Shown here: one piece after another, positions 1 to 64,000 of the stretch | How the letters are laid out: each line of letters starts with the position of its first letter | Position numbering within the stretch: the first letter of the stretch is position 1 | DNA from: Phycisphaerae bacterium | GTDB taxonomy: Bacteria > Planctomycetota > Phycisphaerae > Sedimentisphaerales > Anaerobacaceae | Direction: 5' to 3' | DNA: 64,000 bases | NCBI GenBank assembly: GCA_016782865.1 | Contig: JADHXR010000006.1 | Span: 1 to 64,000 of the forward strand | Translations under genes and position numbers: made by a program | Notes under the pieces: model-generated | What the model saw: the letters and a program-made list of their open reading frames with translations, nothing else | Told to the model about the DNA's origin: nothing | Databases searched by the model: none

Positions 1-853
1 TCATGTCCCCACGTTTTCCATCGGCAGCGAGCTTCAGTCTGCCGCCGACCGTACCCTTGCCCGCAAACGTAATGGCGGCTTGTGAGTCCGCAGCCGGCCT
101 GCTGTCTCTGAAAGCCGAATCGAAAACGATGGGAATCTCCCCCGTGAGTTTCGACCCGTCCTCGTACTCGGCAACGCCATTGAGCGTATGCTCGCCGTTG
201 GTGACCTTGCCGATAGCATCGCGCCCGGATACGGCAAAGTTGAACGTGTTTCCCGAGTGCTTGCCTCTGGTCCACGTGCCGATGATCGCATCGTCAATCA
301 TTATCATCATCTTCGCAAGATTGGCGGGTTTGCTGTGCATTTCAATCCTGGTGTTGGGTCCTACTGTGCTGCCCGCAGCGGGGCTGTAAAAAGCCACGCT
401 GTTCTCAGGCGCCGCATATCGAAAGATCAGGCGAGTCTTGCCCGGACCTTTGCCCCGGATCACCACGTTGTCGCGGCGCACTGTCACTGGCCGATCGAGA
501 TAATAAGTGCCTTCACCGAGCAGGACCGCACCGCCGCCCTTCTTACCGGCGGCCTCGCATGCCTTCGAGAGGGCCTGCGAGTCGTCGGCGTCGTCGCCGG
601 GTTTGCCGCCGAACTTCTCGATAGATGTCACCGCTTCGATCTTGGGGATCCCGCCCTGGACTCCACATTTCGTCCAGTTGGGGTAGACTATTCCATCGGG
701 GCCCAGGACATCCGCCGGTGTCATTCGGTTTGTCTCGTGGGGTTTGATTTTGTATTGCTTCTCCCAGGGTGGTGTGTTTGTCAGCTCGGCGGCAAAAGCG
801 CTCAATGAGCCGGACAGAATCAGAGAACCTACAAGGAATGTTCGCAGCCGCAT
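1..853 (-). CDS. Pectate-lyase-like beta-helix protein (C-terminus beyond window)
   Basis: Read on the minus strand from an ATG at 853, this frame is open to the window edge (284 codons). It begins with a signal peptide (MRLRTFLVGSLILSG...AFA), so the product is exported. Residues about 75-145 match the start of the pectate-lyase superfamily beta-helix fold: an FGGKPGDDADDSQAL-type opening, then GGGAVLLGEGTYYL, then the NVVIRGKGPGKTRLIF strand. A later stretch (about 180-240) reads like an inserted Ig or beta-sandwich segment. Such proteins bind or cleave acidic polysaccharides outside the cell. No catalytic residues fall in the visible part, so activity is unknown. It is divergent from the serine hydrolase gene at 1032. 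The family call is fairly safe; substrate is not inferable. Confidence 0.8.
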   Translation of the reverse strand, partial: MRLRTFLVGSLILSGSLSAFAAELTNTPPWEKQYKIKPHETNRMTPADVLGPDGIVYPNWTKCGVQGGIPKIEAVTSIEKFGGKPGDDADDSQALSKACEAAGKKGGGAVLLGEGTYYLDRPVTVRRDNVVIRGKGPGKTRLIFRYAAPENSVAFYSPAAGSTVGPNTRIEMHSKPANLAKMMIMIDDAIIGTWTRGKHSGNTFNFAVSGRDAIGKVTNGEHTLNGVAEYEDGSKLTGEIPIVFDSAFRDSRPAADSQAAITFAGKGTVGGRLKLAADGKRGDM

Positions 854-951
854 AGTTTTTTACTCCGGAATATGATCTTTGAACCACAATCTGACTATCA
901 TAACCTGCAGGCAAAGTCAAGCTCAAAAGCCTCTCCGGGGGAGGATAGCCC

Positions 952-980
952 TTGACAATAGCCGACGAGAGCGGTTAATA
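952..980 (+). promoter_or_regulatory. Sigma70-type promoter for serine hydrolase operon
   Basis: TTGACA (952-957), 17-bp spacer, TTAATA (975-980). It lies about 50 bp upstream of the ATG at 1032 and probably also serves the PQQ-propeller gene 23 bp downstream of the first ORF. Confidence 0.6.
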
Positions 981-1031
981 TGAGCAACATTAAACATACG
1001 GACGTTCTTGCACAGTGGAGGTGACAGGCGT

Positions 1032-2159
1032 ATGGAACGAATTAGACCGTCAATCGCAGTTATACTGGTTACCTGTGGGTTGTCCGGGATTGTCACCGCC
1101 GCTTCGGAGACGATGGTTTTTCCGGGAGAAGACTGGCAGCAGGTCAAGCCCGAAGCCCAGGGCCTGGACTCGGCCAAACTTGAGCAGGCCGTATCGTACC
1201 TGAAGGACAATTCCGGCTCCGATGGCGTCAAGGAGCTTGTCATTATCCGCAACGGCTACATGATCTGGAAGGGCCCCAACATAGATAAGATGCACGGGGT
1301 GTGGTCGCTGACCAAGTCATTCACCAGCACTGTGCTGGGCCTGCTGATCGACGACGGCAAAGCGACGCTCGATACGCTCGCCAAAGACCATGTCCGGTCG
1401 ATGGCGGCGACCTATTCCGAAGTTACTCTGCGGCACTTGACAACAATGACATCGGGATATTACGCCGTCGGCGACGAGACAACAGGCAGCTACAAACACG
1501 GGCCGAGCCCGACGCCTTTCAAACCGGCTGTGACCCCGCTGTTCCAACCGCCCGGATCGAGATACGCCTATTGGGACTCAGCCATGAATCAATTCGCCAA
1601 CGTCCTGGCGCACATTGCCGACGAGCCGATAGAAGCCTTGCTCAGGCGCAGAATCGCCGACCCGATCGGCATGAACGCCGCGAAATGGAACTGGGGTGAT
1701 TTCGGAAAGGTTGACGGCATCGTCGTCAACGGCGGCTCGGGCAACAGCAACAAACACATGTTTATTTCGGCGCGCGAGCTGGCGCGATTCGGCCATCTGT
1801 TCCTGAATCGTGGCAAGTGGAAGGCCAAACAGTTGATCAGCGCCGCATGGGTGGACGCTGCGACCAAAGCGCGTGTGCCGGCGTCGATGCCGCTGGAAGA
1901 GCTTAGCGGCGCCGACGGCCGGGGGATGTACGGTTATAATTGGTGGGCCAACGGCGTCAAGGCCGACGGCAAGCGAAAATGGCCAGATGCTCCGGTCGGT
2001 ACTTATTCAGCCAGTGGTTACAACAACAACGATATGTTCGTTATCGGCGAGTGGAACATGGTCATCGTCCGGCTCGGTCTCGACCAGCGCGATTTGGCGA
2101 TTACGGATACGATATATAACACCTTCCTGAAGAAGGTCGGTGAGGCAATAGAACAATAG
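1032..2159 (+). CDS. Serine hydrolase, beta-lactamase/esterase family
   Basis: 375-residue exported protein of the beta-lactamase-related (class C/EstB-like) serine hydrolases. The nucleophile motif S-L-T-K lies at about residues 92-95 (context WSLTKSF); the tyrosine motif is probably Y-W-D in RYAYWDSAMN; a glycine-rich SASGYNNN stretch occupies the position of the third (KTG/HTG-like) motif. A signal peptide covers about residues 1-24. The ATG at 1032 is chosen because GGAGGTG sits about 9 bases upstream; an ATG at 1008 has no such site. In this family the fold serves as esterase, D-aminopeptidase or D,D-peptidase, so the substrate cannot be named. Just downstream, probably co-transcribed, is a PQQ-propeller gene. 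Confidence 0.85.
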   Translation: MERIRPSIAVILVTCGLSGIVTAASETMVFPGEDWQQVKPEAQGLDSAKLEQAVSYLKDNSGSDGVKELVIIRNGYMIWKGPNIDKMHGVWSLTKSFTSTVLGLLIDDGKATLDTLAKDHVRSMAATYSEVTLRHLTTMTSGYYAVGDETTGSYKHGPSPTPFKPAVTPLFQPPGSRYAYWDSAMNQFANVLAHIADEPIEALLRRRIADPIGMNAAKWNWGDFGKVDGIVVNGGSGNSNKHMFISARELARFGHLFLNRGKWKAKQLISAAWVDAATKARVPASMPLEELSGADGRGMYGYNWWANGVKADGKRKWPDAPVGTYSASGYNNNDMFVIGEWNMVIVRLGLDQRDLAITDTIYNTFLKKVGEAIEQ

Positions 2160-2182
2160 GGCGGCCCCTACGAGGTGGAACA

Positions 2183-5100
2183 ATGAGAGCGACAAAGAAC
2201 ATTTTGTTAGTGACGGTTATCGGTATAATTCTGTGTCAACCGCCGGTTTCTATGGCTAAGCAGAGCGATTCAATTCTCGAACAAATCGATGTGACACGCG
2301 GAATATGTGTCGTGCTCGGCGATGCTGAAGGTGAGCTTGCCGTCGAGCTTGCGCGCGACAGCGAGCTTTTGATATACGTTCAGTCGCCGCGGGTCAAAGA
2401 GGTGGAGACCATTCGCAAAGCGGCCGATGACGCAGCTCTCTACGGCACGCGGATCTTCGTGGATAAAGGTCCGTTCAAGAATTTGAACATAGCTGACAAT
2501 GTCGCCGACGCGGTTGTGGCGGTGGGCAGGACGAAACGTTATTCCGAAGCGGAGATACGGCGCGTGCTGAGGCCCCGGGGAAAAGCGTTGCTGGGGCGAA
2601 AGGTCGTGACCAAGCCGGCGCCCTCTGGGGTGGACGACTGGAGCCATCCGTATCACGGACCCGACAATAATCCGCAGTCGGACGATACGGTAATAAAGGC
2701 GCCCTATCTGACGCAGTTTCTTGCCGAGCCGCGTTATGCCCCGGTGCCCCAGGTTGCGGTCTCCTCTGCCGGGCGGATGTTCAAGGCGTTCGGGCACGTC
2801 GCCTTCAAGAGACGGGAAGAACCTTTTTTGAACAAGCTCGTGGCTTTTAATGGATACAACGGCACGATGCTCTGGCAGCGTGACTTGGCCGAGGGTGTGA
2901 TGATCCATCGCAATACGATGATTGCGACACCGACCGTGCTCTACGTCGGAGACGACAAATCGTGTGAAGTTATCGACGCCGCTACAGGTGATCTGCTGGA
3001 CAAAATAGCCCCGCCGACCGATGTTGCAGGCGGAACGTTCTGGAAGTGGATGGGCGCCGAAGATGGTGTTCTCTATGCGCTGATCGGCAGGCAGGAGCAG
3101 AGGGACCCCACCATGCGCTGGCAGCGTGAAGCGCACGGCTGGCCCTGGAATCCCATATCGCGAGGATTCAATCAACCCGACAAAATCAAGGACGCCGACG
3201 AGGCATACGCTGCCCATCCTTGGGGATTCGGCAGCAACGTGCTGGCTATCGACCCGAAAACGAAAAAGGTCCTGTGGAGTCACCGCGAAGACGAGCCGGT
3301 CGACGGTCGGGCGATTTGCATGAAGAACGGGCGCATCTACATTTTCCGCTTCGGCTCGTATCTGGCCTGCCTGAATGCCAAGAGCGGCGACGTTATCTGG
3401 CGCAGGACGCCGGATAATGCTCCCGATCTGTTTGAGGCTCTCGGCGCGCATTCGAACCGGCAGGGCGCATCCTGGAATTGGCGCACGACCTGCTATCTGA
3501 AATGCAGCGACGATGCTCTGTATTTTGCCGGCCCGCAGATCGGCAAACTCCTGGCCGTCTCGGCCAAGGATGGCAAAGTCCTGTGGAGCGATCCCTACAA
3601 CAATTTCCAGTTGATCATACGGGGCGACGAGCTTTACGCCATCAGCGGCCAGAACGATCTTAACAGTCCCAGCAAGAAGTTCGACCCGCTAACCGGCGAA
3701 GTTCTGGCCCTGTTCGATACTGGCCGGCGCGCCTGCACCAGACCCACCGGGACAAGCGATTCGATTCTTTACCGCGCCCGGGGCGGTTCGACTCGCTTCG
3801 ACCTGGCCGATGGCAGCCCACGACTGATCTCGCCGATGCGTCCGCCGTGTCAGGACGGGGTGACAATCGCAAACGGCTTGTTGTACTGGTGGCCCTACGT
3901 CTGCGATTGCCAGCTTACGCTTTACGGCGTCACTTCTCTGGCGCCGGCCGGAGACTTCGTTTTTGAGCCGCAGGTCACTGGAGCAAAGCGACTGGAAAAG
4001 GGCAGGGGTGATCCGAAAGAAGTGCCGAGCCTCCCCGAATCACCCGTTGACTGGCCGACCTTCCGGGCGGACAACACGTGCAGCGCCACAACAAAGGCGG
4101 TAGTTCCGCGAAGCACAGAGCTGTTGTGGAAGTTCGAGCCTGGTACCGAAATATCCTCGTCGAGTCCTCCGCCAACGGCGCCGGTTGCCGCCGGCGGCTC
4201 TGTATTCACGGGGGGCCCGGACGGCATCGTCCGCGCGGTGGATGCTGCAAGCGGAAAGCTCAAGTGGAAGGCCTATACGGGCGGCGCGGTCCGGATATCC
4301 CCGACCGTTTGGGAGGGACGAGTTTTCGTCGGCTCGGGCGATGGTTGGGTCTATTCGTTCAAAGCCAAGACCGGAAAACTAATCTGGCGCTTCCGGGCAG
4401 CTCCCGCCGAGCGGAAGATCCCCGTCTACGGCGCGCTTTCTTCGACCTGGCCCGCCGCCGGAGGTGTGCTCGTCGATGGCGGCGTTGCCTACGTCGCCGC
4501 CGGCATCGTCAACTACGATGGGACCTACGTCTACGCCCTGGACGCGGTGACGGGCAAAGTGAAATGGAAGAACGACACATCGGGACATCTCGATCGCGAC
4601 GCTTACTCCGGCGTGAGTCTCCAGGGTCACATGCTGCTGACCGATGGCAAACTCTACGTCGCGGGCGGCAACGCGGTCTCGCCAGCGATCTACGATACCA
4701 AGGACGGCAGATGCCTCAACGACCCCGAACTGGTCCAGAGAATCACGCAGAATAACGTCCTGCTAACGCAGGCTCCGCGCGGCTGGGAGCTTTCTTTGCT
4801 GGGTGACCGCGTCGTGGCGTGCGGCAGGCCTTTCTACGCCCATCCGGATTACGAAGTTTACGACGCCACCGTGTTCGGCAGGGTCTTCCTGACGCCGAAA
4901 CGTGGCGGTCGCGACATTGCGTGGGTGAGCAATCAGAACAACAAGCGAGTCCTGTGCTTCGACGGCATCGACAGGCAGGCCCTGAGCCGAAGCATGGCGA
5001 AACCTGCCAACCAGTTCCTCGTCGATTGGGCGAAACTTGGTGTCAGGGGCAAACCGCTCTGGAGCCGCGACTGTAGAACGAGCACTGCTGTCGCGATTTG

Positions 5101-5287
5101 CGCCAACGCGGTGGTGATCGCAGAAGAGTCAAAGATCGTCGCAGTGAATATTGACGATGGAGACGTGTTATGGTCTCACTCGCTGCCCGCCGCTCCGGTC
5201 GAATGGGGCCTGGCTATCGACAAGGAAGGCCGTGCCGTAGTCACCCTCACCGACGGCAGGGTTCTGTGCTTCGGCGCGGGCGGATAA
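2183..5287 (+). CDS. Secreted PQQ-type beta-propeller protein with methyltransferase-like N-terminus
   Basis: 1034-residue exported protein (signal peptide about 1-25). At least eight PQQ-enzyme-like blade motifs can be read, for example AIDPKTKKVLWS, CLNAKSGDVIWR, AVSAKDGKVLWS, AVDAASGKLKWK, SFKAKTGKLIWRF, ALDAVTGKVKWK and AVNIDDGDVLWS, in two blocks (about 200-560 and 650-1030). Before them, residues about 30-150 resemble a degenerate Rossmann methyltransferase: CVVLGDAEGE, then LLIYVQSP, then an EIRRVLRPRGKALLG-like strand. The usual glycine-rich SAM loop is not convincing. The conserved quinone ligands of true PQQ dehydrogenases are not obvious, so the propeller is more likely a binding scaffold. 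GAGGTGG lies upstream of the ATG; 23 bp separate it from the hydrolase gene. Confidence 0.8.
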   Translation: MRATKNILLVTVIGIILCQPPVSMAKQSDSILEQIDVTRGICVVLGDAEGELAVELARDSELLIYVQSPRVKEVETIRKAADDAALYGTRIFVDKGPFKNLNIADNVADAVVAVGRTKRYSEAEIRRVLRPRGKALLGRKVVTKPAPSGVDDWSHPYHGPDNNPQSDDTVIKAPYLTQFLAEPRYAPVPQVAVSSAGRMFKAFGHVAFKRREEPFLNKLVAFNGYNGTMLWQRDLAEGVMIHRNTMIATPTVLYVGDDKSCEVIDAATGDLLDKIAPPTDVAGGTFWKWMGAEDGVLYALIGRQEQRDPTMRWQREAHGWPWNPISRGFNQPDKIKDADEAYAAHPWGFGSNVLAIDPKTKKVLWSHREDEPVDGRAICMKNGRIYIFRFGSYLACLNAKSGDVIWRRTPDNAPDLFEALGAHSNRQGASWNWRTTCYLKCSDDALYFAGPQIGKLLAVSAKDGKVLWSDPYNNFQLIIRGDELYAISGQNDLNSPSKKFDPLTGEVLALFDTGRRACTRPTGTSDSILYRARGGSTRFDLADGSPRLISPMRPPCQDGVTIANGLLYWWPYVCDCQLTLYGVTSLAPAGDFVFEPQVTGAKRLEKGRGDPKEVPSLPESPVDWPTFRADNTCSATTKAVVPRSTELLWKFEPGTEISSSSPPPTAPVAAGGSVFTGGPDGIVRAVDAASGKLKWKAYTGGAVRISPTVWEGRVFVGSGDGWVYSFKAKTGKLIWRFRAAPAERKIPVYGALSSTWPAAGGVLVDGGVAYVAAGIVNYDGTYVYALDAVTGKVKWKNDTSGHLDRDAYSGVSLQGHMLLTDGKLYVAGGNAVSPAIYDTKDGRCLNDPELVQRITQNNVLLTQAPRGWELSLLGDRVVACGRPFYAHPDYEVYDATVFGRVFLTPKRGGRDIAWVSNQNNKRVLCFDGIDRQALSRSMAKPANQFLVDWAKLGVRGKPLWSRDCRTSTAVAICANAVVIAEESKIVAVNIDDGDVLWSHSLPAAPVEWGLAIDKEGRAVVTLTDGRVLCFGAGG

Positions 5288-5299
5288 ATCTGAGAAGAT

Positions 5300-7990
5300 C
5301 TATCGATCAGTTGCTTCGCCAACCGGTTGGTTTGATTCGTCCGGACTTACATCGCAGGCCTTGGCGCCAAGCTTACGCAGCAACGCCTCAAGCTCAGGAT
5401 AGGCCATAGCGCGCGCTATCTCTAAGGCATATCTTCCCGTATTACTCTGAATATCCGGGTCAGCTCCTTTGGAGATCAATAGCTCTGTAAGATCAGAATA
5501 GCCAAAATATACTGCCCAGTGCAGCGGTGTATACCCTAACCAGTCCTTGTCATTAATGCCTTCTCCCTGTGCCAATAATTGTTCGATTTGTTTTAGGTCA
5601 TGATCGCGAACCGCCTGATGTAACATCTTCACATAGCCGCTAGAATTTTTATTGGGGTTATATTCAAAAGCACCCAAATCAGGTTCCACGCCTACAAAGG
5701 GCATGCTGACATCAACACCTTTGTCGACTGCGGCACTACTCGGATCAAGCCTAAGGAAATCATTCTGAGGAATACTGCCGTCAGGATTACGCGGTTGACT
5801 CATTGTGCTATCATCAAGACTAAGGAAGTCATTGTCGGTTAATGTAAGCCCGAAGCTCGCATCCCAACTGTTATGTTGAGTGTCAGCTTCTGGATTGATA
5901 CCATCTTTCCTACGTCCATTGTATGAAATATTATTGCTGAAGACACAGCTCTCTCTTGCTTCCTTTTTCCACCCACTCCATTCAAAAGCATAATTTGTGT
6001 CATTGTCCCAGGCAGTGCAATTACGAATGATTACTCCGCTAGTATTACCATTCAACGTATAACCTGAAACGCTATGCCCCCACGCAAGACAGCCAATAAG
6101 AACATGCCTTCCTTCTCCCCTGCCGAGCTTAAAGCCATTGGCGTTGCCTATAAAAAAAGAATGATTCCAAATGTTTTCACCGTTCCGCCAGGCATAACAC
6201 CGCTCTATCCGTAGACTGCTAAATGCATCCCACAGATCATACCCATCATCGGAATTACTCCATGCCCTGTTGCCTATTAAAATATTGCCTTTACCAATAT
6301 TCCAGTACGCACCAAACCCATCAGAGTCTTCACCGCCCCACTCAAGATCAAAATTGTGATATGAATCACAATTGAGTAAGATATTATATGCAGCACCAGC
6401 TTCAATTCTTATCCCCGCATATCTGTTATCATGAACTTTCATTTGTTCCAAAACATTATGGCAAGCTCTGTTGCCGTAAAGTCCAATAGCCCCACGAAAT
6501 CCATGGGTGATAGTCAAGCCTTTGAGACGCCAGTGCGCACCTGTAATTAAGATGGAGTCGCCCTTTGCCCCTGAGAAGTCTAGGATTGGTATTTCTCCTG
6601 GGTAGGGCCTTATACAGATGGGTTTATCTTGTTCGCCTGACTTATCAAGACAAATAGTGCTTGGACAATGATGTATGCCACCTCGTATAAAGATAACATC
6701 TCCGGGATCAACAATATCTATAACAGCAGCTATCGTTCGAAAAGGACGACCCAAGGTCCCTGGATTTGTATCCCTTCCATCACTCGCTACATAATAATTA
6801 CAGCTCTTGCGTAATGACCTTGATATGTCGTTATATTTCTCAATGTGCTTTTGCCAGTCTACCACTTGTGATGTGTCAAAGTTTGACAACCCTTGATAGT
6901 AAGACGCTTTGGCACGATTCCATAAATAGGGAGTATAGCCTCGTTTATCAACAACATGCAGATCTGCCCCTTTTTGAATAAAATACTCAACCATATCCTT
7001 GTTAAGAACATAAGCTGAATAATGGAGAGGGGCCCACCCTATATTGTCTTGAGCGTTAATATCAGCACCTTTATCCAATAAAAGTATAGCCATATCATTT
7101 GTCCATATATCGACATGCCCCGTTCCATAAATTGCCCCAGCAGCATAGTGAAGTGGTGTACGTCCGACATTGTCTTTTACATCAACGAAAGCGCCCTGAT
7201 TCAGCAATAATGCCATAATGTTTGTACTATGATCTACTGTTGCATAATGCAGCGGGGTCAGGCTGTACTTATCTTTGATGTTTACGTCAAGACCTTTCTC
7301 TATTAACAATTTGACAATTTCAATATTGCGACTGTTTGCTTTCGGTTTCCACGCATAACATTGCACTGTTTCCAATGCTGCTCCCGCAGCATAATGTAGC
7401 GGTGTACGACCAACGTTATCTTTAACATTAACTGACATGTTGCACTCAAGCAACATTACAATAATTTCTCTATGCATCTCTACTGCAGCATAATGCAAGG
7501 CTGTAAGCCCTTTGTTATCTTTCGCATTAACGTCCGCTCCATTGTCCAAGAGAAGTCCTATCATATCAGGATTACGCCTCTTTATAGGGAACCCTGCCCC
7601 AGCCCCCAAATGAAGTGGGGTCCGTCCATTTTCATCTTTAGCATCAACTAATGCTCCATTATTAAGCAACAAGACGGCTCCTTCATCATCCCCATTTATT
7701 ACAGCCATATGCAGCATAGTCATTGACTGGGAAAGCTTTGCGTTAACATCCGCCCCTTGTGCAATCAATCCCTCAGCTCTCTCTTTCTGGCCTCGAAGAA
7801 CAGCCATCACAAGTTCTCTATTCAGTTTGTCTATATTATTTGCTGGCTGCTCAACCTTCTGTGACTTTGCGCCGCCTTGCAGCCGATCAGATTTAGCCCT
7901 CGTGTCTTGAGCAGCCACTGCAATAGCCGGTACGAAGACGAGAACAAATGTCAGTTCAAGTACGGTGTGAAGACTCAACTTGCCTCTCAT
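5300..7990 (-). CDS. Secreted ankyrin / PL9-like beta-helix / ankyrin fusion
   Basis: 896 residues from an ATG at 7990, chosen because AGGAG lies 8 bases upstream and a signal peptide follows (HTVLELTFVLVFVPAIAVAA). An open frame extends to 8452 but has no coding character and overlaps the flavoprotein gene. Residues about 55-390 hold eight or so ankyrin repeats (GRTPLHYAAG, KGLTALHYAAV and so on). About 400-770 is a right-handed beta helix starting with a DUF1565-like YYVASDGRDTNPGT segment. It shows DSDGFG, NSDDGYDLWD and NGFKLGRGEG, matching the Ca-binding aspartates and the catalytic-base lysine position of family 9 pectate lyases. Two or more ankyrin repeats close the protein (about 795-885). 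The 3' end converges on the PQQ gene 12 bp away. Confidence 0.82.
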   Translation of the reverse strand: MRGKLSLHTVLELTFVLVFVPAIAVAAQDTRAKSDRLQGGAKSQKVEQPANNIDKLNRELVMAVLRGQKERAEGLIAQGADVNAKLSQSMTMLHMAVINGDDEGAVLLLNNGALVDAKDENGRTPLHLGAGAGFPIKRRNPDMIGLLLDNGADVNAKDNKGLTALHYAAVEMHREIIVMLLECNMSVNVKDNVGRTPLHYAAGAALETVQCYAWKPKANSRNIEIVKLLIEKGLDVNIKDKYSLTPLHYATVDHSTNIMALLLNQGAFVDVKDNVGRTPLHYAAGAIYGTGHVDIWTNDMAILLLDKGADINAQDNIGWAPLHYSAYVLNKDMVEYFIQKGADLHVVDKRGYTPYLWNRAKASYYQGLSNFDTSQVVDWQKHIEKYNDISRSLRKSCNYYVASDGRDTNPGTLGRPFRTIAAVIDIVDPGDVIFIRGGIHHCPSTICLDKSGEQDKPICIRPYPGEIPILDFSGAKGDSILITGAHWRLKGLTITHGFRGAIGLYGNRACHNVLEQMKVHDNRYAGIRIEAGAAYNILLNCDSYHNFDLEWGGEDSDGFGAYWNIGKGNILIGNRAWSNSDDGYDLWDAFSSLRIERCYAWRNGENIWNHSFFIGNANGFKLGRGEGRHVLIGCLAWGHSVSGYTLNGNTSGVIIRNCTAWDNDTNYAFEWSGWKKEARESCVFSNNISYNGRRKDGINPEADTQHNSWDASFGLTLTDNDFLSLDDSTMSQPRNPDGSIPQNDFLRLDPSSAAVDKGVDVSMPFVGVEPDLGAFEYNPNKNSSGYVKMLHQAVRDHDLKQIEQLLAQGEGINDKDWLGYTPLHWAVYFGYSDLTELLISKGADPDIQSNTGRYALEIARAMAYPELEALLRKLGAKACDVSPDESNQPVGEATDR

Positions 7991-8012
7991 AGGACATACT
8001 CCTGTATAATAA

Positions 8013-8045
8013 GCCGAGGCTTTCCTGGTACTCCGCAGCCTCGGC
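8013..8045 (-). terminator. Hairpin between flavoprotein and ankyrin fusion genes
   Basis: A perfect 9-bp stem (GCCGAGGCT / AGCCTCGGC) follows the flavoprotein stop on the minus strand. The run after it is TTATTATA, not a pure U tract, so termination is plausible but may be partial. Confidence 0.45.
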
Positions 8046-8088
8046 ACAAACATGCTTGATTGCATTGCTTTCGCAAGTTTGCTTGTCA

Positions 8089-8661
8089 CTAATTTATCTT
8101 CTTGAGCAGCCAGGCCATGTTCCGGCCCAATATCTCCATTGTTTCCAGGCCTTCGCTGTCCTGCTCGACCTCGCCGGGGGTTCTTCCGATCCCTACGTTC
8201 CAGTAAAAGGAGCCCGGCACGATCATCTGACTGATCAGGAAGAAGTGGTTGATAGTATCGAAAACATGAATGGCACCGGCTCTGCGCGCCGCGACAACCG
8301 CCGCTCCGGGTTTTCGCCCGAGCATATCCGAATTGGCCCTTGCGACAAAGCCCGCACGATCGATCAATGCCTTCATTTCCGTGGTGACATCGGCGAAATA
8401 GGTAGGCGAACCCAAAATTATTCCGTCGGCCTCCACCATCTTCTCGATGCATTCATTCAGGATGTCGTTGTCAACGACACACCTTTTGTCCTTGTTCTCA
8501 TAGCACTTGCCGCATGCGGTGCAACCTCTGATCTTCCTGCCGGCTAATTGGAACAATTCCGTTTCTATGCCTTCGGCTTCGAGTTCGGCGAAGACCTTTC
8601 GAATCAATATGGCCGTATTGCCGTCCTTTCTGGCGCTTCCGTTAAAAGCTACTACCTTCAT
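8089..8661 (-). CDS. Flavodoxin-fold NAD(P)H-dependent FMN reductase / iron-sulfur flavoprotein
   Basis: 190-residue cytoplasmic protein. The N-terminal [10 protein letters not shown] is the FMN-phosphate loop of the NADPH-dependent FMN reductase family. GCTACGKC followed by a fourth Cys (KRC) is the compact cysteine motif of iron-sulfur flavoproteins or their iron-free relatives. [10 protein letters not shown] is the flavin-ring loop. Length fits the family (about 180-200). A clean AGGAG precedes the ATG at 8661. It is last of a three-gene minus-strand cluster with an Asp/Glu racemase (52 bp upstream) and a nitrilase-superfamily amidase. Likely role is electron transfer or reduction of a small oxidised substrate; the specific substrate is unknown. 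Confidence 0.85.
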
Positions 8662-8713
8662 TGTGTTCTCCTGACTTCAATTGCTGACATATTTTCCATC
8701 GTATTTACAAACG

Positions 8714-9409
8714 CTATTGCTCCAATGCAAACAGAGCCGCTGCTTTTGCGTGAATGGTTGTCGTGTTAAAGACGGGAACGTGGACGTCCTGGGGATCGAC
8801 CAGCAAACCTATTTCCGTGCAACCGAGAATTATTCCTTCGGCGCCGTTTGCAGCGAGGTTATGCATTATGCCGGAAAGCTCCTGCCTGGAGGACTGCGAC
8901 ATTTCGCCTCGACAAAGCTCACCGAAAACGATTTCGTTGACGATTTTCCGCTGCCGCTCATCCGGTATCATCACTTCAAGGTTGTGCTTGCCGATCAATC
9001 TTTCCTTGTAGAAATCCTCCTCCATCGTAATTTTGGTTCCAAGCAGACCAACCTTCTTGATTTCTCTTTCCCGGACATCCTGAGCGGTCGCATCGACGAT
9101 ATGCAACAGGGGGACGCGAAGGTCTTCCTGAACGCAGTTAGCAACCTTGTGCATTGTGTTGCAGCAAATCACCAGAAAGTCCGCCCCGGCCCCTTCCAGT
9201 CTCCGGGCCGCAGCAATCATCAACTTTGCGAGTTCCTCCCAATCTCCTTCGTCCTGCAGCGCAGCGATTCTGGCAAAGTCAAACGAATGCATGACAATTC
9301 GGGCGCAGTGAAGTCCCCCGAGTCTTTCCCTCACGACCTGGTTTATGACGCGGTAATATTCGAGGGACGATTCCCAGCTCATTCCGCCTATGAGTCCTAT
9401 TGTCTTCAT
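8714..9409 (-). CDS. Aspartate/glutamate racemase family protein
   Basis: 231 residues. The start is the ATG at 9409 (MKTIGLIGGMSWESS); the longer frame to 9520 runs back into the upstream nitrilase gene. Both family cysteines are present: CCNTMHK at about residue 90 and GCTEIGLL at about 190. The GGMSWESS opening is typical of the YgeA-like branch. The enzyme is expected to racemise an acidic amino acid or similar compound without PLP. It starts 11 bp after the nitrilase stop, so the two are almost certainly one operon. Together with the amidase and flavoprotein it suggests salvage or detoxification of an amide or amino-acid derivative, which is inference only. Confidence 0.87.
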   Translation of the reverse strand: MKTIGLIGGMSWESSLEYYRVINQVVRERLGGLHCARIVMHSFDFARIAALQDEGDWEELAKLMIAAARRLEGAGADFLVICCNTMHKVANCVQEDLRVPLLHIVDATAQDVREREIKKVGLLGTKITMEEDFYKERLIGKHNLEVMIPDERQRKIVNEIVFGELCRGEMSQSSRQELSGIMHNLAANGAEGIILGCTEIGLLVDPQDVHVPVFNTTTIHAKAAALFALEQ

Positions 9410-9420
9410 GCTCTCACTGA

Positions 9421-10422
9421 TTATAATTCGTCGCTGAACCGGACGCGCCGGATGTCCTCTTCCAATCCGGTAGGTATGGTTAGCTGTCCGTACAATTCGG
9501 GCCGGCGCGTCTTGATCCATCGGACTCCAGTGCAGTTCTTGCGCAGCGCCGGATCAAGATCGGCGAGAACCATATCGTCGTCGGCCTTCCACGTCTCGGC
9601 GAGGATCTGCCCGTAAGGGTCAAGGATCATTGAGTTGCCCGTTCTGATCTCGTTGCCGTCGATTCCGATGCCGTTGCTGAAAATCAGGAACAGCCCATTG
9701 TCGTGAGCGCGGGCGGGCAGCCACGTCAAGAGCCAATCGCGGCCCTTCGATCCCTTGAGTTCGGCCTCGATTGCCTCCGGATTGCTCTTGCGATTGTCCC
9801 AGAGCGAGCGTTCGATCACACCCATGCAGCGGGGGCTCGGTGTTTTGCATCCGCCGGTCTGGTGGGGCGCCAGAAGAATCTCGGCTCCGTTTAGCGCCGC
9901 AAGCCGGACGTTCTCCCCGATGTTATTGTCATAGCAGGTCAGCACGGCGACGCGGCAGCCTTGTGGAGTGTCGAACACAGTAAATTCGGAGCCGCACGAG
10001 AGGTGTTCGCTGATGAAACAGTGGATCTTTCGGTGCCGTTGGAATTGCCCGTCGGGCATCGCGACCACGTAAGTGTTGTACATTTTCCCATCGTCGGCTA
10101 TCTCCACGAGCCCTGCGCCGATGGTCATATTATGTTCGGTCGCCAGAGCCATCAGGGCTTGCGACGAAGGCCCGTTCCCCGTTTGCACGGGGACAAGCTT
10201 GCCCCTGCGAAAGCAGGGGACTGGCTCAGCCAGGGCCTCCAACTGATCCTTCGCGAGCTGCCGCATGAACAGATAACCTGTGATGCAGCACTCGGGAAAC
10301 ACTATCAACTCGACACCCTGTTCGGCAGCCTTAGCCACATAGCTTTTGATCTTGGCCAGATTTGCCTTCTTGTCTGACGGCGCGTGCTCGAATTGGACTG
10401 ATGCAACGCGAATATGCTTCAT
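9421..10422 (-). CDS. Carbon-nitrogen hydrolase (nitrilase superfamily)
   Basis: 333-residue cytoplasmic amidase or nitrilase-fold enzyme. The Glu-Lys-Cys triad is visible: E in VFPECCITGY, K in HRKIHCF, and C in LTCYDNNIGE, where the Cys-Tyr-Asp context points to amidases or N-carbamoylases more than nitrilases. The C-terminal part has the expected PYGQILAE strand. It is first gene of the minus-strand cluster with the racemase and flavoprotein. No strong promoter was recognised upstream. Substrate cannot be assigned from sequence. Confidence 0.87.
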   Translation of the reverse strand: MKHIRVASVQFEHAPSDKKANLAKIKSYVAKAAEQGVELIVFPECCITGYLFMRQLAKDQLEALAEPVPCFRRGKLVPVQTGNGPSSQALMALATEHNMTIGAGLVEIADDGKMYNTYVVAMPDGQFQRHRKIHCFISEHLSCGSEFTVFDTPQGCRVAVLTCYDNNIGENVRLAALNGAEILLAPHQTGGCKTPSPRCMGVIERSLWDNRKSNPEAIEAELKGSKGRDWLLTWLPARAHDNGLFLIFSNGIGIDGNEIRTGNSMILDPYGQILAETWKADDDMVLADLDPALRKNCTGVRWIKTRRPELYGQLTIPTGLEEDIRRVRFSDEL

Positions 10423-10567
10423 AATTCCACTCTGGGAGAGTTCGTTGTTCTCAGTTCATAGCTCGTAGAGAATTAACGTTTACTATTCTAACAACAGAAG
10501 TCCGGTCCGTGAAGATAATAAAGTTTTGGCCGAGTTGATTTGGACTAACTCTGTGGGGTATACGCAA

Positions 10568-10664
10568 TGTCATTGCGAGGCCCGAAAGGCCGTGGCAATC
10601 TCGGGTGTTATGAGCAAAGACCGGTCGGCGCATCCGAGATTGCTTCGCTGCGCTCGCAATGACA
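10568..10664. repeat. Dispersed inverted repeat in the 10423-10806 intergenic gap
   Basis: Two arms, TGTCATTGCGAGGCC...GGCAATCTC and GAGATTGCTTCGCTGCGCT...GCAATGACA, form an imperfect hairpin of the widespread CATTGCGAG...CTCGCAATGAC type found between genes in many bacteria. The remaining 290 bp of this gap hold no gene I can support. Confidence 0.7.
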
Positions 10665-10806
10665 AACTGTGGCTCAATACTCGGACAGGCAATTTACGCG
10701 GCTTTGAACTTTGCTCTGTGGACGTCCAACCTGTACAATATCGTGCAAGAACAGAGGCTGGGTCCGGGCTTCGTCGTCTGATGTCTGAATAGAGGAAGTG
10801 AGTCCA

Positions 10807-12399
10807 ATGGCAAGAGAATGTACTGAACCAATGAATCTGTTACGGCGGACATTTGCAGTGCTGATGTTGACTGCTGTTTGTGAAGCGATGCCGTCACAGC
10901 ACGACGGCGAATTTCTGGTTGGAGGCGACATCTCCGCTTTGACCAGGATCGAGCAGGCCGGGGGCGTGTTTCGAGACGCCGGCGATCCTGGCGATGCTAT
11001 CGAAATCATGAGCAGGTACGGCTGCAATTGTTTCCGTCTGCGATTGTTTGTGAATCTCACGAACAAGAACTTAGTTGTGAATGATCTAGCCTATATCATC
11101 GGTCTGAGTTACTATCCCTGGTGGCACGGTTCAATGGAGGACCTGCGAGAGAACCTCAGCAAGACCGCGGCGACCTTCGACAAGGACATCTTCATTGTGG
11201 AGACCGCGTACCCCCACAGGTCTGCTCGCGTATCGAAGGCTCAAGAGGGGGCGGACAAGAACATGCGCTGGCCGATGACGCCCGCGGGACAGGAGGCCTT
11301 CCTGAGAGAACTTATCACCACCGTGCGCGAGACGTCGGGGGACCGTGGAATCGGGGTTCTTTGGTGGTACCCCGAATCAATCCCTGTCAAGGGCCTGAGG
11401 ATATGGTACGGCGGTGCCAATGCGATGTTCGACAGCGAGGGAAATGCCCTGCCATCCATGAACGCTTTTCAGGAAGTTGCCCACAAACCGAAGGCCAAAA
11501 TTGATTTCTCGCAACTGACATCTCCCATCATTTTCCGGGGTGATCAAAAGTACGGGTTCCGCGACCCCGCAGTAGTCTATCACGACGGGGTTTTCTATCT
11601 CTACTTTACGCTTTCGGAAACAGCCGCCGATGGCGGGTACTACAACATGACTGCCTACAGCGCCAGCTCCGATTTGATCCATTGGACTTTTCCTGAGATT
11701 ATCACGCCGAGAGACCGCAATCTGAACCACAGTAGCCCGGGGAACATTATCCGTTTTGACGGCAAGTGGATAATCTGCCTGCAGACTTATCCGACTCCGA
11801 ACATGGAAACATTCGGCACCAGCGACAGTCGCATCTGGATCAGGCGAAGCGACGATTTGAAGAATTGGTCCGAGCCGGAATTGCTCCGCGTCAAAGGCAG
11901 TAACGTGCCGCGGGAAGATATGGGGCGTATGATTGATCCGTACCTTCTGGCCGATGCGCAGGAAGAAAGCAAATGGTGGTGCTTCTACAAGCAGAACGGT
12001 GCAAGTATGTCGTACTCCTACGATTTGAAAAACTGGACTTACGTCGGCCGCGCCAGCGCGGGCGAGAATGTCACCGTCATCCGAAGAGACAGCGAGTATG
12101 TAATGTTCCATTCCCCGGCAAACGGCATCGGAATAAAACGCTCCAAAGAGCCCGCGTCATGGGGTCAGGACGTACAGCTCCTGACGCTCGGGCAGAAACA
12201 ATGGCCCTGGGCGCAAGGCCGGATGACAGCCGCAACCGTAATCGATCTGACCGAGGAACCGTCGGTGGGCAAGTACATAATGTTCTTCCACGGCTCTTCG
12301 AAAGAAGGGCTAAAGGCCCATAGAGCCCACGGCCGCGCGAGCCTGGCAATCGCCTGGAGCGATGATCTGATCAATTGGACCTGGCCGGGAAATTATTGA
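10807..12399 (+). CDS. GH53-like galactanase remnant fused to GH43-like propeller
   Basis: 530 residues with an N-terminal signal peptide. Residues about 35-225 are GH53 (endo-1,4-beta-galactanase): FLVGGDISALTRIEQAG at the start, CFRLRLFVN for beta 2, IGLSYYPWWHG and IVETAYPH, which carries the nucleophile glutamate. Between VVNDLAY and IIGLSYYP, however, the middle of the barrel is missing, including the strand that carries the acid/base glutamate (VGNE in the family). Residues about 235-530 are a five-blade propeller like GH43: FRDPAVVYHDGVFYLYFT opens it. The ATG at 10807 has GAGGAAGTG upstream; a GTG at 10798 and an ATG at 10831 are alternatives. The propeller half may be active; the GH53 half probably is not. 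Confidence 0.8.
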   Translation: MARECTEPMNLLRRTFAVLMLTAVCEAMPSQHDGEFLVGGDISALTRIEQAGGVFRDAGDPGDAIEIMSRYGCNCFRLRLFVNLTNKNLVVNDLAYIIGLSYYPWWHGSMEDLRENLSKTAATFDKDIFIVETAYPHRSARVSKAQEGADKNMRWPMTPAGQEAFLRELITTVRETSGDRGIGVLWWYPESIPVKGLRIWYGGANAMFDSEGNALPSMNAFQEVAHKPKAKIDFSQLTSPIIFRGDQKYGFRDPAVVYHDGVFYLYFTLSETAADGGYYNMTAYSASSDLIHWTFPEIITPRDRNLNHSSPGNIIRFDGKWIICLQTYPTPNMETFGTSDSRIWIRRSDDLKNWSEPELLRVKGSNVPREDMGRMIDPYLLADAQEESKWWCFYKQNGASMSYSYDLKNWTYVGRASAGENVTVIRRDSEYVMFHSPANGIGIKRSKEPASWGQDVQLLTLGQKQWPWAQGRMTAATVIDLTEEPSVGKYIMFFHGSSKEGLKAHRAHGRASLAIAWSDDLINWTWPGNY

Positions 12400-12431
12400 C
12401 TCACGGGCGCACGCGGAGGGAATAAGGGTGT

Positions 12432-12460
12432 TTGACGGGTGCCGTTAAATCCTGTATAGT
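12432..12460 (+). promoter_or_regulatory. Sigma70-type promoter for small lipoprotein
   Basis: TTGACG (12432-12437), 17-bp spacer, TATAGT (12455-12460), giving a start about 43 bases before the ATG at 12510. Confidence 0.6.
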
Positions 12461-12509
12461 ATGGTTTATTCAGAGTGAGAATTTCGGTTTCTATTGGGAT
12501 GCGTGGACC

Positions 12510-12920
12510 ATGAGAAAGAGCTTGATCGCTGTCAGTTTGGCTGTGTCGGTGTTGTGTATGGGAGGCTGTATCTTCGTTCACAGTGACGAGACACAGGACC
12601 ATGGAAGATTCTCGGCGGACGGGACGATTGCGGAGATTGACGCCGTCGGCAAGTTGTCTTTCGATTCGGAGAGAAGGAAGGGCTACGAACGTATCGCCGA
12701 GCGCCAGGGGCTGAGCCCCGGGGCGCAAGTTCATCTGGTCGAGGCGGTGCTCGGCAAACTCTCGTTCGACAATGCAAAGGAACAGGTGCTTTTGACGCTT
12801 ATTAAGAACCCGGGCTTTTGCAGTGCCGCCGAGCGGGAAATTCTGGAGAGGATCGACAGAATGGCGTTCGAGAGCAGCAAGAAGAATATTCTCAAGGCGA
12901 TAAGCGACCGAAAAACGTAG
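12510..12920 (+). CDS. Small lipoprotein of unknown function
   Basis: 136 residues starting MRKSLIAVSLAVSVL with a lipobox-like CMGGC at about residue 20, so it is expected to be lipid-anchored. The mature part is short, helical and charged, with two KLSFD motifs (about 48 and 88) and a related MAFES near the end. This suggests three degenerate copies of a roughly 40-residue unit. I do not recognise the family by name. It has its own promoter and lies alone between the GH53/GH43 gene and mfd. An upstream in-frame ATG at 12432 falls on the promoter and is rejected. Confidence 0.7.
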   Translation: MRKSLIAVSLAVSVLCMGGCIFVHSDETQDHGRFSADGTIAEIDAVGKLSFDSERRKGYERIAERQGLSPGAQVHLVEAVLGKLSFDNAKEQVLLTLIKNPGFCSAAEREILERIDRMAFESSKKNILKAISDRKT

Positions 12921-12929
12921 AGCAAGCAA

Positions 12930-13059
12930 GTAGGATGGGCAGGTTCCCTGCCCATGCCGTTTGTGTTCCGCGGAATTGACAGCATGGGCAAACGAGCCTG
13001 CCCCGTTCGACAAGCTCAGGGCAGGCTCTGAGCGAAGCCGAATGGGTTGCCCATCCTAC
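12930..13059. repeat. Inverted repeat upstream of mfd
   Basis: Arms GTAGGATGGGCAGG at the left and the complementary CCCATCCTAC at the right, with inner GCCCATGC / GCATGGGC pairs, form a 130-bp foldback. It includes the phrase GACAAGCTCAGGGCAGGCTC, which recurs in related form near 25385. This is a dispersed intergenic repeat, which argues against starting mfd inside it. Confidence 0.7.
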
Positions 13060-13128
13060 ATGCTATCCGCTCTACGCTCTACGCTATCCGCTATTGTCTC
13101 TCGGTTCGCTCTGACGTACAATGACGCC

Positions 13129-16100
13129 GTGAATCTTGGGCGCGACAAGACAGTTCAGCAGATAGTCTCTCGACTCGAAAGTGCCGGCAACGGCGTTGCG
13201 GTCAAGGTCGAAGGAACCTGGGGGTCGTTCGGACCGATGCTGGTTGCTCACGTATCGGAAAAGACCGGCCGGCCGATTCTGTACGTGCGTCCGCACATCG
13301 ACGACGCCGACAAGGCCGCCGACGATCTGCATACATTCGGAGGCAAGAGGATCGAAGCCTTCGGCGCCTGGGAGGGCGAGGAGGATCTGGCCGATGCCAC
13401 CGACGAGATCAGGGCGCAAAGACTGATGCTCGTGTCTCGATTGGGTGAGGGCGATTTTCTCCTACCGGCGTCGGTCCAGTCACTTTGCCAGCCGGTACCG
13501 AAACCCGAGGCGATAGAAGAGGGCAGTCTCGATTTGGAAGTTGGCAGAGACGTTCCGCCGGAAGAGGTGGTGGAGTGGCTTGTCGAGAACGGATTCGAAC
13601 GCACCGAAAGAGTCGATCTGCCGGGCCAGTTTGCGCGTCGCGGCGGGATCATTGATATTTATGCCCCCTTGATTAACGAGAAGGTGTCGTTGGGCAAGAA
13701 ACCCGATGCGTCTGGACAGGATGCCGCGGCGGTAAGGATTGAATTCTTCGGTGACACCATCGAAAGTATCCGCCAGATCAATCTGGATACGCAGCGCTCG
13801 AGTAGACAGATAAAGAGTCTGAGGATAATCTCGGCCGTGTGCGGAACTTCGACTGAGCAGAGAGAGCTTCTCGTAAACGTCCTGCCGAAAGACACAATCA
13901 TGGTCTTCGAAGAGCCGGGTGAGGTCGAGGAAGTTGCGAAGGTTTTCCTGGACAGGGCTGAGGATGCGAGTAGGCTCTATAGCTGGGAGGATATTTACAG
14001 GGCGGCGTCCAATTTCACACAGCTCCATATCTGCAGATTCGCCACGGCGTGCGCGGGCGATTTTATCAAGGTGGATATCAGGAGCGTGCAGCAGTTCCAG
14101 CACAAAGCAACTTCCGTGTGGGCGGGACATAAAGCAGCGCTCGAGGAACTGGTGCAGGAAGCGAAACAAGGCAAAGAAGTTCAGCTTTACTGTGAGAGTT
14201 CGGCGGAAATCAAACGCGTCGGAGAGATCGTGCGAGACATAGCCGGGAAAGTCCCGGCCAGGCTCAAGCTGCTGTTGGGATTCATCCACCAGGGCTTTGT
14301 AGTTGATTCGCTCGATACGATTGTGATCAGTCATCACGAGCTGTTTGGACAGTATGCGCTTAGAAGAAGGCGCAGGCCCGCGCGGGCGACATCGCCCGTT
14401 GATACGCTCGACGATTTGCAGGCCGGTGACTATGTCGTTCATGCCTCCTACGGCATCGGCAGATTTTCAGGTGTGCAAACGATACAGGAAAAGGGCGGCG
14501 CGAACGAGTACCTTACGATCGAATATGCCGATAAGGCGAAGATCCAGGTTTCGGTGCGCAATATCGCGCCGGTGCAGAAGTACATCGGAACCAGCCCGAA
14601 AAGGCCCAAGCTGAGCAAGGTCGGCTCCAAGAGATGGCTAAAGCAAAAGGAGAGAGTCGAGCGATCCGTCCGGGATCTTGCCTGTGATCTGCTCGATGTC
14701 CAGGCGAAACGCCAGGCGGCGGGCGGAATTGCGCTCGGGAAAGATTCGAGCTGGCAGGTGGAATTCGAAGAGTCCTTTCCCTACCAGGAGACACCCGACC
14801 AGACTACGGCGGCCGAGCAGATCAAAGCGGACATGCAGCAGGCCATCGTGATGGACAGATTGCTCTGCGGCGACGTGGGCTACGGCAAGACCGAGCTTGC
14901 AATGCGTGCGGCGTTCAAGGCAATCGAGAATGGCAAGCAGGTTGCCATCCTGACGCCTACGACCGTGCTGTGCGTTCAGCACGGCAGGACCTTCACCGAG
15001 CGGTTCGCGGATTTTCCCGTCTGCATCGAGGTTCTGAACCGTTTCAAGACGACGAAACAGGCGAGAGACATAATAGCGCGGACCAAGTCCGGACGAGTCG
15101 ACGTGCTGATCGGAACACATCGTCTTCTGAGCGGCGACGTTGGATTCAAAGACCTGGGGTTGCTGATAATCGACGAGGAGCAGCGATTCGGAGTCGAGCA
15201 CAAGGAAAAGCTCAAGAGACTGCGAGTCAACGTTGACATTCTCACGATGACGGCCACGCCGATTCCAAGGACGCTGCACATGTCGCTGCTGGGACTGCGT
15301 GACATAAGCTCGCTGGGGACTCCGCCTTTGGACAGGCGAAGCATAGTCACGACCGTGACGGCCTACAACGATCAGCTCATCAAGAAGGCAATTTACCGCG
15401 AATTGAACCGTCAGGGACAGGTGTTCTTCCTGCACAACCGGGTCAAGTCGATCGAGAAAAAGGCATGGGAGATTCGCAAGCTTGTCGGTGACGCCAGGAT
15501 CAGCATCGCCCACGGGCAGATGTCCCGGCACGAACTCGAGAATGCGATGATAGAGTTTGTGACGGGCCGGACCGACGTGCTTGTGTGTACGACGATCATC
15601 GAGTCGGGTCTGGACATTGCGAACGCGAACACAATTCTCATAAACGACGCCGACCGGTTCGGCCTGGCCGAGTTGCATCAGCTCCGCGGCAGGGTGGGCA
15701 GGTACAAGCATCGGGCGTATGCCTATATGCTGCTGCCGATGTCACGGCCGATTACGCCGTTAGCGGCCAAGCGGCTAAAAGCTATCGAGGAATATTCGCA
15801 TCTGGGGGCGGGCTTCAGGATCGCTCTGCGGGATTTGGAAATCCGCGGGGCGGGCAATATATTAGGCTCTAAGCAGTCGGGTCATATCCAGACGGTGGGC
15901 TACCAGATGTATTGCGAATTGTTGGCCGACGCCGTCAGAAGATTGAGGAACGAGCCTGTCGAACCCATACCGACGGCGGTTCTGGATTTGGGCTTTGCGA
16001 CCTACATTCCCAAGAATTACGTGCCGATCGACAGGCACCGGATGGATGTCTATCGCAAGATCGCCGTGGCCAGAGGCGATGCGGACATCGAACAGATAAA

Positions 16101-16440
16101 GGGTGAGCTGGCGGACCTGTACGGGCCGGTGCCGGACGAGGTCGCCCTGCTTCTGGATCTGGCCGAGCTTCGAATCAAGGCGAGCGCTTTTGGCATAAAA
16201 AGCATTGTCACATCGGGCCTGAATTTGGTATTCTCATTGGCAGATGGCCACGGTGACCAAGCCGAGTTTCTGTTGTCAAAGATGCCTGGAAAGGCCAGGA
16301 TATCGGAGCGGACGACTGTGTATTTACGGCTGGCGGAGAATTACTTCGAGCCGCCAACGCTAATGAGTATTCTGCGGAAGGTTCTTGGAAAGAGAGAAGA
16401 CAATAAGTTAGTGCAACAAACGGCTGACAGTACCAGGTGA
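13129..16440 (+). CDS. mfd: Transcription-repair coupling factor Mfd
   Basis: About 1103 residues from GTG 13129. Mfd removes RNA polymerase stalled at DNA damage and recruits UvrA. Domains in order: UvrB-like N-terminal part with GQFARRGGIIDIYAP; RNA-polymerase-interacting (CarD-like) domain at about 429-490 (LQAGDYVVHASYGIGRFSG); helicase with Walker A DVGYGKTE (about 580), the DEEQRFGV box (about 681) and TMTATPIPRTLHMSL; then the C-terminal TRCF domain with DLGFATYIPKNYV. Length is near the usual 1100-1170. The start is uncertain: the open frame continues up to 12961 through a dispersed repeat. GTG 13129 begins where conservation-like sequence begins but has no clear ribosome site; ATG 13060 is the alternative. 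Confidence 0.92.
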   Translation: MNLGRDKTVQQIVSRLESAGNGVAVKVEGTWGSFGPMLVAHVSEKTGRPILYVRPHIDDADKAADDLHTFGGKRIEAFGAWEGEEDLADATDEIRAQRLMLVSRLGEGDFLLPASVQSLCQPVPKPEAIEEGSLDLEVGRDVPPEEVVEWLVENGFERTERVDLPGQFARRGGIIDIYAPLINEKVSLGKKPDASGQDAAAVRIEFFGDTIESIRQINLDTQRSSRQIKSLRIISAVCGTSTEQRELLVNVLPKDTIMVFEEPGEVEEVAKVFLDRAEDASRLYSWEDIYRAASNFTQLHICRFATACAGDFIKVDIRSVQQFQHKATSVWAGHKAALEELVQEAKQGKEVQLYCESSAEIKRVGEIVRDIAGKVPARLKLLLGFIHQGFVVDSLDTIVISHHELFGQYALRRRRRPARATSPVDTLDDLQAGDYVVHASYGIGRFSGVQTIQEKGGANEYLTIEYADKAKIQVSVRNIAPVQKYIGTSPKRPKLSKVGSKRWLKQKERVERSVRDLACDLLDVQAKRQAAGGIALGKDSSWQVEFEESFPYQETPDQTTAAEQIKADMQQAIVMDRLLCGDVGYGKTELAMRAAFKAIENGKQVAILTPTTVLCVQHGRTFTERFADFPVCIEVLNRFKTTKQARDIIARTKSGRVDVLIGTHRLLSGDVGFKDLGLLIIDEEQRFGVEHKEKLKRLRVNVDILTMTATPIPRTLHMSLLGLRDISSLGTPPLDRRSIVTTVTAYNDQLIKKAIYRELNRQGQVFFLHNRVKSIEKKAWEIRKLVGDARISIAHGQMSRHELENAMIEFVTGRTDVLVCTTIIESGLDIANANTILINDADRFGLAELHQLRGRVGRYKHRAYAYMLLPMSRPITPLAAKRLKAIEEYSHLGAGFRIALRDLEIRGAGNILGSKQSGHIQTVGYQMYCELLADAVRRLRNEPVEPIPTAVLDLGFATYIPKNYVPIDRHRMDVYRKIAVARGDADIEQIKGELADLYGPVPDEVALLLDLAELRIKASAFGIKSIVTSGLNLVFSLADGHGDQAEFLLSKMPGKARISERTTVYLRLAENYFEPPTLMSILRKVLGKREDNKLVQQTADSTR

Positions 16441-16454
16441 TAAGGAGTCCCAAG

Positions 16455-17312
16455 ATGAGCAAGTATGGAAGGCAGGTTACAGGTGCGGTTGTGGTCACAA
16501 TCCTCATGGCCGGTTTGAGTTGGTCGGCGCCGCAGGAGATCAAGACGCTTGGGATTGGTGATACGGCGCCTGATTTCAGTTTGCCGGGCGTGGACGGGCG
16601 GCGATACAGGCTTGCCGATTTCGACAGGGCCGAGACCCTCGTGATTGTCTTTACCTGCAATCATTGTCCGACGGCTCAGGCGTACGAGGAGCGGATCAAA
16701 AAGCTGGCGGCCGACTACCGGAACAAGGGTGTTGTGCTGGTAGCCATTTCGCCGAATGATCCGAAGGCGGTGCGTCTTGACGAATTAGGCTACTCGGATA
16801 TGGGCGATTCGTTCGAGGACATGAAGATCCGCGCCAAGGACATGGAGTACAATTTCCCCTATCTTTATGACGGGCAAGACCAGAAGGTCTCGATGTCCTA
16901 CGGTCCCGTTTGTACACCGCACGTTTTTGTCTTCGACAGGCAACGAAAGCTGCGCTACGAAGGCGGTATCGACGATGCCGAAAAGCCCGGACTGGTCAAA
17001 TCGCAGGATGCGCGCAATGCGATCGAGGCGCTGCTCAAAGGCAGAAAAGTCCCCGCCGAGAGAACCAGAACAATAGGCTGTTCGATCAAATGGTCCGACA
17101 AGCGGGAGTCCGCCGCGCAGTCGCTCGAGAATTGGGCGAGAGAAAGTGTTGCCCTGGAAATGATAGATGCAAAGGGCGTGAGGGAGCTTGTTAAGAACGA
17201 TTCGGGCAAGCTTCGCGTGGTCAATGTCTGGGCGAGTTGGAGCGGCCCGAGCGTCGAGCAGTTGGCCGAGTTTGTAACTGCGAACAGAGATGTACCGCAA
17301 ACGGGAATTTGA
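16455..17312 (+). CDS. Secreted tandem thioredoxin-fold protein, N-terminal part (frameshifted)
   Basis: 285 residues from ATG 16455 (AGGAG 8 bases upstream; signal peptide to about residue 25). Residues about 30-195 are an AhpC/TSA-redoxin domain with the CxxC motif in FTCNHCPTAQAYEER. A second thioredoxin-like domain starts at about 215; its active site reads WASWSGPS, serines replacing both cysteines of the usual WCGPC. The frame then ends early, and the missing half of that domain continues in the +1 frame from about 17290. One extra base near 17289 explains it. It begins 14 bp after mfd, so co-transcription is likely. Sequencing error, true pseudogenisation or recoding cannot be separated here. 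Confidence 0.8.
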   Translation: MSKYGRQVTGAVVVTILMAGLSWSAPQEIKTLGIGDTAPDFSLPGVDGRRYRLADFDRAETLVIVFTCNHCPTAQAYEERIKKLAADYRNKGVVLVAISPNDPKAVRLDELGYSDMGDSFEDMKIRAKDMEYNFPYLYDGQDQKVSMSYGPVCTPHVFVFDRQRKLRYEGGIDDAEKPGLVKSQDARNAIEALLKGRKVPAERTRTIGCSIKWSDKRESAAQSLENWARESVALEMIDAKGVRELVKNDSGKLRVVNVWASWSGPSVEQLAEFVTANRDVPQTGI

Positions 17313-17583
17313 AATGATTACGATCAGCGCCGATTCGTCGAGTCGCAAGAGTAGCGTGCTGTCCTTGTTGAAGAAGCAACAGGCATCGTGCCGGAATTAT
17401 CTGTTCGATTCGCAAGATCAATACCAGCTTATGACCGCGCTGGACAAGGATCTGCTCGGCGGCGTCCCGTGCACGATTTTGATCAGGCCCGGCGGCGAAG
17501 TTATTTATCGCAGGCTGGGAACGATCGATCCGCTTGAGCTTAAGAAGGCTATTGTCGGATACCTGGGACGTTATTACAAGTAA
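17290..17583 (+). CDS. C-terminal half of the frameshifted second thioredoxin domain
   Basis: 97 codons in the +1 frame relative to the upstream gene. MYRKREFEMITISAD is the third strand of a TlpA-like thioredoxin fold and LLGGVPCTILIRPGGEVIYR holds the conserved cis-proline (VP) loop. Alone it lacks half the fold, so it is best read as the remainder of the 16455 gene rather than an independent protein. No ribosome site is seen. Confidence 0.65.
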   Translation: MYRKREFEMITISADSSSRKSSVLSLLKKQQASCRNYLFDSQDQYQLMTALDKDLLGGVPCTILIRPGGEVIYRRLGTIDPLELKKAIVGYLGRYYK

Positions 17584-17612
17584 AGGGCCGACGAAATTAT
17601 TCGCCGGCCCTT
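17583..17612 (+). terminator. Hairpin after thioredoxin gene
   Basis: AAGGGCCG pairs with CGGCCCTT directly after the stop codon, with a loop of about 14 bases. There is no U tract, so it could act as a weak or bidirectional terminator with the convergent DUF11 gene. Confidence 0.45.
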
Positions 17613-17637
17613 GAAGAATCAACTCTCAGACTGAAGT

Positions 17638-17667
17638 CCCACGGTCCGCTTTTTCACGGTCTGTGGG
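17638..17667 (-). terminator. Hairpin after DUF11 gene
   Basis: CCCACAGACCG and CGGACCGTGGG on the minus strand pair over 11 bp with mismatches, immediately after the stop at 17671. No U run follows. Confidence 0.4.
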
Positions 17668-17670
17668 GGA

Positions 17671-20553
17671 TCAGTTGCCTGTAAATGTGCTTATGTAGAC
17701 ATCTGCCGTGCCGAAGAAAGATCGACCTGTCTTAAAAAGACCTTTGACCTTCACTGTGACGTGTCCGTGTTCATCCACGGCATCCAGGGCATTCAGCATT
17801 TCAGTCTTATCGAATTTAGCCATGATCTTTGTCATGGTTGGTCCTGCGAATATGGCGTGATCTATTGCTCCGACGTTACCTGGTCTAAGTACAGGCCTAA
17901 CGTCTCTCATAACATCGCTTCCAATTCCCGGCGGCATTACCAGGATGGCCTGTACGTCATATGCATCTCCTGAGCGTCTGATCATGTCGGGGACTATCCT
18001 CAGACCCTCGACTCGTAGCGGCGGTCTGGGGGCCGTGATAACATAAACGGTCGTATCCGTTGGCGCCGGCGCCGTTTGCTTGCTGGCGATACTGACCGAG
18101 TTGACGATTGTCTTAAGCGGTTTGACGTTGGGATTGACGTGGACCACCAATTCCACCAGTGCAGATTCTCCGGCCTCAAGAGACGGATATACCCACTGGT
18201 AAGTGTGCGAATCAGGATCGTAGCTTCCGAAGACGCCGTCGTCGTCAGCGGTCACAAAGCTCACCTCCGCGGGCAGCTTGTCTGTAATGACTACATCGGT
18301 CACGGCAAATTCGTTCTTGTTTGTGTATTCAATGCCGTAGGTAACGTCATCGTCTACGTCCACCCACTCAATATCGTCTCCGAATCCTCCGATGACGGTC
18401 TTGGTCAGATCAAGAGGGAAATATGTAGCGGCGTCAACGCTTGCCGTTGCCGATGCCGTTCCAGGGCTGCTAATGGTGACCGAATTGGAGATAGTGGTGG
18501 CCGCCGGTATGTCTTTGTTCACCCGTACGGCCAGCTTCACACACGTGGGCGATTCTGAATTTGCCTTCAGAGACGGATGTGACCATGTGTAAGTATGTGT
18601 CTTCGGATCGTACTGCCCTTGGGGAATGGCCTTTACGACCTCCACCTCCGGCGGGAGAGTATCAACAATAGTCAGATCAGTTATGTCACTGTCGCTGTTG
18701 TTCTCGAAGCAAATCAGATATTCGATATCCTCATTCGGCCCAACCAGCGCGAGCTCGCCTTCGGCGCCTCCTACAATACTCTTGCTGATACTGAGGGCAC
18801 TGTAAGATGTTCTGGCATCGACGCTGACCATTGAAGACGGCGTTTCATTGCTGTCAATAATCGCGGAATTTGTTACGACCGTGCCCGGCCTCAGATCCGG
18901 ATCGACGCGGGCCACCAGGCCCACACAGGCGGATGCTCCCGGCGCCATGTTCCGAGGCCTCCAGGTATAAGTATGTGACTTTGCATCATAATAACCGCTG
19001 GCTTTGCCGTTGTCAGCCGACACGAAGATCAGCTCGGGCGCAAGCATATCAATGAGCAAAATGTCCGTTACCGTGAAATCGTTGTCACTGTTGTCGAAGC
19101 AAATAGTATATGTGACAAGCTCATTCGGCTCGACCTTTGCGACCTGTCCCTCAGCGGCCCCAAGAATGGTCTTTTCCAGGTTAAGGGAATTGCTCGTTGC
19201 AACAACGTTAAGCCTTGCCGTTGCCGGCGCGGTCTCATTGCTGTTGATAGTCGCCGAGTTGGAGATTATCGTCCCGCTGTCCACGTCGCTGTCCACCCGC
19301 ACGGTCAATTCCAGAAGCGTAGACGATCCCGGGGGCAGATCCGCATAAAACCATGTATAAGTGTGCGTCTTGCTGTCGTAGTGACCGCCTACCCCATCAT
19401 CATCCGCCGAAACAAAGGTTACGTCGCGTGACAGTGCATCGACTATGGACACGTCGGTCACGGTGAATTTATTGCGGAGGTTGCTGAATCCAATACCGTA
19501 GGTAATGGTCTTGCCCGCACCTACGGACGCCATTTCGCCGGGAGCACCGTCGTCAACGGCGCCTCTGATGAGTTCCTTGGTGAGACTGAGCGGGTTAAAG
19601 CCAATGTCCTTGCCGGGAACAACCATGCCGGTGGAATTTCCCCCGATGTGGATTTTGCCGACCAGGTTGAGTCTCGTGTCGTAGGTCAAGATATTGTCCC
19701 CGCCCGGTGCGTTGTTCTTTCCGGTACCCATATATACCAGGCCCGTGTCCGTGTCTACTGCGAGACCCATAACGCCTGCATCGGGCTCTACCTGGACCTC
19801 AGCCTCCGCACCCGTAGCCAGGTGGTACTGGGTAAGGTAGTTGTTGCCTGCATATCCTCCGCCTGTATAAAGAAAGCCCCTCACAACGCCTACGGCCACG
19901 CTGATGGCGACGCGGCTGAGTTCGATCTTCTTTACCCGCGACCAATTGGAGGTACTGTAGACACTGACGGTCGTGGTGCCGCTAGTTACGTAGAGGAGGC
20001 CGTCGATTTCGTCCAGAGCAATCCCAAATGCATCAGGGTGTCCCCACAATGTGAACGGCGAGCCAGTCACGCTGGTGAGCGAGAGGGTCTGTGCATCCCA
20101 ATCGTACACGTGCAACTGCTCTCTGCCACGGTCAACGCAGTAGAGCAATCTCTTGGAATGGTCGTAGGCAATTCCGGCCAGGTCAGTGGCGTTTTCGGCT
20201 TCAACTTTGCCTATGCCGGTCATAGTTATCCCATCCACCAGTTCAATTTCATCGGAGGCCTCGTATGTGATGAACAGGTATCCGGAATCCGAATCCATCG
20301 CCATGCCCACGGCACCCATCATGCGGGAGGGTATATTATGCTCGACCTGGAAAGTCAATGTGCCGTCGACACCGATATCATATGCGTGTACCGGTTCTGT
20401 CCGGTTGGTCGCGCTGCGCTGGAGGATGTCGGCTATGATATACAGCGATTTTGCCTTTGCGGTGTTTGTCACGGCTGCTAACAACATAGCTGCCATCACG
20501 AACATCCAAAGGACATTAGCTGACGATATACTCTTTCGGTTCTTGTTTCTCAT
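17671..20553 (-). CDS. Secreted propeller protein with four DUF11 repeats
   Basis: 960 residues with a signal peptide (about 1-35). Residues about 36-320 form a YncE-like beta propeller (LAGIAYDHSKRLLYCVD, FGIALDEIDGLLYVTSG). Four DUF11 (conserved repeat) beta-sandwich domains follow at about 325-455, 460-580, 585-700 and 705-830. Each has a lead-in such as LTKELIRGA, LEKTILGA, ISKSIVGGA or LTKTVIGGF, and an internal HTYTW or HTYQW strand. A C-terminal domain of about 120 residues carries no known motif. DUF11 repeats are typical of cell-surface proteins; a structural or binding role is likely. No sorting signal such as PEP-CTERM is visible at the C-terminus. It is transcribed from a strong promoter about 180 bp upstream. 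Confidence 0.82.
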   Translation of the reverse strand: MRNKNRKSISSANVLWMFVMAAMLLAAVTNTAKAKSLYIIADILQRSATNRTEPVHAYDIGVDGTLTFQVEHNIPSRMMGAVGMAMDSDSGYLFITYEASDEIELVDGITMTGIGKVEAENATDLAGIAYDHSKRLLYCVDRGREQLHVYDWDAQTLSLTSVTGSPFTLWGHPDAFGIALDEIDGLLYVTSGTTTVSVYSTSNWSRVKKIELSRVAISVAVGVVRGFLYTGGGYAGNNYLTQYHLATGAEAEVQVEPDAGVMGLAVDTDTGLVYMGTGKNNAPGGDNILTYDTRLNLVGKIHIGGNSTGMVVPGKDIGFNPLSLTKELIRGAVDDGAPGEMASVGAGKTITYGIGFSNLRNKFTVTDVSIVDALSRDVTFVSADDDGVGGHYDSKTHTYTWFYADLPPGSSTLLELTVRVDSDVDSGTIISNSATINSNETAPATARLNVVATSNSLNLEKTILGAAEGQVAKVEPNELVTYTICFDNSDNDFTVTDILLIDMLAPELIFVSADNGKASGYYDAKSHTYTWRPRNMAPGASACVGLVARVDPDLRPGTVVTNSAIIDSNETPSSMVSVDARTSYSALSISKSIVGGAEGELALVGPNEDIEYLICFENNSDSDITDLTIVDTLPPEVEVVKAIPQGQYDPKTHTYTWSHPSLKANSESPTCVKLAVRVNKDIPAATTISNSVTISSPGTASATASVDAATYFPLDLTKTVIGGFGDDIEWVDVDDDVTYGIEYTNKNEFAVTDVVITDKLPAEVSFVTADDDGVFGSYDPDSHTYQWVYPSLEAGESALVELVVHVNPNVKPLKTIVNSVSIASKQTAPAPTDTTVYVITAPRPPLRVEGLRIVPDMIRRSGDAYDVQAILVMPPGIGSDVMRDVRPVLRPGNVGAIDHAIFAGPTMTKIMAKFDKTEMLNALDAVDEHGHVTVKVKGLFKTGRSFFGTADVYISTFTGN

Positions 20554-20733
20554 GATCGAATTCTCGCAATTAACCTGTTCGTATTCTTATTCTTTCTTAC
20601 GTGGCACACTAAGATTCTTCAGCCGTATCCTGATTGCGTCCCGGATACGCGACGACCAGCTTAATGGTGGGGAAAACATGCGAGAAAAGAGACTATGCCC
20701 GTTTTCACCACACCTCCAGATGCTACAGGCATA

Positions 20734-20762
20734 AGTATACATTATTCGCACACATTTGTCAA
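20734..20762 (-). promoter_or_regulatory. Near-consensus sigma70 promoter for DUF11 gene
   Basis: On the minus strand TTGACA (20762-20757), exactly 17 bp, TATACT (20739-20734). The start would lie near 20727, leaving a 5' leader of roughly 175 bases before the ATG at 20553. Confidence 0.75.
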
Positions 20763-21229
20763 GAACAAATGACCTCCGGCAGTCCTGGAACCGTGCTTTG
20801 AGGCGGGAATCATCGGGCTTACTTGACCCAATCCGAATGTTCTTTCACGTTTTGAGTGCAAACGGTCGGTTCGAGACTCCCATGGCCGGCGGGATTGTCT
20901 TGGAGTTCTCCGGCCAGGTTCCGGCGCCTTACAGGCGATTGCTGGCCCTCACCCTGGCCCGAAACCGGGCATCTCGCCACAGACTTGCGTGTTTCTTGCT
21001 GCCGCCGGCAAGGAAAAACGGTTGAGCTGACGCATAAGGAGGGTTCATGTCAAGCACATTTTGCAGTATTGTTCAAAATTGCGGGTTTTAGCAGTACTGA
21101 TGGGTGTTTTTAAATGGCAAATCTCAAAAAAAGAGAAAGCTTTTTGTTAAGGCGGGTCGATATGTGATAGTAAGATAGAAATGCCAAGAGATGTCACATA
21201 TTAATATGGAATTGAAAGGAGTGTGACTT
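20763..21229. other. Non-coding gap upstream of outer-membrane-like gene
   Basis: No convincing gene. It contains a 14-codon ORF (21047-21091) with an excellent AAGGAGGG ribosome site, and an A-rich/T-rich hairpin (AAAAA...CTTTTT, 21126-21146). Inverted ATATGTGA / TCACATAT sequences at 21160-21167 and 21194-21201 may be an operator for the gene at 21230. I found no match to a riboswitch class I know. Confidence 0.4.
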
Positions 21230-22099
21230 ATGGAAAAAAGAACTGCAATGTTGGTTGTAGCCCTTATGGTGGTGAGTATGTGCAGTTCGGTTGTTGTCGC
21301 TTTGCCCCCGATGGGTCCGCCGAAGGCCATGGTGGGACAAGACCAGTGGACCGTCGGTGTTGGCTTTTCTCATGGGGAAGTGGATCTTGACACACGTGGC
21401 ACGGGTCGGGAGGACGAGGGGTTTGGATTTTTCGCACCTGTTTCCGACAAACACGAAATTGAGAATCTGACGACGAACATAATCCTGGGCAGCCTGGGCT
21501 TTGGCATTTCCGATAGTTGGGATGTGTTCGTGAGCGTTGGTGCGGCCGATGCAGAGGACGACATAACCGAGGAGCTTGCAGGCGGTGCCGTCGGCAATCG
21601 CTACACCGGCTTTGACAGCAGCTATGAGATTGCCTATGGTTTCGGCTCGAGAGCGACCTTCTGGGAGGACGGCGATATTACCTGGGGCGGACTGTTCCAG
21701 ATTCTCTGGCAAAACCCCGACGGAAGCGTTGACCTCGGGGCGTTCACCGATCCCATTGCACGCACCGGCGCGTTCACCCTTACAGGCGACGCCGAGTTGG
21801 ACTTCTGGGAACTCCAGGTCGCCGTTGGCCCGACCTGGGAGGGGGACAACTTCCGTGTCTATGGTGGTCCATTCCTGCATATTGTAGATGGAGATATTGA
21901 CATTGATACTGCCGGCGTCGATGCAGCCGACGCGCCCTGGCGTGTAGTGTCCTCAGGAGAAGTCGAGGAGGCTTCACGATTCGGCGGCTACGCCGGCGCA
22001 CAGTGGCTCATGAGCGAAAACACCATCGCCAATCTGGAGATTCAGGTTACCGCCGATGCCTGGGCCGTTGGCTTGGGCGCTGTTTGGAAATTCGAATAA
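21230..22099 (+). CDS. Probable outer-membrane beta-barrel protein
   Basis: 289 residues with a signal peptide (MEKRTAMLVVALMVVSM...VVAL). The mature protein alternates short hydrophobic beta strands with acidic turns (QWTVGVGFSHGEVDL, ISDSWDVFVSVGAAD, NFRVYGGPFLHIVDGDI) and ends in phenylalanine-glutamate after an alternating strand (WAVGLGAVWKF). That pattern resembles small porin-like barrels of Gram-negative-type envelopes. No family name is certain. GAAAGGAG precedes the ATG. Possible operator sequences lie 30-70 bp upstream and a strong terminator lies 245 bp downstream. Confidence 0.7.
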   Translation: MEKRTAMLVVALMVVSMCSSVVVALPPMGPPKAMVGQDQWTVGVGFSHGEVDLDTRGTGREDEGFGFFAPVSDKHEIENLTTNIILGSLGFGISDSWDVFVSVGAADAEDDITEELAGGAVGNRYTGFDSSYEIAYGFGSRATFWEDGDITWGGLFQILWQNPDGSVDLGAFTDPIARTGAFTLTGDAELDFWELQVAVGPTWEGDNFRVYGGPFLHIVDGDIDIDTAGVDAADAPWRVVSSGEVEEASRFGGYAGAQWLMSENTIANLEIQVTADAWAVGLGAVWKFE

Positions 22100-22138
22100 G
22101 ACATGTTGCCAAAACCTCCGGGCAGAACCGTTGCGTCT

Positions 22139-22301
22139 TAGGCTGTGTCGGAAGACTCGATCTGGCTTCGAGCGGCTTATTTTCCGCCTGACTGCATCCG
22201 GCTGCATCGACGATAGAACCGATATCGCCTGCTTCGCCGTCTTTGCCAGGCGAAAAACCGCTCGCTCTCGGGCCGACGACGGAGTCTTCCGACAGAGCCT
22301 A
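22139..22301. repeat. 163-bp foldback (MITE-like) element
   Basis: Outer arms TAGGCTGTGTCGGAAGACTC (22139-22158) and the complement of TAGGCTCTGTCGGAAGACTC (22282-22301) match at 19 of 20 positions. An inner pair (GAGCGG...TTTTC.GCCTG against CAGGCGAAAAACCGCTC) extends the stem. It carries no ORF. The remainder of the 22100-22643 gap holds a terminator and a promoter. Confidence 0.6.
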
Positions 22302-22343
22302 GTCTTTTGCCCTGCGGATTCCATCTCAGTGGCTTTCTTACGT

Positions 22344-22377
22344 GCGGGCCCTCGCTTTCGAGAGGCCCGCCGTTTTT
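22344..22377 (+). terminator. Rho-independent terminator downstream of barrel gene
   Basis: GCGGGCC...TC and GAGAGGCCCGC form a GC-rich stem with a short CGCTTTC loop, followed by CGTTTTTG. Confidence 0.7.
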
Positions 22378-22541
22378 GCGCTCGCGCCAGGACATCCTCG
22401 CGTGGCATGTCCTGACTGCGCCGGCATCACAACCGGCAGAAGTACTGCGGCCCACAACTCGACAAGCCGGCGCGCACTGCGGATATGTGATTCGGCCCGC
22501 ACACAGGTGGGAACCTGCCCGGGGCGTCTGAAAAATAAGAA

Positions 22542-22570
22542 TTGCAATTTTGCCCGCTTGCTCTTAGATT
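22542..22570 (+). promoter_or_regulatory. Probable promoter for HD-domain gene
   Basis: TTGCAA (22542-22547), 17-bp spacer, TAGATT (22565-22570), about 70 bp before the GTG start at 22644. Confidence 0.45.
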
Positions 22571-22643
22571 ACCCCCGTAAGTGATCTTTGCTCTAATCGA
22601 GCGAGAACGTTGGTGTTTTCATGTGGTATCAAGGAGCATTGTA

Positions 22644-23234
22644 GTGCCGGAAGTCATACCCAGTCGTGAAGACGCTTTTTCACTGCTGAAAGAGTACAAT
22701 CAGAATGACGGTTTGATCAAACATGCGCTGGCCGTGGAGGCTGTGATGCGCTATTGTGCCCGCAAACACGGCCTGGACGAGGAAGAATGGGGCCTTATTG
22801 GCCTGATCCACGATTTGGACTACGAGCGATTCGGCGAGCAGCACTGCCGAAAGACCGAAGAAATCCTGATTTCGAAAAACTGGCCCGCGCCGTACATACG
22901 GGCCGTGCTCTCGCATGGGTGGGGTTTATGCACTGACATTGAACCTCAGACCGAGATGGAGAAGGTTCTTTACGCCGTTGATGAGCTGACCGGGCTGGTG
23001 GCCGCTACGGCGCTTGTTCGGCCGAGCAGGAGCGTGATGGACACCAAAGCAAAATCGGTCAAGAAGAAATGGAAAAACAAGGCCTTCGCGGCCGGCGTGA
23101 ACAGAGATGTTATCCAAAAAGGCGCCGAGATGTTGGGCATGGATTTAGGTGAGCTTATTACCGACGTGATTATGGGGATGCGCGAGGTCGCCGGCGAAAT
23201 TGGTCTCAAGGGAAATCCGGATGTGTCGGAATAG
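22644..23234 (+). CDS. HD-superfamily metal-dependent phosphohydrolase-like protein
   Basis: 196 residues from GTG 22644, chosen for the AAGGAG 7 bases upstream; the frame is open to 22581 but without such a site. HD-domain features: LIKHALAVEAVMRYC supplies the first histidine, GLIHDLDYERF is the HD pair, and HCRKTEEIL and LSHGWG follow. This matches the small HDIG/YfbR-like hydrolases often annotated only as HD domain proteins. Cytoplasmic. A nucleotide or phosphoester substrate is expected, but none can be chosen. It is first of a run with a parvulin lipoprotein and acpS. Confidence 0.82.
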   Translation: MPEVIPSREDAFSLLKEYNQNDGLIKHALAVEAVMRYCARKHGLDEEEWGLIGLIHDLDYERFGEQHCRKTEEILISKNWPAPYIRAVLSHGWGLCTDIEPQTEMEKVLYAVDELTGLVAATALVRPSRSVMDTKAKSVKKKWKNKAFAAGVNRDVIQKGAEMLGMDLGELITDVIMGMREVAGEIGLKGNPDVSE

Positions 23235-23272
23235 GCCTTTGAGTCTCCATGTAGCAGGTTCGGGATTGGGAT

Positions 23273-24388
23273 ATGTGTAGAGAGGTCTCTCTAACGGTTT
23301 TGATGCTATTGCTGATAGGCGGCTGCCAGGGCGACAAGTCAGGCATGACTGATGCCGAGCTGGAACGCGTCGCCCTGACCCAGAGGATTGAGCTTGTCGA
23401 AGCCAAAGGTGGGCTCGTGCTGGTGGTCGGCGGCGAGACGGTGACCAGTTATGAGGTAATCGAGTCTTCTGCTGAACTTTTCAGACCGCTCGCTCGTGTG
23501 AGTGAACTCGAGCAGTTCAAAGCACAGGCCACCGAACGGCTCGAAGAGGTTGTCATGGGCAGAATATCGAATGTCTTGCTTTATCAGCACGCCAAGAAAC
23601 AGGAGCGAACGAACGACGAAGCTCTGGAAGCAATGGCGGAAAGTGAGTACCGCAAGTTCGTTCTCGAGCACGGAGGTGACGAGTTCAAGGCCGATGAGCA
23701 ACTTAAGAGCGTTGGGATGAATCGTGAGAGCTTCAAGGAAAAACAGAAGAGATCGATTCTCATCCAATTCTATTTGCGGAAGAAATCATCCACCGAGAGG
23801 CCGATCACCTATCGTGAGCTGATCAAATGCTACGATGAAATGAAGGATGAGTATTTCTCGATAGAGGCGGAAATCACATTTCGTCTGATTGATATCCAGC
23901 CGGGCCGCTTCGAGGTGACCGACCCGAACCAGGACCGCAATGAGCTGGCGAGAAACCTGGCCGGCGAACTGATCGAACGATTGAGGTCGGGTGAGGATTT
24001 CGGCGAACTGGCAAAGCAGTCTTCGCATGGGCACAGGAAGGACTTCGGCGGACTGTGGCCTTCCGTTCACCCGGAGTCTCTGGCTGCGCCGTACAACCTA
24101 ATCGCAGCGGCGGTTGAAGGAATCGAGCCCGGCCAGATCGCCGGGCCCGTGGTGACCCAATGGCATTTGTTCATCATCAAACTGGAGGCAAGACAGTTGG
24201 CCGGTTACGAGCCGTTCGAGAACGTGCAGGAGCAGGTGGAAAGGAAGATCATTCTCGACCGTCGCAATGGAGTTTTCGATCAGCTAAACGCCAAGCTCAA
24301 GGAGGAGGAGGCGGGAGTCGCAAGGACGGATGAATTTGTAGATTTCTGTCTGGAGAAGATTTATCAGATGGGCCGCCAGCAGCCATGA
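23273..24388 (+). CDS. Parvulin-type peptidyl-prolyl isomerase lipoprotein (SurA/PrsA-like)
   Basis: 371 residues. LMLLLIGGC is a lipobox, so the protein is expected to be anchored outside the cytoplasmic membrane. Residues about 30-180 form a helical SurA-N-like chaperone part. About 195-310 is a PpiC rotamase domain, with the typical GEDFGELAKQSSHGHRKDFGG and GIEPGQIAGPVVTQWHLFIIKL strands. A charged helical tail follows. Likely role: folding or escort of exported proteins, many of which are encoded in this window. It lies 38 bp after the HD gene and 61 bp before acpS. Confidence 0.85.
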   Translation: MCREVSLTVLMLLLIGGCQGDKSGMTDAELERVALTQRIELVEAKGGLVLVVGGETVTSYEVIESSAELFRPLARVSELEQFKAQATERLEEVVMGRISNVLLYQHAKKQERTNDEALEAMAESEYRKFVLEHGGDEFKADEQLKSVGMNRESFKEKQKRSILIQFYLRKKSSTERPITYRELIKCYDEMKDEYFSIEAEITFRLIDIQPGRFEVTDPNQDRNELARNLAGELIERLRSGEDFGELAKQSSHGHRKDFGGLWPSVHPESLAAPYNLIAAAVEGIEPGQIAGPVVTQWHLFIIKLEARQLAGYEPFENVQEQVERKIILDRRNGVFDQLNAKLKEEEAGVARTDEFVDFCLEKIYQMGRQQP

Positions 24389-24449
24389 TGGGCCGGCCGG
24401 TGACGTTGGAGTCTTGCATTGACGATCAGGTATCGATTGGAATCGAGAG

Positions 24450-24833
24450 ATGGGAATCGTTGCACACGGCATAGACCTCGTGGATTGTCCGCGGATAGAG
24501 CAGATGATACAGCGGCACGGCGAGCGTTTCGTCAACAGGGTATTCACCGCCGCCGAGCAGGCCTATGCCGGGGCGAATAAAAACGAGATCGAGAAATTAG
24601 CCGGTCGCTTCGCGGCCAAGGAAGCCGTTCTCAAACTGATCGGAACAGGCTGGCGGGGAAAAATCGCCTGGACGGATATAGAGATAATAAACAATGCTTC
24701 CGGTCAGCCTGAGGTCACTATCGGCGGGGAGGTCAGAAGAATCGCCAACGAGCTTGGGATCGAACACATAAGTGTCACTATTACCCACACGGCGAATTTC
24801 GCCATCGCTTCGGCGGTCGCCCTGGCAAAATAG
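24450..24833 (+). CDS. acpS: Holo-[acyl-carrier-protein] synthase
   Basis: 127 residues, the usual AcpS length. It transfers 4'-phosphopantetheine from CoA to acyl carrier protein. The two signatures are intact: GIDLVDCPRIEQM with the metal-binding Asp, and RFAAKEAVLKLIG with the metal-binding Glu and the lysine. The C-terminal ISVTITHTANFAIASAVA strand also fits. Cytoplasmic homotrimer by family knowledge. Last of the apparent HD/parvulin/acpS run. Confidence 0.93.
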   Translation: MGIVAHGIDLVDCPRIEQMIQRHGERFVNRVFTAAEQAYAGANKNEIEKLAGRFAAKEAVLKLIGTGWRGKIAWTDIEIINNASGQPEVTIGGEVRRIANELGIEHISVTITHTANFAIASAVALAK

Positions 24834-25549
24834 GCGGCAGCTTCGAGCTTCTGGCCCAAGGCCGGCGATTGGCTTTGAATTGGCTTTGTTTTTCCAAATT
24901 AGCCACGAATTCACACGAATAAACACCGAGAAATAGTCAATAACCGCGGATTTCTCTGATTACGCGGAAGAAAAGAAAAAATCGTAAATCGCAAGTCGTA
25001 AATGGTAAATGGCACAGTGCCCTGTCCCTTCTGTATTCTGTCTTTCCCGTTGTTCTCTTGGCCCGCATCTTTCGCTCGCGCGCAAAAGATGCGCGTCTAT
25101 AACATGCACGTTTTGAACGAAAATCTACAAAATTGAAGGCACTGTTTCAGCCGTAAGTCCTTATGCCCGAGCCAATAGAAGAATCTTCAAACTTTTCCAT
25201 TTTTGCCCAGCGCTACCCGCAGTTTTGAACGAAGGCTGCTCGATTTCTCTATTCTCAATTCCACCCCGTCATCGCGACCGGACCACCCCGTCATCCCGAC
25301 CGAAGTGGAGGGATCTGGCTGCAAACCCAGGCCATGTCAACGCCCAATCCGGATGCCTCGACGAAGTCTACCCCTTCAACTGCGTTCAGGGCAGGCTCTG
25401 AGCCCGTTCGGCTATGAAAAATGTAACCGACACCTTTAATTCTCCCCTTGAGTGAAAAATGTACCGCCATTCGTACCGGACACCTTAATTCGCCCCCCTT
25501 TAATTCCCTCGATTGTAGGTGGTTTGTCAGAATATGTGTGTGTGTACTT
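24834..25549. other. Repeat-rich gap before the AT-rich island
   Basis: No gene. It contains several dispersed repeat fragments: CCCCGTCATCGCGACCGG and CCCCGTCATCCCGACCG in tandem (25262-25305), a CTCAGGGCAGGCTCTGAGC-like piece (about 25386) related to the repeat before mfd, and two CACCTTTAATTC/CACCTTAATTCG units with GTACCG and ATGTAACCG neighbours (25424-25500). Confidence 0.55.
25431..25447 (+). repeat. Left copy of inverted repeat bracketing the AT-rich island
   Basis: CACCTTTAATTCTCCCC, with a related CACCTTAATTCGCCCC at 25481 and CCTTTAATTCCC at 25498. The inverted counterpart lies at 27396-27410. Confidence 0.5.
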
Positions 25550-25578
25550 GACTTCATTAGTGTCATTGAGTATCATAT
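25550..25578 (+). promoter_or_regulatory. Promoter of the three-gene island
   Basis: TTGACT (25550-25555), 17 bp, TATCAT (25573-25578), followed by an ATAATG stretch. It starts transcription about 35 bases before the ATG at 25621. Confidence 0.6.
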
Positions 25579-25620
25579 AATGTAAGGATGTAGTAGCTGG
25601 TTGTCTGTTTGGGAGAAATA

Positions 25621-26403
25621 ATGATCGAAGAAACACTGAAGAATCCTCCAATCGTAGAAGCATTGGTTGAAATAAGGTGGGAGCTTAAGGAAAAAACGTC
25701 TGGCGGCCATGTTGATCCACATTATCAGTTTTTGCTGGGCACATTTCGCAAGTCCATTGAAAGAGAATATCCATTTCATGAAGCGTTGCCCACCTCCGAA
25801 GTGCCCGACGAGATAACTGGGGGCATAGTGAAACATCGCTTCCGAGTTGAGAAGGATGCTTGGCCGTTGGTACAAATCGGTCCCGGGGTTGTGACTGTCA
25901 ATATAGCAGAGAACTATGGAACATTTGAGAATTTCAAGCCCAAGGCCGTTAACGTAGTTAAAGCTCTATTTGAATCTCACCCCGAACCACGGGACCTAAA
26001 GATAAAAAGTCTGATGTTTCGATACATCGACGCAGTGGAATTCGACTACTCTGCGAATGATGTGTGTGAGTTTCTTTCTAATAGCATGAATGTAGAATCA
26101 AAAATACCAGAGTTCTTGCTGATACCAGAGAAAATAGAGAAACTTCCAGTGGGCTATTCTGTGGAAAACTCATTTAGATGTAATAATCCTCCTGGAGTGG
26201 CATCATTGAGAATCGACACCGGGCACAAGTCGAAGAAAAGAGCTATAATATGGAATCAAATTTTGAAATCCTCAGGAGAGGACGTGCCTGACGATATGCC
26301 AACTGGTTTTGAGAATTGGATTAGCGAGGCACATGAAGTGATCTACACATGGTTCGAAAGCATAATCAAAGGAAAGCTCAAGGATGAATTCAATCGTGGT
26401 TGA
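25621..26403 (+). CDS. TIGR04255-like protein
   Basis: 260 residues. The opening LKNPPIVEALVEIRWELKE is the hallmark of the TIGR04255 family, a sporadically distributed group of about 230-270 residues without assigned function. Later features that fit are MFRYIDAVEFDY and a C-terminal GFENWISEAHEVIYTWFES helix. No signal peptide or membrane segment. The ATG at 25621 has GGGAGA close upstream; a TTG at 25609 is less likely. Base composition is clearly richer in A+T than the neighbouring acpS and mnmG. The stop overlaps the next ORF by 20 bp, so the two are translationally linked. Confidence 0.8.
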   Translation: MIEETLKNPPIVEALVEIRWELKEKTSGGHVDPHYQFLLGTFRKSIEREYPFHEALPTSEVPDEITGGIVKHRFRVEKDAWPLVQIGPGVVTVNIAENYGTFENFKPKAVNVVKALFESHPEPRDLKIKSLMFRYIDAVEFDYSANDVCEFLSNSMNVESKIPEFLLIPEKIEKLPVGYSVENSFRCNNPPGVASLRIDTGHKSKKRAIIWNQILKSSGEDVPDDMPTGFENWISEAHEVIYTWFESIIKGKLKDEFNRG

Positions 26404-26728
26404 ACATGAGAATAAAAGTGTAGACATAACTGAACAAGCTGCACTGAATGGAGCAGAAGAAAATGCTCAATCAAATACAGAAATAGAAAAATCTCCTACG
26501 ATGTTTACAGGTTCCACACCAAAGGTTATACTCTCCACATCATCAACTTTGGGCGAGAAGGATGCTGTTTATTACAAGGAGTGTTTGCGGAGTGCTACTT
26601 CAATTGATCTAAAGATTTCAAAAAGGTATCACATAACTCTGGAACAGGCTAGGAATAGAGCACTAAGGGCGATCAAAAGGGCAAGAGAACGAAATGCTTT
26701 GTCGCTGGACGAGGATGACGAGTCATAG
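26384..26728 (+). CDS. Small hypothetical protein of the AT-rich island
   Basis: 114 residues, not recognised. The first 60 or so are polar and probably disordered (ENKSVDITEQAALNGAEENAQ). The rest is a basic helical region, KDAVYYKECLRSATSIDLKISKRYHITLEQARNR in two parts, ending in an acidic tail (SLDEDDES). It starts inside the 3' end of the TIGR04255-like gene and ends 13 bp before the next ORF. The shape suits a small adaptor or partner protein, but that is a guess. Confidence 0.6.
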   Translation: MNSIVVEHENKSVDITEQAALNGAEENAQSNTEIEKSPTMFTGSTPKVILSTSSTLGEKDAVYYKECLRSATSIDLKISKRYHITLEQARNRALRAIKRARERNALSLDEDDES

Positions 26729-26741
26729 AGGAATATGGTAA

Positions 26742-27383
26742 ATGAATTATGATTTTCCACTTTCCTCAGACTTGATTGAACAAGGGGATATTTTTATGAA
26801 TATTCCTTGTGTTGCCTTTGACTTTTCGGGTGAATTGTCTGTCTTAGAAGAAGGTGCTAAACCCGTCAATCTTACGTGGGAAGAGATCGTCAATGATAAG
26901 AAAGATGTTGCGGCAATCTTGGGAATCGACTCAGTTCCCGCTATCGTTGCAACCCAAACCTGCGATGCTCAAAGCAAAGAGTATGTGACACTTTGTCAAA
27001 TTCTGGAACTGTCTGAAATCAAACCATTCCGAGAATACAAACAGAGAACTACAAAGCGTCTTGCGGAAGAGTTAATCACACAGCATAGAAAGATGCCAGG
27101 ATTCTTCTACCTTCCACCAGACAGCAAAGTTGGATTTTCTGATAGGATGGCAGTTGCTTTTGCAAACACAATAAGAGTGCGAAGGAAGAGTCTGGAAAAG
27201 TTCGTAGCAAATAGAAAGGGACGGCTAAATAAGATGGCGTACGAACATTTTAGAGAGAAGCTGTCTCACTTCTTCCATCGATATGCGTGGAATGAATGGT
27301 ATATCCTGAACAAAGAAGAGATTGAAGCACATAAGGAATACTGTACTTACCCTCCGAATAAACTGTTTGACCATCAGAAGTAA
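26742..27383 (+). CDS. Hypothetical protein with QGDIF...ATQTCD pattern
   Basis: 213 residues, cytoplasmic. The N-terminal part reads LIEQGDIFMNIPCVAFDF and later PAIVATQTCDAQSKEYVTLCQI. This combination (a GDI-x-x-x-IP start and a Q-T/D-C-D motif) recurs in a group of uncharacterised bacterial proteins I know only as hypotheticals. The C-terminal half is basic and helical (RMAVAFANTIRVRRKSLEKF, YEHFREKLSHFFHRYAW). It is third and last gene of the island. Function unknown; association with TIGR04255-like proteins is the only clue. Confidence 0.65.
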   Translation: MNYDFPLSSDLIEQGDIFMNIPCVAFDFSGELSVLEEGAKPVNLTWEEIVNDKKDVAAILGIDSVPAIVATQTCDAQSKEYVTLCQILELSEIKPFREYKQRTTKRLAEELITQHRKMPGFFYLPPDSKVGFSDRMAVAFANTIRVRRKSLEKFVANRKGRLNKMAYEHFREKLSHFFHRYAWNEWYILNKEEIEAHKEYCTYPPNKLFDHQK

Positions 27384-27395
27384 TATCCACAAACT

Positions 27396-27410
27396 GGGGA
27401 ATTAAAGGTG
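27396..27410 (-). repeat. Right copy of inverted repeat bracketing the AT-rich island
   Basis: GGGGAATTAAAGGTG is the reverse complement of CACCTTTAATTCCCC and matches the left copy at 25431-25447 apart from one inserted T. It lies 13 bp after the last island gene. Confidence 0.5.
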
Positions 27411-27619
27411 CTTGGGACCATGTGGGACTATGGGGTGAGCCCTTGAGTTAGTAGTCAGAGAGCTTCCCCAGCCAATCGGATATATCCGGGGCCACTATAG
27501 CTATTTCCCTTTTTCGCTGCCTTGACTGTCTGGTCTGTAACCATCCACAAGGCATATATTATCAAACGTGAGTCTGTTTGTCATGTGCTATCCGGGGAAA
27601 AGGCAAGACCGGACTTGCC

Positions 27620-27647
27620 TTGATTCGGCGACTTAAAGAGTTATACT
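27620..27647 (+). promoter_or_regulatory. Promoter placing the mnmG start at or next to its ATG
   Basis: TTGATT (27620-27625), 16 bp, TATACT (27642-27647). The ATG of mnmG is at 27656, 8 bases beyond the -10 box, and no ribosome site is present between them. A perfect hairpin AAGGCAAG/CTTGCCTT sits just upstream (27600-27620). Confidence 0.55.
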
Positions 27648-27655
27648 ATCCGGCT

Positions 27656-29521
27656 ATGTCTTTCAGGACCAGGACAAATGATTTTGACTGCGTTGTCGTA
27701 GGTGGAGGTCATGCCGGCGTCGAGGCTGCCCATGCGGCTGCAAGAATCGGCGCCAAAACCTGCCTTCTTACTATCAGCACTGATACGATAGCCAAGATGA
27801 GCTGCAACCCGGCGATCGGCGGGCTTGCAAAGGGACAGATTGCGCGCGAGGTCGATGCGCTGGGGGGGCTAATGGGTCTGGCGACGGACGCCACGGGGAT
27901 CCAATTTCGTCTGCTGAACCGTTCGAAGGGCCCTGCCGTGCAGGCTCCGAGGGCGCAGGTCGACAAATACAAGTACAAGGCTCATGTCCGCGCGCTACTC
28001 GAACAAACGCCCAATCTGACAATCGCCGAGGCAATGGTTACTCAAATCGTTACCGAGAGAAATAGCGTTCGAGCGGTCAAATGCAGTGATGGAAGGGTGT
28101 ACAACGCCCCGGCTGTGATTGTGACCGCGGGGACGTTTCTTCGCGGGCTAATGCACATAGGAACGGAGAAGTTTCCGGGTGGACGGCTCGATGAACCGGC
28201 AGCTAATGAACTTTCCGACAGTTTGCGACAGCTCGGATTGAAACTCGAGAGGCTCAAGACCGGAACGCCGCCAAGACTGGACGCGGCAACGGTGGCGCTG
28301 GACCAGCTTGAGATGCAGCGCGGAGACGAAGAACCGACTGCCTTTTCATTCATGACCGAAAGAATAGACCGGCCGCAGATTCCATGCTGGATAACCTATA
28401 CAAATCAGAACATTCACAACCTGATCCGGGACAATCTGCATCGCGCCCCGTTGTACTCGGGGCAGATTGCCTCGCAGGGGCCGCGATATTGCCCGAGCAT
28501 TGAAACAAAAATCGTGCGCTTCGCCGATAAGGACCGCCATCAGGTCTTTCTGGAGCCGGAGGACGAAGAAAAGACCACCATTTACTGCAACGGCATCAGC
28601 ACTTCCGTGCCCAGGGACGTCCAGGACCAGATCTTCAAGCTCCTTGCCGGCACGGAGAACGCCCGGATTGTCCATTACGGCTACGCGATAGAGTACGATT
28701 ATTGCCCGCCGATCCAGCTCAGGGCCAGTCTGGAGACAAAGAAGATATCGGGATTGTTCCTGGCCGGCCAGCTCAACGGCACCAGCGGCTACGAAGAGGC
28801 CGCCGGCCAGGGCATCGTCGCCGGCATAAATGCGGCCAGAAAGCTGCAGCAAAAAGAGCCGATAGTCCTCGGCAGAGATCAGGCGTATATCGGAGTGATG
28901 ATCGACGATTTGCTCACGAGAGGCATCGACGAGCCCTATCGAATGTTCACTTCGCGAGCCGAGTATCGATTGTCGCTGAGAGCCGACAACGCCGACAGAA
29001 GGTTGACGCAAACGGGCAGGGCGGTCGGACTTGTCGGCGAGAAACGATGGTCGAAGTTCCAGAACAAGCTGGACCGGATCAACGCGCTCAAGGGCTATCT
29101 GAAAGACCCGTCGAAAGCGCCTCCGAGCGGGATCAGCCTGTGGGATCAGCTTCGCCAGCCGGACAATCCACTTGCGACTACTCTGTCTGAACATCCTGAC
29201 GTCAAGAACATGAATCTTACCGGCGATGCGTTGCAGGCAGTAATTATAGACGCCAAGTATGAGGGCTACCTCACCAAGCAGGAGCGGCTCGTGGCCAATT
29301 TGAAGAGCCTCGAGGGCAAGAAGATTCCGGAGGATCTGGATTACAGCAGCATCCTGCATCTGCGAAGCGAGGCGAAAGAAAAGCTCTCGGCCTTTGGGCC
29401 GGGCACGCTCGCTCAGGCCTCGCGAATAAGCGGAATAACCCCCGCCGACATCACCGTAATTCAAATCCACATGAAAAAACAATATCAAAAATCAAATAGT
29501 AAATATCAAAGCTTGTACTGA
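27656..29521 (+). CDS. mnmG: tRNA uridine-5-carboxymethylaminomethyl modification enzyme MnmG (GidA)
   Basis: 621 residues, standard for the family. With MnmE it installs the cmnm5 group at wobble U34 of several tRNAs, using FAD. FAD-binding VVVGGGHAGVEAA at the N-terminus, MSCNPAIGGLAKGQ, then the GIDEPYRMFTSRAEYRLSLR motif and a C-terminal helical domain (LDYSSILHLRSEAKEKL) are all present. Start at ATG 27656; the frame is open to 27578 without homology. The last 11 residues (QKSNSKYQSLY) come from an AAATCAAATA-type intergenic repeat that has extended the gene. Island genes with different base composition lie just upstream. Confidence 0.95.
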   Translation: MSFRTRTNDFDCVVVGGGHAGVEAAHAAARIGAKTCLLTISTDTIAKMSCNPAIGGLAKGQIAREVDALGGLMGLATDATGIQFRLLNRSKGPAVQAPRAQVDKYKYKAHVRALLEQTPNLTIAEAMVTQIVTERNSVRAVKCSDGRVYNAPAVIVTAGTFLRGLMHIGTEKFPGGRLDEPAANELSDSLRQLGLKLERLKTGTPPRLDAATVALDQLEMQRGDEEPTAFSFMTERIDRPQIPCWITYTNQNIHNLIRDNLHRAPLYSGQIASQGPRYCPSIETKIVRFADKDRHQVFLEPEDEEKTTIYCNGISTSVPRDVQDQIFKLLAGTENARIVHYGYAIEYDYCPPIQLRASLETKKISGLFLAGQLNGTSGYEEAAGQGIVAGINAARKLQQKEPIVLGRDQAYIGVMIDDLLTRGIDEPYRMFTSRAEYRLSLRADNADRRLTQTGRAVGLVGEKRWSKFQNKLDRINALKGYLKDPSKAPPSGISLWDQLRQPDNPLATTLSEHPDVKNMNLTGDALQAVIIDAKYEGYLTKQERLVANLKSLEGKKIPEDLDYSSILHLRSEAKEKLSAFGPGTLAQASRISGITPADITVIQIHMKKQYQKSNSKYQSLY

Positions 29522-29575
29522 GCGCAGTCGAAGTATTGCGGAATTATCGCTTTGCGATGATGACTTTCTTTTGCG

Positions 29576-30595
29576 ATGATTGAGCTGTCTGAAAACATCT
29601 ACAATAGCCGGCTGACACGGAGCGAGCCCAAGTTCAAGCTCTGGCGCTCGGCGGGATTGCTCCTGACGTACAAGTGCAACTGCGCCTGTGAGTTCTGCTA
29701 CTACAACTGCGACATTGAGAAGGGGGGGCTGATGTCCGTCGAGACCGCGATCAATGCCTGGCATTCGGTGAGGGCCCTCGCAGGCGAGACCGCAAGGATA
29801 CACATCACCGGCGGTGAGGCCTTTCTATATTGGGACCGTTTGCAACAGATCCTCGAAGAGGCCCAACGCGAAAAGCTCGGCAAAGTCGATTTGATAGAGA
29901 CAAACGGCTTCTGGGCTTCGAATGAAAGAATCGCCCGACGGCGGCTGAAAAGACTCGACGAACTCGGGATGCATCGGTTCAAGGTCAGCACCGACCCGTT
30001 TCATCAGGAGTACGTTGACGCAGAATTGGTGCGCCGATTGGCCGCGACGGCCACCGATGTTCTTGGGCCCGACCGCGTGCAAATCCGCTGGCAAAAGTAC
30101 CTCGACAATCCCACCGAAATGAAGGACCTCTCGTCCGCTGAGCGTAAAGAGCGGTATATCAGTACTGTTAACGACTATCGGTGCCGCTTCACCGGCCGAG
30201 CAGCGGGAAAACTGGCGCGACTTCTCGCGGCACAACCGATAGAGAGTTTCACTGGGGCCAACTGCAAATCGGATCTTCTCGGCGCCAAGGGCGTGCATAT
30301 CGACCCGTTCGGCAACGTCTTTAGCGGCACGTGCAGCGGCATCATTCTCGGCAACGTGAGCGAGACGCCGCTTGAGGACATCTGGAAACAGTTCGACCCC
30401 GCGCACGACGACTTTATCAACCGGCTGTTCAATTCGGGCCCCTCGGGCCTGCTCGACGAAGCCGCAAAACAGGGCTATGAAAGACAAGAGGTCTACGCGA
30501 GCAAATGCCATCTCTGCACCGGCATCCGGCAGTTCCTCTTCAATAACGGCCTCTGTGGACCGACAATAGGCCCCGTGGAGTGTTACGCTGATTAG
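29576..30595 (+). CDS. Radical SAM protein
   Basis: 339 residues. [17 protein letters not shown] contains the Cx3Cx2C cluster motif (about residues 35-42) that binds the SAM-coordinated [4Fe-4S]. [11 protein letters not shown] is the GGE motif for SAM binding. [10 protein letters not shown] and [12 protein letters not shown] are further barrel strands. A C-terminal segment with [16 protein letters not shown] and later [12 protein letters not shown] resembles a short SPASM/twitch domain that could hold an extra cluster. It lies 54 bp after mnmG. No precursor peptide is seen nearby. Product unknown. Confidence 0.85.
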
Positions 30596-30603
30596 CGCCT
30601 TAG

Positions 30604-30647
30604 CAAAACAACCGGGGCCTATGCCGAGTGAATCAGCATAGGCCCCG
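30604..30647 (-). terminator. Terminator of CBM9/fibronectin-like gene
   Basis: On the minus strand CGGGGCCTATGC / GCATAGGCCCCG (12 bp, perfect) followed by GTTGTTTTG. It sits about 65 bp after the stop at 30713 and is nearly identical, with compensating changes, to the terminator of the paralogous gene at 46678. Confidence 0.75.
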
Positions 30648-30712
30648 AACTGGTGCAAATCTATCTTCTCAGCAGCGCGGTTACTTGCTGCTTCAATCAG
30701 CTTCCAAAGAAC

Positions 30713-32872
30713 TTACCTAACCAGCCGAATGTCGTCAAAATACATCGTGCCAGTACTGCCGGCCGCCGGGCCGTTTTTCGTGCCGATGCCGATGGTAATT
30801 GAATTGACATTAGCGAGATTCACGCCCGCAAACGCCTGCAGGTCGATGACCCACTGTCTCCATCCGGTAATGTTCGTTGCCGCAGGATCATCATGATAGA
30901 CAATCGACGTACCATTGAGGGCGACAAACATCCGATCGGGAGCGTTCGCCGATGCGCCCCTGTGCCACAGGATGAGCTTCGTGACGCCTTCGGTGGTCCA
31001 GTCTTTCGGCCAGAGAAGCGTCAAAGTCGCCTCGGAGGTCTTGCCGGCGTTGTCGTAGCGATAAACAAGCGACTGGATGCCGCCGTGAACGATACCCTGC
31101 TCGGCATAGGGCGGCAGATCGTTGCCCACCAGTGCGCCGTTTGTCGTGGTTCCAAAGCCGTCGATCCATTTATCGAATATCCTGTTGCTCGCGGCATCAG
31201 GCGGGTCAATATCGTTGTACGACTCGAAATCGTCCACGGCAATGAAATCGGCCGTCGTAAAGCTCCAGAGAAGACCCTTGACCGTTCCGGTCGGATATAC
31301 CTCATCCACGCGCCAGGCGTAACCGCTATCCCGGGCAAGTCCTCCGGGATCATAGCTCTCGGCGCCAAGCGCCCTGGGACCTACGTACTCAGGTGAGGCC
31401 GTCGTGGCGCTCTTGACCGCATCGGCATCGGTCCCGAAGTACAGCTCGTGCGAGGCGGCATTGTCCGCTGCTGTCCAGCCAAGCGTTGCTATCATCTGAA
31501 CATCCGCCGCGCCGTTGGCCGGTTGCGGATTGCCCACCGCGCCGGGTGTAGTGAAACTCCAGACTTCCCCTTTGTGCGTGTTTGGGGGATCGAATTCATC
31601 GACCCGCCAGTAATAGACCTTCTCTGCCTCAAGCGAACCGGGGTCGAAGGTCGCAGCGCCCTGCGGTACTCCCGTGACGGCATCATTTACCTCGTCGAAA
31701 CCTGTGCCGATAAAGACGGTGTGCAATTTGGCACCGTACCCTCCCTTCCAACTGAAGGTTGCATCCAGGTCCACAAATTCGGCGCCGTCGGCCGGGTCGG
31801 GATTGGAGGCGGTATAGGGCAGTATAGAGAAGCTCCAGACGTTACCCTTCCAGGGACTTGCTGCATTGGCGTCGTTGACCTCGTCGACTCGCCAGTAGTA
31901 GGTCGTTCCCGGAATCAGACCGCCCGGAATAGGAAAACCGGGAAAGCCGACAATAAACATGTCCGAGGCCTGCCGGTTGCCTACGAATGTGTCGGCGGCG
32001 CCGTTGTTCACATCGTCGAAATTATCGCCTATGTACACATCGTGCGATACCGCCCATTGTCCCGGCTTCCAGGAAAGCGTCGCCCATGTCAGCTCAAGCT
32101 GGTCGCCGTCTGCCGGATCCGGACGCCGAGCGAGCGGGTTGCCGCCACTGATTGCAACGTCGGAGAAAGTAATATGCCCAAATCCCAGACTCTGGTCATG
32201 AGCTTCTCGGCTGGTCCAGGTCATCTGGATTTCCCGGTCACCGTTATCGGTGTCGTCAAGAACGGGGTGGAAGCCGACGGTACTGCCTACTGAAAAGTCC
32301 AGTGAAAGCATTTGTCCGTATTCGATAGAGGCTTCGCAGATGTATCCCTCAGGAGTTAGGGAGGAGGCTACCTTGAGGTAATCAATCTGGCTCTGACCAC
32401 CACTGTCCATATTGCACCAGTTCCATGTCTGTTCCTTGAAATCAAAACCGTACTGGTAATGTTCATCATGTGGTGGAACGGCGTTTAGCGTAGAGAAAAA
32501 CACTTCTACAGCGTCGGCATTCCAGATAGTGCCGCCGGTTTTATTCTGGGATAACTTGTCGTCTTTCACAATCACTGCCATGTAGATGTTCTCGTCATCC
32601 CAGAGCAGATAGAATTCTCCGCCCAAGTCGTCAACGTTCTCCCAACTTGTCTGTCCAGTATACAATTGCGCTTCCACGTCAAGTATCGCCGGGGTCATAG
32701 CTGAAAGATTCCAGTCGCTCAGATCCCCGTCAATCTCGGGAGTGCCCCTGAAAACGTCTATCACCAGTGGCTCTCCGGTCTTTGGGTGTACTGCAGGTGG
32801 GTCCTGCGCAATCGCCAGACTCACGCTGAGCAAAGTAATAATCCCCATGAAAAAACATTTCTTAGCTAACAT
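30713..32872 (-). CDS. Secreted CBM9-like / fibronectin-like repeat protein
   Basis: 719 residues from ATG 32872 (GGAGGAAC upstream, signal peptide MLAKKCFFMGIITLLSVSLAIA). Residues about 25-235 are a CBM9/DOMON-like sugar-binding domain: GTPEIDGDLSDWN, FYLLWDDENIYMAVIVKDD, WNADAVEVFF. Three planctomycete-type fibronectin-like units follow (about 240-530), each with an LSWKPG or LGWTAADNAASHELYFGTD strand and YYWRVDE. The last 185 residues (DDFESYNDIDPPD to TMYFDDIRLVR) form a jelly-roll-like domain that is about identical in layout to the C-terminus of the 44572 gene. Probably an extracellular carbohydrate-binding scaffold. No catalytic domain is visible. Confidence 0.82.
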   Translation of the reverse strand: MLAKKCFFMGIITLLSVSLAIAQDPPAVHPKTGEPLVIDVFRGTPEIDGDLSDWNLSAMTPAILDVEAQLYTGQTSWENVDDLGGEFYLLWDDENIYMAVIVKDDKLSQNKTGGTIWNADAVEVFFSTLNAVPPHDEHYQYGFDFKEQTWNWCNMDSGGQSQIDYLKVASSLTPEGYICEASIEYGQMLSLDFSVGSTVGFHPVLDDTDNGDREIQMTWTSREAHDQSLGFGHITFSDVAISGGNPLARRPDPADGDQLELTWATLSWKPGQWAVSHDVYIGDNFDDVNNGAADTFVGNRQASDMFIVGFPGFPIPGGLIPGTTYYWRVDEVNDANAASPWKGNVWSFSILPYTASNPDPADGAEFVDLDATFSWKGGYGAKLHTVFIGTGFDEVNDAVTGVPQGAATFDPGSLEAEKVYYWRVDEFDPPNTHKGEVWSFTTPGAVGNPQPANGAADVQMIATLGWTAADNAASHELYFGTDADAVKSATTASPEYVGPRALGAESYDPGGLARDSGYAWRVDEVYPTGTVKGLLWSFTTADFIAVDDFESYNDIDPPDAASNRIFDKWIDGFGTTTNGALVGNDLPPYAEQGIVHGGIQSLVYRYDNAGKTSEATLTLLWPKDWTTEGVTKLILWHRGASANAPDRMFVALNGTSIVYHDDPAATNITGWRQWVIDLQAFAGVNLANVNSITIGIGTKNGPAAGSTGTMYFDDIRLVR

Positions 32873-32950
32873 TTTGTTCCTCCTTCTAAAAAGAGTTTTA
32901 GTGTAGCAATGAATCATCGAGAAGAAACTCGGAGCTGATGTCCATGCTGG

Positions 32951-33010
32951 TCAGGGGGGACGAGCCACCGGGCTCGGCCATGAGGTGGTTTGAGAATCAG
33001 GCACGCTCAT
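32951..33010 (-). CDS. Possible 19-residue leader peptide
   Basis: ATG at 33010 is preceded by AGGAGG at 7 bases spacing and encodes MSVPDSQTTSWPSPVARPP before a stop. It lies 78 bp upstream of the CBM9-like gene. A translated leader is possible, but nothing else supports it. Confidence 0.2.
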   Translation of the reverse strand: MSVPDSQTTSWPSPVARPP

Positions 33011-33045
33011 TACACGCCTCCTATCCATCTAACAGAAATCATCCG

Positions 33046-33165
33046 GGATTTCTCATATACACTTCACTGAACCACTCCTACAAACTTCAAGTCTCACAAT
33101 ACCGTAATCTCATTTCAATTTCAAGATAATTCCAGCAGATTCAGCATATCGTGCCGGAAAAGCCG
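33046..33165. repeat. 120-bp dispersed repeat, copy 1
   Basis: Aligns without gaps to 47836-47955 at about 90% (12 differences by eye). On the minus strand both copies end a frame with RLFR..MLNLLELS-stop. It occupies much of the 32873-33262 intergenic gap, which otherwise holds the possible leader peptide and the BlaI operator. Confidence 0.75.
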
Positions 33166-33191
33166 AAAAAAAATTATTTTTCCATTTTTTG

Positions 33192-33249
33192 TTGGCATCT
33201 TGTACAAGTGTACGATATTATGGTTGTACATATGTACAATACACTTGTA
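33192..33249 (+). promoter_or_regulatory. Promoter with nested BlaI-type operator dyads
   Basis: Promoter-like TTGGCA (33192-33197), 18 bp, TATTAT (33216-33221). Over it lie CTTGTACAAG (33199-33208, perfect), TTGTACATATGTACAA (33224-33239, perfect 16 bp), and the mutually inverted pair TACAAGTGTA (33203-33212) and TACACTTGTA (33240-33249). TACA/TGTA-containing dyads are the known BlaI/MecI binding pattern, so the downstream repressor probably controls itself here. Confidence 0.75.
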
Positions 33250-33262
33250 AAAGGAGATTGAT

Positions 33263-33637
33263 ATGACGGTGGAGAATCTACCGGCCTTGAGCCCTTCCGA
33301 AACCGAGATACTGAGATTAGTCTGGCAGCTCGACAAAGCGACCGTGCAGGAGGTTTGCGAGAAACTGCCTGCCGAAAGGAAGATAACCTATGCCACCGTT
33401 CAGACCCTGCTGCGCCGGTTGGAAAAGAAGGGCTACCTGAAACACACAGTCAATGGCAAGGCCCACGTTTTTTCGGCTGCGGTCGAGAGGGAACACGTCG
33501 TAAAGAGATCAGTCGGTGATTTTCTGGACCGGCTATTCGGCGGCGATCCTATTCCACTCATGCAGTACTTAGCCGAGCACGGCACGATCAGCGCCGACGA
33601 TATCGAGAACCTCAAACGGCTCACGAGTAAACAATGA
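33263..33637 (+). CDS. BlaI/MecI/CopY-family transcriptional repressor
   Basis: 124 residues. The winged helix is clear: LSPSETEILRLVWQLDKATVQEVCEKL, then ITYATVQTLLRRLEKKGYLKH (recognition helix and wing), followed by the dimerisation helices (VKRSVGDFLDRLFGG). Such repressors are cleaved or released after a partner BlaR1/MecR1 membrane protease senses a signal. The partner lies 200 bp downstream. AAGGAGATTGAT precedes the ATG. Operator dyads overlap its promoter. Confidence 0.93.
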   Translation: MTVENLPALSPSETEILRLVWQLDKATVQEVCEKLPAERKITYATVQTLLRRLEKKGYLKHTVNGKAHVFSAAVEREHVVKRSVGDFLDRLFGGDPIPLMQYLAEHGTISADDIENLKRLTSKQ

Positions 33638-33740
33638 ATAGAACATTGCCACAGAGATCACAGAGAGAACGGAGAACAATTAACCACAGATGCCGCCCTG
33701 AGCGAAGTCGAAGGATTTCGCAGATTAACGCAGATAAGGA

Positions 33741-33805
33741 TTAGCCACGAATGAACACGAATTGGCACGGATAACAGCAATGAATTGGAGAAAATTCGTG
33801 GCTAA
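33741..33805. repeat. Inverted repeat between blaI- and blaR1-like genes
   Basis: TTAGCCACGAAT and ATTCGTGGCTAA form a 12-bp perfect inverted repeat around sequence of the CACGAATGAACACGAATT type, a common dispersed filler. A related GCAGATTAACGCAGATAAGG piece precedes it. Confidence 0.6.
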
Positions 33806-33835
33806 GAACCAATAGTTTTTTGCGGAGAGATAGCA

Positions 33836-36800
33836 ATGGAAACTTACCTGACCCAAATCACAAATTATCTGCTGATGCAAAGCTGGCAGATAGCAGTCCT
33901 GGTGGTCGTAATAGCTGCTGCAACCTTCGCGCTGAGAAACAGAAGCGCACACGTCCGCTACCTGCTCTGGCTTATCGTCCTGGCCAAATGCCTGGTTCCG
34001 CCGTTGCTCGAAGTTCCGGTTGCCGTGTTGCCCGAAAGAGTGCCGGTCGCTGCTGCTTTCACCATCCCTTTGCCTGCCGCAGTCGAGACGATGCCGGAAA
34101 CAACAGGGCCACTGGAGGTCGCGCCGATAGTTGCGCCTGTAGTACCCTCTCGACCGCAACTAAGCCCCCGACAATGGATCGTGATCGGGTGGTTGGCTGG
34201 CGTGTTGGCGTTTGCTTGCATCGCGGCTGTCAAGGCCGGCCGCACCGTGCGATGGCTGCGCCGGGACCGCAGACCGCTCTCTCACGACGTGCAGACCGGC
34301 GTCAACGATCTGCTGTCCCCGCTCGGCCTGCGAAGGCTGCCCAGAATGTGGCTGCTTGAGGGGATCGGCCAACCCTTCGTCTGGGGAGCAGTGCGGGGAG
34401 ACATCTACCTGCCCGCAAGCTTCGTTCGGATTCCGGATGATGGACATCGCAGGCACGTTCTGGGTCATGAACTCGGTCACGTGATGCGTTTCGATGCTGC
34501 GGTCAATCTCGTGCAGATAATCGCCCAATCCGTTTTCTGGTTCCATCCTCTTGTATGGTGGGCGAACAGGAGAATCCGCGCCGAGCGCGAGAAATGCTGC
34601 GATGAAATGGCAATCGCCCGTCTGAACGCCCAAGCCAAAGATTACACCAGAGCAATCGTTGAGACGCTCGTTACCGAATATGAATCGACCCGGCCAGTTC
34701 CATCGTTGGCTATAGCGGGTCCGGTGAGGAACATTGAGGAAAGGATCAAGATTATGTTGAAGCCAGGAAAGAAATTCTACAAACACGCAAGCGTGCCCGT
34801 TCTATTGATTGTCGGTTTGATAGCTCTGTTGGCTGTTCCAACAGCTTTAGTCCTGACCGCCAGAGCTGGCACAGCACCCGGCTTCGGCAATCCCACAAAC
34901 CTTGGGCCGTCTGTCAACAGTTCAGCTCACGAGTATGATCCGAGCATTTCCGCCGATGAATTGGAACTCTACTTCAACTCATATCGGCCCGGGAGTTTTG
35001 GCGAGGCCGACATCTGGATGACAACGAGGAAGACGAAGGCCGACCCTTGGGGCAACCCCGTGAATCTTGGACTCACGGTCAACAGCCCGGCTCGCGAGCT
35101 TGCCCCAAGCATATCGGCCGACGGACTGTCGCTCTACTTCAGTTCGGACCGGTCAGGAGGGTACGGTGTTCAAGATATCTGGGTGACAACGCGGGAAACG
35201 AAGAGTGCTCCTTGGGGCGAGCCGGTGAATCTCGGCCCCACGGTCAACAGCGTGGCTCGCGAGCACGCCCCAAGCATTTCCACTGACGGCCTGGAGCTTT
35301 ACTTCTCTGGGCTCTGGGAATTCCCTGAATCATCACGACCCGGAGGTTCGGGTAAAGCCGACATCTGGGTGACAGCGAGGAAGACGAAACGTGACCCTTG
35401 GGGCACACCGGTTAACCTCGGCCCAGCAGTCAATAGTACTACCTATGACGAATCACCTTCCATATCGGGAGATGGTCTGTCGCTCTACTTCTACTCCCAT
35501 CGATCATGGGGTTCTGGTAAATCCGATATTTGGGTGACGAAGCGCAAAAGCACGAGCGACCCTTGGGGTGCACCGGTGAACCTTGGTCCAACCGTCAATA
35601 GTGTGAGCATGGGAGGCAATCCCGATATTTCCAGGGATGGTTCTACCCTATACTTTGCATCGAGGCGGCCCGGTGGTTTGGGCGGATCCGACCTGTGGCA
35701 GTTGTCCTTGGGGAAACATGGGGCGAAAGAAAATTCTGCCCCTGAAGATGAGAAAAGACAACCGACAAAGTCACTGCAGCAGGCTGCTGCTGATGGTGAT
35801 CTTGAGCAGGTCAAGTTGCACATTTCAAGCGGTGCCGATGTCAACGCCAAGGACCAAAGGGGCAGGGCTGCCGTGCATCGTGCGGCTTATGCCGGCCACA
35901 TAGAGGTCGTGAGACTGCTTATCGAGCATGGCGCGGACGTCAACGTGGAGGACAAGCTGAAGAGAACACCGCTGGAACACGCGGCAGTTGCCAGCCGCAC
36001 GAAGGTGGTTAAGCTGCTCATCGAAGAAGGGGCTAATCCGAACGCCCGCAATGAGGATCGGGCAACACCACTCCATGTTGCTGCGAGCTCAACAGACAAA
36101 GATACTGTCAGGTTACTCATAGATGAGGGCGCTGACGTCACTCTGAAGGATGCTGCCGGGAAAACACCGTTGCACGCCGCGATGATGAGTGCAAATCCGG
36201 GCAGGAGGGAAATTGTAGACATCATCGTGGCCACAGGCAAAGTCCCATCCACCATTCATTTGGCGGCGTATATGGGGGATCTGGCCAAAGTCAAAACCTT
36301 CATCGAAGAAGGTGTAGCTGTGAATGAGAAGGGAGTTGGTGCTGTGACGGCCTTACACTGCGCCGCTGCCGGAGGCCGGAAAGAAGTGGCGGAGCTGCTA
36401 CTGGCCCATGGCGCCGATGTGAACGCACGAGAAACCGATGGTATGACCCCACTGCAGTCCGCTGTTTACTGTTCGGATGATAAAGAAACCATCAAGCTGC
36501 TTATCGCCAATGGATCAGATGTCAACGCGACTGCCCACGTCGAGGGTGAAACGGGAATGTCAGTACTGGGGCTGCGGCTTGAAAGATGCGTCAGCCAGCC
36601 TATAGAACTTGCTGATGCAGGGGGCAAAGAGATGAATGCACGAGTCAAATCGCTTTGGAACAGTGAGATAACACGGCTCCTGACGTCCAAAGGGGCCAGG
36701 TTTGGTGACGGCGACGAATTTTGGCTGTCCATCGCAGAGAAAATGGACATACCGGAAATTAAGGAGTTGGCCCCCACCAACAGCGATGATGATAACAAGG

Positions 36801-37906
36801 AACAACCCAAAGACTCAGCCACTTTGCACCAGGCAGCCGCTGATGGTGACCTTGAGCAGATCAAACTGCACATTTCAAAAGGCGCCGATGTCAATACCAG
36901 GGACGAGAATGCCAGGACACCTCTGATCATTGCTGCTGATGAAGGTCAGAAGAACGTTGTCGAGCTGCTACTTTCAAATGGTGCGGAAGTAGAGGCACGT
37001 GATGACACCGGTGCCACGGCTCTGCACCACGCAGCGATAGACGGATATCTCGACATAGTTGAGGTGCTGCTGGAAGACGGGGCCGATGTCAATGCATGGA
37101 AAGGCGACCGTAGTTGGGCCGCAATACATGCAGCAATACAACTTGGTTACTATGACATTGTGAAATTGCTCATCGATAAAGGAGCCGATATTAACACCAA
37201 ATGCAATATCAGTGGCACACCTTTGGAGACTGTAACACATTGCGGGACCGAACAGCATCAGCGGATAGCTCAGTTACTTTTGGAAAGAGGGGCTGTGTCG
37301 CGCTCACGGATACACACGGCCAGCTTCATTGGCGACGTTAATTCAGTGAAGGAATTAATCGAGGCCGGAACAGATGTCAATAAAAAGGGCTGCGGGGGAC
37401 GCATGCCCCTGCACTGCGCGGCGGTCTCGGGCCAAAATGCGGTTATGGAATTGCTACTGGCTAGGGGCGCAAATGTAAACGCAAGAGGTGGGGGGAATCT
37501 AACGCCCCTGCACGAAGCGAGTGGGAAAGATCAACCTGAGGCGGTGGCCCTGTTAATCGCCAAAGGTGCGGATCTCAATGCAAGAGACTACGATGGCGAT
37601 ACGCCTTTACACCTTGCTTCACGCGGATGGGGTAATGTTCATTTCCCTGGAAGTTTAGCAGTGGCGAGACTGTTACTGAATAGAGGAGCAGAGATAGATG
37701 CTCGCAACAAATCGGGGGAGACACCCTTGCATCGAGCGGCCGAGAGCGGTTTCAAGGACGTTGTCCAAGAGCTTCTGGAGAAAGGTGCCGATGTGAATAT
37801 CCAGGACAGCCAGGGGCTGACGGCCCTGGGATTGGCAAAACAAGAAGATCATACGAAAGTCATCGAGCTGTTGCGCAAGCACGGGGCGAAAGAAAAGAAT
37901 TTATAA
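33836..37906 (+). CDS. BlaR1/M56-type sensor protease with PD40 propeller and ankyrin arrays
   Basis: 1356 residues. The N-terminal third is a BlaR1/MecR1 M56 metalloprotease: three membrane helices (about 17-35, 42-60, 112-131), the zinc motif HELGH at 211-215 with the downstream EREKCCDE, then a fourth helix at about 319-342. Where BlaR1 has a penicillin-binding sensor, this protein has five PD40-like blades (about 350-640; LGPTVNS...PSISADGLSLYF...DIWVTTR repeated). These are followed by two ankyrin blocks (about 650-830 and 845-1350, some 18 repeats such as TPLHLASRG and GADVNARETDG). By family logic the outer part senses and the protease inactivates the BlaI repressor encoded upstream. 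The ligand is unknown and is unlikely to be a beta-lactam. Confidence 0.88.
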   Translation: METYLTQITNYLLMQSWQIAVLVVVIAAATFALRNRSAHVRYLLWLIVLAKCLVPPLLEVPVAVLPERVPVAAAFTIPLPAAVETMPETTGPLEVAPIVAPVVPSRPQLSPRQWIVIGWLAGVLAFACIAAVKAGRTVRWLRRDRRPLSHDVQTGVNDLLSPLGLRRLPRMWLLEGIGQPFVWGAVRGDIYLPASFVRIPDDGHRRHVLGHELGHVMRFDAAVNLVQIIAQSVFWFHPLVWWANRRIRAEREKCCDEMAIARLNAQAKDYTRAIVETLVTEYESTRPVPSLAIAGPVRNIEERIKIMLKPGKKFYKHASVPVLLIVGLIALLAVPTALVLTARAGTAPGFGNPTNLGPSVNSSAHEYDPSISADELELYFNSYRPGSFGEADIWMTTRKTKADPWGNPVNLGLTVNSPARELAPSISADGLSLYFSSDRSGGYGVQDIWVTTRETKSAPWGEPVNLGPTVNSVAREHAPSISTDGLELYFSGLWEFPESSRPGGSGKADIWVTARKTKRDPWGTPVNLGPAVNSTTYDESPSISGDGLSLYFYSHRSWGSGKSDIWVTKRKSTSDPWGAPVNLGPTVNSVSMGGNPDISRDGSTLYFASRRPGGLGGSDLWQLSLGKHGAKENSAPEDEKRQPTKSLQQAAADGDLEQVKLHISSGADVNAKDQRGRAAVHRAAYAGHIEVVRLLIEHGADVNVEDKLKRTPLEHAAVASRTKVVKLLIEEGANPNARNEDRATPLHVAASSTDKDTVRLLIDEGADVTLKDAAGKTPLHAAMMSANPGRREIVDIIVATGKVPSTIHLAAYMGDLAKVKTFIEEGVAVNEKGVGAVTALHCAAAGGRKEVAELLLAHGADVNARETDGMTPLQSAVYCSDDKETIKLLIANGSDVNATAHVEGETGMSVLGLRLERCVSQPIELADAGGKEMNARVKSLWNSEITRLLTSKGARFGDGDEFWLSIAEKMDIPEIKELAPTNSDDDNKEQPKDSATLHQAAADGDLEQIKLHISKGADVNTRDENARTPLIIAADEGQKNVVELLLSNGAEVEARDDTGATALHHAAIDGYLDIVEVLLEDGADVNAWKGDRSWAAIHAAIQLGYYDIVKLLIDKGADINTKCNISGTPLETVTHCGTEQHQRIAQLLLERGAVSRSRIHTASFIGDVNSVKELIEAGTDVNKKGCGGRMPLHCAAVSGQNAVMELLLARGANVNARGGGNLTPLHEASGKDQPEAVALLIAKGADLNARDYDGDTPLHLASRGWGNVHFPGSLAVARLLLNRGAEIDARNKSGETPLHRAAESGFKDVVQELLEKGADVNIQDSQGLTALGLAKQEDHTKVIELLRKHGAKEKNL

Positions 37907-37970
37907 TGTCGAATTGAGAATGTAGAATTTGGATTGTCAATTCTCAATTCTTCATCCCAAATTCTCAATT

Positions 37971-39080
37971 CTAATTCTTTGGCATCGCCGTGGCTTCGAT
38001 TTCGAATAGTAGGTCGGGGCGGCAGACGTCGCAGATGACCGTTATCCAGGGCCAGTTGAGGGCTTTCCTCGTGGCTTCGAATTCCTTTTCGACGTCGGTT
38101 GTTTTGCAGTAGGCGATGACCTGCACGAGATCTTTCTCGTCGGCGTCCATTTCGGCCAGGACGGCCCGAACGTTTTCTATCGTTGCGTCTATCTGGCCTG
38201 CAGCGTCGTCGATATGGGTGGTGACTCCGTCGGCGTTGATGGAAGCGGTTCCAGAGACCCATACTGCGTCGCCGGCGGGCATGGCGCTGCGAGCGGCGCG
38301 TGAGAATGCCGAGCCGTAATCGAACGCGCTGTGCTGTTTTCCCGTCGTCAGAAGGTACTGCGTGCAGTCGGTCGGTTCGAGGACAGCCATAATGTCCATC
38401 GCGCAGTGGCCCCCGTCGGCCGGTCCGAGTCCGATACCGGTGCTGGCGGGCATTGTTTCGCGCGTCCCTTTTCCGAGAAGGCCCCACTCGACGAAGAAGT
38501 TTGTCCTGACGGCGTTAAAGTCATCGTACCAATCGAGGATATCCTTGAGCCACATCCAGGTGCGCGGCACGGAAAGAAAATCGGCGCCCAATTGCCGCAG
38601 CGCCGCTTCAACTTTTTTCATCATGGCTTTGGCCTGCCCGGGTGCCTGGCTGTCATGCAGATCGGATATGCCTGAGAGTGTGAGATATGCCCGGCCGGGC
38701 ATGCGCAGAATCCGCCCGACAAGGTCTCCTTTGAGGCCGATCACTTCCGGCTTGTTTTTGCTGCTGACCGCGTGGACCTGCACTCCGGCTATAGGGCCCG
38801 AGAGTCCTTCTTTGCCCACTAACAAGGCCGGGGCGACTCCGTCGTCCAGATCGCCGTAGGCCGCCGAGCGCGCCTGGCAGAGAGTTTCCATCGCCGGCTC
38901 GGTGGAAAAGAGCCGTTCCTGGAGGATGTGGGCCTTTTGGGACCGGAGAACGTCGCTGATACCGGCAAATATGTCCTGCGCCTGGTCCTGCAAGGGGGCT
39001 TTCGGATCCGGCGCCGCCGAAATATAGAATTCCGTTGCTGAAGCTGATTCGACACTGCGTATGTCAAGGTGTACAGTCAT
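37971..39080 (-). CDS. RidA/chorismatase-like fold protein
   Basis: 369 residues. The C-terminal 130 are RidA/YjgF-like (DAVWVSGTASINADG, IDDAAGQIDATIENVRAVLAE, DLVQVIAYCKTTD). The larger N-terminal part fits the FkbO/Hyg5-type chorismatase arrangement, in which two RidA-like folds are joined (RAYLTLSGISDLHD). ATG 39080 is chosen since GGGACGAGAA lies just before it; ATG 39092 has nothing upstream. A chorismate hydrolase is possible, but the active-site residues were not checked, so RidA-family protein is the safe label. It stands alone between the BlaR1-like gene and the PD40/kinase operon. Confidence 0.72.
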   Translation of the reverse strand: MTVHLDIRSVESASATEFYISAAPDPKAPLQDQAQDIFAGISDVLRSQKAHILQERLFSTEPAMETLCQARSAAYGDLDDGVAPALLVGKEGLSGPIAGVQVHAVSSKNKPEVIGLKGDLVGRILRMPGRAYLTLSGISDLHDSQAPGQAKAMMKKVEAALRQLGADFLSVPRTWMWLKDILDWYDDFNAVRTNFFVEWGLLGKGTRETMPASTGIGLGPADGGHCAMDIMAVLEPTDCTQYLLTTGKQHSAFDYGSAFSRAARSAMPAGDAVWVSGTASINADGVTTHIDDAAGQIDATIENVRAVLAEMDADEKDLVQVIAYCKTTDVEKEFEATRKALNWPWITVICDVCRPDLLFEIEATAMPKN

Positions 39081-39337
39081 TTCTCGTCCCATTGGTCACT
39101 TGCACAGTCAGAAATTCTTACATTCGGGGTTGCATTCTAAGTGCCGTGAGCAAGAAAGACAAGCTAAATTCCGCTCCTGACGGAAAAAGCCTTCATACCG
39201 TGAAACGAGTTGCTGTCGCCGGGAGAAAAATATTAAAAAAAGGACAAAACCGTAACAAAACGGTAACGTCCAAACTGCATAATTGCTCCTGTTGAAGTAA
39301 CCGTTTTTTTGTTAACCTATTTGAAAGGAGCAAGATT

Positions 39338-41338
39338 ATGGAAAGGTTCAGGAACATCACAATCATCTTTTTGTTGGCTGTTGTCCTGCCCGCCTCAGGC
39401 GCTAAAGCCAAGTCGGCAAGTGTCCTGCTGCAGGAAGGACTCTTCGCCGAGCAGATGGAGGGCGATCTTGATGCGGCAATCAAGGTTTACGAGCGCGTCC
39501 TCCAAGAGTTTCCCAAGAGCCGTGCGCAGGCGGCAGAGGCGCTGCTCCACATCGGTCTATGCTACGAGAAGCTCGGCAAACAGGAGGCGCAGAAGGCCTA
39601 CCGACGCCTCATCAAGGAGTATGCCGACCAGCATGAGCCCGTGGCCCAGGCCCGCGCACGACTTGCCGCTATTAATCCCTTGGACGACACGCAGCAGGCA
39701 GGCCTCGTTATGCGGGAACTAGACATCAGGAACCTATACAAAATCGGGAATTATGGAAGTTGGGGCGCTTGTCTCAGCCGGGATGGTCGCAAACTCGTGT
39801 ACTGCAAACAAGAGAACATCTTCACCAACCTTATATCGAATCTTGTCGTGCGCAATCTTGTCTCAGGCGAAGAAATCCAAATAACAGACTATGAGACTGG
39901 GGAAGTACTTCTCCCTGTATTCTCCCCGGATGGAAATGAGATTGTCTATGCATATACGACGAAGCCAACACCTGACGGCTATCCGCTTCATGTCGTATCG
40001 GTCGAGACAGGCCAGGATCGCACGTTGGGCCTTTCTGGATGGCCTGTCGATTGGTCAAGAGATGGTCGGTTCATTCTTATCAAAGGCCCCATTAATCCTC
40101 GTGCCAAGCACAAAATCTTGTCAATCAATAAAGAGGGGGCTGAATTATTGGATTTGCCGGTGCCAGCAGGGAAGAACATGCGATTTTCTCCGGACGGGAG
40201 ATACCTGAGCTATGCGTGTGAGGGAAATCTATATCTGTTCGATATCGGCGACCAAAAGGAGATCCAGATTACGGAAGAATCCCACGGGGATGTTCATCCA
40301 ATCTGGTCTTCCGATGGACAGGGACTCTTATTTCGTAGTCAGCGACGCTTTGATCCCATAAAGGACCTCTGTTATGTCTCCATCGTTGAGGGCAAGGCAC
40401 GCGGTGAAGTACGAGTGCTTAAACCCGATTTCAGTGGCGACTGGGGCTTTTCGCATAGTGAAAACGGACGACTGCTTTACCAGCGGGACATGCAGGAGAA
40501 ATGCATCTATACCGTCACAATTGATCCTCAAATGGGCCAGCCAATCGAAGACCCTCAGAAACTCGCGGCCGGAATGCAGCCCGAATGGTCACCCGACGGT
40601 AAGCAGATCAGCTATGTTGCGGAAGATGCCCTTCGTATTATGTCCGCAGATGGCAGCCATGATAGGGAGATCATGAAGATTCATGGGCACTACACGGGCA
40701 CATACGCCTGGACAAACGACAATCACATCTATATGAGTGAGACCATCGATGGTGCTCGGGGCATTTATGCAATCTCCCTGTCTGCCAAAGAGAGACGAAT
40801 GGTTCTTAAAGGGAAAGGCGAGCATTTAACTTACTCCCGTAGAACGAAGCAACTTGCATTTGTGGAGAAAAAACAGATATTTACCATGGATTTGGATGGA
40901 GGCAATCTCCGTCAAGTCACGTCAGACAACAAGATAAAATACAATCCTGCCTTCTCACCTGATGGCAAACAGATCGCGTTTGAATCTGGACCTCCAGGTG
41001 GAGGTGGCATAAGAACGCTCACTGTCGTCTCAGTCGAAGACGGAACGGCTAGGGAGCTGTTTCAGGGTAGTACGCCCAAAGACCGGTTTCTTCAGTCATC
41101 CTGGTCTCCTGACGGGACTAAAATTGCGTGGTATTCCCGGATTGGCATAATACGAATCGGTCAAGTATCAGGTGGAAAATCTAGCATGTTCAAGGTCAAA
41201 GCTGACCGACCATACATGCCGCACATGCCGCACATGCCGCGTTGGTCCCCCGATGGCACGAAGATGTTATTCTGGAATCCCGTTAACTATTTCCAGCTGA
41301 TGATCATGGATAACTTTCTGCCGGAGCTTAATGATTAG
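39338..41338 (+). CDS. Secreted TPR / PD40 (TolB-like) propeller protein
   Basis: 666 residues with a signal peptide (about 1-23) and AAAGGAG before the ATG. Residues about 28-125 are TPR-like (GDLDAAIKVYERVLQEFP, EALLHIGLCYEKLG). About 130-660 form a TolB-type propeller with repeated PD40 units: FSPDGNEIVYAY, WSRDGRFILIKG, FSPDGRYLSYAC, WSPDGKQISYVA, FSPDGKQIAFES and WSPDGTKIAWYS. A tandem ATGCCGCAC micro-repeat (41215-41241) encodes MPHMPHMP near the end. The histidine kinase gene starts 12 bp after its stop, so this periplasmic protein may be the kinase's sensory partner. Its paralogue-like blades also occur in the BlaR1-like protein. Confidence 0.83.
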   Translation: MERFRNITIIFLLAVVLPASGAKAKSASVLLQEGLFAEQMEGDLDAAIKVYERVLQEFPKSRAQAAEALLHIGLCYEKLGKQEAQKAYRRLIKEYADQHEPVAQARARLAAINPLDDTQQAGLVMRELDIRNLYKIGNYGSWGACLSRDGRKLVYCKQENIFTNLISNLVVRNLVSGEEIQITDYETGEVLLPVFSPDGNEIVYAYTTKPTPDGYPLHVVSVETGQDRTLGLSGWPVDWSRDGRFILIKGPINPRAKHKILSINKEGAELLDLPVPAGKNMRFSPDGRYLSYACEGNLYLFDIGDQKEIQITEESHGDVHPIWSSDGQGLLFRSQRRFDPIKDLCYVSIVEGKARGEVRVLKPDFSGDWGFSHSENGRLLYQRDMQEKCIYTVTIDPQMGQPIEDPQKLAAGMQPEWSPDGKQISYVAEDALRIMSADGSHDREIMKIHGHYTGTYAWTNDNHIYMSETIDGARGIYAISLSAKERRMVLKGKGEHLTYSRRTKQLAFVEKKQIFTMDLDGGNLRQVTSDNKIKYNPAFSPDGKQIAFESGPPGGGGIRTLTVVSVEDGTARELFQGSTPKDRFLQSSWSPDGTKIAWYSRIGIIRIGQVSGGKSSMFKVKADRPYMPHMPHMPRWSPDGTKMLFWNPVNYFQLMIMDNFLPELND

Positions 41339-41350
41339 GCAATAGAATTC

Positions 41351-43432
41351 ATGCCGAGAAAAGGATTTAATAGTAGCGGTTATGGTCAACTGCGGTGGGT
41401 AATATTATTGCTTGCGATAGCGGTGATATTGCCCACCGTGTGCCTGCTCTGGTTTATGGGCCAGGCGGTCAAGAACGTGCAACTGGCAGCCAGGCAAAAG
41501 CTGATCACGCTTTACGAGGAGAAGCTTGACAAGGCTTCGCAAGAGAAGAATCAGTCATGGTCCCAACAGTTCGAGCAACTTGATAAGCGGGTGGACCGGA
41601 ACCTTCCGTCGGAACTCTTCGATGATTTGTTCAAGGCCCAGTACCATTCTGTCATCGTCTACGATGAGGACGGCAGGCGAATCTACCCTTTGATTTCGGC
41701 TGATGTTAGCGTTCCGGTCGATCCGGCCGAGGAATTCCGCAACGCGTGGCGGCTCGAATTCGCCGAGCAAAAGTTGGCCGAGGCTATCGAGCTGTATGAA
41801 GAAGAAACGCAGTCGAACAATACCTATATTAGTCTTTCAGCGCTAATCGGCAAGGCCAGATGTCTGGCAAAACTCGGCAACTCGGACCAGGCTGTGGAGG
41901 TGTACAAGAAAGTCGCCTTCAGTCCCGAAGAGGTAACCTGCGACACGGCGACGCTGATGCTTATCGCCAATACACGCCTGCTGCTTGCTGAATTATTAAA
42001 GCCAACCCTGAAAAAACCTGAGACCCTTGAGACTCTTACTTATCCCGCGTTCCGGGAAGAACTCTCGAAGTTATTACAAATAATCGGAGGACAAAACGAA
42101 GCAGGAGCGGTTCTGCCTTTGGACCGGAGCATATTCCTTGCCCACAGATCCATCGAGCTTGCCGAGGCTGCTGACACGGTATATTGTGAAATGTATAGAG
42201 ACATGCCTATGGTGATGTATGACATAGATATGGAGCTGTTTATTGAGTTAGAATCTCTGAGGGGAGTGCTGAACGAGGGCGAGATTGCGCTTGCAGTGAT
42301 TGATCGTTTTCCAACGGCAGCGGAATTCCGGGATTGGCCCGCAGATCAGTTTGGGCAATTGCAATTGGACGAACAAACCTTCTGTTACGGAGCAAAGCAT
42401 GATGTCGGCGACAAAACCATACTGCTGCTGCAGCCCGATCAAATTCTTGGCGTGAATTATGAACACGATTTCAGGAACACCGGCGTGGCATATCGAGTAC
42501 TTGATAATTTTGGCCGGGTCGCCGGTGGACTTGAGGAATCCCGAGGCAGGCCTTTTCTTACGGCACGAATCGGCAAGTACTTTACCGACTGGCAGGTCGA
42601 GCTTTATTTTGAGGACGACGATATTTTTGAAGGAGCTGCGCAGAGACAGATTACGCTATATATCTGGGCCGGAGTGCTTGTTATTGTTTTGATCCTTGCG
42701 ACCGGCGGTTTTGCAGGCCAGGCGGTTAGCAGGCAGATAAAAGTTAACAGGCTCAAGAACGATTTTATCGCGACTGTCTCACATGAGCTGAAAACGCCGC
42801 TATCGTCGATGCGCGTGCTGGCCGATACGCTGCTGGAAGGAAATTACGAGGATGAAGAACAAGCGACAGAATACCTACAGTTGATCTGCAAAGAAAACAA
42901 ACGGCTCAGCGGACTGATTGATAACTTCCTTACCTTCTCGAGGATGGAGCGGAGCAAGCAGGCCTTCGATATGGTAAAAACCAGCCCGGTTGAAATCGCC
43001 CAAGCCGCCGCCGAGGCGGTTAAGACAAAATTCAACGGGGGCCAATGCGAGTTCCAGGTGCAAATCACAGAGAACCTGCCCGATGTCCTCGCCGACCAGA
43101 ATGCAATGGTAACGGTGCTTGTGAACCTGCTGGACAATGCGTATAAATATTCCGAAGACGGCAGGAAAGTTGAGTTGAGGGTTTTTGCCGGGGACGGTTC
43201 GGTTTGTTTTTGCGTTTGCGACAACGGTATCGGGATGTCACGCCGGGTCGCTAAGAAGATTTTTGAGAGATTTTACCAGGTTGACCGTAGCCTCTCGCGA
43301 GGAGCCGAAGGATGTGGATTGGGTCTGAGCATAGCGAAGTTTATCATCGACGCCCACAAAGGCTCGATTAGCATAGACAGCAGACCCGGCGAAGGGAGCA
43401 CGTTTACCGTAGAACTGCCGGCAGTGAAATAA
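41351..43432 (+). CDS. Membrane sensor histidine kinase
   Basis: 693 residues. Transmembrane helices at about 14-34 (WVILLLAIAVILPTVCLLWF) and 434-454 (LYIWAGVLVIVLILATGGF) enclose a roughly 400-residue extracytoplasmic region that includes a TPR-like stretch (about 130-230, KARCLAKLGNSDQAVEVYKK). The cytoplasmic part has HisKA with the phospho-accepting His in TVSHELKTPLSSM (about 477) and HATPase_c with N box LVNLLDNAYKYSE, G1 CDNGIGM and G2 GCGLGLSIAKF. It is encoded between a secreted propeller protein and an OmpR-type regulator and so forms one signalling unit with them. Confidence 0.92.
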   Translation: MPRKGFNSSGYGQLRWVILLLAIAVILPTVCLLWFMGQAVKNVQLAARQKLITLYEEKLDKASQEKNQSWSQQFEQLDKRVDRNLPSELFDDLFKAQYHSVIVYDEDGRRIYPLISADVSVPVDPAEEFRNAWRLEFAEQKLAEAIELYEEETQSNNTYISLSALIGKARCLAKLGNSDQAVEVYKKVAFSPEEVTCDTATLMLIANTRLLLAELLKPTLKKPETLETLTYPAFREELSKLLQIIGGQNEAGAVLPLDRSIFLAHRSIELAEAADTVYCEMYRDMPMVMYDIDMELFIELESLRGVLNEGEIALAVIDRFPTAAEFRDWPADQFGQLQLDEQTFCYGAKHDVGDKTILLLQPDQILGVNYEHDFRNTGVAYRVLDNFGRVAGGLEESRGRPFLTARIGKYFTDWQVELYFEDDDIFEGAAQRQITLYIWAGVLVIVLILATGGFAGQAVSRQIKVNRLKNDFIATVSHELKTPLSSMRVLADTLLEGNYEDEEQATEYLQLICKENKRLSGLIDNFLTFSRMERSKQAFDMVKTSPVEIAQAAAEAVKTKFNGGQCEFQVQITENLPDVLADQNAMVTVLVNLLDNAYKYSEDGRKVELRVFAGDGSVCFCVCDNGIGMSRRVAKKIFERFYQVDRSLSRGAEGCGLGLSIAKFIIDAHKGSISIDSRPGEGSTFTVELPAVK

Positions 43433-43464
43433 AAGCAAAAGTGTTGGTTCAGAATTAAAAAAGG

Positions 43465-43540
43465 TTCCAGGTTAAATAAGGTTCACGGTTCAACGGTTGT
43501 AGGAAGGCTTTTTCAACCAACCTTGAACCCTGAACCGTTT
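43465..43540. repeat. Inverted repeat between kinase and regulator
   Basis: GGTTCACGGTTCAACGGTTG and CAACC...CCTTGAACCCTGAACC form an imperfect foldback, a common intergenic repeat. It lies inside the kinase/regulator transcript. Confidence 0.45.
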
Positions 43541-43547
43541 TAGCGAA

Positions 43548-44237
43548 ATGGAAACGGTCTTAATAATTGAAGATGACGCGACGATGCTGCGGGGCCTCAA
43601 GGACAACTTCGAGTTCAAGGGCTACCGCGTGCTTACCGCCGCCGACGGCGAGGAAGGACTAAATGCTGCTCTCGGTGAGAAGCCTGACCTGATCGTTCTC
43701 GATATTATGCTGCCCAAGATAAACGGCTACGAAGTATGCAGACTGATCCGCGAGGAAGATCTTGATATGCCCATAATAATGCTGACCGCCAAAGGCGAGG
43801 AATCGGACATCGTGCTGGGTCTGAACCTCGGCGCCGATGATTATGTCACCAAGCCTTTCAGCATCAAGGAGCTTCTCGCCCGCACCACGGCGTTCCTGCG
43901 CCGAAGCCAGCAAACCGACGAGAACAGCTATGAGTTCGGCGATTATCGCCTGGACATCCCCGCCAGGAAGCTCACCCAAAAGGGCGATGAAATCAAGCTC
44001 TCGCCCAAAGAGTTCAGACTGATGGAACTGTTCCTCAAGAAGCCGAACAGGGCGCTGACCCGCGATGAGATACTAAACGCCGTCTGGGGCTACGATTGCT
44101 ACGTCGGCCCCCGCAGCATAGACCGTTTCGTCACCACGCTGCGAAACAAGATAGAACCCGACCCCCACAACCCAACCTTCATCCACACAATAAGAGAAAT
44201 CGGCTACAAATTCGAACCGCCTGAGCAGATTGCTTGA
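43548..44237 (+). CDS. OmpR/PhoB-family response regulator
   Basis: 229 residues. The receiver domain has the acidic pair EDD (8-10), phospho-acceptor D52 in LIVLDIMLP, the T/S position in IIMLTAKG, and K in DDYVTKPFS. The C-terminal winged helix is complete (LSPKEFRLMELFLKKPNRALTRDEIL, SIDRFVTTLRNKIEPDP, IHTIREIGYKF). It is cognate to the histidine kinase 115 bp upstream. Target genes are not evident from the window. Confidence 0.95.
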   Translation: METVLIIEDDATMLRGLKDNFEFKGYRVLTAADGEEGLNAALGEKPDLIVLDIMLPKINGYEVCRLIREEDLDMPIIMLTAKGEESDIVLGLNLGADDYVTKPFSIKELLARTTAFLRRSQQTDENSYEFGDYRLDIPARKLTQKGDEIKLSPKEFRLMELFLKKPNRALTRDEILNAVWGYDCYVGPRSIDRFVTTLRNKIEPDPHNPTFIHTIREIGYKFEPPEQIA

Positions 44238-44571
44238 CTATAATGGGCCAGCAACGAGACGTCCCCAAGCTGCGTTTGATAATTCCACGAACCTTGTTGA
44301 ATAATGGTCGTGATATATGATGTAACATGAGTAATCGTAGATTCTCTGGCCCTTTTAATCTCTCATCGGATCCTACGCAGACGAATGGAGCTACGCAAGA
44401 AAAGAATCAAGATAGAGGCCAGGTGAGTTTGGCGTTGACTTTCATAGGATTCTGCGGTAACATTAGGGTGTTGTTAATAAACTGAATTGAGTTTGAGGAG
44501 GAGTTGTCACGTATCGGCGCTGTACCTCCGGCTGTACATCATTTTATTAGGTATTTGGAAAGGGGTGTCAA
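44238..44571. other. Non-coding gap before fibronectin-like gene
   Basis: 334 bp with no supported ORF. AAAGGGGTGTCAA just before 44572 serves as ribosome site; no clear promoter hexamers were found. Confidence 0.4.
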
Positions 44572-46614
44572 ATGAGTAATCTCAAGTATTCTGTTGTGGC
44601 ATTTTTACTAGTGTGTGTGTGCTCCAGTACATCAGCGGAAGTCCTGTATTTTGAAGATTTCGAGTCCTTTGATGCGGGGACCGATCTTCATGGCCAAGCT
44701 GGCTGGGAAGGTTGGTATGATGCTGCTGGTTCTGCAGCGCCCGTATCCGACAAGTATGCCTTTAGTGGTACAAAGTCGATTGAGGTTGTTAGCAGTGCGG
44801 ATGTTGTTCAGGTCCTCGATATTACCGAGGGCAAATGGGTACTCACCGCCATGCAGTACATTCCATCGGGGACGAGCGGTGTAAGCCGATTCCATATGCA
44901 GAATCAGTACCAGAATGGTGCTATCGGTAGATCCGTACAATGGTCCTTCTCGTTGAGTGACGGCGTTGTAGGGGAGGATTATGATGCCGGTGCATCAGCG
45001 AGTATTATCTACGACGAGTGGATTGAGCTGAAATTAATCATCGATCTGGACAACGATCTCCTGGAGCAGTACTACAATGGCGAGCTGTTTTCCTCACGTG
45101 CGTGGGTGTTCAGCGGGAGTTCACAGATACAGAGCATCGACCTGTATGGCAACGGTGCGTCTTCGGTTTATTATGACGACATAAAGATAGCAGCCCCGCT
45201 CGTAGCCTACGGCCCCGAACCGGCCGACGGCGCTCTTCATGCCGCTACGTGGGCAAACATCAAGTGGCAGCCGGGCAGCCAGGCGGTTTCGCACGATGTG
45301 TACCTCAGCACCAGTTTCGACGAAGTCAATGACCGCCTCGCCGAGGCGTTCGGCGGCAACCAGGCTGGGACATCTATGGTGGTGGGTTTTGCGGGTTTTG
45401 CCTTTCCCGACGGTCTCGTTCCGGGCACGACTTACTACTGGCGAATCGACGAGGTCAACGATGCCGATCCGAACAGTCCGTGGAAAGGCGACCTCTGGAG
45501 CTTCTCGGTTCCGCCCAGGACGGCCTACTTCCCCGATCCACCTGATGGCGCCGAGTTTGTGGAGCCGGATACAGCCTTTAGCTGGGCCGGCGGTTTCGGC
45601 GCCATGTTGCACACAGTCTACATCGGCAACAACTTCGAAGACGTCAACAACGCCGGCGGAGGAGCCCTGCTGGGTGTTAAAACCTATACCCCCACACTCG
45701 AACCGGAGAAAGTCTACTACTGGCGCGTCGATGAGTTTGACTCTGCCGCCACTTACAAGGGTGACATCTGGAGCTTCACAACTCTGGGCGCCGTGGGCAA
45801 TCCACGGCCGGCTAACGGCGCGGCGGATGTTCCGATGACGGCCACTCTTGGCTGGACGCCCGCGGATAACGCTGCTTCGCACGAGTTGTATTTTGGCACA
45901 GATAGCGACGCTGTGAACAACGCAACCACAGTCTCACCTGAGTACATAGGCGCCAAGGCGCTTGGCTCGGAGAGCTACGATCCCGGCACACTTGTCCTGA
46001 ACACGACCTATCACTGGCGTGTGGATGCGGTTTATCCTGCTGAGACGGTGAAGGGACTGCTATGGAGCTTCACCGCGGCCGATTTCCTCTTGGTGGACGA
46101 TTTTGAATCCTACAACGACGTCGATCCGCCCGATCCGAACAGCAACAGGATATTCGACAAATGGGTGGATGGCTTCGGAACCACTACAAACGGCGCTCTC
46201 GTTGGCAATGAGCTGCCTCCCTATGCCAGCCAGGCCGTTGTTCGCGGCGGAGCCCAGGCGATGCCGTATTTCTACGACAACAATCTCAAGACGTCTGAGG
46301 CAACTCTGACTCTGGTTTACCCGAAAGACTGGACTGAGCAAGGCGTTGCGCGATTGTCACTGTGGTTCAGGGGTGATTCGGCCAATGCCGCCGAGCGCAT
46401 GTTTGTCGCTCTCAACGGCAACGCCGTAGTCTATCATGACGATCCGAGTGCAACTCAAATAGGCGCGTGGACCGAGTGGGTAATTGATCTTGTAGCGTTT
46501 GGCGTAGACCTTGCCAATATCAGTACCATCACCATTGGCTTTGGAACGAAGAATAGCCCGGCTGCCGGCGGCACAGGTACGATGTACTTCGACGACATTC
46601 GCCTGGTTCGGTAA
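44572..46614 (+). CDS. Secreted jelly-roll / fibronectin-like repeat protein (paralogue of 30713 gene)
   Basis: 680 residues, signal peptide about 1-22. Residues about 23-205 are a concanavalin-like jelly roll (YFEDFESFDAGTDLHGQAGW, KWVLTAMQYIPSGTSG, YYDDIKIA). Three fibronectin-like units (about 208-495) share the strands IKWQPGSQAVSHDVYLSTS, TTYYWRIDEVNDADP and LGWTPADNAASHELYFGTD with the CBM9 protein. The C-terminal 185 residues (VDDFESYNDVDPPD to TMYFDDIRLVR) are also closely similar to it. The N-terminal binding domain is therefore exchangeable on a common C-terminal chassis. Extracellular carbohydrate binding is the likely job. Confidence 0.82.
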   Translation: MSNLKYSVVAFLLVCVCSSTSAEVLYFEDFESFDAGTDLHGQAGWEGWYDAAGSAAPVSDKYAFSGTKSIEVVSSADVVQVLDITEGKWVLTAMQYIPSGTSGVSRFHMQNQYQNGAIGRSVQWSFSLSDGVVGEDYDAGASASIIYDEWIELKLIIDLDNDLLEQYYNGELFSSRAWVFSGSSQIQSIDLYGNGASSVYYDDIKIAAPLVAYGPEPADGALHAATWANIKWQPGSQAVSHDVYLSTSFDEVNDRLAEAFGGNQAGTSMVVGFAGFAFPDGLVPGTTYYWRIDEVNDADPNSPWKGDLWSFSVPPRTAYFPDPPDGAEFVEPDTAFSWAGGFGAMLHTVYIGNNFEDVNNAGGGALLGVKTYTPTLEPEKVYYWRVDEFDSAATYKGDIWSFTTLGAVGNPRPANGAADVPMTATLGWTPADNAASHELYFGTDSDAVNNATTVSPEYIGAKALGSESYDPGTLVLNTTYHWRVDAVYPAETVKGLLWSFTAADFLLVDDFESYNDVDPPDPNSNRIFDKWVDGFGTTTNGALVGNELPPYASQAVVRGGAQAMPYFYDNNLKTSEATLTLVYPKDWTEQGVARLSLWFRGDSANAAERMFVALNGNAVVYHDDPSATQIGAWTEWVIDLVAFGVDLANISTITIGFGTKNSPAAGGTGTMYFDDIRLVR

Positions 46615-46677
46615 GTTGTTTGAAAACCGATTGAAGTAGCAGGTAATTGCGCTGCTGATACGACATGTTTATGAGCT

Positions 46678-46721
46678 CGGGGCCTGTACCGATTCACTCG
46701 GTATAGGCCCCGGTTGTTTTT
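46678..46721 (+). terminator. Terminator of jelly-roll/fibronectin-like gene
   Basis: CGGGGCCTGTACC pairs with GGTATAGGCCCCG around a GATTCACTC loop, followed by GTTGTTTTT. Same element as at 30604-30647, with compensating base changes in the stem. Confidence 0.8.
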
Positions 46722-46756
46722 GCGGGCCGCTTTGGCCTTCGTCGGGATGGGTTGAG

Positions 46757-46837
46757 ACAAAAAGGCCCCTGCTGGAAGGAGGATATGAGAACAGCAGGGG
46801 CACATGACAGCGGGAAGCTTCCGTGCTTACCCGGCCG
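46757..46837 (-). ncRNA. Candidate small RNA with CCUCCUU loop
   Basis: On the minus strand a promoter at 46872-46843 would start an RNA of about 80 bases. It ends in an intrinsic terminator: stem GCCCCTGCTG / CAGCAGGGGC (10 bp, perfect), then CTTTTTG. The 17-base terminator loop contains UCCUCCUUC, complementary to Shine-Dalgarno sequences. A second hairpin around GGAAGCTTCC lies nearer the 5' end. No minus-strand gene upstream needs this terminator. Not matched to a known family; expression is unproven. Confidence 0.45.
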
Positions 46838-46842
46838 AATGC

Positions 46843-46872
46843 ATAATAGCACATGGGGCGTGTTCGTGTCTA
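46843..46872 (-). promoter_or_regulatory. Promoter for candidate small RNA
   Basis: Minus strand TAGACA (46872-46867), 18 bp, TATTAT (46848-46843): 5 of 6 matches in each hexamer. Confidence 0.5.
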
Positions 46873-47005
46873 CTGTGGCAAATGCGTATTTTTGGATGAA
46901 CGGCCCTGGCGGGACTGTTTCTGGAGCGTTGTATGCCAAGATCGCCCTCGGGAGCACACGGACAGCTCCTGTCACATTCTGTTGGAGTTGGCAGACTCGC
47001 AATGA
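46853..47005 (+). CDS. Possible 50-residue cysteine-rich protein
   Basis: ATG 46853 opens a 50-codon frame, MGRVRVYCGKCVFLDERPW at the start, with a CxxC and three later cysteines, suggesting a small zinc ribbon. A stop lies two codons before the ATG and there is no ribosome site, although a CATAAT box lies 5 bases upstream. Two other frames are open across the region, so the call is tentative. Confidence 0.3.
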   Translation: MGRVRVYCGKCVFLDERPWRDCFWSVVCQDRPREHTDSSCHILLELADSQ

Positions 47006-47139
47006 AAGATTGTTGGAAAAAGCCGGCCGATGTGGTATGATTAATGGAGCAAGAAGGTTGGAAAATGTTTAGGTCGCAGATGAGGACAACTAATCTTCGC
47101 AGCTTTTTTGCTTGGCAGCTCTATCTAATAGGAGTCGTG

Positions 47140-47301
47140 ATGGAAAGAAAACCAAGGACTTCGCCTGAGGGCAGGAAATGCAAGTTTCCGAACTGCAAGC
47201 GTCCCTTGAGTATCTACAACCATTCGGCTTATTGTCGTATTCATTGGGATCAGGTGTCTCGGAAGAAAGTGGGGAAGACTCCATACCGTCATCTTGCATG
47301 A
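47140..47301 (+). CDS. 53-residue zinc-finger-like protein
   Basis: Starts at ATG 47140 with TAGGAG 5 bases upstream; the longer frame to 47044 lacks one. The sequence CKFPNCKRPL...YCRIHW gives a Cx4C...CxxH set that could bind one zinc. Both ends are basic (MERKPRTSPEGRK, SRKKVGKTPYRH), so nucleic-acid binding is possible. I have seen similar short C-x4-C/C-x2-H proteins only as hypotheticals. It is isolated, between the candidate small RNA locus and the PNPOx-like gene. Confidence 0.65.
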   Translation: MERKPRTSPEGRKCKFPNCKRPLSIYNHSAYCRIHWDQVSRKKVGKTPYRHLA

Positions 47302-47431
47302 ACTGACACTCCCAGTGAAGTCACCACCACCCGAGACGAGCCCATTCCTCAAATAGCCTGTCATGAGGTGCAGGGACTCGTAGGCATACGCCTACTGAAA
47401 TCCGGACCGGATGCCGGTTCAGGAAGGTTCT

Positions 47432-47815
47432 CTATTCTTTGTCACCGACAAGCGGCCAAACATCGTTTATTTGAAGGAACACGAGATACTTGTTCGAGTC
47501 ATCGTCAGCGGCACATATCTCCGGTTGTCTCCTTCTGAACTCTTCGATTAGGGACGTGTTGGTTTCCTCGCGGGTTTTGGTCAGATACAACCTCTTGCCG
47601 ACATATCCTTCGCCTTGCTCGACGAACATATACGCCGCATTCGGGTTGGATTTAAGATTCTGGTGGCTCAGACGCTCCCGCATGACAAAAGCGATTGTAA
47701 TCTCATCAATGACGTGAGGTCTGGCATAAATGGCAAGATCAACCATTCCGTCGGAATCAGCCGTAGCCAGGATGCCGAGACCTTGCACATTGTCAAAATA
47801 ATCCGATAAGCTCAT
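47432..47815 (-). CDS. Pyridoxamine 5'-phosphate oxidase-like FMN-binding protein
   Basis: 127 residues, a single split-barrel domain. GLGILATADSDGMVDLAIYARPHV is the opening strand pair of the PNPOx-like fold (shown here in part), followed by TIAFVMRERLSHQNLKSNPNAAYMF, the flavin-phosphate region, and GYVGKRLYLTKT. Such short members bind FMN or F420 or have lost the cofactor; they are not the vitamin B6 enzyme itself. AAGGAG lies 7 bases before the ATG. A 120-bp dispersed repeat forms the upstream region. Confidence 0.82.
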   Translation of the reverse strand: MSLSDYFDNVQGLGILATADSDGMVDLAIYARPHVIDEITIAFVMRERLSHQNLKSNPNAAYMFVEQGEGYVGKRLYLTKTREETNTSLIEEFRRRQPEICAADDDSNKYLVFLQINDVWPLVGDKE

Positions 47816-47835
47816 CTGTAATCACTCCTTAACCA

Positions 47836-47955
47836 GGATTTCCCACATACACTTCACTGAACCACTCCTGCAAACTTCAAGTCTCGTAATACCGTAATTT
47901 GACCTCAATTTCAAGATAATTCCAGCAGATTCAGCATACCGTCCCGGAAGAGCCG
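47836..47955. repeat. 120-bp dispersed repeat, copy 2
   Basis: Gap-free match to 33046-33165 (about 90%). In this copy the minus-strand frame ending RLFRDGMLNLLELS continues upstream without a stop through CPALDLRKVGPKQGGKPKG (about 48060), which looks like the C-terminus of a lost gene. The rest of the 47816-48262 gap has no gene; TTGACA at about 48157 lacks a well-spaced -10 box. Confidence 0.7.
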
Positions 47956-48262
47956 ATTCAAAGCGCGATCTCTGAAAACAAGGCCCACGCCTTTGGGCTT
48001 GCCACCCTGCTTTGGACCGACCTTTCGCAAGTCAAGGGCCGGGCATTTCGCGTTTTCGGGGTGAGAGGGGCCAGACTTTTATCTGTCTGATAAAATCATA
48101 GCTAATTTTCAAGACAACGCCATAATTTTGCATCTCCCACCCCGTTTCTTATAGTTTGACAATACGGTCATGGCTTGAAGTATCAAGAAGATGACCTGAG
48201 TAGAGTATGAAGGTTTGTGTCGTTTCGGGACATTTCTAATTTTGGACATAGGAGATAGGACA

Positions 48263-48499
48263 ATGCATTATTTCGAAGAAATCAAGAAATGGATTGGTGA
48301 GCTTACTGAAATCTCTTTGTTGTTAATTGCCTTCGGGATTGTTGTTCAGATTCTGTTTGGCAGCGTAGTTCCCTTTTTTGGCGGGATCACCACTAATCTG
48401 ATGGGATTGCTTAATACATTGGGCGAGAACGGAATCGTTGGCCTGATCGCTTTGGGCATTATTCTTTACCTGTTTCAGAGAAGGAAAGCGACTGCTTAG
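48263..48499 (+). CDS. Small two-helix membrane protein
   Basis: 78 residues from ATG 48263, preceded by AGGAGATAGGAC; the frame is open to 48215 but that part has no ribosome site. After an amphipathic start (MHYFEEIKKWIGELTEI) come two membrane helices, about 17-38 (LLLIAFGIVVQILFG) and 55-72 (GIVGLIALGIILYLFQ), and a short RRK tail. Function unknown. It is alone on its strand; the exonuclease gene downstream has its own promoter. Confidence 0.7.
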   Translation: MHYFEEIKKWIGELTEISLLLIAFGIVVQILFGSVVPFFGGITTNLMGLLNTLGENGIVGLIALGIILYLFQRRKATA

Positions 48500-48579
48500 A
48501 AGCACACGTGTCTCCCAACATCAAGAGCAACACAGACTAACGCCTTTGGTTTTAGGGGGGCGCGGTACAGCATCAGTTG

Positions 48580-48593
48580 GTTGACGCGTCAAC
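48580..48593. promoter_or_regulatory. Perfect 14-bp palindrome upstream of exonuclease promoter
   Basis: GTTGACGCGTCAAC ends 10 bp before the -35 box at 48604. Its position suggests a regulator binding site; the regulator is unknown. Confidence 0.4.
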
Positions 48594-48603
48594 AAACCGA
48601 ACA

Positions 48604-48632
48604 TTGACAGCCGCGTGCAATTGTACTATCAT
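48604..48632 (+). promoter_or_regulatory. Sigma70-type promoter for exonuclease gene
   Basis: TTGACA (48604-48609), 17 bp, TATCAT (48627-48632). It leaves a 5' leader of about 130 bases before ATG 48770. Confidence 0.6.
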
Positions 48633-48769
48633 GGAATGATACGTATGGGGGCCGCCCGAAGAACCTCATCGCTTCGCGGTGCTGATTTGATCCGAAAGAG
48701 TTAAATGTGTAATCGATGGCCGCGATGGTATGGCACAAAGGGAAAGGCTGAAAAAGTCTCAGACAACTG

Positions 48770-49408
48770 ATGACGGATTCAACGATGACAGAGCAGAATG
48801 CACCCAAGGAACTTGACTTGTCTTGTGACGCAGCATGGCCTCGGATGACCAAGGAACAGATTAATGCACGTCCGATTAGGAAATATCAGGGACGTATCCA
48901 TTTGATTCAAAGATCCGAACAAGTCGAGCAGGCGGTCAGGCAGTTGGAAAAGGAGAAGGTCCTGGGATTTGACACGGAAACACGGCCCACGTTTCGAGTG
49001 GGGCAGAGCTATCTGCCTGCGGTCCTGCAATTAGCCGGTGAGCAAGCGGTCTACATTTTTCAATTGCGACATTGCAGTTTGTCCAAGGCCTTACGTCGAC
49101 TGCTGGCCAATCCAAAGATCATTAAGGCGGGCGTTGCTTTGGATAATGATGTGCAGGAATTGAATAAGTTGGCCCCGTTCAAACCCGCAGGATTTGTGGA
49201 TGTGGGAAAACTTGCCAAGCAGGCAGGTTGTATGAATCACGGTCTTCGTGGGCTGGCCACGCTGTTGCTGGAATTCCGGGTGTCAAAGAAGTCCCAAACT
49301 TCAAACTGGGCCAAAAGAGCATTGACCCGTGCACAGATCGAATATGCCGCAACGGACGCCTGGGTGGGGCGAGAGCTATATCACAAGCTGCAACAACTGT
49401 TGCCCTGA
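48770..49408 (+). CDS. RNase D-like 3'-5' exonuclease (DEDDy)
   Basis: 212 residues. The DEDDy nuclease motifs are all visible: VLGFDTETRP (Asp and Glu of motif I), IIKAGVALDNDVQEL (motif II Asp), and IEYAATDAWVGREL (motif III Tyr and Asp). LRGLATLLLEF and KKSQTSNWAKRALT are typical of RNase D and WRN-like exonucleases. There is no HRDC domain, so it is shorter than classical RNase D; 3' trimming of RNA or DNA is expected. No ribosome site precedes ATG 48770; ATG 48785 is an alternative. Confidence 0.88.
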   Translation: MTDSTMTEQNAPKELDLSCDAAWPRMTKEQINARPIRKYQGRIHLIQRSEQVEQAVRQLEKEKVLGFDTETRPTFRVGQSYLPAVLQLAGEQAVYIFQLRHCSLSKALRRLLANPKIIKAGVALDNDVQELNKLAPFKPAGFVDVGKLAKQAGCMNHGLRGLATLLLEFRVSKKSQTSNWAKRALTRAQIEYAATDAWVGRELYHKLQQLLP

Positions 49409-49564
49409 TCACTACAACAGGGCCAGATCTACACGACCGTCCATGTCGCTTCGCTTGGGTGTCGTCAGTACGCTGTTTGGATTTGTCTGATCCTGAGTTG
49501 TGACATTAACCATCCCAATATCTGTCCAAATGTAGTTAAGTTATTGCCAGACGATTCGGCACAA

Positions 49565-49917
49565 TGGAGGCGGGGGGATTCGAACCCCCGTCCCGAGATG
49601 CTTCAAGGCAAGCGTCTACATGCATAGTCACTTGATTGTTTTTTCGCCTTACCAAACACCAAGCGACAGGCACTTAGCTCGGCTATTTCGGTGAGTTGTC
49701 GCCTCGCCGGCCCGAAAAACCGGTTCGGCCAGCCTGCTGTTTGACGCCCTTACCTAACCCACAGGCAAAGCCAGGCAGGACGGGCCGCTAATTTAAGCAG
49801 CCATGCGCAACTGTGAGTTGCCAATTAAAAATTAGTTGTCGGATGATTAGCCAGGCCAACCGACATCCTGGGCATGCAACTTATCTCTCCGACATCCGGT
49901 CGAAGCCATTCGCCCCC
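49565..49917 (-). ncRNA. ssrA: Transfer-messenger RNA (tmRNA)
   Basis: 353 bases on the minus strand. The 3' part is tRNA-like: GGGACGGGGGGTTCGAATCC supplies the T arm, and CGCCTCC pairs with the 5' GGGGGCG to make a 7-bp acceptor stem with the G3-U70 wobble typical of alanylated RNAs. 5' GGGGGCGAATGGCTTCGAC is the usual tmRNA start. A short reading frame at 49822-49793 gives GNSQLRMAA and a TAA stop, placed in the expected loop before a hairpin. CCA is not encoded (A then TTG). It rescues stalled ribosomes with SmpB, which is not in this window. Confidence 0.93.
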
Positions 49918-49948
49918 GTATTAACTTGTCAAATCTGCCACTTTGAGC

Positions 49949-49977
49949 ATTATAGAACATAATACGTTGAACCGCAA
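49949..49977 (-). promoter_or_regulatory. tmRNA promoter
   Basis: Minus strand TTGCGG (49977-49972), 17 bp, TATAAT (49954-49949). The predicted start is about 25 bases before the mature 5' end, consistent with RNase P processing. Confidence 0.6.
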
Positions 49978-50096
49978 CAGAAGTTTGCTCTTTGTTGCTC
50001 AATTGAAACGATTGTGGCCGGGAGGCTGTGAACCGCCGGATTCGGTTGACATCGCGGCGGTGTTGGATTATCCTCAGGCAATTGAAGAGGAAAACC

Positions 50097-50615
50097 GTGA
50101 AGAAACAACTGACTTTGTGTGTTAATGTCAATGCCGTGATCTTTATCTTTCTCTCGGCGTATGTTTTGCTCGTCCCTGCGGGCATGCTGATTCGCGATCT
50201 GCGGGATCCGGCGCTTTACAGTCACAGTACTCCGCGCTGTACGTTTCGCTGGCACAAGGCACTCTCGCCCAAGTACGAGAAATGGGCCCGGCGGCGTGTG
50301 GAAGCCGGGGCTGCGAAGAAGCTGACAACCGGGGACATATCCGGCACCGAGTGGCCGGTATTCGGCTCGGTGTTCTACCTGTGGGCGACCGAGTCGCTGC
50401 AGGAGGCATTCGACGAGGACCTAAGCTCGGCGTCTTCGGCGCCGAGGGACTACGCACGCGGGGCGATCGAGGCGGCCGCAGCTCTGGTTGCCGATCCTAA
50501 TCATGCCAGTTGGGTCAGGGATCATTGGGGCGAGACCTATCTCGAAAAAGAGAATCTGTTCGCCAGGATGCAGCCGCGGGCAGTTGATACCAAAGCCGCC
50601 GGGCCGCACAGCTAA
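50097..50615 (+). CDS. Membrane-anchored hypothetical protein
   Basis: 172 residues from GTG 50097 (GAGG 8 bases upstream). One N-terminal membrane helix (VNAVIFIFLSAYVLLVPAGML) is followed by a soluble region with motifs LSPKYEKWARRRVEAG, ISGTEWPVFGSVFYLWATESL and ASWVRDHWGETYLEKENLF. I recognise it as a recurrent planctomycete hypothetical, without known function. The stop overlaps the end of the convergent oxidoreductase gene by 4 bp. Confidence 0.7.
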   Translation: MKKQLTLCVNVNAVIFIFLSAYVLLVPAGMLIRDLRDPALYSHSTPRCTFRWHKALSPKYEKWARRRVEAGAAKKLTTGDISGTEWPVFGSVFYLWATESLQEAFDEDLSSASSAPRDYARGAIEAAAALVADPNHASWVRDHWGETYLEKENLFARMQPRAVDTKAAGPHS

Positions 50616-51934
50616 ACCTCCGGATAGACCCAGGGTTTTCGATATTCGCGGCGGAGCAATTGGTTTGCCGCGGCGTCACCTACTATCACTTCTCTTTCGG
50701 CGTCCCATTCGACGCTGCGGCCGATCTTTAGCGACAGCATGCCCAGCAGGCTCATGGTCGTCGAGCGGTGGATCAGCTCGATATCGCAAACGGGCCGCGT
50801 GCGCATCTTGATGGCTTTGAGCAGGTCCACCCACAATTCCAGGATGTTCTGATCGTCCGGCTTGTTCAACCTCGGTTCCTCGTGGATGACCTTCTGTCCC
50901 CTGCCGGTCGGATAGAAATTCCAGCCGTCATGCCAGGCCATGTGGAAGGTGCCCTTGGTGCCGTAGAAGTAGCAGCCGACGTTTTCGCCCTTCTCTGCGT
51001 TGTTGGCCCCGAACTTGCGATGCTCCCAGACCGCGGTGAAATCGTCGAACTTGAAGCTAACGACCTGGTGATCGGGAGCGTCGGTTGTCTGCCCTCTGGC
51101 GTCATTGACCGGCGGACCTGAGATGGCGCGACCGCCCGTTGAGAAGACGCACCTGGGGTATGCCTCTCTGGCCCACCAGAGGATTTGATCCATCCAGTGT
51201 ATGCCCCAGTCACCCAGTGTGCCGTTGCCGTAGTCGAGGAATTGGCGGAAACCCTTGGGATGGATCTTCGTGTTGAACGGACGCTTCGGCCCGGGCCCGC
51301 ACCACATGTCCCAGTCCAGCCCCTGTGGCGGCTCCTGATTCTGCCTGGGGCTCTCCGGCCCGCCTCCGGAATGCACGAACGCGCGGACCATGCCGATCTT
51401 GCCGGCCCCGCCTTCCCAGAGAAACTTCATGCCCGAAACATTGTGCGGCGATATCCGCCGGTGCGTACCGACCTGAACGACCCGCCCGGCTGCACGAGCG
51501 GCGTTGACCATCGCCCGGCCTTCCTTGATCGTGTGGCATATCGGTTTTTCCACGTAAACGTGCGCGCCGGCCTTGACCGCCGCGATAGTGATCAGCGGAT
51601 GCCAGTGATCGGGCGTACCCACGATAGCAATGTCCGGCTTCTCGGCGTCCAGAAGCTCTCGATAGTCCTTGTACTTCTTGGGCTTGTCGCCGCTAAGCTT
51701 CTCGATTTCCGCCGCGGCGGGATTCAATTGATTAGTATCGACATCGCACATGGCGACTATCCTGCACTCGCCCGATTGCAGAGCCGCCCGGGCGATGTTC
51801 ATGCCCCACCAGCCGCTGCCGATGAGGGCCGTGCGGTACTTCCTGCCGCTGTCGGCTCGGATGATATTAGGGGCCGCCAGCGCCAGGCCCGACGCCATCG
51901 AGTGTTTGAGGAAGGTGCGACGATCTATTGCCAT
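50612..51934 (-). CDS. TAT-exported Gfo/Idh/MocA-family oxidoreductase
   Basis: 440 residues. The N-terminus RRTFLKHSMASGLALAAPNI is a twin-arginine signal. GSGWWGMNIARAAL is the NAD(P)-binding Rossmann motif, VGTPDHWHPLITIAAVKAG and VYVEKPICHTIKEG contain the EKP lysine used by the family, and a C-terminal GFO_IDH_MocA domain holds DWGIHWMDQILWW. Planctomycetes carry many such exported copies, generally tied to sugar metabolism, with substrates unknown. AGGAAT precedes the ATG. Its start faces the tyrosine recombinase gene 63 bp away. Confidence 0.9.
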   Translation of the reverse strand: MAIDRRTFLKHSMASGLALAAPNIIRADSGRKYRTALIGSGWWGMNIARAALQSGECRIVAMCDVDTNQLNPAAAEIEKLSGDKPKKYKDYRELLDAEKPDIAIVGTPDHWHPLITIAAVKAGAHVYVEKPICHTIKEGRAMVNAARAAGRVVQVGTHRRISPHNVSGMKFLWEGGAGKIGMVRAFVHSGGGPESPRQNQEPPQGLDWDMWCGPGPKRPFNTKIHPKGFRQFLDYGNGTLGDWGIHWMDQILWWAREAYPRCVFSTGGRAISGPPVNDARGQTTDAPDHQVVSFKFDDFTAVWEHRKFGANNAEKGENVGCYFYGTKGTFHMAWHDGWNFYPTGRGQKVIHEEPRLNKPDDQNILELWVDLLKAIKMRTRPVCDIELIHRSTTMSLLGMLSLKIGRSVEWDAEREVIVGDAAANQLLRREYRKPWVYPEV

Positions 51935-51997
51935 GGTAAGATTCCTTTAGCCGATACTTAGTCACTATTTTGACTTAGTGTACCAGGAAATTGACCG

Positions 51998-52846
51998 ATG
52001 AGAAGAAAAAGTGAGAAAATGAGAAAAAATAATTTGGAAATTTGCGAGCACGTCGATGCGTGGTTGCATTTTTGTGCCAGGACGTATTCAACTCGCACCA
52101 CCGAAGCATATAGCGGCACGATAAATCAGCTTCTGCGATTTTTATCGGCGAACGAATTATCGTTTTCGACGGAAACGGTCGAGGCGTGGCTTGACTACAA
52201 ACTGGAAAATGGCGCGAGCCGTTCGTCGTGGAATTCATGGCTCGTACACATTCGCTCGTTTTGCGCCTGGCGTAAGAAAAGATACGGAGTCCCATCAGTA
52301 GTTCATGGAAAAATCACACGGATTCGCCAGGACCCGCCTCACAGACGGATGATTACGAAAAAAGAATATGGTATGTTGCTCGCTGCGACGTCGGGAATTT
52401 CTAACGATATAATCAGATTCTTAGCAAACACTGGCATTCGCAAAGATGAGTTTCGTCGATTGACGTGGGGCGCTATGAAGAAAGATCGGCTGCACATCGT
52501 TGGAAAAGGTCGTAAGTTTCGCGTCGTGCCGTTAAACAGCTCAGCGAGGACAGTTATATCGCATTATCTGCGTGGCGACGACGACGATCCATTTCCGCCG
52601 AGTATTTTGTACGAATCGCGAGAAGGCTGCTCGTTTTTGATTCGCAAGACTTGCAGAAGAATCGGCATTGAGCGAGCGGGCTCACATTCGTGCCGCAGAT
52701 TCTTTGCCACCCAATGCCCAGAAAATGGAATGCCTATGCCCGTCCTCCAACGTATATTAGGCCATAGCGACATTTCTACAACGATGCAATACGTTCGGCT
52801 CAGCGACGAAGCGTTGATTGGCGCCACTGAATGTCTTGTCGGATAG
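51998..52846 (+). CDS. Tyrosine recombinase (XerC/D-like) heading a module array
   Basis: 282 residues, complete. Residues about 10-95 form a SAM-like core-binding domain (FCARTYSTRTTEAYSGTINQ). The catalytic set is intact: R in NTGIRKDEFRRL, K in VGKGRKFRVVPL, HSCRRF for HxxR, LGHSDISTTMQYV with the second His and the tyrosine nucleophile. It is shorter than integron IntI proteins (about 320) and I see no extra IntI-type patch before the HxxR box. AGGAAA lies 9 bases before ATG 51998; ATG 52019 is possible. Thirteen bp after the stop begins the first of three 27-bp palindromic sites, which makes it the likely enzyme acting on them. Confidence 0.9.
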   Translation: MRRKSEKMRKNNLEICEHVDAWLHFCARTYSTRTTEAYSGTINQLLRFLSANELSFSTETVEAWLDYKLENGASRSSWNSWLVHIRSFCAWRKKRYGVPSVVHGKITRIRQDPPHRRMITKKEYGMLLAATSGISNDIIRFLANTGIRKDEFRRLTWGAMKKDRLHIVGKGRKFRVVPLNSSARTVISHYLRGDDDDPFPPSILYESREGCSFLIRKTCRRIGIERAGSHSCRRFFATQCPENGMPMPVLQRILGHSDISTTMQYVRLSDEALIGATECLVG

Positions 52847-52858
52847 TGACGCAGAATC

Positions 52859-52885
52859 GTAAACATACTACATTAGTATGTTTAC
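52859..52885. other. Palindromic recombination-like site A
   Basis: GTAAACATACT, spacer acatt, AGTATGTTTAC: perfect 11-bp arms around 5 bp, the geometry of tyrosine-recombinase core sites. It lies 13 bp after the recombinase stop. The same arms recur at sites B (53972) and C (55241). Confidence 0.7.
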
Positions 52886-52958
52886 TGTTTGTGTTGTGAG
52901 GCGATTGACGGGCGTCGTTCGTCGTTCGTCCTCGTCCTTTATTGTCGCGGCTGTGGCT

Positions 52959-53234
52959 TCAACGGTTGCTCTTGCTATTAGGCGGCAGACCCTGGCTAGA
53001 TTGGGCTGTACGACGCGCCGTACCTGTTTTAACCACAATTGTTTGTTCATTATCTCCGTTATGTATTGTCCCAAAGAACGCATCGAACTTCACCGTATTC
53101 TTTGTGACCAATAGATTGCCTTCGCCATCATAAGCTATGTTTGTGACAAAAGGCCCGGCATTGGTACAGCCGACAACAAACATGAGAGCAGCCAACAGAC
53201 AGCCAAACAATACATTCTGAATTCTTGATTTCAT
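52959..53234 (-). CDS. Small lipoprotein in module 1
   Basis: 91 residues. MKSRIQNVLFGCLLAALMFVVGC is (in outline) a lipoprotein signal with Cys at about 23. The mature part starts TNAGPFVTNIAYDGEGNLLV, and two short beta strands are likely. GAAAGGG precedes the ATG at 53234. It is transcribed toward the recombinase gene, like all ORFs of the array. Not recognised. Confidence 0.65.
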   Translation of the reverse strand: MKSRIQNVLFGCLLAALMFVVGCTNAGPFVTNIAYDGEGNLLVTKNTVKFDAFFGTIHNGDNEQTIVVKTGTARRTAQSSQGLPPNSKSNR

Positions 53235-53271
53235 CGTAAAACCCTTTCAAATAACTTTTCTAAAATTATGT

Positions 53272-53322
53272 GACGAGCGTCGTGCGTTCTGGCGCTTGTG
53301 ATAAATCTACACGACGCTCGTC
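53272..53322. repeat. 13-bp inverted repeat within module 1
   Basis: GACGAGCGTCGTG (53272-53284) and CACGACGCTCGTC (53310-53322) pair perfectly around 25 bases. It sits between the two ORFs of module 1, with no U tract on either strand. It could be a transcription terminator or a structured recombination site, but integron core motifs are absent. Confidence 0.5.
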
Positions 53323-53419
53323 GAGGTGCGAAAACTAATCAGGATTCTTTGTCTTTCGGATCGCCATCGAGCTATCCTATGCAATCATTGCGGAAAGACT
53401 CTCCTTCTTCTTCTATCTC

Positions 53420-53836
53420 TTACCCTCTTTCCTTCTTCTCCGCTTCTTTTTCCATATTCTCAACACACGTTTTCAGACGTTTGAAACAGTCCCTAATCGC
53501 ATCTATTCCCTTTTGGCCAATATACGCAAGTACGTCTATATCGTTATCTCTTTCGAATTCTAGCGGCAATTTATAAATCTGAGGCACCTCAGTTGAAAAT
53601 TTATGTTCTGTTCGAATGTCTTCAAGGCCCTTCTTGCAGGCTTCTAGGTCATGAAGTGTATCCCTGATAGGTGGGCTAAGGGGAGTGGGACATATCTTGT
53701 CAAAGCATTTGCGGAGTTCGTCGAGTTCATCTTTTATCCTCTCAGTTTTTTTAGGAAAACTCTTAGGCAGACCTTCGAAGAATTCATCACTAAAAAACTC
53801 TCCTGCCATTTTAGGTGGTTTTTGTTCCGCACACAT
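53420..53836 (-). CDS. Hypothetical 138-residue protein in module 1
   Basis: Starts MCAEQKPPKMAGEFF at ATG 53836 with GGGAGACG 5 bases upstream; the longer frame to 53911 would include the leader. The protein is charged and largely helical (KSFPKKTERIKDELDELRK, DTLHDLEACKKGLEDI, AEKKERG tail), with coiled-coil potential and no signal peptide. Not recognised. Its leader and first codons are almost the same as those of the 54638 gene, an unrelated protein. Confidence 0.65.
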   Translation of the reverse strand: MCAEQKPPKMAGEFFSDEFFEGLPKSFPKKTERIKDELDELRKCFDKICPTPLSPPIRDTLHDLEACKKGLEDIRTEHKFSTEVPQIYKLPLEFERDNDIDVLAYIGQKGIDAIRDCFKRLKTCVENMEKEAEKKERG

Positions 53837-53875
53837 AATTCGTCTCCCTATGCTTGAATATGGTTTCCACGAAAT
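53820..53875 (-). promoter_or_regulatory. Shared array leader, copy 1
   Basis: From about 53875 to the first codons of the 53420 gene: GGAAACCATATTCAAGCATAG, then GGGAGACGAATT, then ATGTGTGCGGAACAAA. Almost identical to 54956-55013 and related to 54518-54552. It contains the ribosome site and probably the promoter. Confidence 0.6.
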
Positions 53876-53926
53876 CAGACAGTTGCAATTCACTATCGGC
53901 TTATTCTTCACGCCGCTTTATTGGGT

Positions 53927-54037
53927 TTATGCTGGTTTTCAGTGGTTCGACGCCTGGTGTCATTGCAAAGTGTAAACATACTGACTGAGTATGTTTACAA
54001 AAAGCCAGAAAATCATGCGTCGGACCACCGAAAAGCC
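53927..54037. other. Palindromic recombination-like site B with extended arms
   Basis: Core at 53972-53998: GTAAACATACT, spacer gactg, AGTATGTTTAC. Outside it, GGTTTTCAGTGGTTCGACGC (53934-53953) is inverted at 54017-54037 as the complement of GGCTTTTCGGTGGTCCGACGC. The left flank from 53927 matches the left flank of site C over about 56 bp, so B and C are in direct orientation. Confidence 0.7.
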
Positions 54038-54047
54038 AAACAATCGC

Positions 54048-54185
54048 CTAACGCAGCTTCTTGCATTGCTTGCACAGGCGTTTACCACCTGTGCCTTGCC
54101 GACGATTCTTCGTTTCGATGTTGTTCCCTACTGTACAATTACGGTTGTCATGATACACCTCTGAGTCCTTAGCGTGCCAGGCCAT
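54048..54185 (-). CDS. 45-residue zinc-knuckle-like protein in module 2
   Basis: ATG 54185 has AAAGGAG 7 bases upstream. The sequence contains VYHDNRNC, then GNNIETKNRRQGTGGKRLC and KQC: one His and three Cys arranged H-x4-C...CxxC. The H.N..C...GNNIE...R.GTGGKRLC..C pattern is one I associate with a small conserved bacterial protein of unknown role. The upstream extension to 54269 is rejected for lack of a ribosome site. Confidence 0.7.
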   Translation of the reverse strand: MAWHAKDSEVYHDNRNCTVGNNIETKNRRQGTGGKRLCKQCKKLR

Positions 54186-54259
54186 TGGCTTCTCCTTTGA
54201 AATCTCAAGTTCCATTTGACAACGTTTCGACGTTCGACGGGATGTTGATGAAACTGAAC

Positions 54260-54520
54260 CTAAAACCAAGATTGTTCTTGGCAGTAATCCGTGCCTCTGT
54301 CAGTAAGACTATAGAGTTTTGTGTGAAAATTTGTCGAATATTCACCAGAGATCATCTTCATGGTTTTCTCCAGTTTATGAATGCGACAGTCGATATCATT
54401 CTCGCTAAAATTAGTTCTGAGGCGGTTGAAGATAATGCCTATCGCGAGCGCCGTGCGTGTAGCACGCTCCCAAAGGAGTTTAAGTATAGCTTTATCCAGT
54501 TCTATTAGATTCTCACACAT
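54260..54520 (-). CDS. Hypothetical 86-residue protein in module 2
   Basis: Starts MCENLIELDKAILKLLWERA at ATG 54520 with GGGAGACG upstream. Likely all-helical with a winged-helix flavour: TALAIGIIFNRLRTNF, DIDCRIHKLEKTMKM, then a YSLTDRGTDY strand-turn typical of PadR-like or wHTH wings. A DNA-binding role is a guess. The leader resembles those of the two other array genes. It precedes the 45-residue gene in the same direction. Confidence 0.6.
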   Translation of the reverse strand: MCENLIELDKAILKLLWERATRTALAIGIIFNRLRTNFSENDIDCRIHKLEKTMKMISGEYSTNFHTKLYSLTDRGTDYCQEQSWF

Positions 54521-54552
54521 AATCCGTCTCCCTACTATACCATTATATCGCC
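54518..54552 (-). promoter_or_regulatory. Shared array leader, copy 2 (divergent)
   Basis: GATATAATGGTATAGTAGGG, then AGACGGATT, then ATGTGTGAG. TATAAT is a plausible -10 box. Less similar to copies 1 and 3 than these are to each other. Confidence 0.5.
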
Positions 54553-54637
54553 GATGGCCCGTCGTCATTTCAAACGTCGTTCGATGAAGCCTGGTTACAT
54601 TCAAAGGCGGGCGTCGAGATGTTGCGAAATGCTAAGC

Positions 54638-54970
54638 CTACTTCGCATCTTTTCTTGGATACGTTCCTGGAAATACACGCGGCTCGCCTCTTGACTCAGT
54701 AAGACGCCAGTCTGTCCTCATCCTCATGTCGCGATCAAGTTCTTGACCAAGCAATACGTCTAGTTCACCACTGATAAACCCGGCTTCATGCAGTTCCTCA
54801 ATCGCGGCTTTGATTTCTTCTTCCGTAAAACGATTATTCGCCAGCAAGGGTTCGTAGATTCCATTTTCCGCGTGCAGCACATATTTCATACTCACGCGAT
54901 TCTTACTCTCGCGATAGAGATCAAGTATAGCCTCTGCTGCTTCTAATAGTGTTATTTGTTCCGCACACAT
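54638..54970 (-). CDS. Hypothetical 110-residue protein in module 2
   Basis: Starts MCAEQITLLEAAEAILDLYRE at ATG 54970. A predicted helical domain follows with a winged-helix-like run: NRFTEEEIKAAIEELHEAGF and ISGELDVLLGQEL. The C-terminal RMRTDWRLTESRGEPRVF is polar. Not recognised. The first five codons and about 45 bases of leader are shared with the 53420 gene, although the proteins are otherwise unrelated. Confidence 0.65.
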   Translation of the reverse strand: MCAEQITLLEAAEAILDLYRESKNRVSMKYVLHAENGIYEPLLANNRFTEEEIKAAIEELHEAGFISGELDVLLGQELDRDMRMRTDWRLTESRGEPRVFPGTYPRKDAK

Positions 54971-55013
54971 AATTCGTCTCCCAACTATGCTTTAATATAG
55001 TTTCCGCGAAATT
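54956..55013 (-). promoter_or_regulatory. Shared array leader, copy 3
   Basis: GGAAACTATATTAAAGCATAG, TT, GGGAGACGAATT, ATGTGTGCGGAACAAA. TATATT may be the -10 box. Close match to copy 1 at 53820-53875. Confidence 0.6.
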
Positions 55014-55069
55014 CGTGCCGTTGCTGTTTCGCTCCTCTTATTAAAGAACAAGAATATACTATTGCGTGA

Positions 55070-55100
55070 TTGGTGGCGAGACGTGATGTTTCGCCACCAA
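55070..55100. repeat. 10-bp inverted repeat upstream of array leader 3
   Basis: TTGGTGGCGA and TCGCCACCAA, perfect, 11-bp loop. The 54971-55388 gap otherwise holds site C and no gene. Confidence 0.5.
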
Positions 55101-55195
55101 ATCGCGATTGCCGCAACAAGCGGCGGAGCTAACGGCTAACACCGTTAATGCATTTCTCTCATCATCGACTCATTTCTCGCGGTGATTCACTGGAA

Positions 55196-55267
55196 TTATG
55201 CTGGTTTTCAGTGGTCCGACGTCTGGTGCCATTGCAAAACGTAAACATACTTATCGACTATGACGAC
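55196..55267. other. Recombination-like site C (right arm decayed)
   Basis: GTAAACATACT (55241-55251), spacer tatcg, then ACTATGACGAC, 7 of 11 matches to the expected arm. The 45 bp left of it match the left flank of site B nearly base for base (GCTGGTTTTCAGTGGTCCGA). It is the outer end of the visible array. Confidence 0.6.
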
Positions 55268-55388
55268 GAACGAAAAGGGACGTGCGATCTTGATTGTTTG
55301 ATGCGGTTTTTATAGGAACTAATTAGCAATAAATAAAAACACGCTTTCTGCGCGAATAACGGCCTGTGAATGTAACGTAACGTTCATT

Positions 55389-55583
55389 TTACGGGACGTT
55401 GTGGTCGTTACCTTTCCCAATTGGGATTATTAGTACAGCCCTACCAACAGCGACCCCAACTTCCTGATCCGTCCATTTACTCCCATTAAATTTTGGTGTA
55501 AGAATCACTGCGAGAGCATCCATAGCGAACAGCGCCTTCTCTATTTCATCCTGCCATTCCTTATACGCTGCAATCGTATGGTC
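55389..55583 (-). pseudogene. TIR-domain fragment
   Basis: The frame contains YKEWQDEIEKALFAMDALAV, ILTPKFNGSKWTDQEVGVAV and GRAVLIIPIGKG, the middle and second half of a TIR_2-type domain. The N-terminal strand and its catalytic-loop region are missing; the sequence upstream of 55583 is dispersed repeat. The C-terminus stops at GNDHNVP, where family members continue. Both ends are therefore lost. TIR proteins often act in NAD-depleting anti-phage systems; this copy is presumably dead. Confidence 0.65.
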
Positions 55584-55800
55584 CTTCCCGCTCGAACGCA
55601 GATTCCTCCGCTGCGTCCCGATTTCATCGGGACTCCGGTCGGAATGACGGCGTGAGATCCTGCCATATCCGGCGCGGACAAGTGTTCCCAATTTTCATTT
55701 CCAGCGCGGACTTCTACTCCCAAGTGTCATTTCGAGCGGAGCGAAGCCTTAAGCCCTGAGCGGAGTCGATGGGGAAGTCGAGAAATCTGGCTCACTTGCT
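55584..55800. repeat. Dispersed repeats abutting the TIR fragment
   Basis: Contains CCCGATTTCATCGGG (hairpin) followed by GGTCGGAATGACGG, and TCATTTCGAGCGGAGCGAAG...GTCGAGAAATCT, both of the usual intergenic filler types. It replaces the 5' half of the TIR gene. Confidence 0.55.
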
Positions 55801-55803
55801 ACA

Positions 55804-56100
55804 TCAACCGTACCAGCCGTCACTGAGGTCACGCCAGTCGGGATTATCCTGAGCGATCAGTCGCAGCTTCTTATCGCGGCGCCAGCGTTTGATCTGCTTT
55901 TCTCTGGCGATGCCCGAGAATGCATGGCGGAAGGACTCAACGTAGACCAGCGTATCGATGTTGTAGCGGCCTGTGAAGCCTTCGACAAGTTCGGCTTTGT
56001 GCTGTTGCACTCTTCTCTCGATATTGTCAGTGAATCCAACGTACAGCGTGCGCGACTGGTTGGCCATGATGTAGACGTAGTAGATTCTGTCCGCAAACAT
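55804..56100 (-). CDS. GIY-YIG nuclease-domain protein
   Basis: 98 residues. YYVYIMANQSRTLYVGFT is the GIY-YIG motif region, with the conserved Arg (NIERRVQQHK), the Glu strand (LVYVESF) and the family ending AIAREKQIKRWRR-like, DNPDWRDL. This is the small stand-alone YhbQ/UPF0213-like branch, some members of which act on DNA. ATG 56100 has no ribosome site, but TATAAT lies 6 bases before it, so a leaderless transcript is possible. Confidence 0.85.
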   Translation of the reverse strand: MFADRIYYVYIMANQSRTLYVGFTDNIERRVQQHKAELVEGFTGRYNIDTLVYVESFRHAFSGIAREKQIKRWRRDKKLRLIAQDNPDWRDLSDGWYG

Positions 56101-56336
56101 GTGGGCATTATAGAGCGAACAACGTTGCGAAACCAGACACCTATGACAATCGCGGAGCCCGCCCTGAGCATCCTGGAACAACACGGAATTCCTGGATATG
56201 CCATCAGCCAAATGTGGGGCCTTGCTCAGATCAGCAAGTGGTTGTATTCTGGTCAGTGATATCGAAGGAAACATTTGATGGACGAAAAAAAGATCACAAT
56301 TAGAGCTTTCGCAAGAAAAACAGGAGGTAAGACAAG

Positions 56337-57722
56337 ATGAGTAGTCAGAGAAAGATCGGCCGGCGGGCGTTTTTGGCATCGACTGCGGCTGCGGTAACGG
56401 GATATGCCACGGGGGCAAATGCCGCCTTTGCGGCCGGGCGCAGGCAATCTCCTAATGAAATTGTCAACGTTGGGCTGATCGGTCTTGGCGGCCGGTGTAC
56501 GCGGCTGGCTCCGTCGTATTTGAATATCCCCGGGATGCGGGTCGTCGCGGTCTGCGACTGTTTCAAGCCGCGGGTGGATACATTCCTGAGCAAGGTCGGC
56601 AAGGGACGGAACTGGAAGGGATATACGGATTTTCGCAGGATGATAGAGAAGGAGAATCTTGACGGCGTGATGGTCGAGACGACGACACACGCCCGCGCCT
56701 GGGTGACTTGTCACGCTATGGCCGCCGGCATGGACGTCTACATCGAAAAACCCATGTGCCTGACCGTCGCCGAGGGCCGGCACATGGTCGAAACGGCCCG
56801 CAAATACAAACGGGTAACTCAGGTAGGAGCGCAACAGCGGTCGATCCCGCTCAATAACTGGGCGAGTGACCTGGTCAAGAACGGCGCTATCGGCAAAGTA
56901 AGGCAAGTCCTCGCTCCGAACTTCGTAGGCCCGGTGCGATGGCAGCCCAAGGAGGCCCAGCCGATGCCGCCGGGCGGCAGCGACAACTGGTGGGACATCT
57001 GGACGAACCAGGCGGAGCTGCGGCCTTATCATAGCGAACTGCACAGAGGTTGGATGAAATGGTGGGCCTATGATCCGGGCGGGATTTCCTTCGGCGTCAC
57101 CGGCTGGGGAACGCACAGTTACGACCAGATACAGCGAGGCCTGGGAACCGATGAGACCGGACCTGTCGAAATTGTGTTGGAAGAGCCTGTCCGTAACAGG
57201 TCCAGCGGAAAGTTCGAAGAGCGACAACCGGCAGAGAATGAAACCGGCGCCAAGTATTATCCCGGGGCCAAGAACAAGTTCGGGCCAAGGGCGAAGGTCA
57301 GCATGAAATATGCCAACGGAACGGAGCTTAAGCTCCATCTCGATGGCGACTGGGGTCCGGGGCTGGGATGCATCTTCGTGGGCGAAAAAGGAAAGATCGA
57401 GATCAACCGCGACAGGATATCAGCAAACTCCACCCAACTGATCCAATCGGCCGACAGACCCGCTCACCTGTCAGTCCCCGAGACACAGCCTCACATCGAA
57501 AACTGGATCGAGTGTGTCAGGACCCGCGATAAGTGTACCGCCGACATCGAATACGGCCAGCGCAGCTCAACGATCTGCTACCTTGTCAACATCGCCCGCG
57601 AAGTTCGCTCAGTCGGCAGGAAACTGAAATGGGACCCCGAGGCCGAACGCTTCACAAATTGCGAAAAGGGCAACAAACTGCTCGCACGGGCCAGGCGAAA
57701 AGGTTACGAGCTGCCAACGTAG
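56337..57722 (+). CDS. TAT-exported Gfo/Idh/MocA-family oxidoreductase
   Basis: 461 residues. Twin-arginine signal GRRAFLASTAAAVTGYATG; Rossmann motif VGLIGLGGRCTRLAP; VETTTHARAWVTCHAMAAG and VYIEKPMCLTVAEG with the EKP lysine; C-terminal substrate domain with SFGVTGWGTHSYDQIQRGLG. AGGAGGTAAGACAAG precedes the ATG. It is paralogous in layout to the 50612 gene and is divergent from it, with the recombinase array between them. Substrate unknown. Confidence 0.9.
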   Translation: MSSQRKIGRRAFLASTAAAVTGYATGANAAFAAGRRQSPNEIVNVGLIGLGGRCTRLAPSYLNIPGMRVVAVCDCFKPRVDTFLSKVGKGRNWKGYTDFRRMIEKENLDGVMVETTTHARAWVTCHAMAAGMDVYIEKPMCLTVAEGRHMVETARKYKRVTQVGAQQRSIPLNNWASDLVKNGAIGKVRQVLAPNFVGPVRWQPKEAQPMPPGGSDNWWDIWTNQAELRPYHSELHRGWMKWWAYDPGGISFGVTGWGTHSYDQIQRGLGTDETGPVEIVLEEPVRNRSSGKFEERQPAENETGAKYYPGAKNKFGPRAKVSMKYANGTELKLHLDGDWGPGLGCIFVGEKGKIEINRDRISANSTQLIQSADRPAHLSVPETQPHIENWIECVRTRDKCTADIEYGQRSSTICYLVNIAREVRSVGRKLKWDPEAERFTNCEKGNKLLARARRKGYELPT

Positions 57723-57764
57723 ATTCATTCGGGCCGGACGAGCAAGAGAGCAAGGGCCAAGTAG

Positions 57765-58766
57765 TCATCTGAGCTTGAGCTTCTTCCTTTCTTCAAGCAC
57801 TTCAAGAATGACATCTGAGTATAATGCGAAACCATAATCTTTCGTTGCGTGTCCTTCTGTTACAACGGCACACAGCGCACCATGCTGGTCGACAAGAGGC
57901 CCGCCGCTGCTGCCGGAATGGACAGTGGCATCTGTCTGCAAATAAGTCTCCCGAAGTGCGGATACCACTCCTGCCGTAAAGGAATGATCAAGTCCTATCG
58001 GACTGCCAATAGCGTAGATGGCTTGGCCAACCCGTAGACCGGACTTGAGATTCATCTGTAATGGCTTGGCATAATCTTTCATGCCTTTGACAGCCAAAAT
58101 CGCGAGATCATGTTGTCGAGAGTAGAAATCAAGTGACGCCTCGAACTTCGCACCGGAGTGCTGGCTCACCTCAACTCTTACGCGGTCTCCTTTTTTTCCA
58201 TGCGCACTGATACTTGAGTTCTGAATCACGTGCTTGTTGGTGATTATGTATAGCATGTCCAAGTCATCAGCGCCAATGACAGATCCCGATCCGCTGCATA
58301 CGGGTACATAGTCGACAAAAACGCGAACAGAGACAATGCTGTTGCAAACCTTATCAAAAACGTCCTGGCCTGAAGGCAATTGAGATGTTGGCGGATCATT
58401 TGCCGGGAATATCAATACGGATATCTCCTTGCCACTGCATGCTTCTCGAAGGGTGGTAAGATTGTGAGCACGGGTATCAACACTCTCACGTCCAAATTCT
58501 ATATATAAGACTATGACAGTCCCCACCAAACATGTGAATGCAAATGAGTGGATCAGTTTACTTGGAATCCAAGCTTTCGCGTTCCGGCATGTCTTTGCGA
58601 GCCTTTTCCGATACGACCAGCGCCCGATGCCGCAAACCTTCCGCAATGTACGCAAGAATCGCAACTCCCGTAGGTTGATTCTTCCGTCACTCGCCAAAGT
58701 CTCCAGGCATGTGTCAAAAACATATATCTTTCCTTCTTTGCTCAACGGCTCAATTTCTGCCAGCAA
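57765..58766 (-). CDS. Trypsin-like (S1C/DegP-like) serine protease, main part of a frameshifted TerB fusion
   Basis: 333 residues in this frame. Residues about 1-50 (KIYVFDTCLETLASDGRINL) are the second half of a TerB-like domain whose first half lies in another frame upstream. A membrane helix follows at about 72-92 (IHSFAFTCLVGTVIVLY). The protease domain spans about 135-330, with catalytic H179 in ITNKHVI, D220 in QHDLAIL and S287 in HSGSSGGPLV. No PDZ domain. Membrane-anchored protease with an inner TerB part is the probable whole. A single-base deletion near 58790 would explain the break. Confidence 0.85.
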   Translation of the reverse strand: MLAEIEPLSKEGKIYVFDTCLETLASDGRINLRELRFLRTLRKVCGIGRWSYRKRLAKTCRNAKAWIPSKLIHSFAFTCLVGTVIVLYIEFGRESVDTRAHNLTTLREACSGKEISVLIFPANDPPTSQLPSGQDVFDKVCNSIVSVRVFVDYVPVCSGSGSVIGADDLDMLYIITNKHVIQNSSISAHGKKGDRVRVEVSQHSGAKFEASLDFYSRQHDLAILAVKGMKDYAKPLQMNLKSGLRVGQAIYAIGSPIGLDHSFTAGVVSALRETYLQTDATVHSGSSGGPLVDQHGALCAVVTEGHATKDYGFALYSDVILEVLEERKKLKLR

Positions 58767-58981
58767 TAAATCTTCGTTTGTTTCCTGGAGTCGAATATCT
58801 CTGAAGATTCTTCTCTCTGCTGGGTTTTACACAGCGCCTCGGTCAGGTGCGACAGACTGCGTCGTTCTTCGGAAGTCATCGTCGCGTCCGACCAGACGGC
58901 AACATGACACGCCTTGAAGACGATGACCTTCAGTTTGCGATCATCAGTGTTCATATTGGTTTGTTTTGAACTCATACGCAT
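58742..58981 (-). CDS. N-terminal part of the frameshifted TerB-like domain
   Basis: 79 codons from ATG 58981. KLKVIVFKACHVAVWSDATM and SEERRSLSHLTEALCK are TerB-like helices. In this frame the end (FDSRKQTKIYCWQKLSR) has no sense. Shifting one base back near 58795 gives RDIRLQETNEDLLLAEIEPL, which joins smoothly to the protease ORF. It therefore belongs to the same gene, extending it to 58981. Confidence 0.65.
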   Translation of the reverse strand: MRMSSKQTNMNTDDRKLKVIVFKACHVAVWSDATMTSEERRSLSHLTEALCKTQQREESSEIFDSRKQTKIYCWQKLSR

Positions 58982-59110
58982 CTAAGCTCGGAATCAGGAA
59001 TGTACTTCATTTTCAGGACGGTAGCCAACACAATTGCCCATCGCCGACACGATTCATCACACCCTGTGTTGTCGGCAATCAGTGCTGATATATCAAAAAA
59101 ACAACAACAA

Positions 59111-59139
59111 TTGCACAACTTGCGGTTCTGTGTTAGCAT
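59111..59139 (+). promoter_or_regulatory. Probable promoter for DUF3352-like gene
   Basis: TTGCAC (59111-59116), 17 bp, TAGCAT (59134-59139), about 80 bp before ATG 59223. Confidence 0.5.
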
Positions 59140-59222
59140 TGACCTGAGATGTTAGGTCTCGGCACGCCGGGGCGGATTGGAATGAGAAATCTAAGTTTAT
59201 ACTTTTGTCGAGAGGTTGAAAA

Positions 59223-61088
59223 ATGAAAAACGCTGTATGGAAGAACCACAAATCATCCTATGCTCTCATGTTGCTGTGCTCTTATGCCCTATTTCTCTTG
59301 TGCCCGCCGGCCGGCGTTCGTGCGGCCGAGCTGCCCAAGACCGCCAAGCTTGTCCCGCCCGGGACCGTTTTACTGGTGAATGTCGAGGACTTTGGCCGGC
59401 TCAAAACGATGTTCGAGAAAACCAGCCTCTTCAAACTTTACAAAGACCCTGCGATGAAGGCCTTTGTCGAGGATTTCAAGACCAAGTGGCAGGAAAAGGT
59501 CAGAGAGTCGGACAACGAGCTGGCCGGGATTGTTAAGGATGCCGCGACGCTGCCCCGGGGCAGAGCGGCTATCGCCGTGGTGCTCGATGAGAAAACGGAA
59601 GATACCAAAGAGCCGCCGGTTGTGCTCATAACCGAATGGGGTGAGAACACCGGCCGGATCAAGGAGATGGTGGAGCAGATTGTCACCAAGGGTGTCGAAG
59701 AAAAAGACGCCAGGCGCCAAACGGAAGATTACCGCGGCATCGGCATCACGTCAGTAACGGGAAAGTCCTCCGGCGCTCTGAGTTATTGTTTCATCGACGA
59801 CTGCCTGATAGTCTCTGCGAATCTGGAAACTCTCAAGTTTGTCATCGCACAGGCCAAGGGCGCCTCCAGCCCGACGCTCGCCGATGACGACGATTATAAC
59901 GCCACTTTGAGAGCGGTTGGCCCGTCCGGCGAGGGGCGGATCGATATCTACGTAAACATAAAACAGATCATCAAGACTGCAACCGCCCAGGACGAGGCGG
60001 GCAAGATAAAGCAAATAATAACCAACCTGGGGCTCGACAATGTCACGTCCTTCGGCTTTTCAATCGACGCTGGCGGCGGCCCCGGCGGCACCACATCCGG
60101 CAAAGCACTGCTGAAGATCGACGGCGCCAAGAAGGGTATCTGCAAATTGCTCGAGGTCGAATCCGCCGCTGTTAATGTGCCGCCGTTCGTCCCTTCCTCG
60201 GCGTCGGCGCTTTCATTTGTGAATCTGAATATAAGCAAAGCGTTCGACGAGCTTGTCAAGATTCTCAGCAGCTTCTCGCCGCAAATTGCCATGATGGCGA
60301 ACATGCCGCTCGCGCCGCCGAGCGCACAGGGCGAGCCGCCGCTCACGTTGAAGGCCGGCATTATCGACCACCTTGGCTCGCAGATTATCGTCACCCAGAG
60401 CATGGACGAATCGGCCGGCGGCACAAGCCCCGCAGTCGTCCAACCTGACTCGCTTGTCGCCCTGGCTGTAAGCGACCGCAGCGCCCTCGAGAAGACTCTG
60501 CTGTACATTCACAGCAACCTGATCGCACCGGGTAAGCCCGACGCCAGGCGAGAGCTGCTCGGCCACACGATATATCTGGTCGAACTCGGGGGCATGTTGC
60601 CCGGTTTCGGCCCGGCAGCCAGGCCGCCGATGCAGGCGCCTCTCGCTACTGGTGCTCCGTCAATGCCCAAGCTGGCGTTTACCGTCACCGACACGCATCT
60701 GATTTTCGCCGGTGAAGACGCCGTCGAGCAGGCCATTCGCACGTTGAGCAGCGGCGGTGGCGAATCAGTCGCTTCGACCAAGTGGTTCGCTCGCGCCAAA
60801 TCGAGCATCCCCTCGGCGGTGGGGCTGGCCGGCCTGCAAGACATCGCGGCCTCCGGCGAGTTTATCTGGTCGGCCCTGCACAAGATGAACAAGCCCGCCC
60901 AAGGCGGGGCGATGATCCCGGCCGGCATCCTTCCACAGGGGCTTTCATTGACAGGCACCGATCTTTTCGATTTCAGTCTGCTGCCCGAATTCGAAGCCGT
61001 TAAAAAGTACTTCGGCTCCTCCGCCTCTTACGGCGTCGCCAGGCAGGACGGGTTCTTCTTCGAATTCAAGTACCTGAATCCCCAATAG
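59223..61088 (+). CDS. Secreted DUF3352-like protein
   Basis: 621 residues, signal peptide ending near AAELPK (about residue 38). The mature chain resembles DUF3352-type proteins of planctomycetes: LVPPGTVLLVNVEDFGRL at the start, GRAAIAVVLDEKTED, SYCFIDDCLIVSANLETLKF, and a repeat of this arrangement in the second half (HTIYLVELGGMLPGF, LAFTVTDTHLIFAGEDAVEQAI). Function is unknown; an extracytoplasmic location is the only firm inference. The next gene begins 68 bp downstream after a dispersed repeat. Confidence 0.7.
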   Translation: MKNAVWKNHKSSYALMLLCSYALFLLCPPAGVRAAELPKTAKLVPPGTVLLVNVEDFGRLKTMFEKTSLFKLYKDPAMKAFVEDFKTKWQEKVRESDNELAGIVKDAATLPRGRAAIAVVLDEKTEDTKEPPVVLITEWGENTGRIKEMVEQIVTKGVEEKDARRQTEDYRGIGITSVTGKSSGALSYCFIDDCLIVSANLETLKFVIAQAKGASSPTLADDDDYNATLRAVGPSGEGRIDIYVNIKQIIKTATAQDEAGKIKQIITNLGLDNVTSFGFSIDAGGGPGGTTSGKALLKIDGAKKGICKLLEVESAAVNVPPFVPSSASALSFVNLNISKAFDELVKILSSFSPQIAMMANMPLAPPSAQGEPPLTLKAGIIDHLGSQIIVTQSMDESAGGTSPAVVQPDSLVALAVSDRSALEKTLLYIHSNLIAPGKPDARRELLGHTIYLVELGGMLPGFGPAARPPMQAPLATGAPSMPKLAFTVTDTHLIFAGEDAVEQAIRTLSSGGGESVASTKWFARAKSSIPSAVGLAGLQDIAASGEFIWSALHKMNKPAQGGAMIPAGILPQGLSLTGTDLFDFSLLPEFEAVKKYFGSSASYGVARQDGFFFEFKYLNPQ

Positions 61089-61155
61089 CCCAGGGGACGA
61101 AAATGCAAAGATCAAAAATCAAATATCAATCCCGGCGCGCCGGGAGACTGTTCCT

Positions 61156-63009
61156 ATGAAAAGGTCAAAACAGCCCGCGAAGCGGCTCCTTAATTTTGCA
61201 CTTTGTATTTTGATTTTTGACTCTCTTGTGTGTCCCGCGGCCGAGTTGTTCTCGTCGCAGCAGCAGAAGGACGCCTTCCTCAGGGTGCTGAGCAAACAGG
61301 ATGAGCGCTACGATCCCGCCGAGCAAATGATCCGCCGGCCCTTTTCCTCGCCGGGCTACCACACAACGCTCAAGGGCGGCTACGTCCACCCGACGCGCGA
61401 TTCGCTTGACTACGCCGTCGCCCTGCTCGATTCGGGTCAGCCCGACCGGCTCAAACGTGCCGAGCAAATCCTCCGACGGGTCATCTCGCTCCAGGACCAG
61501 GACCCCGAGAACCGAACCTATGGAATCTGGTCGTGGTTTGCCGAAGAGCCGCTCGACAAGATGTCACCGCCAGACTGGAACTGGGCCGATTTCTGCGGGA
61601 CCCAACTGCTCCAGGTTGCCATCGACCACATGGACCGCCTGGATGCCGATCTGCAGCGGCAGATCAGAGAATCGATCCTCCACGCCGGCCGCGCCATCAA
61701 GCGCCGAAATGTCGGCCCCGGCTACACCAACATCGCCGTGATGGGCGCCTACGTGACACTCGTCGCCGGCGAGCACTTCGACACTCAAGAACTCGCCGAC
61801 TACGGCAAGGCCCGGCTCAAAAGATTCTACGACCACACCTTCTCGCAAGGCTCGTTCAGCGAGTACAACAGCCCGACCTACAGCATCGTCGCGATCACGG
61901 AACTGGCCCGCATGCTCCGACACGTCAAAAACGCCGAATCGCGAAAGCTGCTGCGCGAGCTGAACCGCTTCGCATGGAGCCACGTCGCGCGTCACTTCCA
62001 TGCACCGACCGGCCAGTGGGCCGGCCCGCATAGCCGATGCTACGCCACCCTGCTGCGTGACAGTACCCGCGCATACATCCAGCGGGCTGCGCACGGCCAG
62101 GTAAGCTTCCTGCCCGAGAGCGCAGCGCTCGAGAGCCTCAACGCCCATCGCCTCGGCGCGAGATGTCCGCCGGATCTCCTGGACTATTTCACCAGTCTGG
62201 GCGAGCCGCGCGTCGAAACCGAGGCATTCGCCAAGAACTCGCCCGACACCCACGATATCATCGGCACCACATACCTTCACCCGGACTACACGCTGGGCTC
62301 AGTCAACATCGGCGACCTCTGGAACCAGCGACGCCCGCTGCTGGCTTACTGGCAAACCGAAGCCGGCGTTGTCGCGATGCGCCTTCGCTGCCTGCACGAT
62401 GATTACGACTACTCGTCCGCAGGCATCTTCGCCGTCCAGGACCAAGGCGACATCCTCGGCGCGGTCGTCTTCGCCACCGACGGTGGCGATACCCACATCT
62501 CCCTCGACCGAATCAAGAACGCAACCATAAAGGCCAAAGACCTCCGCCTGCGCCTGCAATTCGAAGGCGCGATCGATAATCTAAAGCTGCCCGCCAGGCC
62601 CCGGCTCAATCAGCCAATCAGGATTTCCTCAGGCCCCGTGAATGTTGACCTCCAAATCCCCCACGCTGTCTTCGCCGATTATCCGGTATCAACCGAAACG
62701 ACCCGAACCGCAATAGACGTGGTCTTGTACCGGGGCCCGGAAAAGAGCATCAATTTCAAGAACATCGGCGAGGCCGCCGTCATTTTCGCCCTGACAGTTT
62801 CCACCGGGCAAGACCAGATCGAGAATAATCAATTATCAATAACCAATAATCAATCAACAATGCTTGCCGACTTCTCCAGAGGCGGCAGACCGAGAATGTT
62901 GCTGGCCGTCCCGGCCAATCCGCTTGCCACCAAAGACCAAAGAAAAGCCGCCTCAGCCAAACTCAACTCGACAAATCCCTGGAAGATCTCTGCCCCGCAC
63001 CGACCCTGA
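61156..63009 (+). CDS. Secreted alpha-toroid-like protein, unknown function
   Basis: 617 residues with a signal peptide (LLNFALCILIFDSLVCPAA). Residues about 40-330 look like an alpha/alpha barrel (repeated helix pairs such as RAEQILRRVISLQDQDPENR, DFCGTQLLQVAIDHMDRLDA, YTNIAVMGAYVTLVAGEHF). The rest is beta-rich. This two-part shape occurs in heparinase-like and alginate-lyase-like polysaccharide lyases and in GH families, but I cannot assign one and no catalytic motif is certain. Residues about 553-570 (QIENNQLSITNNQS) are encoded by an AATCAATTATCAATAACCAA repeat captured in frame. The upstream region holds the palindrome CCCGGCGCGCCGGG (61133-61146). Confidence 0.65.
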   Translation: MKRSKQPAKRLLNFALCILIFDSLVCPAAELFSSQQQKDAFLRVLSKQDERYDPAEQMIRRPFSSPGYHTTLKGGYVHPTRDSLDYAVALLDSGQPDRLKRAEQILRRVISLQDQDPENRTYGIWSWFAEEPLDKMSPPDWNWADFCGTQLLQVAIDHMDRLDADLQRQIRESILHAGRAIKRRNVGPGYTNIAVMGAYVTLVAGEHFDTQELADYGKARLKRFYDHTFSQGSFSEYNSPTYSIVAITELARMLRHVKNAESRKLLRELNRFAWSHVARHFHAPTGQWAGPHSRCYATLLRDSTRAYIQRAAHGQVSFLPESAALESLNAHRLGARCPPDLLDYFTSLGEPRVETEAFAKNSPDTHDIIGTTYLHPDYTLGSVNIGDLWNQRRPLLAYWQTEAGVVAMRLRCLHDDYDYSSAGIFAVQDQGDILGAVVFATDGGDTHISLDRIKNATIKAKDLRLRLQFEGAIDNLKLPARPRLNQPIRISSGPVNVDLQIPHAVFADYPVSTETTRTAIDVVLYRGPEKSINFKNIGEAAVIFALTVSTGQDQIENNQLSITNNQSTMLADFSRGGRPRMLLAVPANPLATKDQRKAASAKLNSTNPWKISAPHRP

Positions 63010-63027
63010 TTAACACCGTTTTGGATT

Positions 63028-63119
63028 CACCACGAAGGCACGAAGAGCCACGAAGAAAAAGATAACGAATTCTTGTTAAAACTTCGTGTACCTTCGTGTT
63101 CCTTCGCGCCTTCGTGGTA
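63028..63119. repeat. Inverted repeat before sigma factor gene
   Basis: CACCACGAAGGCACGAAG (63028-63045) and CCTTCGCGCCTTCGTGGT (63101-63118) pair, with inner CACGAAG/CTTCGTG units. A common dispersed intergenic element. The palindrome CCCGGCGCGCCGGG occurs again at 63150-63163. Confidence 0.65.
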
Positions 63120-63218
63120 AGAGAACCTCTCAGTTTTGTCAGAGGGGCATCCCGGCGCGCCGGGACCCCTACAATATCTGCGTAAATCCTGTGCATCCAG
63201 TCTGAAAGTGATTACACA

Positions 63219-63247
63219 TTTCACGCAGCGCCAGCGTATATTATAGT
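63219..63247 (+). promoter_or_regulatory. Possible promoter for ECF sigma gene
   Basis: TTTCAC (63219-63224), 17 bp, TATAGT (63242-63247), 38 bp before the GTG start. The -35 match is weak, and an ECF-type autoregulated promoter cannot be excluded. Confidence 0.35.
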
Positions 63248-63285
63248 GAAAGGAATAATCGCATCTACAAAGTCAGGAGACGAAT

Positions 63286-63807
63286 GTGGAACGAGGCACG
63301 GAACTGTACGAGAAACTGATCGAACCTGTCCAGGACAGGATGATCGCCATCGTTACCAGGATTGTACGGGATCATGACGATGCGATGGATGTCTTTCAGG
63401 AAGTTTTGGCGGTCATCTGGAGGAAACTCAAGGTCATCGACCGCCATCCCAGTCCGCAGGCCTATATCATGCGGATATGTGTGACCCGGTCGTACGATGC
63501 CCTGCGAAAGAAGGCAAGACGCCGGATGCAGGTCAGACTCGATAAGGATATAGAGAAGTCCAAGCGGCGATCGCGCATGGAAGATTCGACGACGCTGCTC
63601 ACCATCCGCGAGGCCATCGGTCTCTTGCCGCCCAAGCAGGGCAAGACGGTGCTGCTGCGGCTGATCGAGGGCGAGGACTTTGCGAGTATCGCCAGCGTCC
63701 TGGGTTGCTCGTCCGCCACGGCCAGATCACATTTCTCAAAAGGCAAGGCACAACTTCGCACCGTTCTCGCAGATGCAGGTATCGGCCCCGAAAGGAGTAC
63801 GCAATGA
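63286..63807 (+). CDS. ECF-family RNA polymerase sigma factor
   Basis: 173 residues from GTG 63286 (AGGAG 6 bases upstream). Region 2: RIVRDHDDAMDVFQEVLAVIWRKL and PQAYIMRICVTRSYDALRKK. Region 4: REAIGLLPPKQGKTVLLRLI, EGEDFASIASVLGCSSATARSHFSKGKAQL as the helix-turn-helix (quoted in part). Region 3 is absent, as expected for ECF sigmas. The next ORF starts with an ATGA overlap of the stop, so the two proteins are made together, which is typical for a sigma factor and its regulator. Confidence 0.92.
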   Translation: MERGTELYEKLIEPVQDRMIAIVTRIVRDHDDAMDVFQEVLAVIWRKLKVIDRHPSPQAYIMRICVTRSYDALRKKARRRMQVRLDKDIEKSKRRSRMEDSTTLLTIREAIGLLPPKQGKTVLLRLIEGEDFASIASVLGCSSATARSHFSKGKAQLRTVLADAGIGPERSTQ

Positions 63808-64000
63808 ATCCTAAAGAAGATAAACACGCCAACGAAGCCGAATCGAAGCAATGGCAGGCCATTCAGGACATGTTCGACGGCGAAAACCACTGCGATGAGC
63901 AGCCGTTTCGTGAGATGCTGGACAACTTCAGGCGAGACCTGGAGAGCCATCCGTACGTTCGAGGCCGGCGAAAAGAGGGCACTTTTGAGAATCGGCGCTG
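63804..64000 (+). CDS. Gene coupled to ECF sigma factor (C-terminus beyond window)
   Basis: Starts at ATG 63804, overlapping the sigma stop by 4 bases; AAAGGAG lies 7 bases upstream. The visible 65 residues are hydrophilic (MNPKEDKHANEAESKQWQAI, MFDGENHCDEQPFREML). No zinc-binding HxxxCxxC anti-sigma motif is seen yet. By position it is probably an anti-sigma factor or membrane regulator. Confidence 0.7.
   Translation, partial: MNPKEDKHANEAESKQWQAIQDMFDGENHCDEQPFREMLDNFRRDLESHPYVRGRRKEGTFENRR

Follow-up and report, generated by a model that had tools for sequence, protein, structure and literature searches.

The window, by which we mean the whole 64-kb stretch of DNA analysed here, carries an adjacent repressor-protease gene pair on its plus strand, followed by a convergent gene:

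33263-33637, plus strand: BlaI/MecI-family repressor, 124 aa (PF03965, Penicillinase_R; E = 1.1e-30)
33836-37906, plus strand: M56 protease bearing a propeller-ankyrin tail (open reading frame, translation, Pfam)
37971-39092, minus strand: convergent RidA/L-PSP-family gene, 373 aa (PF01042; E = 3.2e-14), a syntenic marker and no part of the proposed switch

BlaR1-BlaI is an antibiotic-resistance switch that senses penicillin. The reading frame at 33836-37906 starts with ATG and encodes 1356 aa without internal stop. It matches Peptidase_M56 (residues 17-306, E = 2e-37, 129 bits against a cut-off of 31), PD40 (E = 3.8e-31) and Ank_2 (E = 3.6e-114). Local repeat models placed five PD40 repeats at residues 350-623 and 18 ankyrin repeats in blocks of eight (647-898) and ten (997-1351), in exact agreement with the five blades and about 18 repeats in two blocks proposed in a preliminary description of this DNA. 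The absence of a penicillin-binding sensor, also claimed there, was upheld: among the 14 Pfam families listed at E ≤ 0.01, none was a transpeptidase or penicillin-binding family.

The kinship of the M56 and BlaI proteins with BlaR1 and BlaI would suit an ordinary beta-lactam-responsive BlaR1 that has gained a tail, or a spurious union of two genes in the assembly. We find either barely credible. Against an ordinary BlaR1 stand the missing penicillin-binding family and a score of 88 bits with NCBIfam blaR1_generic, below its cut-off of 400. A false join of two genes, which the preliminary description had named as a possible refutation, is ruled out because the same architecture stands in L058, a 1415-aa protein from a different genus at a syntenic locus, with identical operator layout and convergent neighbour gene.

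Upstream of the protease gene, the following elements were annotated:

33192-33221, plus strand: sigma-70-like promoter of the blaI-M56 operon, TTGGCA, 18 nt, TATTAT (scan, 10 of 12 matches)
33203-33212, unstranded: putative operator 1, TACAAGTGTA, in the promoter spacer between -35 and -10
33227-33236, unstranded: putative operator 2, TACATATGTA, directly 3' of the -10; layout repeated in related loci
33240-33249, unstranded: putative operator 3, TACACTTGTA, adjoining the blaI ribosome-binding region; layout repeated in related loci
33640-33815, unstranded: blaI-M56 spacer with pieces of a dispersed repeat (the genome holds seven further partial copies at 80-94% identity)

The consensus BlaI operator is TACAnnTGTA. 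The promoter was the best of eight candidates that a promoter scan returned in the region, and TACANNTGTA occurs three times in the 64-kb window, always at this promoter (0.28 copies expected; none of 100 shuffles reached three). The BlaI gene lies just upstream of the protease gene, as previously described, and its product aligns without gaps to the solved MecI (1okr) and BlaI (1sd4), the reported cut position of S. aureus BlaI, Asn101-Phe102, falling on Y102-L103. The spacer between the two genes has a stable RNA fold (z = -3.2, tested on 33625-33840); an Rfam scan of 30000-40000 found no family.

The protease part comprises the following elements:

33884-34753, plus strand: Peptidase_M56 region, residues 17-306 (PF05569)
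34004-34165, plus strand: long TM2-TM3 loop, about residues 57-110, by position the counterpart of BlaR1 EL1
34466-34480, plus strand: HELGH zinc-binding motif, residues 211-215 (H211, E212 and H215 unchanged in all 12 clade members)
34589-34603, plus strand: ExxxD motif EKCCD, residues 252-256, aligned to BlaR1 E242xxxD (invariant in 12 of 12)
34685-34726, plus strand: strongly conserved loop S284-V297, matching the BlaR1 autocleavage loop in the alignment to 8exp

Residues 8-301 of the predicted model superpose on BlaR1 8exs (Z 20.0, rmsd 5.2, 256 aligned). The active site reported for BlaR1 consists of H201, H205, D210, E242, D246, Y261 and R294 (PMC9834060), for which alignment gave H211, H215, D220, E252, D256, Y270 and R303 as counterparts, all invariant in the 12 clade members. 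Judged by sequence, the active site of the window protein is intact, and the earlier assignment of the membrane and HELGH protease parts to the BlaR1/MecR1 type holds. The loop S284-V297 contains ten invariant columns in the clade A3 alignment, and the TM2-TM3 loop is mostly disordered in the AlphaFold2 model (pLDDT under 50 at residues 57-97).

Behind the protease lies the tail, with these parts:

34793-34870, plus strand: TM4 and ARA-G linker, about residues 320-345, joining the constant protease to the variable tail
34883-35704, plus strand: five PD40 repeats, predicted five-bladed propeller, residues 350-623 (repeat models, AlphaFold2, fold comparison)
35774-36529, plus strand: ankyrin block 1, eight repeats, residues 647-898 (repeat models, AlphaFold2)
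36530-36823, plus strand: linker between the ankyrin blocks, residues 899-996 (no repeat found; low pLDDT around residues 980-995)
36824-37888, plus strand: ankyrin block 2, ten repeats, residues 997-1351 (repeat models, AlphaFold2)

Structure prediction, which the preliminary description had suggested as a check, returned a five-bladed propeller and two solenoids of paired helices. The propeller comes from a model of residues 1-635 (mean pLDDT 86.7; most propeller blocks above 90); it is poor in the model covering the ankyrins, because that alignment had only two rows. Its nearest solved folds by VIA-align were GH43/GH62 five-bladed propellers (Z about 20-21) and its best Foldseek match was TolB, a likeness of fold only, with about 7-18% sequence identity among the matches listed. 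The predicted GH43/GH62-like fold fits a glycan ligand without proving one; we infer that the tail binds a protein or a glycan.

Sequence identity to relatives with other tails drops at the TM4/ARA-G linker, and the join just behind TM4 is the point at which standalone secreted PD40 proteins have the end of their signal peptide. An N-terminal hydrophobic leader extends into the first repeat in 14 of 16 such standalone relatives, and all seven C112-type M56-PD40 fusions are joined at the point matching that leader's end. These standalone proteins of the same planctomycete family (e.g. L091 and L095) share the five-repeat propeller, mostly at about 50-56% identity; unlike the window protein, they have an N-terminal leader of their own and neither protease nor repressor, and five stand in tandem in L091. 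An N-out, C-out topology is compatible with the AlphaFold2 model, the positive flanks of the transmembrane helices and the secretion of the tail's relatives. Homology, model and relatives together thus place the tail probably outside the cytoplasm, as the preliminary description had proposed.

That description had also called ankyrin repeats outside the cytoplasm unusual and recommended a survey of M56 proteins with such tails. The survey does not support this view as stated: ankyrin tails of at least three repeats occur in 16 of the 49 M56 proteins encoded at loci sampled within the window genome's taxonomic family and in 16 of 57 full M56 proteins of named genomes, which rules out a single-protein oddity. 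The two sets overlap, six partial M56 frames are left out of the second set's counts, and neither count is a population frequency, since resemblance to the window protein guided most of the choice of loci in the first set. L028 and L060 are cut by the ends of their contigs, and the C77 tail was described by eye. Tails of other M56 proteins include LamG, CBM9, thioredoxin-like and secretin domains. A characterised periplasmic ankyrin protein is Bd3460 of Bdellovibrio, whose repeats are reported to work in the periplasm by binding a protein; unlike the window protein, it is described as small (six repeats) and standalone, inhibiting endopeptidases outside any switch (PMC4686830).

The window genome, which belongs to Planctomycetota near Sedimentisphaerales, harbours 13 BlaI and 13 M56 genes in adjacent pairs with differing tails, and BlaI adjoins M56 in 55 of the 57 full proteins of named genomes. 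Downstream of M56, RidA/L-PSP-type genes (62-79% identical) recur in six other genomes; across the seven genomes with this locus, M56 and the convergent gene are kept with six tail architectures. In two protein pairs, the tails are more alike than the N-termini (80% identity against 48% in L073/L077; 75% against 26% in L067/L156). On a 48-row M56 tree, the ankyrin label requires at least 12 changes, and the closest grouping of the window protein is with two bearers of other tails, L067 and L078, apart from its architectural twin L058. This tree is of low resolution with several long branches, and a topology test did not reject a clade of the four PD40 carriers (p-AU 0.284). By sequence comparison, tails have moved between distant M56 clades, and the tail is shown to be an exchangeable module, repeatedly fused behind TM4, this locus included. 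Evolution appears to swap the sensor and keep the switch.

The same pattern might arise if the M56 part, through its TM2-TM3 loop and transmembrane bundle, sensed the envelope state and the tails were near-neutral passengers, drifting and exchanged because they matter little. Syntenic relatives with changed tails do retain an M56 part 58-64% identical to that of the window, one paralogue, 449 aa in total, is short-tailed and one frame stops after 122 aa. However, the tails are long and uninterrupted and belong to ligand-binding classes, and the window tail is 48% identical to that of L058 over about 1080 columns and 66% identical to the L057 propeller, values hard to reconcile with neutrality. 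We consider passenger tails highly unlikely; that the tail does the sensing is argued by analogy with BlaR1.

A search for other genes under the same BlaI operator, likewise proposed earlier, found no evident one with the full operator in 12 genomes. Allowing up to one mismatch, TGTACANNTGTACA occurs in the window's own genome in eight places (seven for the reversed pattern), two of them at the window promoter and six inside open reading frames. The full, longer operator gave 23 matches in the 12 genomes (two for the reversed-pattern control), and since 21 of these lie at this operon type's own promoter and two in coding sequence, no separate blaZ-like target is evident, although weaker sites could escape this pattern. 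The C112-type operator gave ten matches in five genomes, mostly at its own operon type (G026 C10 and G027 C610 were left out of the inspection). Inspection by eye suggested that the 13 paralogues each have an operator of their own, but the spacer palindrome reached p ≤ 0.05 in only five of the 12 paralogues with a promoter call (one had none), and C31, among the five, rests on a probably wrong hexamer pair. Exact TACAnnTGTA is present at three of 13 BlaI-M56 pairs.

The apparent lack of a second target is odd for a sensor, and fits a reading in which the tail is cargo: the operon would be a self-regulating expression and export cassette, with TM4 an internal signal sequence and the tail, freed by signal peptidase, its sole useful product. 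A same-strand gene follows M56 within 100 nt in just six of 42 cases, the relatives of the tail are secreted proteins, and S. aureus BlaR1 is reported to be cut by signal peptidase just past its last transmembrane helix (PMC9834060). Yet the BlaR1 sensor is likewise shed and still a sensor, and a relaxed operator could control further genes. ARA-G directly follows TM4 in the window protein, and a signal-peptidase-like [AVG]xA motif occurs after TM4 in 35 of 46 proteins and after TM2 in four of 46; we dropped it as proof of shedding and count it as weak evidence alone, since it is barely above composition (shuffles averaged 28.8 of 46, with a maximum of 38). We regard the cargo reading as possible but unlikely.

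The reading we favour, and hold to be fairly probable, is a proteolytic switch of the BlaR1 kind that autoregulates its own two-gene operon and whose exchangeable tail binds a ligand outside the cytoplasm. BlaI would repress the operon by binding the three sites observed at its promoter. The M56 protein would span the inner membrane, the zinc site on the cytoplasmic side and the tail on the outer, as homology, model and secreted tail relatives suggest. Propeller, ankyrin arms or both would bind a periplasmic or cell-surface ligand, most likely a glycan or envelope protein. By the example of BlaR1, a bound ligand would shift TM4 and the TM2-TM3 loop such that the autocleavage loop leaves the active site, and the freed protease would cut BlaI; the operon would then be derepressed and more receptor made. 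As the comparison shows, mature portions of secreted proteins have repeatedly been fused behind TM4 in the course of evolution, with protease, repressor and operators unchanged.

A more speculative extension, which we think quite unlikely, would have insulated, self-only BlaI-M56 circuits with their own operators, in which the swappable tail is both sensor and shed product and domain swaps at unchanged chromosomal positions have diversified the recognition of glycans or neighbouring cells, loosely comparable to an innate recognition repertoire. Insulation is only a possibility here because of the five of 12 palindromes and three of 13 exact operators.

The system resembles Staphylococcus BlaR1-BlaI and MecR1-MecI (PDB 8exp-8ext, 1sd4, 1okr) in its M56 fold, active-site residues, conserved autocleavage-loop region, adjoining BlaI gene, palindromic operators across the promoter and tail after the last transmembrane helix. 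It differs from them in having a propeller and ankyrin tail instead of a penicillin-binding sensor, in showing no separate target operator, in its 13 paralogous pairs in one genome, and in its exchangeable tails. The literature searched, partly judged by title or abstract start, yielded no paper on M56/BlaR1-ankyrin fusions, planctomycete M56 regulation or ankyrins in Sedimentisphaerales. BlaR1/M56 annotations in environmental genomes should, our results suggest, not be counted as beta-lactam resistance. In planctomycetes, the BlaR1-type switch is apparently a general chassis whose sensor has been replaced repeatedly. If true, this would show how a transmembrane proteolytic receptor takes on new inputs, and the natural tail swaps would open sensor-protease coupling to test and offer ready-made chimeras for biosensors.

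The M56 protease is encoded by a frame without internal stop, directly preceded by a repressor gene with a BlaI-family match, as the preliminary description had claimed, and followed by a convergent gene.

33263-33637, directly upstream of the M56 frame: BlaI-family repressor gene
33836-37906, plus strand: M56 protein, 1356 aa
37971-39092, minus strand: RidA-like gene; six other genomes have a counterpart after M56, at 62-79% identity

Pfam placed Peptidase_M56 at residues 17-306 and detected PD40 and ankyrin families. Repeat models built in this analysis located five PD40 repeats (predicted propeller blades; residues 350-623) and 18 ankyrin repeats (8 at 647-898, 10 at 997-1351), bearing out the count of five blades and about 18 ankyrin repeats in two blocks. 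Structure prediction, earlier proposed as a check, agreed with this layout: in the AlphaFold2 prediction for residues 1-635 (mean pLDDT 86.7, from an alignment of 38 rows), residues 8-301 superposed on BlaR1 8exs (Z 20.0, rmsd 5.2, 256 aligned), consistent with the BlaR1 likeness previously noted for the membrane and protease part, and residues ~350-634 on five-bladed GH43/GH62 propellers (Z ~20-21); TolB was Foldseek's first-ranked match. A tail model (2-row alignment, mean pLDDT 72.6), whose propeller part was poor and hence left out, predicted two ankyrin solenoids built of helix pairs.

The residues named in the BlaR1 structure paper (H201, H205, D210, E242, D246, Y261, R294; PMC9834060) align with H211, H215, D220, E252, D256, Y270 and R303. 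All seven are invariant in 12/12 aligned relatives, and the protease looks active. Few stretches of the M56 alignment are better conserved than the one aligned with the BlaR1 autocleavage loop, and the window BlaI aligns gap-free with solved MecI and BlaI. The protein is a member of peptidase family M56, and with its repressor it forms a BlaI-M56 pair, but it has no penicillin-binding domain among its Pfam matches and scores far below the blaR1 cut-off; it is therefore not a BlaR1 beta-lactam receptor, in line with the doubt already voiced about a beta-lactam signal.

Relatives at the syntenic locus carry different tails after the fourth transmembrane helix (TM4).

PD40+ankyrin: window and L058, a locus in another genus
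PD40: L057
ankyrin: L145
ankyrin+secretin, M56 frame broken: L184
CarboxypepD_reg+AhpC/TSA: L061
CarboxypepD_reg: L139

Residues 1-345 of the window protein are 58-64% identical to those of the five intact syntenic relatives and, where tails differ, likeness stops at about residue 340-345, directly past TM4. Judged from these alignments, M56 tails are swapped in place. In L184 (4898-6831), M56 spans two overlapping frames.

The window's genome holds 13 BlaI and 13 M56 matches, arranged as neighbouring pairs.

Tails of M56 proteins in the window's genome
PD40 + ankyrin: window protein
PD40 + LamG: one
ankyrin only: three
CarboxypepD_reg with LamG-like and AhpC/TSA: one
CarboxypepD_reg: two
CarboxypepD_reg with Secretin_N and LRR: one
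helical repeats without Pfam match: one
judged solely by eye: one
short tail: one
frame ending at 122 aa: L035 2428-2796 (contig C231)

The L035 frame sits behind an intact BlaI and promoter palindrome, and represents either a broken M56 copy or an orphan BlaI.

Comparison of tails with N-terminal parts across 76 M56 proteins shows that tails also move between M56 clades. Tail and N-terminal identities were 80% (247 columns) and 48% between loci L073 and L077, and 75% (155 columns) and 26% between L067 and L156; four M56-PD40 fusions of the C112 type have propellers at 53-60% identity to the window's but N-terminal parts at 25-30%. At least 12 changes are required to place the ankyrin label on a low-resolution tree built from 48 M56 domains. 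When 27 propellers were placed in a tree, those of the window's clade, with four carriers, clustered (SH-aLRT 98), so the propeller was probably gained once there; the M56 propeller of locus L055 is sister to that of a standalone secreted protein from the window's genome (SH-aLRT 100). Most relatives whose genomes are named come from Phycisphaerae/Sedimentisphaerales MAGs, the remainder including a few Verrucomicrobia; the window's taxon is deduced from this distribution. Locus L188 is labelled Actinomycetes; its M56 is 54% identical to the query and its operator also fits the planctomycete group, and the bin label may be wrong.

An outer location of the tail is likely, because in 14/16 standalone PD40 proteins a hydrophobic leader runs into the first repeat, a position occupied exactly by TM4 in 7/7 C112-type fusions; because LamG, CBM9, thioredoxin-like and secretin tails also point outside; and because S. 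aureus BlaR1 is N-out and C-out, with signal peptidase cutting directly past the last TM helix (PMC9834060). The window protein has ARA-G at the corresponding place. Shedding of the tail is only possible, as the signal-peptidase-like motif after TM4 (35/46; 4/46 at the outer end of TM2) scarcely exceeds composition (shuffle mean 28.8). Bd3460 is an earlier example of ankyrins in the periplasm (PMC4686830); the literature searched yielded no description of M56-ankyrin fusions. Several further genes were noted.

L091 1518-7987 (contig C182, same genome): five standalone PD40 proteins with leaders in tandem; many more lie elsewhere in this genome
5300-8452, minus strand: secreted ankyrin + right-handed beta-helix protein, probably initiated at MRGKLSLHTV within the listed ORF, at the onset of a signal-peptide-like stretch
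39338-44237, plus strand: TPR + PD40 protein, TPR-bearing histidine kinase and response regulator, which may together form a signalling unit of their own
30713-32917, minus strand: CBM9-like protein, divergent from blaI, start leader-like; no TACAnnTGTA near its start

TACAnnTGTA, which we take to be the BlaI/MecI consensus, occurs three times in 64 kb, always within 33203-33249 (0.28 expected; three in 0/100 shuffles), the first site falling in the spacer of the region's best promoter-like match. The blaI-M56 promoter is, from these motifs, of BlaI type. Related loci share this layout, often with three identically spaced sites; at L058, two sites match exactly and another nearly does. The gap between blaI and M56 (33640-33815), less than 40 nt in most relatives, is widened by pieces of a dispersed repeat and has a stable RNA fold (z -3.2). 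When a longer operator form was searched in 12 genomes (at most one mismatch; weaker operators may exist as well), the proposed hunt for other genes sharing the operator returned mostly own-operon promoters: 21 of 23 matches precede blaI-M56 operons of the window's kind and two lie in coding sequence (reversed-pattern control, two matches), with no separate second target among them. A same-strand gene within 100 nt downstream was absent in 36/42 M56 genes with a readable downstream neighbour.

With no second target found in that search, the tail could be either sensor or product of the system. A sensor role is more likely, given how well the protease and its loop are kept and how strong the BlaR1 precedent is. 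The parts, the active-site residues, the operators and the tail exchange are documented here; topology, ligand, cleavage and output are inferred. By analogy with BlaR1, binding of an outside ligand would shift TM4 and the TM2-TM3 loop, which would free the active site for cutting of BlaI and so derepress the blaI-M56 operon.

What the first reader, a model, noticed from the sequence alone, without database searches (positions are those of the whole stretch)
51998..55267. Tyrosine recombinase followed by palindromic core sites that bound modules of small genes
The recombinase has a full catalytic set. Thirteen bp after its stop lies GTAAACATACT-acatt-AGTATGTTTAC. The same arms recur at 53972 (spacer gactg) and, with one decayed arm, at 55241 (spacer tatcg). 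An 11-5-11 layout with variable centres is the geometry of tyrosine-recombinase core sites. Sites B and C also share about 56 bp of left flank in the same orientation. Between sites lie modules of 1.1 and 1.3 kb holding two and three short unrelated ORFs, all pointing toward the recombinase. Integron hallmarks (IntI insert, attC RYYYAAC/GTTRRRY cores) were not found, so this resembles a dif-module or cassette array with its own recombinase. That it moves modules is inference.
Basis: partly seen in the sequence, partly recalled or inferred. Interest (0 to 1): 0.88.

Follow-up and report, generated by a model that had tools for sequence, protein, structure and literature searches.

The report
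Recombinase beside palindrome-bounded gene modules
A phage-type recombinase gene is followed by three copies of a palindromic site that separate blocks of small genes, which looks like a tiny home-made gene-cassette array, but no second copy or rearranged version was found anywhere, so movement is unproven.

Summary
A complete tyrosine recombinase (51998-52846) is followed after 12 bp by GTAAACATACT-acatt-AGTATGTTTAC (A). The same arms recur at 53972 (B, gactg) and, with a 7/11 right arm, at 55241 (C, tatcg). The site occurs nowhere else in the 7.25-Mb genome or in IMG/VR, and not in other genomes of the order apart from one 3-mismatch match.

Module 2 is bounded by an inverted 17-mer at the same distance from the core at both ends. 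Three module genes share a start leader while their bodies are unrelated or nearly so. The three spacers differ, so there is no target duplication. The recombinase belongs to a phage/prophage integrase subfamily.

An 11-5-11 site with a free 5-bp centre is the published geometry of the Tn1549 circular junction. Best reading: end-to-end junctions of small modules joined beside an integrase that recognises their ends; the mechanism is inferred. Against it: no relative has such sites beside its recombinase, and 37 bp of the B/C flank resemble a dispersed repeat in four relatives. It fails tested integron features. New variant of a known kind, moderate interest.

The parts
51998..52846 (+). Tyrosine recombinase, 282 aa, core-binding and catalytic domains, no arm-binding domain detected
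   Evidence: PF00589 4.8e-23, PF02899 3.5e-7; phrog_1 integrase 1e-35; catalytic residues invariant
52859..52885 (.). Site A: GTAAACATACT-acatt-AGTATGTTTAC, 12 bp after the recombinase stop
52959..53234 (-). Module 1 ORF: small putative lipoprotein (91 aa)
   Evidence: no family match
53420..53836 (-). Module 1 ORF MCAEQKPP... (138 aa), no recognised family
53823..53848 (-). Shared leader/start copy 1 (GGGAGACGAATTATGTGTGCGGAACA)
53918..53954 (+). 37-bp flank motif also found in dispersed repeats of relatives
53936..54034 (.). 99-nt dyad around site B: 17-mers at 53936-53952 and 54018-54034 outside the core palindrome
   Evidence: DNA fold z -6.6
53972..53998 (.). Site B: GTAAACATACT-gactg-AGTATGTTTAC
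54048..54209 (-). Module 2 ORF: small Cys/His-rich protein (YHDN..C...LCKQC), homologues in G008, G031, G119
   Evidence: (E 1e-14 to 9e-11)
54260..54520 (-). Module 2 ORF MCENLIEL..., weakly related to MCAEQITLL
54507..54532 (-). Shared leader/start copy 2 (3 mismatches)
54568..54606 (.). Possible decayed B/C-type flank without core, upstream of leader copy 2 (suggestive only)
   Evidence: 2 of 1000 shuffles reach the score against B, 13 of 1000 against C
54638..54970 (-). Module 2 ORF MCAEQITLL... (110 aa)
54957..54982 (-). Shared leader/start copy 3
55205..55221 (-). 17-mer subterminal repeat at the right end of module 2, same offset from the core as at 54018-54034
   Evidence: 0 of 100000 shuffles
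55241..55267 (.). Site C: GTAAACATACT-tatcg-ACTATGACGAC (right arm 7/11)
55389..55566 (-). Truncated TIR-domain ORF beyond C, also pointing to the recombinase; possible remnant of a third module cut by a dispersed repeat that starts near 55566
   Evidence: PF13676 5.8e-6, partial, just below the curated cut-off; repeat copies in G000

Best explanation
A, B and C are core sites of the adjacent simple tyrosine recombinase (an integrase of phage/prophage type). Each module is a small non-autonomous unit whose two ends carry the 11-bp recombinase-binding arm. A and B are end-to-end junctions (arm, 5-bp crossover, arm) and C is an end joined to non-site or decayed DNA. A module circle carrying one such site would insert at a resident site by recombinase action, tolerating different 5-bp centres as Tn916/Tn1549 integrases do, leaving a tandem row beside the recombinase. 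Shown: sites, uniqueness, shared and inverted module ends, differing spacers, recombinase completeness, integrase kinship. Inferred: binding of the arms by this recombinase, circularisation, insertion, present-day activity.
For: Perfect 11-5-11 palindromes with identical arms, none in shuffles. Sites confined to this locus in 7.25 Mb. A lies 12 bp from the recombinase stop. B/C flank similarity, about 79% over 99 bp, E 5e-17, runs up to the core and ends there. Module 2 ends carry an inverted 17-mer at equal offset, 0 of 100000 shuffles. Spacers acatt, gactg, tatcg differ, so no target duplication. Homologues are phage or prophage integrases, one next to tRNA-Leu with a partial tRNA copy 8.9 kb away. 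Tn1549 circular junctions are two 11-bp AT-rich repeats around 5 bp (PMC5871717).
Against: No homologous recombinase, including the closest (46%, G036), has such sites close by. Only one locus exists, with three sites. No circle, alternative junction or empty site was seen. The left end of module 1 lacks the 17-mer. Part of the flank belongs to a dispersed repeat family in relatives that lacks the core palindrome. The recombinase has no detected arm-binding domain, unlike Tn916-type integrases.
Confidence: 0.45

Rival explanations
1. Remnant of an ordinary prophage or satellite: attachment sites of a decayed integrative element with accreted cis-mobilisable pieces, no longer active and never a cassette system.
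For: Integrase kinship; decayed arm at C; possible decayed flank at 54568-54606; TIR ORF truncated by a repeat; GC 0.41-0.51 against about 0.6 in the neighbouring genes.
Against: Two perfect sites and an intact recombinase suggest recent selection or activity. No phage structural gene was recognised among the ORFs between the recombinase and C.
Confidence: 0.2
2. The module ends are ends of a transposon or MITE family moved by a DDE (rve-type) transposase, abutted with 5 bp between them as in IS dimers or minicircles; the recombinase next door is incidental.
For: 37 bp of the B/C flank match, at 84-86%, a repeat of about 92 bp present in G001, G036, G073 and G099, in G001 next to an rve_3 transposase ORF. 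Module 2 has inverted ends.
Against: No equal 5-bp target duplication at either module. The dispersed repeats end differently (TGCGCTTGTCAAGCG) and lack AGTATGTTTAC. The left side of A is the recombinase gene end, with no subterminal motif. No copy elsewhere in G000.
Confidence: 0.15
3. The palindromes are operators of a regulator (possibly a module protein) in a tandemly duplicated promoter-leader region.
For: B and C lie upstream of genes that share a leader and start. Two module proteins are weakly related and one gives sub-threshold hits to transcription regulators. AAACATACT-N5-AGTATGTTT occurs as single sites in 32 genome contigs, many from low-GC taxa, with no related recombinase in the fetched DNA.
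Against: A lies between convergent genes, with no leader, 12 bp from the recombinase stop. The flank similarity ends at the arms. The 17-mer is inverted at the other end of module 2.
Confidence: 0.13
4. An invertible (phase-variable) segment: the recombinase inverts a module between inverted arms.
For: The arms are palindromic, so A and B could recombine in either orientation; the recombinase is next to the site.
Against: B and C flanks are direct repeats, not inverted, so B x C would be expected to excise. The segments hold several genes, not a promoter switch. No inverted isomer is known from the single assembly.
Confidence: 0.05

Closest known systems
Tn1549/Tn916-type circular-intermediate junctions (PMC5871717)
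   Same: 11-bp AT-rich inverted repeats around a variable 5-bp crossover; tyrosine recombinase; no target duplication
   Different: The recombinase here has no detected arm-binding domain and is of the simple type; modules are 1.1-1.3 kb without transfer genes; several junctions lie in a row
Cis-mobilisable elements and accretion; modular excision of PAISt (PMC4057263)
   Same: One tyrosine recombinase, several palindromic att sites dividing a region into modules
   Different: PAISt modules are 105 and 569 kb with an 8-bp palindrome in a bacA copy; here they are about 1 kb with differing centres
Integron cassette arrays
   Same: Recombinase, adjacent site, row of site-bounded small genes
   Different: Integrase far below the IntI cut-off, no attC-type cores, sites are symmetric palindromes, modules share their own 5' leader
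dif/pdif modules (XerCD)
   Same: Short site-bounded modules of small genes
   Different: Both arms identical, so one recombinase could suffice; dedicated recombinase adjacent; the dif of this genome is not known
Strand-biased circularising integrative elements (PMC9345347)
   Same: Inverted end motifs joined by a short variable spacer in the circle
   Different: 6-bp spacer, 19-bp imperfect ends, two recombinases in a 7-kb element

Membership tests
Integron | IntI-type integrase | tested here: not met
   TIGR02249 56 bits against a cut-off of 265
Integron | attC sites with RYYYAAC / GTTRRRY ends | tested here: not met
   No pair with 6 or more complementary positions in 51900-55700, both strands
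dif / pdif module | Sites match the chromosomal dif and are used by XerC/XerD | tested here: inconclusive
   Consensus dif not found in G000 or 30 relatives; the recombinase scores below the XerC, XerD and XerA cut-offs
Tn916/Tn1549 family | 11-bp inverted ends with 5-7 bp variable crossover | tested here: met
   PMC5871717
Tn916/Tn1549 family | Integrase with arm-binding domain | tested here: not met
   Only core-binding and catalytic domains found by Pfam
Tn916/Tn1549 family | Conjugation module | tested here: not met
   No such ORF among those between the recombinase and site C
Phage/prophage integrase | Sequence kinship with integrases of phages or integrated elements | tested here: met
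DDE transposon / MITE | Target-site duplication at both ends | tested here: not met
   acatt / gactg / tatcg
Tandem cis-mobilisable elements | Modules excise or circularise by the resident recombinase | not testable with these tools
   No reads available

The most novel reading that the evidence does not exclude
A compact cassette-capture platform that arose independently of integrons: a phage-derived simple tyrosine recombinase with a resident palindromic site, collecting mini-cassettes that bring their own 5' leader, through symmetric 11-bp arms and unmatched 5-bp crossovers in double-stranded form.
Probability: 0.18. Interest if true: 0.8.

Novelty: new variant of a known kind. Interest (0 to 1): 0.45.

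Why it matters
If the modules move, this would be a second, much simpler solution to what integrons do, built from a phage integrase, and a small experimental system for tyrosine recombination with unmatched crossover sequences. If not, it is still a clear example of how tandem accretion beside an integrase can mimic an integron.

Tried and rejected
Close relatives of the recombinase by single-sequence scans of genome and viral contigs: none. The 27-bp site in IMG/VR and in the other genomes of the order: none except one 3-mismatch single site in G113. A relaxed 18-base core in 85k genomes: 32 contigs with single sites, many from low-GC taxa, no related recombinase in the fetched DNA. Empty site: the 89%-identical MocA orthologue in G001 shows that homology stops at 51948, but the other side is not syntenic. 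Module region in phage and plasmid records: no DNA match. AlphaFold of two module proteins: pLDDT about 52, not used. Rfam: nothing credible. attC search negative. A terminator role for A: scored as terminator-like, but B has the same arms and the hairpin of A has only 3 GC pairs, so not adopted. A 12-nt inverted pair near A and B (GTGAGGCGATTG) was dismissed, as pairs that short are expected by chance in 3.6 kb.

Full report
Check of the observation. The recombinase ORF is 51998-52846. Pfam finds the catalytic domain (PF00589, 4.8e-23) and a SAM-like core-binding domain, but no arm-binding domain. The six catalytic positions R148, K170, H230, R233, H256 and Y265 are invariant among seven homologues. 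Twelve bp after the stop stands site A, GTAAACATACT-acatt-AGTATGTTTAC; site B has the same arms with gactg; C keeps the left arm, then tatcg and a right half matching at 7 of 11. Neither A nor B is expected by chance, and no further copy exists in the window or the genome (240 contigs, 7.25 Mb) up to 3 mismatches; in the other 160 genomes of the order there is one single 3-mismatch site, in G113.

Anatomy beyond the finding. B and C share about 100 bp of left flank at 79%, ending at the core. Read outward, the right ends of modules 1 and 2 and the left end of module 2 carry CGTCGGACCACYGAAAA at the same offset from the 11-bp arm (1, 0 and 0 mismatches); the match of the two ends of module 2 was reached by 0 of 100000 shuffles. 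The left end of module 1 lacks it. Around B this makes a 99-nt dyad (DNA fold z -6.6). Three ORFs start from a common leader GGGAGACGRATTATGTGTG. The leader regions next to B and C are about 90% alike over the last 56 bp. The coding bodies are not: MCAEQKPP is not alignable with the others, while MCAEQITLL and MCENLIEL are weakly related. So the 5' ends are alike while the bodies differ, which simple divergence of duplicates does not easily explain (inference). A weak trace of the same flank without core lies at 54568-54606, just upstream of the second leader; module 2 may therefore be two fused units. Beyond C a TIR-domain ORF, also on the minus strand, is cut by a dispersed repeat near 55566.

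The recombinase family. At E below 1e-22 homologues occur in 12 of 161 genomes of the order and 2 of 392 sampled across the phylum, the window's own genome counted in both; six viral contigs carry relatives at 29-33% identity over most of the length. Several genomic ones lie among phage-like genes (by inspection). In G001 the integrase stands beside tRNA-Leu(gag), and a partial tRNA copy lies 8.9 kb away, which marks a normal integrated element. The window gene thus belongs with phage-type integrases of simple architecture. None of the homologues has a palindrome like A next to it; G072 has a long imperfect dyad 504 bp downstream (score 54 against a shuffled maximum of 43, but such dyads occur elsewhere too), and G032 a GC-rich palindrome 47 bp downstream.

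Mechanism. Spacers acatt, gactg and tatcg differ, as expected if modules were joined through unmatched crossovers, and argue against a 5-bp target duplication of either module. The simplest reading is a row of small units recombined end to end beside an integrase that recognises their ends. That the recombinase binds these arms, and that modules still move, is inference.

Counter-evidence. A 37-bp part of the B/C flank matches, at 84-86%, a repeat of about 92 bp in G001, G036, G073 and G099, in G001 next to an rve_3 transposase. These repeats end in TGCGCTTGTCAAGCG and lack the core. The flank may therefore come from an insertion-sequence end or a shared promoter, and the palindromes may mark abutted element ends of another kind. 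The palindromic core alone also occurs as isolated sites in unrelated genomes, so an operator role cannot be excluded, though the position of A speaks against it.

Comparison. Integron membership fails on integrase and attC. dif-module membership could not be decided. Tn916/Tn1549 membership fails on domain architecture although the site geometry is met. It works most like tandem cis-mobilisable elements as in the modular excision of PAISt (PMC4057263), at a much smaller scale and with variable centres. Verdict: real and well described, a probable integrase-associated module row; new variant of a known kind; interest 0.45.

Noticed in passing
L141-L146 (G099, G073, G001, G036): Dispersed repeat of about 92 bp starting with the palindrome CGCTTGTCAAGCG, often preceded outside by CCAG, shared by several genera of the family; 37 bp of it match the window B/C flanks.
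   Followed up: partly
L048, L050, L051 (less clear in L028): Recombinase plus convergent small helix-turn-helix gene, bounded by inverted copies of TTTGCAAAGTGATTA; a compact unit, perhaps int-xis with matched ends.
   Followed up: no
L047:10388-12152: Recombinase homologue followed by a convergent small gene starting MCEL, a long imperfect dyad and a TIR protein matching ThsB (PADLOC 4.5e-38); parallels the window layout including the TIR remnant beyond C.
   Followed up: partly
L026:1877-10771: 8.9-kb element with phage-like genes integrated in tRNA-Leu(gag), carrying a relative of the window recombinase.
   Followed up: partly
window 54048-54209; L061, L062, L063, L064; plasmid hits H16-H19: Small Cys/His-rich protein (YHDN..C...GTGGK.LC..C) scattered on chromosomes, a viral contig and plasmids, mostly unannotated; in G008 it sits in a 2.1-kb insert between direct repeats of about 110 bp.
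   Followed up: partly
L026:16439-16867; upstream of MocA orthologues in G001, G019, G028: Irregular arrays of AAATTGGCTTTGTTTTTTC in intergenic DNA of several relatives.
   Followed up: no
window 55804-56100: GIY-YIG-like ORF next to multi-copy intergenic repeats (55566-55800).
   Followed up: no
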